From the IMG/VR virus record IMGVR_UViG_3300027763_000278, positions 1 through 21,004 of that record: DNA of 21,004 nucleotides; one strand, 5' to 3'. Source of the DNA: a virus. Shown here in pieces: positions 1 through 21,004 of the stretch. The notes under the pieces were generated by a model that did not search any database, had not been told where the DNA came from, and worked only from the letters and a program-made list of their open reading frames with translations. The first letter of the stretch is position 1; every line of letters begins with the position of its first letter. A program made the position numbers and the translations under genes.

Positions 1-18
1 TCTCCAAATAGTTAAATT

Positions 19-762
19 TTACCTGACCCGACCCTCTTGATACGCTACCATGATTTCATCAGATAACGCTTCATAGCGGTTAGGATCTTGCATTTTCAGC
101 CGAATAAGGTCAGCCCTTCGATATACTTTCTTTGATGATTCACCAGAACCACCTGTATCAACTCCAACGGCTCTAAGAGTTTGCTTTCGAGATGCTTCTC
201 CCGCATCACTTACTTGCTTATTCTTAACACCACGAAGCTGCTTGTAGGTAGATAGTAACTCATTGGCTGAATCATAATCATATCCCGCATCGGCTTGCTC
301 AAATAACTTAATGCGAACAGGGCTAGACTTCACCCAATTTGCAAACTCTTGATCTTTAGCGATGTCGCCAAAATCAGGATGTTCTTGTGCCAACCTCTGC
401 TGAATTTGTGCCTTCTTCATCTCAAGAGTCGCATGGCGAGCCGCTTGGATGTCGGGGTGATTATCAACAGTCCTCTGAATTGCTTTCTGTGGATTCTCAA
501 AGAAATCTACTTCAGGCTCTTCCTGTCTAGTCTGCTGTTGTCTTGAACCAAGGTTCTGTTTAATGAGTTCATCGGCTAACTTACGGACTTCGCCTACTTC
601 TTGTGCTTGCTTTCCAATGAGCTTTTCAGCCTCTTGGTGCATCCTCACAATTTCGTCTAAACTTTTATCCCTGTATTTCTCAGGAAGTTCAGGCTTTTGC
701 TCAATCCTCTGCTCTTCGATCTCTAACTCACCCAACTCTTCTTTGTCATTGTCAACTAACAT
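19..762 (-). CDS. Putative phage scaffolding protein
   Basis: The protein is about 247 residues, highly charged and predicted mostly helical. It has an acidic N-terminus (EELGELEIEEQ) followed by the segment PEKYRDKSLDEIVRMHQEAE and a Gln/Glu-rich middle. This composition and its place after the portal in a TerS-TerL-portal order fit a head scaffold that guides capsid assembly and is then removed. A major capsid gene would be expected next, just left of the window. The ATG at 762 has AGGAAG upstream. A TTG eight codons earlier (786) is also in frame but has no better ribosome site, so I prefer the ATG. The scaffold role rests on position, composition and memory of similar phage proteins; no catalytic motif is present or expected. 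Confidence 0.65.
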   Translation of the reverse strand: MLVDNDKEELGELEIEEQRIEQKPELPEKYRDKSLDEIVRMHQEAEKLIGKQAQEVGEVRKLADELIKQNLGSRQQQTRQEEPEVDFFENPQKAIQRTVDNHPDIQAARHATLEMKKAQIQQRLAQEHPDFGDIAKDQEFANWVKSSPVRIKLFEQADAGYDYDSANELLSTYKQLRGVKNKQVSDAGEASRKQTLRAVGVDTGGSGESSKKVYRRADLIRLKMQDPNRYEALSDEIMVAYQEGRVR

Positions 763-819
763 ACTTCTTCCTTTTCCTGCCGTCAATCGGTTGTAGGAGA
801 TTCAACTCGGCATAATTGC

Positions 820-1047
820 TTATGAGTTGAGTTTGCGCTCAGACTTCAACTTGTCGTTATGGCTTTTATCAAACTTGGCGTGAGCCGTTGGGAATGAACC
901 AGACCATCCTTCAAGCCTAAAATAAGGCGCAGATAAAGTGCGATGAGATTCCTCACCACACTCACAAATAAGACTCGCTGTCTCATAAACAGTAAGTCTC
1001 GAAGTTTTATGCCCATTTACACAGGCAAATTCATACATTCTTTTCAT
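820..1047 (-). CDS. Small zinc ribbon (FmdB-like) protein
   Basis: A 75-residue protein starting MKRMYEFACVNGH, with a Cys-x3-His pair near residues 9-13 and a second pair, CECG, near residues 29-31. This pattern is typical of the short FmdB-type zinc ribbon. The C-terminal third is basic and polar (HAKFDKSHNDKLKSERK). Small proteins of this type are common between portal and scaffold genes in podovirus-like phages, and their role is unknown. The reading frame overlaps the end of the upstream small gene by 17 bases, consistent with coupled translation. A start at the second Met (1038) is possible. The zinc-binding call is based on the visible Cys/His spacing; any function in head assembly or regulation is a guess. 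Confidence 0.7.
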   Translation of the reverse strand: MKRMYEFACVNGHKTSRLTVYETASLICECGEESHRTLSAPYFRLEGWSGSFPTAHAKFDKSHNDKLKSERKLNS

Positions 1048-1270
1048 TTAAGTCCTCAAATGCTCTTTCGCTGACTTGTTTTAAGTTTTTCAGCCAAATA
1101 AGGATTGATAACTCACCTTTTCTGAATTGTAGACTTTTTTCATCTGCAATTGTTGAAATATTATTCAAAGGTTCTATCATTTTGTCAATATCTTCCATCA
1201 AATCTATCCAACCTTGTGTGGACATTGTGGAAAATCTCTCTTCATAGTACTTTTGAAGTTCTTGGTTCAT
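1031..1270 (-). CDS. Hypothetical small phage head-region protein
   Basis: A 79-residue protein, largely alpha-helical and acidic in character, with the segment FRKGELSILIWLKNLKQVSE near the C-terminus. Its ATG overlaps the portal stop codon in an ATGA junction, so it is probably translated by ribosomes finishing the portal. It also overlaps the following zinc ribbon gene. I do not recognise a named family. Position between portal and scaffold suggests a minor head or connector role, or an accessory protein, but nothing in the sequence shows which. Confidence 0.7.
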   Translation of the reverse strand: MNQELQKYYEERFSTMSTQGWIDLMEDIDKMIEPLNNISTIADEKSLQFRKGELSILIWLKNLKQVSERAFEDLNEKNV

Positions 1271-3234
1271 TGTCTAGTCATCTGTTTTTCAACAATCTTA
1301 GCCTTGTTCTGAATATCCGCTTCTTTAAGCATCAGTTCAGCAACCTTGACACGCTTATCAAACTCTTTTGAAGCTAAAGCGTCATCAGTAGGGAGGTTCT
1401 TGGTGTTGGCCGCCATACTCTTTGCTTGCAACTCAATAGGCATCAATTGCGCTTCAGTCAATAACTTTTGCGCTTCAGCCTTATTCTGCTCCGCTTGAGT
1501 CGTTTGGACTGCAATCTGAGCCTGTGCCAGTTGCATAGCCAATTGTTGTTGCATCTGAGCCGCTTGCTGGGCTTGTGGATCAGCTTGAGACATCTTGTCG
1601 AGCATACCAATCAACTCATATCTGTTTGATAGAGAAGAATTAGCCATAATGCCCTTCAAAATGATAGGCAAAACAGGCGTATTCGGGCCAAGAGTTTGGA
1701 GTAAACCAATCATCTGCTGTTGTTCATGCTCACGAGCAATGATTCCCAAGGCAGCAGTCGGAATAAACTTCATGTCCACAGTAGGATAACGCTCGGGATC
1801 GAACTGCATATAGCGGTAGGCGGCTTTGGTGATGAAGGGGATCATAAAATCCTCTTGGAAGTTCACCAAGGTACGCTTGTATTTCTTGATAATCGAGGCT
1901 ACTGCCATCGAAATACCGCCCTGACCACCATCCCTAGCAACGGCAGATACCATTCCCTGAGAGTCAAGAGTGCCTGTTGCCATTAAAAGCATACGCTCAA
2001 ACTCTTTAGCAGTTGTCAGGTTCGAGCCATCAGTATTGCCGAACTTGAATGGGAACAGAATCTCATTGGGATTGCCGTTTGTCAGGATAGCCTTGCCTGG
2101 CTTAACTTCAAACTTAGCACCCCGTGGGAGACGAGTGGCATCCATAGCCATCATTGGGCTAGTTGTGAGGGCTAGTGAATCTAAGTGTGAACGAACTTGG
2201 GCATCTATAGCTTTTTGTGAGTTGTAAGCCTTCTCAACAGTACCACGACCCAACAAGCGATTAGGAACTGTATCGTCCTGATAAGCAAGGATTGGGCGAT
2301 CCTTCATCATGTATGGGTTCTTCTCTGCCTTCAGAAGAGTCCCATCATTGGCAATCACGACAATTGCTTCGACCAAATCGGAATAATCGTCTTGGATAGA
2401 ATCTTCAGGGAATAAGTCTTCTACTTCTTCACCATCTTCTAGGTTCTCAAGATACTCTCTAGGAACTAGTCCATAGTAAGTAAGAAGTTTTACTTTATCG
2501 TCTTCGTACTGAGTAATCTCTTGAGTAGGCTCTAAGTCAGAATCCATAGAGTCAGTTCCGACTTCTACCTTGCGATAAATGCCATCTTCTTGACCTTTGA
2601 CGACCTTATGGATAGAGACATACTTCTCAATAGCCACGCCCATACAGTCATCAATAGACGTTCCATTAGGGTCAAACAAGAAGTTACGGGGGTTAACAGG
2701 AACAATCTTGACTGCAATGCGGTCTTGTTCTACCACTCCGATAGCGGCTTGACCCGTTTGACCAGGTATTGCCTGAGTAGCAGGAACAAAGACTTTTTCT
2801 GTTTTGACAACAATCTCACCGATTCCCGTACCATAAAGTTCAGCAAGTAGCTCAATTTGGTCGATTGCTTTGCGAATCTTATCAACCTTGAAGTCTTCCA
2901 TCAGTTGAGCCTTGATAGCTTCAACGTCTAGAGGGCTACCATTGACATCACGAATATCGTCTTGGATGTCAAAGAACTCACCCTGACCAAAGATGGCTTC
3001 CATGATTTCGGCATGGCGTGTCTCTACTGCTTGTTGGGTAGCGGGAGTGACGATACGGCTACGCTCAGAGTCACGGGTTTTGTCTTGGACATCCCACTCA
3101 CCATTGAAGATACGCTCATACTCTAGCCAATCAGATAGATAGTTTGTGTCTCGATAGTCTCTCCAACGATCACAATGGTTCACTACGAAAGCGACTAACT
3201 CTTTGTCTGATTCACTAGGTTCTTGGAATTCCAT
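1267..3234 (-). CDS. Portal protein
   Basis: A protein of about 655 residues forming the dodecameric ring through which DNA enters and leaves the head. It directly follows the large terminase gene, as portals usually do. The N-terminal part is acidic, with segments such as SRIVTPATQQAVETRHAEIM. The core holds an acidic stretch and GRGTVEKAYNSQKAIDAQVR. The C-terminus is a Gln/Ala-rich predicted coiled coil (about residues 550-650, MQQQLAMQLAQAQ), like the barrel helices of long podovirus portals such as P22. The chosen ATG (3234) has AGGGG seven bases upstream and lies just after the terminase stop. A start 12 codons earlier would overlap the terminase and has no visible ribosome site. The stop forms ATGA with the next gene. 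Confidence 0.88.
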   Translation of the reverse strand: MEFQEPSESDKELVAFVVNHCDRWRDYRDTNYLSDWLEYERIFNGEWDVQDKTRDSERSRIVTPATQQAVETRHAEIMEAIFGQGEFFDIQDDIRDVNGSPLDVEAIKAQLMEDFKVDKIRKAIDQIELLAELYGTGIGEIVVKTEKVFVPATQAIPGQTGQAAIGVVEQDRIAVKIVPVNPRNFLFDPNGTSIDDCMGVAIEKYVSIHKVVKGQEDGIYRKVEVGTDSMDSDLEPTQEITQYEDDKVKLLTYYGLVPREYLENLEDGEEVEDLFPEDSIQDDYSDLVEAIVVIANDGTLLKAEKNPYMMKDRPILAYQDDTVPNRLLGRGTVEKAYNSQKAIDAQVRSHLDSLALTTSPMMAMDATRLPRGAKFEVKPGKAILTNGNPNEILFPFKFGNTDGSNLTTAKEFERMLLMATGTLDSQGMVSAVARDGGQGGISMAVASIIKKYKRTLVNFQEDFMIPFITKAAYRYMQFDPERYPTVDMKFIPTAALGIIAREHEQQQMIGLLQTLGPNTPVLPIILKGIMANSSLSNRYELIGMLDKMSQADPQAQQAAQMQQQLAMQLAQAQIAVQTTQAEQNKAEAQKLLTEAQLMPIELQAKSMAANTKNLPTDDALASKEFDKRVKVAELMLKEADIQNKAKIVEKQMTRQ

Positions 3235-3236
3235 TC

Positions 3237-4496
3237 TTATACCCCTGAAATAATATCTACTGGTTGCCATTCCTCGGAGTCATCTTCTTCCATATAAGAT
3301 GTAACTGCAAGTTGGTCAATGTAACTAAGGGAGTCAGGCAAGTCATCGTGAACCCCTTGTGCAGGGAACAGGATTAACTGGTCTACGAACTCATCCCAAT
3401 CTTCTTCCGAATTTAACACAATTCTGCCATGCTCGAACCTACCTTGTAAAGCCCAGATGATTCTGTCTGCTTTTTTTCTATTCCCGTGGGTCAAATCTAC
3501 GATATGGGCAAAGGTGTTGTTCTTTCTCATAAGGTCGCTCAGATAGGGCAAAACAGCGTTCTTTAGCGCCCCCCTCTCTATCCCCACACTAAGGGGTCGG
3601 TAGTCCCGAATAGCCATCAGAATCTTGGCAGCAGTCTCTCTGATGTCCCATCTTCCGTGTTCAATCTTCTTAACAAACCACTTCCCATCGTCTGTAACCT
3701 TTACTATCGAGATAGCAGACTCATCCAACCGCTTCTTAGAATTAGCCGCTTGTTTGGCAACTTCCTCGAATCCCGCAAGGTCAACAGCAATGTAATAGCT
3801 TCCATAATCAGGCTCAACCCCGTATTTAATCCACTCTTCCTTAAATAGGTCAGAGCCAGCATTGGTAAACGAAGCCATGTACTCTTGTTTAAAAGCAAAG
3901 GTGCTCAGGGTCTTTTTAGCACTTTCTATCTCCTTTTGGTCAATCAGAGGGTTATCAGCAGTCGTGAAGTGCCAACTCTTCCAATCAGGATCATCCTCGC
4001 TCTCGCCTAGTTTGAAGGTATCGTAAAACCAATTGCGTCCTTTAGGAGTGCCGATAAAGAGTGCTCTGCCCCGTTTATCACTCAAACTGGCTCGAATGAC
4101 CTGTTCCCATGCCTCGGGTTTGATGTCGGCTACCTCATCGAGAACGGCATAGGTCAGACTGACACCACGGAGCGTATCAGGACGATCTGCCCCACGAACG
4201 TATATCCTAGCTCCGTTTATCAGGGTAATGTCTAGGTTGTTCACATGACTGCTCTGAATAACCTCTCTGCCAAGGTCTAGCAGTAAGTCCCAGATAATCT
4301 GTCTTGATTGTCCCATAGTCGGTGAAACATAAAGAACCGCAGAGCCTTGTGGACACTTGAGTCCTTCAATCAGTAGGGTAACTGCCGCCATACGTGACTT
4401 ACCGCACCTACGCCCAGCAGCCACAACCTTGAACCGAGTCGTATCCTTAAATACCTCTTGTTGCCAAGGAAGTAGAGAGAAGTTCAGATCAGCCAT
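3237..4496 (-). CDS. terL: Terminase large subunit
   Basis: A 419-residue packaging motor and headful/end-cutting nuclease. The ATPase domain has Walker A GRRCGKS (residues 28-34) and Walker B YAVLDE (D120, E121), with a Gly-rich IGTPKGRNWF segment near 148-157 as the usual coupling motif. The C-terminal nuclease domain shows the RNase H-like acidic residues: D239 in YIAVDLAG, E306 in VGIERG, and the HDDLPDS motif around 382-388. Length and motif order match full-length phage TerL proteins, so the gene appears intact. The start overlaps the end of the preceding small gene by 8 bases, supporting co-translation with a small subunit. The portal follows immediately. Confidence 0.96.
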   Translation of the reverse strand: MADLNFSLLPWQQEVFKDTTRFKVVAAGRRCGKSRMAAVTLLIEGLKCPQGSAVLYVSPTMGQSRQIIWDLLLDLGREVIQSSHVNNLDITLINGARIYVRGADRPDTLRGVSLTYAVLDEVADIKPEAWEQVIRASLSDKRGRALFIGTPKGRNWFYDTFKLGESEDDPDWKSWHFTTADNPLIDQKEIESAKKTLSTFAFKQEYMASFTNAGSDLFKEEWIKYGVEPDYGSYYIAVDLAGFEEVAKQAANSKKRLDESAISIVKVTDDGKWFVKKIEHGRWDIRETAAKILMAIRDYRPLSVGIERGALKNAVLPYLSDLMRKNNTFAHIVDLTHGNRKKADRIIWALQGRFEHGRIVLNSEEDWDEFVDQLILFPAQGVHDDLPDSLSYIDQLAVTSYMEEDDSEEWQPVDIISGV

Positions 4497-4857
4497 ATTT
4501 AGCCTCTACATCTTCTGCATCAGGAATGGTGTCTATCACAGCAGGTTCTTGTCCCAAACCAGTGATATTGATGGTTACAGCACTTCTCTGACTCTTATCC
4601 TTTTCAAACAAAGAAACAGGAAGAGTCCTATCAAGACACATCTTCAAAGCTACCAATTGATGGGGATGCTCATCATTAAGGGCTATCTCAATAACCTTCT
4701 GAGCCACATCCTTACCTCCACTCCTAATCATCAGCTCTTTAAGCTCCTTGAGACGTTGATGGTCTGTTTTAGGTAGTACAAGGGGTGGATTGTCAGCAAA
4801 CCTCTGTATGGTCATCTTGACGCTCCCCTTTGGTCTTCCTCTTCCTCTTTTTTCCAT
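4489..4857 (-). CDS. Putative terminase small subunit (AT-hook-like N-terminus)
   Basis: A 122-residue basic-to-acidic protein. The N-terminus, RGRGRPKGSVK, resembles an AT-hook, a minor-groove DNA-binding motif. The middle is helical and contains DEHPHQLVALKMCLDRTLPVS, a segment I associate with small proteins beside phage terL genes. The C-terminus is acidic. It starts at an ATG with a perfect AAGGAGG site and overlaps terL by 8 bases. Small terminases recognise the packaging site and are typically encoded directly before terL, so that role is inferred from position plus the DNA-binding motif. A general DNA-binding protein is the alternative. Confidence 0.65.
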   Translation of the reverse strand: MEKRGRGRPKGSVKMTIQRFADNPPLVLPKTDHQRLKELKELMIRSGGKDVAQKVIEIALNDEHPHQLVALKMCLDRTLPVSLFEKDKSQRSAVTINITGLGQEPAVIDTIPDAEDVEAKYG

Positions 4858-4969
4858 TTTGTCCTCCTTGGAATGGATTAGTTCATTTTAGCTTTTTCTG
4901 AGGGATGGTGGCTCCACAAATATCTACCAACCCAACCTACCCCCTCCCCCCCTGTCTTTCCATACACCC

Positions 4970-4994
4970 AGGGTTTCTACCTAAGGGTTTCTAC
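4970..4994. repeat. Tandem direct repeat AGGGTTTCTAC x2
   Basis: Two identical 11-base units, AGGGTTTCTAC, start 14 bases apart (4970 and 4984). They share the AGGGTTT core with the palindrome at 5033, so three spaced copies of this core lie within about 70 bases. Repeats of this kind next to a small terminase gene could be binding sites for TerS or a regulator. Confidence 0.6.
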
Positions 4995-5032
4995 TACTGT
5001 ACAAGCAGCCAGGACTGTCTATACATACAGAT

Positions 5033-5047
5033 CAGGGTTTACCCTAA
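5033..5047. promoter_or_regulatory. Operator-like palindrome CAGGGTTTACCCTAA (copy 1 of 4)
   Basis: Half-sites AGGGT and ACCCT flank a two-base centre. The same element recurs at 6024, 8962 and 12789, always between genes. Copies 1 and 2 are each followed within a few bases by CCAGG. A shared phage repressor or activator site is the simplest reading; the binding protein is unknown. Confidence 0.5.
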
Positions 5048-5056
5048 CCAGGTCTA

Positions 5057-5149
5057 AATGCGAATGATTCTTATTTGCAATCAGAAGGGTGCGAATAGCA
5101 GATGCACCTTTTTAGGGTTACTTGAATCTTATTGAGAACTATTCGCATT
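5057..5149. repeat. Nested inverted repeats, including a Fur-box-like dyad
   Basis: AATGCGAAT (5057-5065) is the exact reverse complement of ATTCGCATT (5141-5149), and GCGAATAG (5091-5098) of CTATTCGC (5139-5146). The left part, TGCGAAT-7 bases-ATTTGCA (5059-5079), is itself an imperfect dyad resembling a proteobacterial Fur box. The repeats could form alternative DNA or RNA hairpins upstream of the terminase genes. Confidence 0.5.
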
Positions 5150-5175
5150 CCCTCTACTTGCTCTTCCATTAGTGT

Positions 5176-5409
5176 TTACCCTACCATTGAATCCTCTGTT
5201 TGGGGTTGTTGGTTGTTTACCGAGATTCCTAATGAATCCAAATCCATGTTGGGTCTAAACCCTTTGTTATATGCCCATTGGTACAGGTCTAGAACGTTCT
5301 CAAAGCCCTTGGTTAAATCCCCTTGACCCGCAGACAACAAAATGATTCTTTGAGGGTCTGTGAGGATTCTCAAGAAATTTCTAGTGTTAGGGCTTGAGGG
5401 TCTCGCCAT
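5176..5409 (-). CDS. Hypothetical small phage protein
   Basis: A 77-residue protein starting MARPSSPNTRNFLRIL, with a central GDLTKGFENVLDLYQWAY segment and an acidic, polar tail. It begins at an ATG with GGA close upstream and is the first gene on the minus strand left of a divergent promoter region. It precedes the terminase block but is separated from it by 318 bases. The N-terminal basic stretch could bind DNA and the size suits a small regulator, but I recognise no named family and assign no function. Confidence 0.65.
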   Translation of the reverse strand: MARPSSPNTRNFLRILTDPQRIILLSAGQGDLTKGFENVLDLYQWAYNKGFRPNMDLDSLGISVNNQQPQTEDSMVG

Positions 5410-5520
5410 TGTCCAAATATCCTAATAAATTGAATTAATTTAATTATTGCATACTTTAATTCTAAGGGTAAGTACTCATAGGGTTTTGGAGGAGTCAATA
5501 GAATCAACAAGTTACGAGAG

Positions 5521-5548
5521 TTGGCACGATTCTTCCCTGCTATATATA
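5521..5548 (+). promoter_or_regulatory. Putative sigma70-type promoter for the plus-strand cassette
   Basis: TTGGCA (5521-5526) is followed after 16 bases by TATATA (5543-5548) inside a TATATATATG run. Transcription would start near 5555 and reach the first gene's ATG about 44 bases later. It lies in a divergent gap of about 190 AT-rich bases between a minus-strand and a plus-strand gene. Confidence 0.55.
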
Positions 5549-5575
5549 TGAGAGGGTCAAATTTTCCTCTCTTTT

Positions 5576-5594
5576 ATCAACTCTTAATAGGTGT
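5576..5594 (+). repeat. Duplicated gene leader, copy 1
   Basis: The 19 bases ATCAACTCTTAATAGGTGT end in the ribosome site AGGTG just before the first gene of the cassette. The same leader with one change occurs at 6079-6097 before a later gene, and a diverged form (TTTTTAACAGGTGT) precedes the GP88-like gene. Confidence 0.6.
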
Positions 5595-5598
5595 AAAA

Positions 5599-5913
5599 AT
5601 GCGTTGTACTTACAAATACGAATTCCCCAACTTTGACTATGACATCCCACAATTACCCGATGGCTTTGTAGATGTCTCTTGGCACAATGATGTCTGCCCA
5701 TCTTTTTCTTGCGATCTGAACGAAAAACAAGAAATGGTTGTTTGGGTTGATTTTGCAGACGAAAATATGCGGGAATGCGGAGGTCAACAATTTACCCTCG
5801 TCATTCAAGAAATAGACAATGCTAGTGACCCTTTAGGTTTTGACAGTGAATTTGAAACCAACTCTTGGGACAAGCTTGTTGCCAAAATTAGCGAAATCAG
5901 GGGCAAAGCATGA
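5599..5913 (+). CDS. Hypothetical acidic protein, first gene of plus cassette
   Basis: A 104-residue acidic protein starting MRCTYKYEFPNFDYDIPQLP. It is rich in Asp, Glu, Trp and Phe and has no membrane segment. The ATG is chosen because AGGTG lies five bases upstream within a leader that is repeated before a second gene. An in-frame ATG 26 codons earlier lies upstream of the putative transcription start and has no ribosome site. The stop overlaps the next tiny gene as ATGA. I recognise no family. Early expression from the upstream promoter and an acidic small protein would suit a host take-over or DNA-mimic role, but that is speculation. Confidence 0.65.
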   Translation: MRCTYKYEFPNFDYDIPQLPDGFVDVSWHNDVCPSFSCDLNEKQEMVVWVDFADENMRECGGQQFTLVIQEIDNASDPLGFDSEFETNSWDKLVAKISEIRGKA

Positions 5914-6005
5914 ACGACAACCACAAAGACATTCTTACCGCCATTTTGGTTGGCTTAACCCTTTGTATAGGGTTGTTGGCTTACTTTGACATTTTGGTCA
6001 AATAG
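5910..6005 (+). CDS. Tiny single-pass membrane protein (31 aa)
   Basis: A 31-residue product: a short polar N-terminus (MNDNHKD) followed by one hydrophobic segment of about 20 residues (ILTAILVGLTLCIGLLAYF) and a short basic end. Its ATG overlaps the stop of the preceding gene (ATGA), the dominant junction type in this genome, which supports real translation. Function is unknown; small phage membrane peptides can act on host membrane processes, but nothing here shows it. Confidence 0.5.
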   Translation: MNDNHKDILTAILVGLTLCIGLLAYFDILVK

Positions 6006-6023
6006 AAGCTTGCAGCTAAATCA

Positions 6024-6038
6024 TAGGGTTTACCCTAA
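6024..6038. promoter_or_regulatory. Operator-like palindrome TAGGGTTTACCCTAA (copy 2 of 4)
   Basis: It is identical over 14 bases to the copy at 5033. It sits in the 96-base gap before the second leader-bearing gene, about 65 bases upstream of its ATG. No strong -35/-10 pair is obvious here. Confidence 0.5.
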
Positions 6039-6078
6039 TTTACCAGGCAAGCCCTAAATTCTAAAATTCTCTCTCTCA

Positions 6079-6097
6079 ATCAACTTTTAATAGGTGT
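6079..6097 (+). repeat. Duplicated gene leader, copy 2
   Basis: ATCAACTTTTAATAGGTGT matches the leader at 5576-5594 at 18 of 19 bases and places AGGTG at a good distance from the next ATG. The proteins that follow the two copies are not obviously related, so the leader seems to be what was copied or conserved. Confidence 0.6.
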
Positions 6098-6101
6098 TCA
6101 C

Positions 6102-6533
6102 ATGAAAAAATGGGTTAAACAAACTGTAGCTTTTCGAGGAAATATTTGTGCGGTTTATACCGACATAACCACAGACCAAAAAATCCAAGAGACAAGATTA
6201 GGTCAATGCTTTGTCTACAACACAAACAAGTTTTGTGACAAGCCAACAGAATTTTTTATCCCTCAAGAATTCGAGGGTTGGAATTTTTGGGTTGGCGGTT
6301 ATGCTTTAGATAATGGACAAACAGTATTTGAAATCGGTTCTTACTGTTGTGATGGGGATGGGATTATTCAAGTCACATTATTCACAGACGGGACAATCCA
6401 ATTGTTTGACCAAGGTCAACCCGAAATGATTCTTAGCTCCAACTTAGAAGAGGCTATGGAAAAAGCAACAGACTATATTAAGGTTTGTTATCCCGAAATT
6501 TACGAAATTAATCTTGCTCCTATTAAGAGCTGA
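6102..6533 (+). CDS. Hypothetical phage protein
   Basis: A 143-residue soluble protein with many aromatic residues and a likely beta-rich core (FEGWNFWVGGYALDNGQTVF; CCDGDGIIQVTLF). The C-terminus, around EEAMEKATDYIKVCYPEIYE, looks helical. It has five or so Cys residues but no clear metal-binding spacing. It starts at an ATG behind the duplicated AATAGGTGT leader and is followed after about 30 bases by the GP88-like gene. No known family is recognised. Confidence 0.7.
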   Translation: MKKWVKQTVAFRGNICAVYTDITTDQKIQETRLGQCFVYNTNKFCDKPTEFFIPQEFEGWNFWVGGYALDNGQTVFEIGSYCCDGDGIIQVTLFTDGTIQLFDQGQPEMILSSNLEEAMEKATDYIKVCYPEIYEINLAPIKS

Positions 6534-6563
6534 TTATCAAAATATTTTTTAACAGGTGTCAAT

Positions 6564-7346
6564 ATGCGAAATCCATACAAATTTGTCCTCCAAAATGAGG
6601 GCTTACCTTACAAAACCCTATTGGGTACAGCGTCCACAAAAACTGTCAAAGGGGAAAAGCTTGGTTACCTAACCGCTATCCTCTACCTAACACCCGATGA
6701 GAATCTATGCCCTTTGGCTAAATTAGCGGGTTGCATGGATGGCTGCCTCTATTCTGCGGGTAGAGGTGCATTTAATTCGGTTCAAAAGGCTAGACAAGCC
6801 AAAACCGATTTTTGGTATAACAACCAAAGGGCATTTTTACTTTCCCTTTGTGCGGATATTTGGCGTTTGCACTATACGTCCGCTCGAAATAATGACCAAA
6901 AGCTCCTGGTACGTTTAAATGGCACTAGTGACATCCCTTGGGAGAACTTCCCTATTTTGTTTGATGGGGATAGTGATGGAATCGGTCAAACAATTTTTCA
7001 GTTATTTCCCGATGTCCAATTTTATGATTATACAAAACACCCATCAAGAAATTTACAGGGCAAAACGTATGGAAATTATGATTTGACCTATTCATTCTCT
7101 AACATTACACCCAAACCCATTTCAATCAAAGGGCTGACAAACAAAAATAATTCTAGGGTTGCGGTAGTGTTTCAAAGAAAAGAGGACATTCCTTCAAGCT
7201 TCCGATCTTGGGAAGTTATTGATGGTGACGACACAGACGTTAGACACATAGAACCCAAAAACGTAGTTGTTGCCCTTTATGCCAAAGGGAAAGCTAAAAA
7301 AGATACTTCGGGTTTTGTTCAAATCAAGGGGCTGCACTATGTCTAA
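6564..7346 (+). CDS. GP88-family phage protein with conserved Cys motif
   Basis: A 260-residue protein I recognise as the phage 'gene product 88' family, first named in mycobacteriophages and of unknown function. Diagnostic segments are YLTAILYLTPDENLCP, a C-x7-C-x3-C cluster (C49, C57, C61, continuing LYSAGRG), VQKARQAKT, and RLNGTSDIPWE (117-127). The three cysteines with a nearby Gly-rich stretch could hold an iron-sulfur cluster or zinc, and the conserved RLNGTSD block looks like an active-site strand; both are inference. The start has the AACAGGTGT leader. The stop lies inside the next gene's start region, so the following genes are probably co-translated. Confidence 0.75.
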   Translation: MRNPYKFVLQNEGLPYKTLLGTASTKTVKGEKLGYLTAILYLTPDENLCPLAKLAGCMDGCLYSAGRGAFNSVQKARQAKTDFWYNNQRAFLLSLCADIWRLHYTSARNNDQKLLVRLNGTSDIPWENFPILFDGDSDGIGQTIFQLFPDVQFYDYTKHPSRNLQGKTYGNYDLTYSFSNITPKPISIKGLTNKNNSRVAVVFQRKEDIPSSFRSWEVIDGDDTDVRHIEPKNVVVALYAKGKAKKDTSGFVQIKGLHYV

Positions 7347-7587
7347 AATATTTTACAAAGCCATTTTGGATAGTTGGAATTTTCATTTTGAAGCTTATGC
7401 CGAAAATGAAATACTAGCTAGAGAACACCTAAAAAAGGGATTAAATAATCACGCAAAAGATTATCAGATGCCGAATGATTGGTGGCATGAATATGGAAAT
7501 GATATTTATGTTGTTGAAATTAAAATCGGTTCTCCCTCGTTTAATTCTTGTTATCGTGACAATCATTTAATATCGGAGACAAAATGA
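7339..7587 (+). CDS. Hypothetical small phage protein
   Basis: An 82-residue protein starting MSKIFYKAILDSWNFHFEAY. It has a helical middle (ILAREHLKKGLNNHAKDY) and a likely beta-strand region (DIYVVEIKIGSPSF). The ATG chosen has AAGGGG about eight bases upstream and overlaps the GP88-like gene's end by 8 bases. An earlier in-frame ATG lies deep inside that gene and is unlikely. The stop overlaps the next ATG. No family recognised. Confidence 0.65.
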   Translation: MSKIFYKAILDSWNFHFEAYAENEILAREHLKKGLNNHAKDYQMPNDWWHEYGNDIYVVEIKIGSPSFNSCYRDNHLISETK

Positions 7588-7778
7588 CACAAATTGAAGC
7601 ATTAACCCAAGCCCTGTTTTTGGCTATAACCGCTCCAACTGATAAAAAAGCAAATCAGGCGGTTAAATTAGCGGAACAATTAACTATTGGCTTGGTAGAA
7701 CATGAAGTTGAATTGTGCAAAGAAAATGCCCTTTATTTGCAATATAAGGCTAACCGCTTGGAATTGGAGGGCGCATGA
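7584..7778 (+). CDS. Hypothetical small helical protein
   Basis: A 64-residue all-helical protein (MTQIEALTQALFLAITAP, then KKANQAVKLAEQL). Its ATG overlaps the previous stop (ATGA) and its own stop overlaps the next tiny frame (ATGA again). Similar short helical proteins are common in phage genomes and have no assigned role. The sequence suggests a soluble helical hairpin or coiled coil, with no DNA-binding motif visible. Confidence 0.65.
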   Translation: MTQIEALTQALFLAITAPTDKKANQAVKLAEQLTIGLVEHEVELCKENALYLQYKANRLELEGA

Positions 7779-7828
7779 TTTATGCTTGTGTTGCCTTAAT
7801 CCTCCGAATACTTAGCGGTAAACGCTAA
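7775..7828 (+). CDS. Possible 17-residue leaderless peptide gene at operon end
   Basis: Frame MIYACVALILRILSGKR: hydrophobic with a basic end. It has the strongest ribosome site of the cassette (GGAGG, six bases before the ATG) and an ATGA overlap with the preceding stop. It ends six bases before the terminator hairpin. The tight ribosome site argues for translation; the length argues for caution. It may be a membrane-active peptide or simply a remnant. Confidence 0.4.
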   Translation: MIYACVALILRILSGKR

Positions 7829-7833
7829 ACACC

Positions 7834-7858
7834 AAAGCCCTCTACGGAGGGTTTTTTT
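7834..7858 (+). terminator. Intrinsic terminator
   Basis: Stem CCCTC/GAGGG with a stable TACG tetraloop (7838-7851) is followed by seven T (7852-7858). It closes the plus-strand cassette. A second, weaker inverted repeat (AGCCCTT 7884-7890, AAGGGCT 7904-7910) follows and overlaps the end of the convergent gene. Confidence 0.85.
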
Positions 7859-7898
7859 ACGTCTGGCATGGTTGGTATGGACAAGCCCTTAAAAACGT

Positions 7899-8189
7899 CT
7901 AGAAAGGGCTTTTAGACCCTTTGGCTGGCATTCCCTCGCACAATCCTCGGATCGTTTCATTCAATGCGTCTATTTCGTCCATTTTATTGATAGCCCAAGC
8001 CCTCTTTTGTCCATGCCATCCAAGAACAGGATTTCTGTGACAATCAACGCACAGGGCTATACAGGTATATTGCAAGCCCTGTTTGTAATGATGGGCTTCT
8101 GTTGGCGGTGATGCCTGGCAAACTGAACACGGGAGGGATTTAACCCTTGCAAGGTGCAACCTCTCTTTGGCGTTCAGTTTATTGTTCAT
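7899..8189 (-). CDS. HNH-like / Ref-type zinc endonuclease candidate
   Basis: A 96-residue protein with two Cys pairs, CSVC (21-24) and CVDC (47-50), around EAHH (31-34), followed by H51 and the LGWHGQKRAW segment with H59. This order (Cys pair, conserved HH, Cys pair with His, then His) matches compact phage HNH nucleases and the P1 Ref-like recombination enhancers. Zinc would be held by the Cys pairs and the HH would be catalytic. The start is the ATG overlapping the previous stop (ATGA); an in-frame ATG 16 codons earlier is possible. It is the last gene of the minus-strand replication block, beside a RusA-like resolvase and a methyltransferase, which fits DNA processing. Confidence 0.7.
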   Translation of the reverse strand: MNNKLNAKERLHLARVKSLPCSVCQASPPTEAHHYKQGLQYTCIALCVDCHRNPVLGWHGQKRAWAINKMDEIDALNETIRGLCEGMPAKGSKSPF

Positions 8190-8509
8190 TGTGTGGCTTT
8201 TACTTCCATTCGGGCTGAGTATTGGTTTGTTCTCCAAACCTCAATTCGCGCTTGAGCTGCAGTCATTAGCCATCGGTAATTCTCCTCTTTTTCTACCGCC
8301 TCTCTAATGCCCTCCAATATCTCAACATAATCAGCGTGTGCATAAGCATAGGTTTCTTGTTTACCCAAAACCTCAATTCCCGCATTTGCCATTAATTGGG
8401 CTTTGCGGGATTTTCTGAACTCCTCCAAGTACATCCGATCCGCTTTTGCTTTTGCATACAAAGGTGCGGTATCGATTAGGTATTGGATGGCTTTGGTTGG
8501 TTCGTTCAT
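8186..8509 (-). CDS. Conserved hypothetical phage protein
   Basis: A 107-residue, mostly helical protein (MNEPTKAIQYLIDTAPLYAK; RMYLEEFRKSRKAQLM; YRWLMTAAQARIEVWR). This pattern is familiar from phage replication and recombination clusters, where it sits next to HNH-like genes, but its function is not known to me. GAGG lies close to the ATG, which overlaps the previous stop; its stop overlaps the HNH-like gene's ATG. A coiled-coil DNA-metabolism accessory is the likely type. Confidence 0.7.
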   Translation of the reverse strand: MNEPTKAIQYLIDTAPLYAKAKADRMYLEEFRKSRKAQLMANAGIEVLGKQETYAYAHADYVEILEGIREAVEKEENYRWLMTAAQARIEVWRTNQYSARMEVKATQ

Positions 8510-8676
8510 ACAACCTCGTTATGTTTTGCCAATAAATTTGATGCATGAATAATCAATGCATCCTGTATTTGTTCAGCAACAACTTTGCTTTCTTGTGTGT
8601 TTTTGTCGCTATAAAAACTGGCAACAGTTAAAAGTTTGCAAGCCTTAACAAACAAATCTCTTTCTTGGTTAGTCAT
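8506..8676 (-). CDS. Small hypothetical helical protein (56 aa)
   Basis: A 56-residue frame (MTNQERDLFVKACKLLTVAS, then a polar loop and QIQDALIIHASNLLAKH). It has a very good GGAGG ribosome site seven bases before its ATG and ATGA overlaps with the genes on both sides. It fills an otherwise unexplained 160-base gap. The sequence predicts two helices. No family recognised; the coupling is the main evidence that it is real. Confidence 0.65.
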   Translation of the reverse strand: MTNQERDLFVKACKLLTVASFYSDKNTQESKVVAEQIQDALIIHASNLLAKHNEVV

Positions 8677-8909
8677 ACATCCTCCAACTTATAGTTGAGT
8701 TTGTGATTCTGAAACCGCATGGCTGCCTCAATGTCTAGTTCTTTGAATTGTTCATCAGAGAATAGCCCAATGACGTTTTTGCCCTCAAACCAAACCTCTT
8801 TAATGGACTCGTTATAGGTTGTCTCTCCATCGTTTTCATACTCATAAACGACAGTAACAATCTCGCTACCTGCGCCTGTAGTTGTGTCAAATTCCCAAGT
8901 TTTTTCCAT
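8673..8909 (-). CDS. Hypothetical small phage protein
   Basis: A 78-residue acidic protein starting MEKTWEFDTTTGAGSEIV. The first half looks beta-stranded (VTVVYEYEN, KEVWFEGK) and the end helical (FKELDIEAAMRFQNHK). The ATG has AGGAG seven bases upstream within TTTTTAACAGGAGT, the same leader type seen before several other genes. It heads a run of four overlapping genes. An operator-like palindrome lies about 60 bases upstream. No function can be assigned. Confidence 0.65.
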   Translation of the reverse strand: MEKTWEFDTTTGAGSEIVTVVYEYENDGETTYNESIKEVWFEGKNVIGLFSDEQFKELDIEAAMRFQNHKLNYKLEDV

Positions 8910-8961
8910 GATTCACTCCTGTTAAAAATTAAATGTTATTCCTGTTTTGGAATGTTTTGAA

Positions 8962-8977
8962 TAGGGATAAACCCTTA
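8962..8977. promoter_or_regulatory. Operator-like palindrome, inverted variant (copy 3 of 4)
   Basis: Plus-strand TAGGGATAAACCCTTA reads TAAGGGTTTATCCCTA on the minus strand, close to the copy at 12789. It lies in the 65-base gap upstream of a minus-strand gene. A weak minus-strand TTGCGG/TATTC promoter could straddle it. Confidence 0.4.
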
Positions 8978-9817
8978 GTCTCCGCAAAAACAAGCTATTG
9001 CCTCTTCGGTTTTGTCGAACATATCTGTCTGAGACAAAGCATATTTGTGCATTTGGGCATAGCTTGGGCGGTCTTTTCGGAACTTTGCTCCATCCCCAAA
9101 GGTTTCAGTTGATTGACTAGCAAGCTCTTCAATGTTCATCCACCACAAAGCCCTTTCGGGTTTTTCTTGGATCAGGGATTGGATTTGATGGGCGGGTTTC
9201 AAAAAGCACAAATCACAATTCCCATGCATCGTTACCCCATTGTTGTTTGGCAATTTAAGGTCAAATGCATGATTCCTCCAAAACTCGCCAACGTGTTCTT
9301 TAGTGATTCCTGCCGCCACAAGTGGGGTTCTGCTTCTCTCAATCTTGGCTGCCCTTCGTTGTTCGTCTGCCCGAATGCCAACCCAATCCATGTTTTCGTT
9401 ATGCTTCCATCCTAAAGACTTCAAATAATGATGAATAACTCGAATCTTCATGTTGATTGTGCAGAACCTGGCAACAGGGTTTGGCAGATTAAACTTACCA
9501 TTTTGCTTGATTGAGTCTAAAAAAGGCTCACCATTTCGGCTTGCAGTCTCGTAATTCACAACCCTGAAACGCTCTTTTGGGGTTTCATGGGCTTTGTACT
9601 CTAGCCAATTTATCTTGACACCCCAATTTGTCTCGCAATCATGGACAAACTCCAAAGTCTCCTCGCACTCCTTGCCTGTATTGGCAAAGCACACAATTGC
9701 TTCGGGCGGGAGGCTCATGTCGTGAGCCTGTAGGATGCGGTAAAGCATATAAGCCGATGTTCTGCCTCCTGAGAAGCTGATGCAAGTTGGCTCAATAATT
9801 TTAAATGGGTTGCTCAT
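8975..9817 (-). CDS. PP-loop enzyme, phage PAPS reductase-like
   Basis: A 280-residue protein of the adenine nucleotide alpha-hydrolase superfamily. The PP-loop SFSGGRTS (residues 14-21) binds the ATP or PAPS phosphates. Further features are IVCFANTGKE, the segment VGIRADEQRR typical of this phage family, and cysteines in FCTIN, GNCDLCFLKP and the C-terminal ACFCGD that could hold a metal or iron-sulfur cluster. Phage members are usually annotated as phosphoadenosine phosphosulfate reductase; true sulfate reduction is doubtful, and a role in nucleotide or DNA sulfur chemistry has been suggested for relatives such as DndC. The ATG chosen has AAGGAG upstream and forms ATGA with the RusA-like gene's stop; a GTG three codons earlier is possible. 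Confidence 0.85.
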   Translation of the reverse strand: MSNPFKIIEPTCISFSGGRTSAYMLYRILQAHDMSLPPEAIVCFANTGKECEETLEFVHDCETNWGVKINWLEYKAHETPKERFRVVNYETASRNGEPFLDSIKQNGKFNLPNPVARFCTINMKIRVIHHYLKSLGWKHNENMDWVGIRADEQRRAAKIERSRTPLVAAGITKEHVGEFWRNHAFDLKLPNNNGVTMHGNCDLCFLKPAHQIQSLIQEKPERALWWMNIEELASQSTETFGDGAKFRKDRPSYAQMHKYALSQTDMFDKTEEAIACFCGD

Positions 9818-10242
9818 TCCAAACACTCCTTAACGCAAATATCAACGCCTGGCAGACTTGAGTAAACCTTTGTAACGTGGATGTTTATGATCTGCGAGTC
9901 GTCATGGTAAACAACCCCGTTCATGCCATCTTCTACGCTTTTTAGGATATTTGAAGCATCAGGCTTCTTTGTTGGCTTCTCTGACCCATTAGAAATGGCT
10001 TCTAGACGCTTTTTAGTGCATGATCTAGGGATTGGTACTCTGATGTACAAATAAAGGCTCACAGGGGTTTCTAGCGGTTCTGAGCTACCCATTGCCTCAA
10101 TTGCAGCATCCTTGATTAAGGCTTCATAGGTTCTTGTCTTCTCAGGGGTGTAGGTACTGACAAAATTACCCCTTTTGACGTATCTAGCCCTTTGTTTGCC
10201 AACAGGGTTAGCGTCTACTTTAAAAGTGACCATGAATGTCAT
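9814..10242 (-). CDS. RusA-like Holliday junction resolvase
   Basis: A 142-residue protein. RusA-type endonucleases cut four-way DNA junctions and are common in phage recombination clusters. Visible features are NPVGKQRARYVKRG (12-25), TYTPEKTRTYE (30-40), and the acidic catalytic block KPDASNILKSVEDGMNGVVYHDD, giving D95, D105 and D114/D115. Length is close to the family norm of about 120-140. The ATG at 10242 overlaps the methyltransferase stop (ATGA) and has GGAGA at a fair distance; upstream in-frame ATGs would overlap further. It lies directly after the methyltransferase and before the PP-loop gene. Confidence 0.88.
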   Translation of the reverse strand: MTFMVTFKVDANPVGKQRARYVKRGNFVSTYTPEKTRTYEALIKDAAIEAMGSSEPLETPVSLYLYIRVPIPRSCTKKRLEAISNGSEKPTKKPDASNILKSVEDGMNGVVYHDDSQIINIHVTKVYSSLPGVDICVKECLE

Positions 10243-11069
10243 ATTAAGATTCTCCATGCGGTAGCTGCACACAAGGGGACTTGTCCATTACCAATGGCTT
10301 TAAGTCTGTCCACCCCAGAGGCCAACCCATTAGCCACTCGACCCACATTGGGTTCAGTTTGCCACCAATGCCTTGTTCCGAATCCCGTACTGCTTGGTTG
10401 ATTGTGTATTGCGCCGAATGTCCCGATTTGCGTTTTGGTGTCCAATTCGGCTGTGTTCCACGTTGACCGCAATTTGCATCTGGTGTCGGCCATGTTTGTA
10501 TTGCCAAGCTTAACGCTGTCCCACCTTGTTTGTATTTCGTTTTTCTCAGTCCCGTATCGCTCGAAACTGGCGTTGGCCATTTTCCCGACCAGCCAAAATC
10601 TATCCCTCTGATGGTTTGCTCCAACGTCTGCTGCTCCCAACACTCCCCATCTCGCATCAAACCCCATTGCGGCCAAGTCTCCAAGAACTCTTCCAAGCCC
10701 CCGAGAAGTGAGCATTGGTGAGTTCTCCACAAAGACAAATCGGGGTCGTACTTCGTAAATGATCCTCGCCATTTCTCCCCACATTCCGCTTCGTTCTCCG
10801 TCAATGCCTGCTCCTTTTCCTGCAACTGAGATGTCTTGGCATGGAAATCCTCCAGATACAACGTCAACAATTCCTCTCCACGGCTTTCCGTCAAAGGTTT
10901 GAACGTCATCCCAAATCGGGAAAGGCGGGAGAAGCCCGTCATTTTGTCTGGCGCACAGTACGCTTGCGGGGTACTGCTCCCACTCGACTGCACAGACTGT
11001 TCTCCATCCAAGGAGGTGTCCTCCAAGAATGCCTCCACCAGCACCTGCGAATAAAGCCAACTCATTCAA
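10239..11069 (-). CDS. DNA (cytosine-5) methyltransferase
   Basis: A 276-residue C5-type methyltransferase that would methylate cytosine in a specific DNA site using S-adenosylmethionine. Motif I is LFAGAGGG (6-13); motif IV is GGFPCQDIS with the catalytic C77; motif VI is VENSP (E115, N116, with Ser in place of the usual Val); motif VIII is QRDRFW (154-159); the C-terminal motif is RLKAIGNGQVP. The region between motifs VIII and X, where target recognition lies, is short. No ATG start exists; the only plausible start is TTG at 11069, with AAGGA just four bases upstream. No partner restriction enzyme is nearby, so it is probably an orphan protecting phage DNA. Nearly the whole gene is overlapped by another same-strand open frame. 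Confidence 0.9.
   Translation of the reverse strand: MNELALFAGAGGGILGGHLLGWRTVCAVEWEQYPASVLCARQNDGLLPPFPIWDDVQTFDGKPWRGIVDVVSGGFPCQDISVAGKGAGIDGERSGMWGEMARIIYEVRPRFVFVENSPMLTSRGLGRVLGDLAAMGFDARWGVLGAADVGANHQRDRFWLVGKMANASFERYGTEKNEIQTRWDSVKLGNTNMADTRCKLRSTWNTAELDTKTQIGTFGAIHNQPSSTGFGTRHWWQTEPNVGRVANGLASGVDRLKAIGNGQVPLCAATAWRILI
10244..11065 (-). CDS. Overprinted Trp-rich protein nested in the methyltransferase gene
   Basis: A 273-codon frame, shifted by one base, lies wholly inside the methyltransferase gene. Its ATG is 4 bases after the methyltransferase TTG, sits eight bases from AAGGA, and overlaps the upstream gene's stop as ATGA. Its TAA is 5 bases before the methyltransferase stop. The protein has ordered-looking motifs: FSRLSRFGMTFKPLTESRGE (44-63), KYDPDLSLWRTHQCSL, TWPQWGLMRDGECWE, two WPTP segments, and the end LNPMWVEWLMGWPLGW. 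From memory, proteins with this ending occur as separate open frames in phage genomes; this was not checked. No catalytic function is recognised. Either it is a true second product, or its openness is a by-product of methyltransferase codon use. Confidence 0.55.
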   Translation of the reverse strand: MSWLYSQVLVEAFLEDTSLDGEQSVQSSGSSTPQAYCAPDKMTGFSRLSRFGMTFKPLTESRGEELLTLYLEDFHAKTSQLQEKEQALTENEAECGEKWRGSFTKYDPDLSLWRTHQCSLLGGLEEFLETWPQWGLMRDGECWEQQTLEQTIRGIDFGWSGKWPTPVSSDTGLRKTKYKQGGTALSLAIQTWPTPDANCGQRGTQPNWTPKRKSGHSAQYTINQAVRDSEQGIGGKLNPMWVEWLMGWPLGWTDLKPLVMDKSPCVQLPHGES

Positions 11070-11274
11070 TTTGTCCTTCTTTCATTTGACGCATATAAAA
11101 CCTGACCCGATCTCTTGCTCCTGATCCATAGACCTTTTCGCAACGCTCAAGCCTGGCACGAACAAAATCGTTATCTCTGTTTGATTGCCAAGTTCGGTAT
11201 ATTTCCCTTGCTTCGGCTTTCTCTAGAACAACTCTGTCTCCTGCATTAGAGATGTTTTTTCTACTGTATGCCAT
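11062..11274 (-). CDS. Conserved hypothetical small phage protein
   Basis: A 70-residue basic protein (MAYSRKNISNAGDRVVLEKA; EIYRTWQSNRDNDFVRARLE; RDRVRFYMRQMKEGQIE). It is helical and Arg-rich, consistent with nucleic acid binding, but there is no named family. The sequence AAGAAGGACAAATTGAATGA at its end holds the ribosome site and both competing start codons of the next two overlapping frames; its TGA overlaps the ATG of the nested frame. Confidence 0.65.
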   Translation of the reverse strand: MAYSRKNISNAGDRVVLEKAEAREIYRTWQSNRDNDFVRARLERCEKVYGSGARDRVRFYMRQMKEGQIE

Positions 11275-11285
11275 AGGTATATACC

Positions 11286-11396
11286 CTACTCATCTAAGTC
11301 GCCAGTTAGGATTAACGCTTCATTTATGAGGCGCAAGGGAATCAGAACACCCTCTTTTACTCTGTCTAGCAGTCTCATGGCCTGAAAGTAGTTCAA
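11286..11396 (-). CDS. Small hypothetical protein (36 aa, TTG start)
   Basis: The frame begins at a TTG that overlaps the previous stop (TTGA) and reads MNYFQAMRLLDRVKEGVLIP, then a Leu-rich helix ending LTGDLDE. An internal ATG seven codons in is an alternative start. It fills the gap between two clear genes and ends 11 bases before the next ATG. The two-helix pattern is amphipathic and looks like protein rather than random sequence. Function unknown. Confidence 0.5.
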   Translation of the reverse strand: MNYFQAMRLLDRVKEGVLIPLRLINEALILTGDLDE

Positions 11397-11839
11397 GATT
11401 TATTCCTTAATTGAACCATAGCCTGTCGGATGTGTTCGGGCATAGGTACGGCTTTTTTGTTGTCAGCATCAATCTTGGCAAGGGCAGGATCAATTTGCAC
11501 TTCAACTTTGATCCCGAAGGATTCAGGAATCTCTGCCCCATCCCATCTTTGTTGGTTCAGATATACCAAAGGTGCGGGAATGAAAGCGCCATCGTCTTTT
11601 CTCCAAGCATCGGTTGTTTTCATCCACTCTATGTGCTTGATGATCTGATCTGCACAGGTTTCACAGTAAAACTTCTTCCATCTCACTCTACAGGCAGATT
11701 TACCGCCTTTTCTGAATGATTTAGGCCATGTGTTCCAGAATCTCTCAAAGTTATCCATGTTGTTTTCTTTAGACATAGGTTCTCCAAGGGTGGATAGAGG
11801 GGTTTCTATCCGACCTTCTCCAAGCATTATGGTATTCAT
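11393..11839 (-). CDS. Putative replication-associated protein
   Basis: A 148-residue protein whose core, FERFWNTWPKSFRKGGKSACRVRW (about 31-54), then WRKDDGAFIPAPLVYLNQQRWDGAE, matches the C-terminal domain seen in many phage replication initiators and helicase-loader-like proteins, where a Trp/Pro segment and a 'FIP..YLNQ.RW' block recur. The usual N-terminal winged-helix DNA-binding domain is absent; the separate HTH gene upstream could supply it. The ATG at 11839 has AGGAG seven bases upstream; the internal ATG at 11776 with GGAG is an alternative and would remove a Thr/Pro/Gly-rich lead. The replication role is inferred from the domain pattern and neighbours. Confidence 0.6.
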   Translation of the reverse strand: MNTIMLGEGRIETPLSTLGEPMSKENNMDNFERFWNTWPKSFRKGGKSACRVRWKKFYCETCADQIIKHIEWMKTTDAWRKDDGAFIPAPLVYLNQQRWDGAEIPESFGIKVEVQIDPALAKIDADNKKAVPMPEHIRQAMVQLRNKS

Positions 11840-12063
11840 TATTGACTCCTATTGACTTAAATACAAAACGCCCCAAGTGCGCATGACGAGTTAATTCGCT
11901 TATACATTTGGCCTTGTTCCACCATGTACCAAATGCTTTACCAGTCGCTTAACCTACGCTGGTCGGCAAACAGGGGGTGTTTCCTGATGTCGGTGTTTTC
12001 TTCCAAGCCATCCATGCAAATGCGCTGCTATCGTGTGGAGTACGGATGCAGAGAGATGGACGT
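11840..12063 (-). other. Non-coding leader between small RNA and replication gene
   Basis: About 220 bases with no supported gene. It contains an inverted repeat CATTTGG (11905-11911) / CCAAATG (11929-11935) and loosely paired CCAG/CTGG arms near 11941-11963. Short minus-strand frames exist but lack ribosome sites. It may be a structured 5' leader for the replication-type gene. Confidence 0.45.
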
Positions 12064-12164
12064 AAAAAAAGCCACTTAGCTCTACCCTCGGTGAGAACCC
12101 TAGAGCAAAAACCAAGGGCGAGAGTAGAATTAAGTGGCTTCAATTGGTCGCTTCTCACGGCAAC
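12064..12164 (-). ncRNA. Putative structured small RNA with intrinsic terminator
   Basis: Read on the minus strand, a promoter at 12197-12171 would start a transcript of about 100 bases. The outer stem is AAGCCACTTA/TAAGTGGCTT (12140-12131 with 12078-12069), followed by T7 (12070-12064), a good intrinsic terminator. Inside, CTCT/AGAG and CCCTTGG/CCGAGGG extend the stem. Loop bases TTCTCAC (12097-12091) are complementary to the 5' leader GTGAGAA (12158-12152), allowing a pseudoknot. GCTCTA in the loop can also pair with the TAGAGC of the right arm, giving a rival fold. It is either a free regulatory RNA or an attenuator for the genes beyond. It matches no RNA family I recognise. Confidence 0.55.
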
Positions 12165-12170
12165 AACTTT

Positions 12171-12197
12171 ATTGTACACAAATTTTTAGTGTGTCAA
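12171..12197 (-). promoter_or_regulatory. Putative promoter for the small RNA
   Basis: Consensus -35 TTGACA (12197-12192) and near-consensus -10 TACAAT (12176-12171) on the minus strand. The spacer is only 15 bases, short of the ideal 17. The spacer holds ACAC/GTGT half-sites that could form an operator. It lies immediately after the stop of the HTH gene. Confidence 0.55.
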
Positions 12198-12207
12198 GAA
12201 GTTTTTT

Positions 12208-12576
12208 TCAAATATATTGATTATTTGTGATTTCGTTAGTTTTTGGTCTGCCAAGCAAACGAATAGCCTGTGAGTTCATAACCGCATACTCAGCCTTGGT
12301 AAAGATACCTTGTGCGTTGCGTATGTCAAAGGGGTTTAGCTTGTTGTATGGCTCATCATTGGCGGCTTTTGTGGCCTCAATCATGTGTGGTTCTAGGGTG
12401 TATTTCATTATCCAAGACCTACCCATCTTAATCTTTATAGCCGTAAGTTCCTTCTTACGAATCATTTTCTTGCAAGCAGCGACAAGTGAATTCCTTGGGA
12501 TGCCTGTCAAGTTCTCCATGTCATAGGATGTTAGCGATCCATTCTGGAGGCATTTAATGATGGCTTCTTGGGTCAT
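12208..12576 (-). CDS. Helix-turn-helix DNA-binding protein
   Basis: A 122-residue protein. Residues 1-50 form a likely winged helix-turn-helix (TSYDMENLTGIPRNSLVAAC, then a basic wing KKELTAIKIKMGRSWIM). The C-terminal half ends with IFTKAEYAVMNSQAIRLLGR, a helical segment often found at the end of small phage DNA-binding proteins. It is probably a transcriptional regulator or the origin-binding half of a split replication initiator, since the replication-type domain is encoded downstream. The ATG overlaps the previous small gene's stop. It lies between two promoter regions, including one with the operator-like palindrome, so it is a candidate binder of those repeats. Confidence 0.65.
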   Translation of the reverse strand: MTQEAIIKCLQNGSLTSYDMENLTGIPRNSLVAACKKMIRKKELTAIKIKMGRSWIMKYTLEPHMIEATKAANDEPYNKLNPFDIRNAQGIFTKAEYAVMNSQAIRLLGRPKTNEITNNQYI

Positions 12577-12752
12577 TTAAAGAGTCTTTCTAGGTTGATT
12601 GGGCGGTTTAGATGGAGTTCTAGCGTTCTGGCAAGCAAGGCTGTTACAGCCGCATCAAAGTCCTCTGGTTCGGTTGTATAAGCACCTGCCATTGTTTGGG
12701 CGTACCCATGCAAGGCTTCGGAGCATCTTTGTTCAAGTATTTCAGTTTTCAT
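12573..12752 (-). CDS. Small hypothetical protein (59 aa)
   Basis: A 59-residue frame starting MKTEILEQRCSEALHGYAQT and ending with a Leu-rich helix and ERLFK. Its stop overlaps the HTH gene's ATG (ATGA), and it is the first gene on the minus strand from the divergent control region. No clear ribosome site is present upstream, so it may be translated from a short leader. The composition is protein-like and acidic. Function unknown; expression together with the HTH regulator is likely. Confidence 0.6.
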   Translation of the reverse strand: MKTEILEQRCSEALHGYAQTMAGAYTTEPEDFDAAVTALLARTLELHLNRPINLERLFK

Positions 12753-12780
12753 GCTCAGAATACTACTGTTGTTTTTATGC

Positions 12781-12809
12781 TTGTCTATTAGGGTTTATCC
12801 TAATATAAA
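12781..12809 (+). promoter_or_regulatory. Putative promoter of the recombination module, with operator
   Basis: TTGTCT (12781-12786), 17 bases, then TATAAA (12804-12809). The spacer is almost filled by the palindrome TAGGGTTTATCCTAA (12789-12803, copy 4 of 4), the layout of a repressor-blocked promoter. Transcription would start near 12816. The leader then carries a small GTGGG/CCCAC hairpin (12839-12858) before the AGGAG site of the first gene. Confidence 0.6.
12789..12803. promoter_or_regulatory. Operator-like palindrome TAGGGTTTATCCTAA (copy 4 of 4)
   Basis: It lies between the -35 and -10 elements of the plus-strand promoter in the divergent gap between the HTH-gene unit and the recombination genes, so a bound protein would be expected to block RNA polymerase there. 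Confidence 0.55.
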
Positions 12810-12875
12810 AAAATAAAAAGGTGTGGCACATTATCGATGTGGGCAAACAGTAACCCACGCTTAACAGGAGTAAAT

Positions 12876-13076
12876 ATGCCGATTCTTAATGGAAAAAAGG
12901 TCATTGACCTAGAAGTAGATGGAGTAGATAGCAGAGACTTTCCAGACTTCTCTGATGCCTACTTTTCAAGTGGATGTTATGAAGATGGAACACCATTGAC
13001 AGACGATGAGTTGAACAAACTTACTGATCTGGCTGGTGATGTTGTGTGGGAAATGGCTTTCGATAGTCTCACATGA
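12876..13076 (+). CDS. Hypothetical acidic protein, first gene of recombination module
   Basis: A 66-residue acidic protein starting MPILNGKKVIDLEVDGVDSR, with an Asp-rich middle (DFPDFSDAYF) and a C-terminal helix (LNKLTDLAGDVVWEMAF). The ATG is chosen because AACAGGAG lies at the right distance; an in-frame ATG 13 codons earlier has no ribosome site. Its stop overlaps the next ATG. No named family recognised; small proteins of this look often precede phage recombination genes. Confidence 0.7.
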   Translation: MPILNGKKVIDLEVDGVDSRDFPDFSDAYFSSGCYEDGTPLTDDELNKLTDLAGDVVWEMAFDSLT

Positions 13077-13261
13077 AAACACTATTCCAAACCTATGTGT
13101 CAGAGTTCTCAGACATACACTACTGCCCCTATTGTTTGACAATCAAAGGGGATAAAATAGTTTGCTGCCAAGAAGCAGACTTTATCGAGTTTAAGGATTT
13201 GTATCCTGAACAACAAAAAGAGATTATTCAACAAGAGTTAAACGAAAATCAAAGGAGTTAA
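13073..13261 (+). CDS. Small Cys-rich hypothetical protein
   Basis: A 62-residue protein with CPYC (18-21) and a CC pair (31-32), spacing that could form a zinc knuckle, then the helical DLYPEQQKEIIQQELNE. It is coupled to the previous gene by ATGA and followed one base later by the annealing protein gene. A metal-binding accessory to recombination is possible; no family is recognised. Confidence 0.65.
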   Translation: MKTLFQTYVSEFSDIHYCPYCLTIKGDKIVCCQEADFIEFKDLYPEQQKEIIQQELNENQRS

Positions 13262-13262
13262 T

Positions 13263-13871
13263 ATGTCAATAGAAGCGTTACTGAAAAAAGATGTTAATTC
13301 TCATACAGAGAAGAAAAACAACCTGACTTACCTATCATGGGCTTGGGCATGGGCAGAAGCTCTCAAAGCTGATCCTACCGCTACCTACAAAGTAGAGATG
13401 TTTGGCGACAAGTGTTTTATGGATATCAATGGTACGGCAATGGTGTTCGTTACTGCTATCATGTTTGGCAAACCAATGACCTGTCAATTGCCTGTGATGG
13501 ACTACAGAAACAAGGCCATTCCCACTCCCGATGCGTTTGCGGTAAACACTGCCATTATGAGGTGCATGACAAAGGCTTTGAGTCTGCATGGCTTGGGTCT
13601 ATATATCTATGCGGGTGAAGACTTACCTGAAGAGGGCAGATCAGTAGTGATTACACCTACTCAAGGCGCACAAGATAATATTCCTCTAGAGGAATTACAG
13701 TACTTGCAAGAGATGGCAGTTGAATTGATTGCTACCTGTGAGCAAGGTGACCCCAAGGCAGCTTGGGATAAGTTGGAAGGAGAGAACCTTGATGCAGAAC
13801 AAAAGATTGCATTGTGGACACTCCTACCCAGTAAAGTAAGAAGTGCGTTAAAGAAAGCAAAGGAAATGTGA
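13263..13871 (+). CDS. Single-strand annealing protein, Sak3/DUF1071 type
   Basis: A 202-residue recombinase mediator that would anneal complementary single strands during phage recombination and replication. The DUF1071 (Sak3) signature is clear: LTYLSWAWAWAEALK (21-35), QLPVMDYRNKAIPTPDAF (75-92), the helical IMRCMTKALSLHGLGLYIYAGEDLPEEG (98-125). The C-terminal 60 residues are helical and acidic, presumably for partner binding. AAGGAG lies just before the ATG. It is followed at once by a small gene with an SSB-like tail, a natural partner. No exonuclease gene is adjacent. Length is near the family norm, so it appears intact. Confidence 0.88.
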   Translation: MSIEALLKKDVNSHTEKKNNLTYLSWAWAWAEALKADPTATYKVEMFGDKCFMDINGTAMVFVTAIMFGKPMTCQLPVMDYRNKAIPTPDAFAVNTAIMRCMTKALSLHGLGLYIYAGEDLPEEGRSVVITPTQGAQDNIPLEELQYLQEMAVELIATCEQGDPKAAWDKLEGENLDAEQKIALWTLLPSKVRSALKKAKEM

Positions 13872-14107
13872 TGGAAAAGAAAGATAATTCAGGCGTTTTG
13901 TTCAAGAACGACAAAAAAGAGTCAGAGAAACATCCTGATTACAAAGGAAATATTACAGTAGGCGGTCAGGATTACTGGCTATCTGCATGGATTAAAGAGG
14001 GCAAATCAGGTAAGTTCATGGGTCTAGCAGTATCACCCAAAGAAGACTATCAGCCCAAACAAGCCCCTAAGAAGGCAAGTTTTGAAGACGAAGACCTGCC
14101 GTTTTGA
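13871..14107 (+). CDS. Small protein with SSB-like acidic C-terminal tail
   Basis: A 78-residue protein. The body (GVLFKNDKKESEKHPDYKGN, then ITVGGQDYWLSAWIKEG and GKFMGLAVSPKE) resembles the DUF736-like beta-fold proteins found in phages and plasmids. A flexible Lys/Pro/Gln linker then leads to FEDEDLPF, very like the DDDIPF tip that bacterial SSB uses to recruit repair and replication proteins. A role in binding single-stranded DNA next to the Sak3-type protein is inferred from the tail and the context. Its ATG overlaps the previous stop by one base (TGATG). Confidence 0.65.
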   Translation: MEKKDNSGVLFKNDKKESEKHPDYKGNITVGGQDYWLSAWIKEGKSGKFMGLAVSPKEDYQPKQAPKKASFEDEDLPF

Positions 14108-14121
14108 GTTAATATAAACCC

Positions 14122-14177
14122 GAGGGGAGAGCTGTGCAAAGGATTTTCCTAGCTTGCAGACGAGCAGTTTTCCCCTC
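14122..14177 (+). other. Large imperfect hairpin in the gap before the winged-helix gene
   Basis: Arms 14122-14134 and 14165-14177 pair over 13 positions including two G-T wobbles (GAGGGGA...TCCCCTC outermost). Within lie TGCAA/TTGCA (14135-14139 with 14154-14158) and AGGA/TCCT (14140-14143 with 14147-14150). There is no T-run after it, so it is not a typical terminator. It fills most of the 89-base gap and ends just before the next ribosome site, so it may be a regulatory RNA structure, an RNase site, or a DNA hairpin. Confidence 0.6.
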
Positions 14178-14196
14178 ACCCAATAGGAGTGAATAA

Positions 14197-14526
14197 ATGA
14201 GTGATATTTTTGGAAGCATGAAAGAATCAATGGAAAGATTCTTTGGTACGCCAGCGTTTAAACTGGCTAGAAGAGAAGACCCTACAACAAGCCATCAGGC
14301 GGCTCAAGCAGTTGATACCACCAAGCTAGAAACTCTTGTCTACGAGGCTATAAAGGGCTTTCCTGACGGGTGTATCTCAGATGAGATACTAGAGATGTAT
14401 CCAAATTACCCATATTCCTCAATAACAGCAAGGTATCGTGCTTTGTTAGACAAGGATTTAATTGAAGTAACGGGTGTCAAACGTGGCAAATTTGGCAGAA
14501 ATCAACGAGTGATGAAAGCGAAATAA
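14197..14526 (+). CDS. Winged-helix DNA-binding protein
   Basis: A 109-residue protein. After a short N-terminal helix comes the phage motif ARREDPTTSHQAAQAV (24-39), then a winged helix-turn-helix of MarR-like type (ETLVYEAIKGFPDGCISDEI, SSITARYRALLDKDLIEV, and a basic wing GVKRGKFGRNQRV). It probably regulates phage genes or helps replication. Translation starts at an ATG behind CAATAGGAGT, after the hairpin element. Its stop overlaps the next gene's ATG by one base. Confidence 0.7.
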   Translation: MSDIFGSMKESMERFFGTPAFKLARREDPTTSHQAAQAVDTTKLETLVYEAIKGFPDGCISDEILEMYPNYPYSSITARYRALLDKDLIEVTGVKRGKFGRNQRVMKAK

Positions 14527-14708
14527 TGTTAGAAAAACCACCTTATTCAAAGATCAGTTATCCATCTACACCAAACAAAGAATTTAAATGGTCTACAGGA
14601 TCAGATGTCCAGGCAATCTGGAAGAAGTATGGATGGACTCCACCAAGTGAGAAGATGCTTCCACCACCGCCAGAGAAAGATATTCAACCTTTAAGGAGAG
14701 TGAGATGA
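14526..14708 (+). CDS. Small Pro-rich hypothetical protein
   Basis: A 60-residue basic, Pro-rich protein (FKWSTGSDVQAIWKKYGWTP, 20-39, then PPSEKMLPPPPEKD). The FKWSTGSDVQ..W..YGW pattern is familiar from phage genomes but has no assigned role. It is linked by one-base overlap to the winged-helix gene and by ATGA to the MazG-like gene, so it belongs to this operon. Confidence 0.6.
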   Translation: MLEKPPYSKISYPSTPNKEFKWSTGSDVQAIWKKYGWTPPSEKMLPPPPEKDIQPLRRVR

Positions 14709-15010
14709 GTTATGCAGCAATTGAAATAAAGATTTTGCAATGGTCTGAAGCCCGTAAAATCATTCCTAATAGCAACCCAGAGTCTCAGCTACTCAAGGCA
14801 GTATCTGAGATGGGAGAACTCGCAGATGCCACAATTAAAAAAGACAAAGAAGCTATTGTTGATTCTGTTGGTGATGTCATGGTCTGTCTTATTAACTACT
14901 GCGCTCTTCAAGACATCAATCTGGTAGACTGTATGGAAATAGCATACGATCAGATCAAGAATCGTAGGGGTACTCTTTTGCCCAATGGAGTCTTCCAGAA
15001 GGACACTTGA
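14705..15010 (+). CDS. MazG-like nucleotide pyrophosphohydrolase
   Basis: A 101-residue all-helical protein. MazG-type enzymes hydrolyse nucleoside triphosphates, or in phages perhaps (p)ppGpp-like signals, to the monophosphate. The metal-binding pattern is visible as E35-x2-E38 in SEMGELAD and D53-x3-D57 in VDSVGDVMVC. The C-terminus RRGTLLPNGVFQKD is typical of phage members. It could clean the nucleotide pool or lift stringent control. AGGAG precedes the ATG, which overlaps the previous stop. Confidence 0.78.
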   Translation: MSYAAIEIKILQWSEARKIIPNSNPESQLLKAVSEMGELADATIKKDKEAIVDSVGDVMVCLINYCALQDINLVDCMEIAYDQIKNRRGTLLPNGVFQKDT

Positions 15011-15072
15011 GTGTCATAAATCAAATTTACTATGTAATTGCAACAATCGGTTGCGTCAGGAGAACATCATGA
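15007..15072 (+). CDS. Possible 21-residue hydrophobic peptide gene
   Basis: A TTG-started frame, with a hydrophobic core INQIYYVIATIGCV, that overlaps the MazG-like stop (TTGA) and whose own TGA overlaps the next ATG. The double coupling fits the genome's habit, but the TTG start and tiny size make this uncertain; it may only be a spacer. Confidence 0.3.
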   Translation: MSVINQIYYVIATIGCVRRTS

Positions 15073-15284
15073 AATTTGAAATGGAATTTGGTTGGGTAGG
15101 TAGTGAGAAAATTATTATTGAAACTCACGACTTTGAGAAGATTCAAGTCATTCAAGAATTTATCCAGTTCCAAGAGGAAAATGGATGGGAAATTGAATAT
15201 GAAGCTATTGACGAACTTGAAGATGAGTTTGAAGAAGACGCAGCAGAAGAAGTAATTGTTGCTGGTTTAGACGATAGCGAATAA
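15069..15284 (+). CDS. Small very acidic protein
   Basis: A 71-residue protein with a strongly acidic second half (IDELEDEFEEDAAEEV). The first half looks beta-stranded then helical (MKFEMEFGWVGSEKIIIETH). The ATG is chosen because AGGAG lies eight bases upstream. Such acidity recalls phage DNA-mimic proteins (for example Ocr, anti-restriction), but there is no sequence match I can claim. It ends one base before the stop of the convergent minus-strand operon. Confidence 0.65.
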   Translation: MKFEMEFGWVGSEKIIIETHDFEKIQVIQEFIQFQEENGWEIEYEAIDELEDEFEEDAAEEVIVAGLDDSE

Positions 15285-15285
15285 A

Positions 15286-15429
15286 TTACTTTGCCAACAG
15301 ATAAAGCCCCACATTGCTAAAGGCGTACCCTGCGTACACAATAGCCATGTGTGGGTTATCTTTCAAGAGCTGCTCACCAGCAATATAAGCGTAGATAGCC
15401 CCCGTCAGAATGATTAGCCAGGCACTCAT
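15286..15429 (-). CDS. Small two-segment membrane protein (47 aa)
   Basis: A 47-residue frame with two hydrophobic segments (AWLIILTGAIYAYIAG and MAIVYAGYAFSNVGLYLLA) joined by a short polar loop (EQLLKDNPH). Its ATG overlaps the phosphoesterase stop (TGATG). This pattern is familiar as a small phage membrane protein. A hairpin of two membrane helices could be a holin-like or antiholin-like protein, or unrelated to lysis. It is the last gene of the late minus-strand block. Confidence 0.65.
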   Translation of the reverse strand: MSAWLIILTGAIYAYIAGEQLLKDNPHMAIVYAGYAFSNVGLYLLAK

Positions 15430-16415
15430 CAGAACGCCCCTACATCAATTACTTGGCCTCTAAAATCAATCAAGCCCTCATCAAATTTACTTGCCAACTG
15501 AGGCCATAACATCTTGCCATTGTGGAAGTTAAGCACCGCAAAACCTGACCTGTGATTGCTTGGGTTTAATTCAGCATAAGTAAATTGTGGACCATCAGTT
15601 TCAGCCAATGTTCCTGTATCTACTCCATAGCGAACCCCGTTATAGTCGCTGAATGGTGTGACTTTTAATGAATGCAGATGCCCCGTCACGACCGATTTTC
15701 CCGATTGGACAGTATTGTTGTGTGTAGCATGGATTCCACCTTTATATCGGTGCTTGATAATGACATCCTCAGTAGGCCACACCGCCCAACAGAAGTCCCA
15801 ATTTGGGATATGGTCTGTTAGTTTAAACCCTTGAACATCTTTAAATTGTGGTGCGTGTTGCGCTAATCTATTGCCAAAGCGAATATCGTGATTTCCCCAT
15901 GTAAACAGGAGCTTTACATTGTGTCTCGCAGCTTTAGCGGCTTCCTCAATTTCGCCTAATGCACCTTGACAGGCTTTTAGTTCTTGAATGACAGAAGTCT
16001 GGGGTTGATCAGTTACATCATGCCTTGATATAGACGCTCCATCAAAAGCATCCCCGTTACATATCACCGCCTTTGGTTTAAGCTCTTGGATGGCCCATAG
16101 AAGCCCTTTGAACGCTGTTGTGCGTTGGCCAGGTATGAAGTGCGCATCTGAGAACACCAGTATGTTTCCATCTAATATTCCAAGTTCTATTTGCTTTAAA
16201 GGAGAAAATGACTTGGGTTTGTTTTTGTTATAAAAATCACCTCGATGGTCTTTTGAATTGAGGGTCATGTTATAGGTTTTTTCAATCCACCTTCTACGCA
16301 AATGAACTGCTCTGGTGTTGATCCCAAGATGTTGACCTATTTTTGTAGCAGATTGAAGTTGACCCCATAGTTGGATAAACTCCATGTCGGTACAGGTTTC
16401 ATTATGTGCGCCCAT
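15429..16415 (-). CDS. Calcineurin-like metallophosphoesterase with N-terminal HTH
   Basis: A 328-residue protein. The N-terminal 20-45 region (SATKIGQHLGINTRAVHLRR) is a helix-turn-helix-like segment. The phosphoesterase core shows all metal-binding blocks: FSDAHF (D90, H92), NGDAFD (D122, D125), WGNHD (174-178), HATH (229-232), and GHLHS (245-249). It would hydrolyse phosphodiesters or monophosphates with two metal ions. The HTH fusion suggests action on DNA, perhaps end trimming during packaging or nucleotide turnover; the substrate is unknown. AAGGA lies six bases before the chosen ATG. It overlaps the SprT-like gene by 14 bases. Confidence 0.85.
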   Translation of the reverse strand: MGAHNETCTDMEFIQLWGQLQSATKIGQHLGINTRAVHLRRRWIEKTYNMTLNSKDHRGDFYNKNKPKSFSPLKQIELGILDGNILVFSDAHFIPGQRTTAFKGLLWAIQELKPKAVICNGDAFDGASISRHDVTDQPQTSVIQELKACQGALGEIEEAAKAARHNVKLLFTWGNHDIRFGNRLAQHAPQFKDVQGFKLTDHIPNWDFCWAVWPTEDVIIKHRYKGGIHATHNNTVQSGKSVVTGHLHSLKVTPFSDYNGVRYGVDTGTLAETDGPQFTYAELNPSNHRSGFAVLNFHNGKMLWPQLASKFDEGLIDFRGQVIDVGAF

Positions 16416-16776
16416 TGGAATCCTTAGAAAGTAACTTTTCTAAAAGGTTAATGACTCTATGCTCTTGCATTTCCACTTCATCTTGAGATGATTTAGGGTC
16501 TTGCGCTACAGTCATTAAATCGTGCAGAAACACATGAAGCAACTCATGTAAAGCAGTCTGATCTAGAGACTCAGGCGTGATCTTCTCAGCACCAAAATCA
16601 CCTAGTCTGTAAGTAGCCAATCGAGCAGAAGCATTAAACTCAACAGAAGCCATAGCAGCTTTAGCTGGTTTACTTCCTTTCTCAATTCTCCAATCACCCA
16701 GACTAAGAATTTGCTGCCACTTTCTGACACTTTGTGCGAAAAGTTTTGCATCTTCTGGTGTAGGAATGTTAGGCAT
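16402..16776 (-). CDS. SprT-like zinc metallopeptidase-fold protein
   Basis: A 124-residue protein with the zinc motif HELLH (77-81) in LDQTALHELLHVFLHDLM and a downstream EHRVINLLEKLL (105-116) that could supply the third ligand. Compact HExxH proteins of this type are common in phages and are related to the SprT/Spartan family, though a target has not been shown. Position between phosphoesterase and endolysin genes suggests a late role. It may be an inactive fold, since the short C-terminus lacks a clear zinc ribbon. Confidence 0.75.
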   Translation of the reverse strand: MPNIPTPEDAKLFAQSVRKWQQILSLGDWRIEKGSKPAKAAMASVEFNASARLATYRLGDFGAEKITPESLDQTALHELLHVFLHDLMTVAQDPKSSQDEVEMQEHRVINLLEKLLSKDSNGRT

Positions 16777-16811
16777 TTCAACACCTTATACAGTATTTAT
16801 GACAATTTAAT

Positions 16812-17408
16812 TTAAGAAGCTAACACAAGTAAGGCGTGATCTATGTGCTTTATGCGGTCTTCTATCCCTATAAAACCGCCATTTATCTTCTTTGTTAAAG
16901 TTTTGTAATCTTTGGAATCAGCGTATTGATTCAGTTTGTGGGTGTCCCAGAACCATCCCGCAGTCAGGGCAGCATACATGGGAGTCGCCACCAACTCAGG
17001 TTGCATTACAAAATCCACCCCTAGAGTCTGACCTGCATGGAAATAGTTTGCATGGCCTGTCAATTGAATACATCCTCGGCCTCGAAAACGATACCCATCA
17101 CCAGAAGCCTCATCCCTGTTGCCCATGCGATTTGAGTAAACAGTATTGGCAATCAACTTAGGATTACGAGCGCACATCTGAGCCTTGGCAGCATCAAACC
17201 TTTTAGGCCATAACTTCTGCAAAGCCTCGGCACGATAGTTCAAATTCTCTTCAAGGATTCTGAAGTTTCCACATTCATGCCCACATTGACCAATGAAAGC
17301 CGCTTTTCTTAGTGGATTCATAATGTCAAAACGCTCAAAAGTGGCATTCAGGGCATCTACCCACTCCGCACCAATGTGAAGTTGTTTAAGTTGTTCAGCG
17401 TTTATCAT
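16812..17408 (-). CDS. Endolysin, GH19 chitinase-like muramidase
   Basis: A 198-residue peptidoglycan-cutting lysis enzyme of glycoside hydrolase family 19. Visible features are FIGQCGHECGNF (38-49), with E45 the likely catalytic acid, EENLNYRAEALQKLWPKRF (53-71), SNRMGNRDEASGDGYRFRGR (92-111), and GCIQLTGHANY. No signal peptide is present, so release by a holin is expected. There is no separate cell-wall binding domain, as usual for Gram-negative phages. It overlaps the Rz end and is followed by a short gap. Length is typical, so it appears intact. Confidence 0.93.
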   Translation of the reverse strand: MINAEQLKQLHIGAEWVDALNATFERFDIMNPLRKAAFIGQCGHECGNFRILEENLNYRAEALQKLWPKRFDAAKAQMCARNPKLIANTVYSNRMGNRDEASGDGYRFRGRGCIQLTGHANYFHAGQTLGVDFVMQPELVATPMYAALTAGWFWDTHKLNQYADSKDYKTLTKKINGGFIGIEDRIKHIDHALLVLAS

Positions 17409-17892
17409 TCAACAGGTCTCTCATCTGGTTATACGAGTCTACGCAAGCGTTCAAAGCGACAGTATTCTTATCCCCTTGGGCAACTATTTCTGCGATGGCA
17501 TCGATGGTTGCTCTTTCGGCATCAGAAGGTTCATTAGTCGGTCTGTCAGATTGGCTGGTTGCTTTTGAATCTGCGCTGGCAAAGGCGGTATTTGAGGCGG
17601 TTTGTAAGTTACTTGGGGGGCAGAGGCGCAACTTGCCAGCACGATTGGCAACAGCAAGAGCAGTAGTTTTTTTGTTGATAGCATCATTGGCTTCCTGTAG
17701 TTTGGCAGATTGTTGAGAAAGTTTTTCAGTCATGTTTTGCTCGATCTGACGAGCCTCATCATTCTTTTTGGCAATGGCAATCTTCATGTCACCATCACGC
17801 TCTAGCCATCCATAGTGGTGTCCTACTTGGTATGTACCAAAGAGAGATACCAAAACACCCACGATTAACCAAGGTAAAGGTATAGGAAACAT
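17395..17892 (-). CDS. Rz: Inner-membrane spanin (Rz-like)
   Basis: A 165-residue protein with an N-terminal membrane segment (WLIVGVLVSLFGTYQVGHHY, 8-27) and a periplasmic coiled-coil region (IEQNMTEKLSQQSAKLQEAN). It has a Ser/Ala/Thr-rich middle and a C-terminal helix. This is the i-spanin layout; with the outer lipoprotein it fuses inner and outer membranes at the end of lysis. The o-spanin gene is entirely nested in its sequence in another frame, a known arrangement. It starts at a TAATG junction with the holin-like gene. Confidence 0.85.
   Translation of the reverse strand: MFPIPLPWLIVGVLVSLFGTYQVGHHYGWLERDGDMKIAIAKKNDEARQIEQNMTEKLSQQSAKLQEANDAINKKTTALAVANRAGKLRLCPPSNLQTASNTAFASADSKATSQSDRPTNEPSDAERATIDAIAEIVAQGDKNTVALNACVDSYNQMRDLLNDKR
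17484..17687 (-). CDS. Rz1: Outer-membrane spanin lipoprotein (Rz1-like), nested in Rz
   Basis: A 67-residue lipoprotein. The signal peptide KKLLLLLLPIVLASC ends in lipobox LASC (Cys near residue 20); the mature part is Pro-rich (YKPPQIPPLPAQIQKQP), as in Rz1. It lies wholly inside the Rz-like gene, shifted by one base, with AGGAAG before its ATG. The signal sequence points to the outer membrane of a Gram-negative host. The two genes should be made together in a fixed ratio. Confidence 0.88.
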   Translation of the reverse strand: MMLSTKKLLLLLLPIVLASCASAPQVTYKPPQIPPLPAQIQKQPANLTDRLMNLLMPKEQPSMPSQK

Positions 17893-18410
17893 TATTCAGC
17901 CTCTTTTCTTGCTTGAGCCAGTTCTTCACGCTCTTGGTCATCTTCTAAGTGATCTGGAGGGGTTGTCGGAGGAGGGCCAGGTGTCCAAGATTCATCCAAC
18001 TCAGGGTTCTTCCAAACAGCCATTGCACCAAAAGGTTGACTAGGCAAACCATACGCAGATTGCGGAGGGGCATAGGACGAGTTAAAACCGCCCATAGAGC
18101 CTCCATAACCCATTGGTTGACACATTGGTTGCATTGGAGGGTTAAACGCCCTAGAAGCACTAGACATAGCCCGTTTGCCAATAACACCACCGATACCGCC
18201 CACGATCAGCAGAACAATGTCGTTCAGCATCTTGGTATAGGCTTGGTCAATTGGGGCCATGCTCTTGATTGGCTGAGTGACAAAAGTCACAGAATAGAGC
18301 AAAGCAGCAACAATAAACATGAGGATAAGTGTGACTGCAATCACAACAAACCCCCAAATTCTTACCTCAATTTCTTCAGTTGTTAACTTTGGTTTCTGGT
18401 TGGACATCAT
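17892..18410 (-). CDS. Putative holin-like two-helix membrane protein
   Basis: A 173-residue protein. A polar N-terminus (SNQKPKLTTEEIEVR) is followed by a long hydrophobic segment (IWGFVVIAVTLILMFIVAAL), a loop, then a second segment (MLNDIVLLIVGGIGGVIGKR). The last 90 residues are Pro/Gly/Met-rich and polar, then acidic. Two membrane helices with a soluble tail, located directly before the spanins and endolysin, suit a holin that opens the inner membrane; this is inference, and the long tail is unusual. The ATG at 18410 has GGAG ten bases upstream. A frame extension upstream to 18548 has no ribosome site and overlaps the lipoprotein gene. Confidence 0.6.
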   Translation of the reverse strand: MMSNQKPKLTTEEIEVRIWGFVVIAVTLILMFIVAALLYSVTFVTQPIKSMAPIDQAYTKMLNDIVLLIVGGIGGVIGKRAMSSASRAFNPPMQPMCQPMGYGGSMGGFNSSYAPPQSAYGLPSQPFGAMAVWKNPELDESWTPGPPPTTPPDHLEDDQEREELAQARKEAE

Positions 18411-18585
18411 TGATTTTTTTCTCCAAGATTGGGGCAACCAAGTACTCAGGGCAAGTCTGAGTGAATTGGCATCTAGGTTTCTGACATTGTTCAGCATGGA
18501 AATTATCAGGGTTTTGGCAAAAATATCGATATTTCTCATCACAACCATGTAGCATAAAAGCTACAAATACAAGTAAGTACTTCAT
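18376..18585 (-). CDS. Small Cys-rich phage lipoprotein
   Basis: A 69-residue protein with a short signal peptide (MKYLLVFVAFMLHGC) ending in a lipobox-like MLHGC, then a Cys-rich stretch (KYRYFCQNPDNFHAEQCQKP, followed by RCQFTQTC). I recall similar small lipoproteins in lysis regions of related phages, with this Cys pattern. It might be a superinfection or lysis accessory in the outer membrane; the role is unproven. It overlaps the start of the holin-like gene by about 35 bases, and its own ATG overlaps the preceding stop. Confidence 0.7.
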   Translation of the reverse strand: MKYLLVFVAFMLHGCDEKYRYFCQNPDNFHAEQCQKPRCQFTQTCPEYLVAPILEKKINDVQPETKVNN

Positions 18586-18737
18586 TTACCAAGACCAACC
18601 TTTCCAAGTAGAAGATTGACAATTCTGTCAGACAGATCATCAGGTAAGAACTTCAGAAAACCCAAGAAATACAAAGCCACTAATCCGTAAACGAATATCT
18701 TGAGGCACAAGTCAAAGGTCTTTTGATACTCATTCAC
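18582..18737 (-). CDS. Small membrane protein (51 aa, GTG start)
   Basis: The frame opens at a GTG that overlaps the previous stop (GTGA) and its TGA overlaps the lipoprotein ATG (ATGA). It has a charged N-terminus (MNEYQKTFDLC), a hydrophobic segment (IFVYGLVALYFLGFL) and a polar helical end. This double coupling and the single membrane helix support a real gene that length filters would miss. Function unknown. Confidence 0.6.
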   Translation of the reverse strand: MNEYQKTFDLCLKIFVYGLVALYFLGFLKFLPDDLSDRIVNLLLGKVGLGK

Positions 18738-19231
18738 CGACCACACCTTCTTGTTGCTTCACAGAATGTCATCAACTCATTGACACCAACAAAGACTAGA
18801 AACAAAACAAAGCATATTCCACCGATTGCCAAGCCAATCTCTAGTTGTTCTTGTTCTTTCTGTTTGGCGGCTTTCTCTGCTTTCTTCAATGCACTTATCT
18901 CTTTGGCATCTGCCAAGTCCATCTCTGCTTGACGGGCTTTAATCTTCTGCCAAACGTCAATCTTTCCTGTCTGCATGAAGAGCATCTTTAACTCTTCCTC
19001 AAATGCTCTGGCTTGTTCTAAAGCCATTTCAATCTGCAAAGCCGTACCCATGTTTGAGCCTTTGCCAGACTGTTTGGCCTGAAGCATGGCTTTTGTAGCT
19101 ACAGACTTAGCGTCAAATAGCTTACCAATCATGGGCGCAAGTGAGCCTAAGTCATTGGCAACATTGGCTGCCTTCTTGACCATGCTGATTGCTGACTGTA
19201 TGCCAGCTAGAGCCGTTATCGGATCAATCAT
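18734..19231 (-). CDS. Hypothetical membrane-anchored phage protein
   Basis: A 165-residue protein. The N-terminal region (MIDPITALAGIQSAISMVKK) is helical, the middle is a charged helical segment with likely coiled coil (KARQAEMDLADAKEISALKK), and a hydrophobic segment (IGLAIGGICFVLFLVFVGVN) lies near the C-terminus, with a short Cys/Arg tail. I recall similar proteins beside lysis and internal virion genes of podovirus-like phages. It may be a virion or membrane-associated late protein. Start and stop overlap both neighbours (ATGA and GTGA). Confidence 0.7.
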   Translation of the reverse strand: MIDPITALAGIQSAISMVKKAANVANDLGSLAPMIGKLFDAKSVATKAMLQAKQSGKGSNMGTALQIEMALEQARAFEEELKMLFMQTGKIDVWQKIKARQAEMDLADAKEISALKKAEKAAKQKEQEQLEIGLAIGGICFVLFLVFVGVNELMTFCEATRRCGR

Positions 19232-19347
19232 TTTTTCTCAATCCTTTCCCATTTAAGACAGATAACCCTTCGGTTATACACATCTCCAACCCAAGTCCAT
19301 TTAATACATCGGTACTCTATGGTTGCCGCCAAGAGAAAGGCGATCAC
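19228..19347 (-). CDS. Small conserved basic protein (39 aa, GTG start)
   Basis: The frame starts at a GTG overlapping the previous stop (GTGA). The hydrophobic start IAFLLAATIEYRC is followed by IKWTWVGDVYNRRVICLKWE, aromatic and basic, with two Cys. It ends as KK and its TGA overlaps the next ATG. The EYRCIKW...GDVYNR pattern is familiar from similar phages. Likely a membrane-anchored peptide; role unknown. Confidence 0.6.
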   Translation of the reverse strand: MIAFLLAATIEYRCIKWTWVGDVYNRRVICLKWERIEKK

Positions 19348-19436
19348 GGAAATGCCCAAACAATAATATAACTACAAAAGATTACAAAACAAAGAACGAG
19401 GGCTGCTACTGAGATAGCAAACAGCCCGTCTTTCAT
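19344..19436 (-). CDS. Tiny single-pass membrane protein (30 aa)
   Basis: Its ATG follows directly on the TAA of the large virion-type gene, and its TGA overlaps the GTG of the next gene. It has a short polar start MKDGLF and one long hydrophobic segment (AISVAALVLCFVIFCSYIIV). It is one of several tiny membrane proteins placed in a row here. Function unknown. Confidence 0.5.
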   Translation of the reverse strand: MKDGLFAISVAALVLCFVIFCSYIIVWAFP

Positions 19437-21004
19437 TTATTGCTCCACAGGAGCAGGTTGTTGTTGACGCAATGCTTGCTCTTGTAACAAGGCAGCAAGT
19501 TCATCCTGACCAGCAGTTGCTTGTTCTTGTGTTTGAACAGTAGGTTGCTCTGCACTAGCCATTCGCGGGCCTAGTCGAGCAGTTGTTCCTACCGCAAATC
19601 TAGTGACAGGATTTGCATTCTCCATTTTCGTCAAATCTGACAGAACATTTGCAGACCTTGGGCTTAAAGCGGCAGTCTTCAAGAATTGAGCACCTTCAGG
19701 AGTAAGTAAAGCCTTCATTAGTTGATCTTCGTTCAAGCCACCCTTGCTAAAGGAGTTAACAATATCCAAACCAAGTTGACCAACCTTAGATGTTGCATAA
19801 CCACCCGCAGCACCCAAAACAGCAGATGCCTCACGAACAGTCTCGCCACCAATAATGGGAGGTACTGTTGGCTGACTAATGCTCATCTTTCGAGTCATCA
19901 ATTCAGCATCTTTCATGCGACTGCCAAACTCTGTTGCATTAGTTCCCAAAGCAGTAACCAAAGCATCCTTGTCCACAGTATTAAGACCACGCCAGTTCTT
20001 AGCCATCAACTCTAGGTTAACAGTCTCAACACCAGTAGCATTTGGTGTTCTAGCCTTGCTTACAAAGTCATCAAAGATTTGCTTGTCAAGGACAGATAAA
20101 GCAGCAGCATCGGTGTTATCAATCCAAGAGCGCATTGATGCCCTTTGATTAGGAGTCAATGCTTTGTAAGTAACCAAAAGTTCTTCAGGAGACACTTCTG
20201 CAAGTGTTTTGTTTTGCAGATAAGCTGGCATACCCTGAGAGATTGCCTCACGATAAGCGGTGCTTGACTTCTCAACACGATTACGGGCTTCTGACAATAG
20301 GTTCAAAGCCGCCTTATCATTGCCTGACGATGTTTTAATAGCGTTTCTCAAATCGTCTTTCATGCCACCAAAAATAGCAGTAGAGATAATTCGCTCATCA
20401 GAGATAGACAAGTCTTTAATTAAGTTGTCGCCAGCAGATGCTTTCTTGCCAAACTCAGACAAAACACCTTGTACTTGCTCAACAGTGCGCTTGTTTGTCA
20501 TTTCAATAGGGCCAGTAGCACCCCTGAGAGCAACTTGCTCTGGTTTAACAGGAACTTCTGTAACCAAACGCTCCCTAATATTTCGCAGTACCTGAACAGC
20601 ACGATCCGCATTTGGTGTTGTTTGTGCAGAATACCTAGCAACTAGGTTGTCAATGTTTGCCAACGTATTTGATGGGTCAACCAATGGAAGGTTTGCACCA
20701 TAACCTTTAGCTTTCTCAAATAAACCAGTAGATTTACTGTCTCTAATGGCTTCAAGTTTGTTCTGAATGCCTTGAATAACACCAGTTTTTGCCTGTTCTT
20801 GGGTCAAAGCAGCAGCTTTAGGCTCAATACCCAATACGGCTTTCTTGGCAGCACCTTCATTCAAAGCGGTAATTAGCTCTAGATACTTTGGCGACCTAGA
20901 AAGTCTTGCAATGTCAGCGGCAATAACAGGGTCAGATGATGCCTGACCACGCAACATAAACTCATCAAAGATGTTCTTATCGCCTTCAGGAAGCAATTTC
21001 TTGT
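19437..21004 (-). CDS. Large virion or ejection-type protein, C-terminal part (partial)
   Basis: At least 520 residues, open to the right edge of the window, so the true start lies beyond it; the apparent TTG at 20996 is probably internal. The sequence is mostly helical and Ala/Glu/Leu-rich, with repeated short blocks and a low-complexity Gln-rich tail (ELAALLQEQALRQQQPAP). There is no enzymatic motif in the visible part. Size, helical character and location ahead of lysis genes suit an internal virion or DNA-ejection protein of a podovirus; this is inference. It ends directly before the tiny membrane protein genes. Confidence 0.65.
   Translation of the reverse strand, partial: KKLLPEGDKNIFDEFMLRGQASSDPVIAADIARLSRSPKYLELITALNEGAAKKAVLGIEPKAAALTQEQAKTGVIQGIQNKLEAIRDSKSTGLFEKAKGYGANLPLVDPSNTLANIDNLVARYSAQTTPNADRAVQVLRNIRERLVTEVPVKPEQVALRGATGPIEMTNKRTVEQVQGVLSEFGKKASAGDNLIKDLSISDERIISTAIFGGMKDDLRNAIKTSSGNDKAALNLLSEARNRVEKSSTAYREAISQGMPAYLQNKTLAEVSPEELLVTYKALTPNQRASMRSWIDNTDAAALSVLDKQIFDDFVSKARTPNATGVETVNLELMAKNWRGLNTVDKDALVTALGTNATEFGSRMKDAELMTRKMSISQPTVPPIIGGETVREASAVLGAAGGYATSKVGQLGLDIVNSFSKGGLNEDQLMKALLTPEGAQFLKTAALSPRSANVLSDLTKMENANPVTRFAVGTTARLGPRMASAEQPTVQTQEQATAGQDELAALLQEQALRQQQPAPVEQ

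Follow-up and report, generated by a model that had tools for sequence, protein, structure and literature searches.

Comparative sequence analysis of RNA1, a predicted small RNA gene of phages with a covarying kissing helix

The window analysed here, a freshwater phage record of 21,004 bases, carries on its minus strand a stretch of about 100 nt, RNA1, which from comparison with its relatives in IMG/VR phage contigs is a phage RNA gene, provided with both a promoter and a terminator of its own. The comparison establishes the family, its helices, the kissing helix, the position of the promoter and the terminator. The reading of these features that is preferred here, at a probability of about 0.6, is that RNA1 is an independent structural RNA gene of the phage whose product would act in trans, probably via a protein. 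Action as a folded, protein-bound object, and not by pairing with a target, appears to be the most likely mode, since the invariant letters of the RNA (GUUG of P1, GU/AC of the kissing helix and CC..UU/AA..GG of P2) lie in helices, while its loops, its linker and its other single-stranded stretches vary among relatives.

Transcription unit and fold

The initial annotation had placed at positions 12064-12197 a promoter of the form TTGACA-15-TACAAT, followed by an RNA of about 100 bases and a terminator, all of which are confirmed in the sequence (Table 1). RNA1 has a minimum free energy of -43 kcal/mol, compared with -26.4 +/- 3.3 kcal/mol for 200 dinucleotide shuffles, none of which folds as well (z = -5.0). 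The promoter was overlooked by a consensus scan that demanded a spacer of 16-18 nt, and the terminator, in which the 11-bp outer stem of P2 is followed by T7, was overlooked by the same scan, which limited loops to 3-8 nt. Among the relatives, TTGAC/TTGCA-like boxes concentrate 33-38 nt upstream of the RNA start, the distance from the end of the -10 box to the first paired base of P1 (GUUG) is 6-7 nt in 95 of 111 non-redundant upstream regions, and the mean best promoter score of these regions is 9.57 of 12, as against 7.04 in shuffles. Moreover, all 111 non-redundant relatives have 6-8 T within the 9 nt that follow the stem. RNA1 thus has what is expected of a stand-alone bacterial-type small RNA gene, namely its own promoter at a fixed distance and an intrinsic terminator. 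In other words, it is the constancy of the -10 position relative to the RNA start which argues that RNA1 is an independent gene, and it is the 6 or 7 nt between the -10 box and the first P1 pair which place the predicted start at the foot of P1. A coding function was considered and rejected; the modelled part of the RNA is 88-120 nt long and its length differences are not divisible by three, making RNA1 unlikely to be a coding sequence.

Table 1. Positions of RNA1, its parts and its neighbours in the window
Feature	Position	Strand	Basis or remark
-35 box TTGACA	12197-12192	minus	sequence
-10 box TACAAT	12176-12171	minus	sequence; 6 nt between its end and the first paired base
Promoter, both boxes with 15-nt spacer	12197-12171	minus	
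RNA1	12164-12064	minus	predicted start 12164 +/-1, 3' end in the T-run; about 100 nt
P1, 5' hairpin GUUGC/GCGAC, loop contains a kissing strand	12164-12147	minus	94-97% of cells paired, changes mostly one-sided
Kissing helix, 5' strand GUGAGAA, in P1 loop	12158-12152	minus	99.5% of cells paired
Long hairpin P2/P3	12141-12068	minus	
P2 outer stem, 5' arm GAAGCCACUUA	12131..12141	minus	97% of cells paired
P2 inner stem, 5' arm UUCUACUCUCG	12119..12129	minus	both-sided changes at 8/8 modelled pairs
P3 apical hairpin	12098..12118	minus	length and loop variable; both-sided changes at 7/7 modelled pairs
Kissing helix, 3' strand UUCUCAC, bulge between P3 and inner P2	12097-12091	minus	99.5% of cells paired
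P2 inner stem, 3' arm CGAGGGUAGAG	12080..12090	minus	both-sided changes at 8/8 modelled pairs
P2 outer stem, 3' arm UAAGUGGCUUU	12068..12078	minus	97% of cells paired
Intrinsic-terminator T-run (T7)	12070-12064	minus	sequence
ORF upstream of RNA1	12576-12208	minus	
RNA2-A, second structured noncoding element	11873..12049	minus	alignment A3; a neighbour, not part of RNA1
Replication-initiation-like gene	11839-11393	minus	

The RNA consists of the short hairpin P1 and the long hairpin P2/P3, joined by a linker. Its central feature is a helix of 7 bp between the 8-nt loop of P1 and a 7-nt bulge in the 3' strand of P2/P3, a pairing that the initial annotation had proposed between GTGAGAA and TTCTCAC and which the relatives bear out. 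The outer stem of P2 covaries at all pairs other than its invariant ones. Between the bulge and the P2 base lie 18-22 nt (20-21 nt in most sequences), whereas the length of P3 is free to vary, and P1 reaching up alongside P2 would fit such a constant strut. The linker between P1 and P2 is usually 8 nt long; it is 3 nt in eight sequences, all with a 21-nt strut, and by our rough estimate of lengths these would be near the limit of what a single molecule can span.

The covariance model R1 was built without the kissing pairs and the loci were collected without requiring them, which avoids selection bias in the kissing-pair test. R1 matches the window at 12167-12067 with 84.5 bits and an E value of 1.2e-16 (close relatives being included in the model), and it scores 50-97 bits in all collected relatives. 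All seven Watson-Crick kissing pairs are present in 59 of the 61 distinct R1 matches, the exceptions being L071 and L140. A relaxed pattern gave at least 120 matches; among those listed, 59 of 60 genuine members have the seven pairs (L190 is the exception) and four other matches are without the fold. In these two sets, homologues whose kissing bases change without compensation, an outcome that the initial annotation had named as refuting, are confined to these three departures, of which L140 and L190 each keep six of the seven pairs. In alignment A4 (57 sequences) the kissing helix is paired in 99.5% of cells and five of its seven pairs change on both sides; the remaining two, a GC and a UA, never vary. 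At least 36 versions of the kissing sequence occur among the distinct RNA1 sequences. For the structure as a whole, 94.1% of A4 cells pair (76.7% in shuffled alignments), 431 cells show a both-sided change (132 shuffled), and the covariation is 0.53, a value that falls to 0.21 on shuffling and to no more than 0.12 when the partners are slid. Covariation of this kind cannot separate kissing within one molecule from kissing between molecules.

In L071 (2061-2161) the strand GUGAGAA faces a mismatched UUUCCAC. This mismatch joins halves of two common versions, and L071 is accordingly likely, on these letters, to be a recent recombinant between two kissing versions. Diversifying selection on the kissing letters was also considered, and is not borne out by closely related pairs, which diverge by 6% in the kissing helix and by 5% elsewhere.

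Distribution and genomic neighbourhood

The family comprises at least about 200 loci, some of which are two views of one contig, and at least 139 distinct sequences, and it is larger than the set collected. A search with only the outer stem as its pattern gave 41 viral contigs, with the same architecture in all except two, and a similar pattern written for another outer stem added 33 further contigs. In the eight matching records that were searched whole there is one RNA1 per record. Among named phages, a homologue is listed in MW202484.1 (Manatee Spring) only. The search for cellular homologues in GTDB genomes gave four pattern matches, none with the structure, and a search of 369 genomes of one class found no RNA1, although this search had no positive control and proves little.

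RNA1 is 93-95% identical in L007 and L031, where the flanks are near background, and in L068, conversely, it is less alike than its flanks. Since the similarity of RNA1 is uncoupled from that of its surroundings in these loci, RNA1 behaves, as far as these comparisons go, as an exchangeable cassette.

In the window, whose genes include a terminase matching standard terminase families, a portal protein, a Sak annealing protein and an SSB, RNA1 lies in a noncoding stretch between an ORF and a replication-initiation-like gene (Table 1). The same stretch contains RNA2-A, and an alignment of 12 relatives (A3) shows both-sided changes at 18 of its 31 consensus pairs. RNA2-A has no Rfam match, and its window sequence taken alone folds no better than shuffles (z 0.3); necessarily, therefore, this element is visible through comparison only. 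Elsewhere in the window two minus-strand ORFs of 276 and 273 amino acids (10239-11069 and 10244-11065) share nearly all of their length while being read in different frames; one of them encodes a C-5 cytosine methylase and the other may also code. The GC skew changes sign at about 12,000-12,500, which may mark an origin or merely a change of gene direction.

A structured RNA follows RNA1 within 10-20 nt. In five loci (L012, L135, L139, L149 and L165) the Betaproteobacteria-1 RNA (RF02932) lies directly downstream on the same strand, some 10-25 nt behind the RNA1 terminator (at 4206-4323 in L012). This is the only one of the downstream noncoding types that is in Rfam, and its position adjoining RNA1 hints, from the sequence of these loci, at betaproteobacterial hosts. 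Further, unrelated stretches of 200-400 nt downstream of RNA1, for example in L163, L130, L176, L202, L210 and L144, are probably structured noncoding RNAs as well. Upstream, tRNA genes end about 40-50 nt before RNA1 in two loci, there being six in L020 (2343-2864) and two in L156 (3889-4058). An RNase P-like run of letters downstream of RNA1 in L156 was discarded, with no Rfam match even at E = 10.

A search by the downstream protein gave 80 loci with the same downstream gene, of which 34 carry RNA1, 32 carry a different element, RNA1b, 14 carry neither and none carries both. RNA1b (in L080, L082, L087, L095, L109, L113 and others) is a non-homologous small RNA of about 150 nt that stands in the place of RNA1 behind a similar upstream region and promoter. 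It has its own promoter spacing, a 5' hairpin and a terminator, together with a helix, at most 10 bp long, in which near-identical copies differ by compensated changes, and it is not in Rfam. That RNA1 and a non-homologous RNA alternate at a single site suggests a role common to both, which is perhaps directed at the host.

Mode of action and rival explanations

On the preferred reading, a sigma-70-type promoter would start transcription at the foot of P1, the P1 loop would kiss the bulge of P2/P3, and the outer P2 stem with U7 would terminate the transcript. The product would be a compact RNA of about 100 nt that begins in P1 and finishes in the terminator, and that as a mature and stable structural RNA may act in trans by binding a host or phage protein, either as a decoy or as the scaffold of an RNP. 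The gene itself would be an exchangeable cassette that stands first in a block of phage noncoding RNAs. A decoy role, as the initial annotation had suggested, is compatible with the features seen. One specific form of it, a CsrA decoy acting through GGA loops, was rejected; GGA is missing from the window loop and from other versions, and where present it is paired in the kissing helix.

It had also been proposed, from the window alone, that RNA1 forms mutually exclusive folds, as an attenuator would. On such a reading, which is the main rival, RNA1 would act in cis as a leader or attenuator; most transcripts from its promoter would end at its terminator, and a phage or host factor bound to the kissing fold would permit read-through into RNA2 and the operon of the replication gene. 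The arrangement of the loci lends this some credit; the next ORF (at least 100 aa, simple ORF calling) is co-oriented with RNA1 in 85 of 108 loci and opposite in 22, a further structured RNA stands within 10-20 nt behind RNA1, RNA2-A and the replication-initiation-like gene follow in the window with no obvious promoter between, and the terminator is present in all relatives. The folds themselves, however, speak against a switch. The GCTCTA/TAGAGC alternative, which is present in the window and would be the antiterminating fold, is kept in only 3 of 21 close relatives, although TAGAGC itself is found in 21 of 21, and the terminator stem is preceded by no more than P1 and a short linker, leaving little room for an antiterminator. 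Moreover, the strands of the kissing helix come from a loop and a bulge, and the helix can form without disrupting the terminator stem, such that it does not make up half of a switch. In L003, L168 and L202, furthermore, the downstream genes are clearly convergent. Attenuation in cis is, on this balance, unlikely.

The kissing helix could, alternatively, be intermolecular, joining RNA1 into dimers or rings in the manner of phi29 pRNA or of ROOL and GOLLD, so as to organise a phage process. The helix takes up almost all of the loop and of the bulge, the length from bulge to base hardly varies (18-22 nt), and some RNAs with a 21-nt strut have linkers of only 3 nt; in ROOL, a conserved kissing pair that was first thought to be tertiary proved to be intermolecular (PMC12286853). 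If RNA1 were to oligomerise, different phages would each have to carry kissing letters of their own that match themselves, and the abundance of compensated versions would then be explained. With the usual linker of about 8 nt, however, P1 should by a rough estimate be able to contact the bulge of its own molecule, a contact that would then be favoured, and the terminase of the window belongs to standard families and not to phi29-like packaging. Oligomers are accordingly regarded as improbable.

Two further explanations are much less probable again. RNA1 might be an RNA anti-CRISPR (Racr) or some other mimic of a host guide RNA, inasmuch as it is a stand-alone phage RNA with a strong promoter in a swappable cassette, and reported solitary repeat units often stand directly behind a promoter (PMC10651486); yet the sole match to a CRISPR repeat (CRISPR-DR58, E 2.6) is on the opposite strand and at chance level, the sequences are too variable to mimic one repeat, and the architecture is unlike that of a solitary repeat. 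An antisense RNA pairing with phage or host mRNAs, another suggestion of the initial annotation, is similarly hard to credit. The promoter, the terminator and the U-rich tail are typical of such RNAs, but there is no conserved single-stranded seed, the unpaired parts vary, and within each phage the kissing 7-mers have no more third copies than chance would give (131 seen, 134 expected).

Comparison with known RNAs

The initial annotation recognised no known RNA family, and this agrees with the outcome of the Rfam searches. RNA1 has no match in Rfam 15 at the gathering cut-off and two chance-level matches only up to E = 10, and no Rfam match lies over RNA1 in 35 related loci. Of the phage RNAs with which it may be compared, phi29 pRNA resembles RNA1 in being small and in having a hairpin loop paired to a bulge loop; in pRNA, however, this pairing joins separate molecules, into a ring on the portal, and the RNA closes a three-way junction, whereas RNA1 has one hairpin after the other with a terminator at its end, and neither the window nor the related loci match the pRNA covariance model. 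The C4 antisense RNA of P1 and P7 is likewise a phage small RNA upstream of co-oriented genes, which pairs with downstream targets; RNA1 differs in that no third complementary copy beyond chance is seen in the same phages, and it has no Rfam match. Racrs, which are stand-alone phage small RNAs with their own promoter, mimic one CRISPR repeat (PMC10651486), while RNA1 mimics none.

GOLLD (659 nt) and ROOL (about 800 nt) are phage-encoded structured RNAs with conserved kissing loops that are often near tRNA islands and form nanocages (PMC12286853). RNA1 recalls them in L020 and L156, where it closely follows tRNA genes, yet at about 100 nt (88-120 nt in the modelled part) and with one kissing helix it differs from RNAs of this kind, which exceed 600 nt and match an Rfam model, as RNA1 does not. 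Betaproteobacteria-1, for its part, is a structured noncoding RNA of unknown function that adjoins RNA1 in the five loci noted above. It has another sequence and fold, is 120 nt long, and has neither a 5' kissing hairpin nor, in its model, a terminator, and RNA1 gives no match at the RF02932 cut-off of 49.4 bits.

What emerges, as far as comparative evidence reaches, is that RNA1 is an RNA family outside Rfam, of distinct architecture and of a known kind, that of the phage structured noncoding RNAs. Being small and sharply bounded, with a strongly covarying kissing helix and many variants, the family is a good target for structure determination, and it should be useful for learning what phages do with noncoding RNAs. 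The block that contains RNA1 holds further undescribed RNAs, and by adjoining it Betaproteobacteria-1, hitherto an orphan RNA, gains a phage context.
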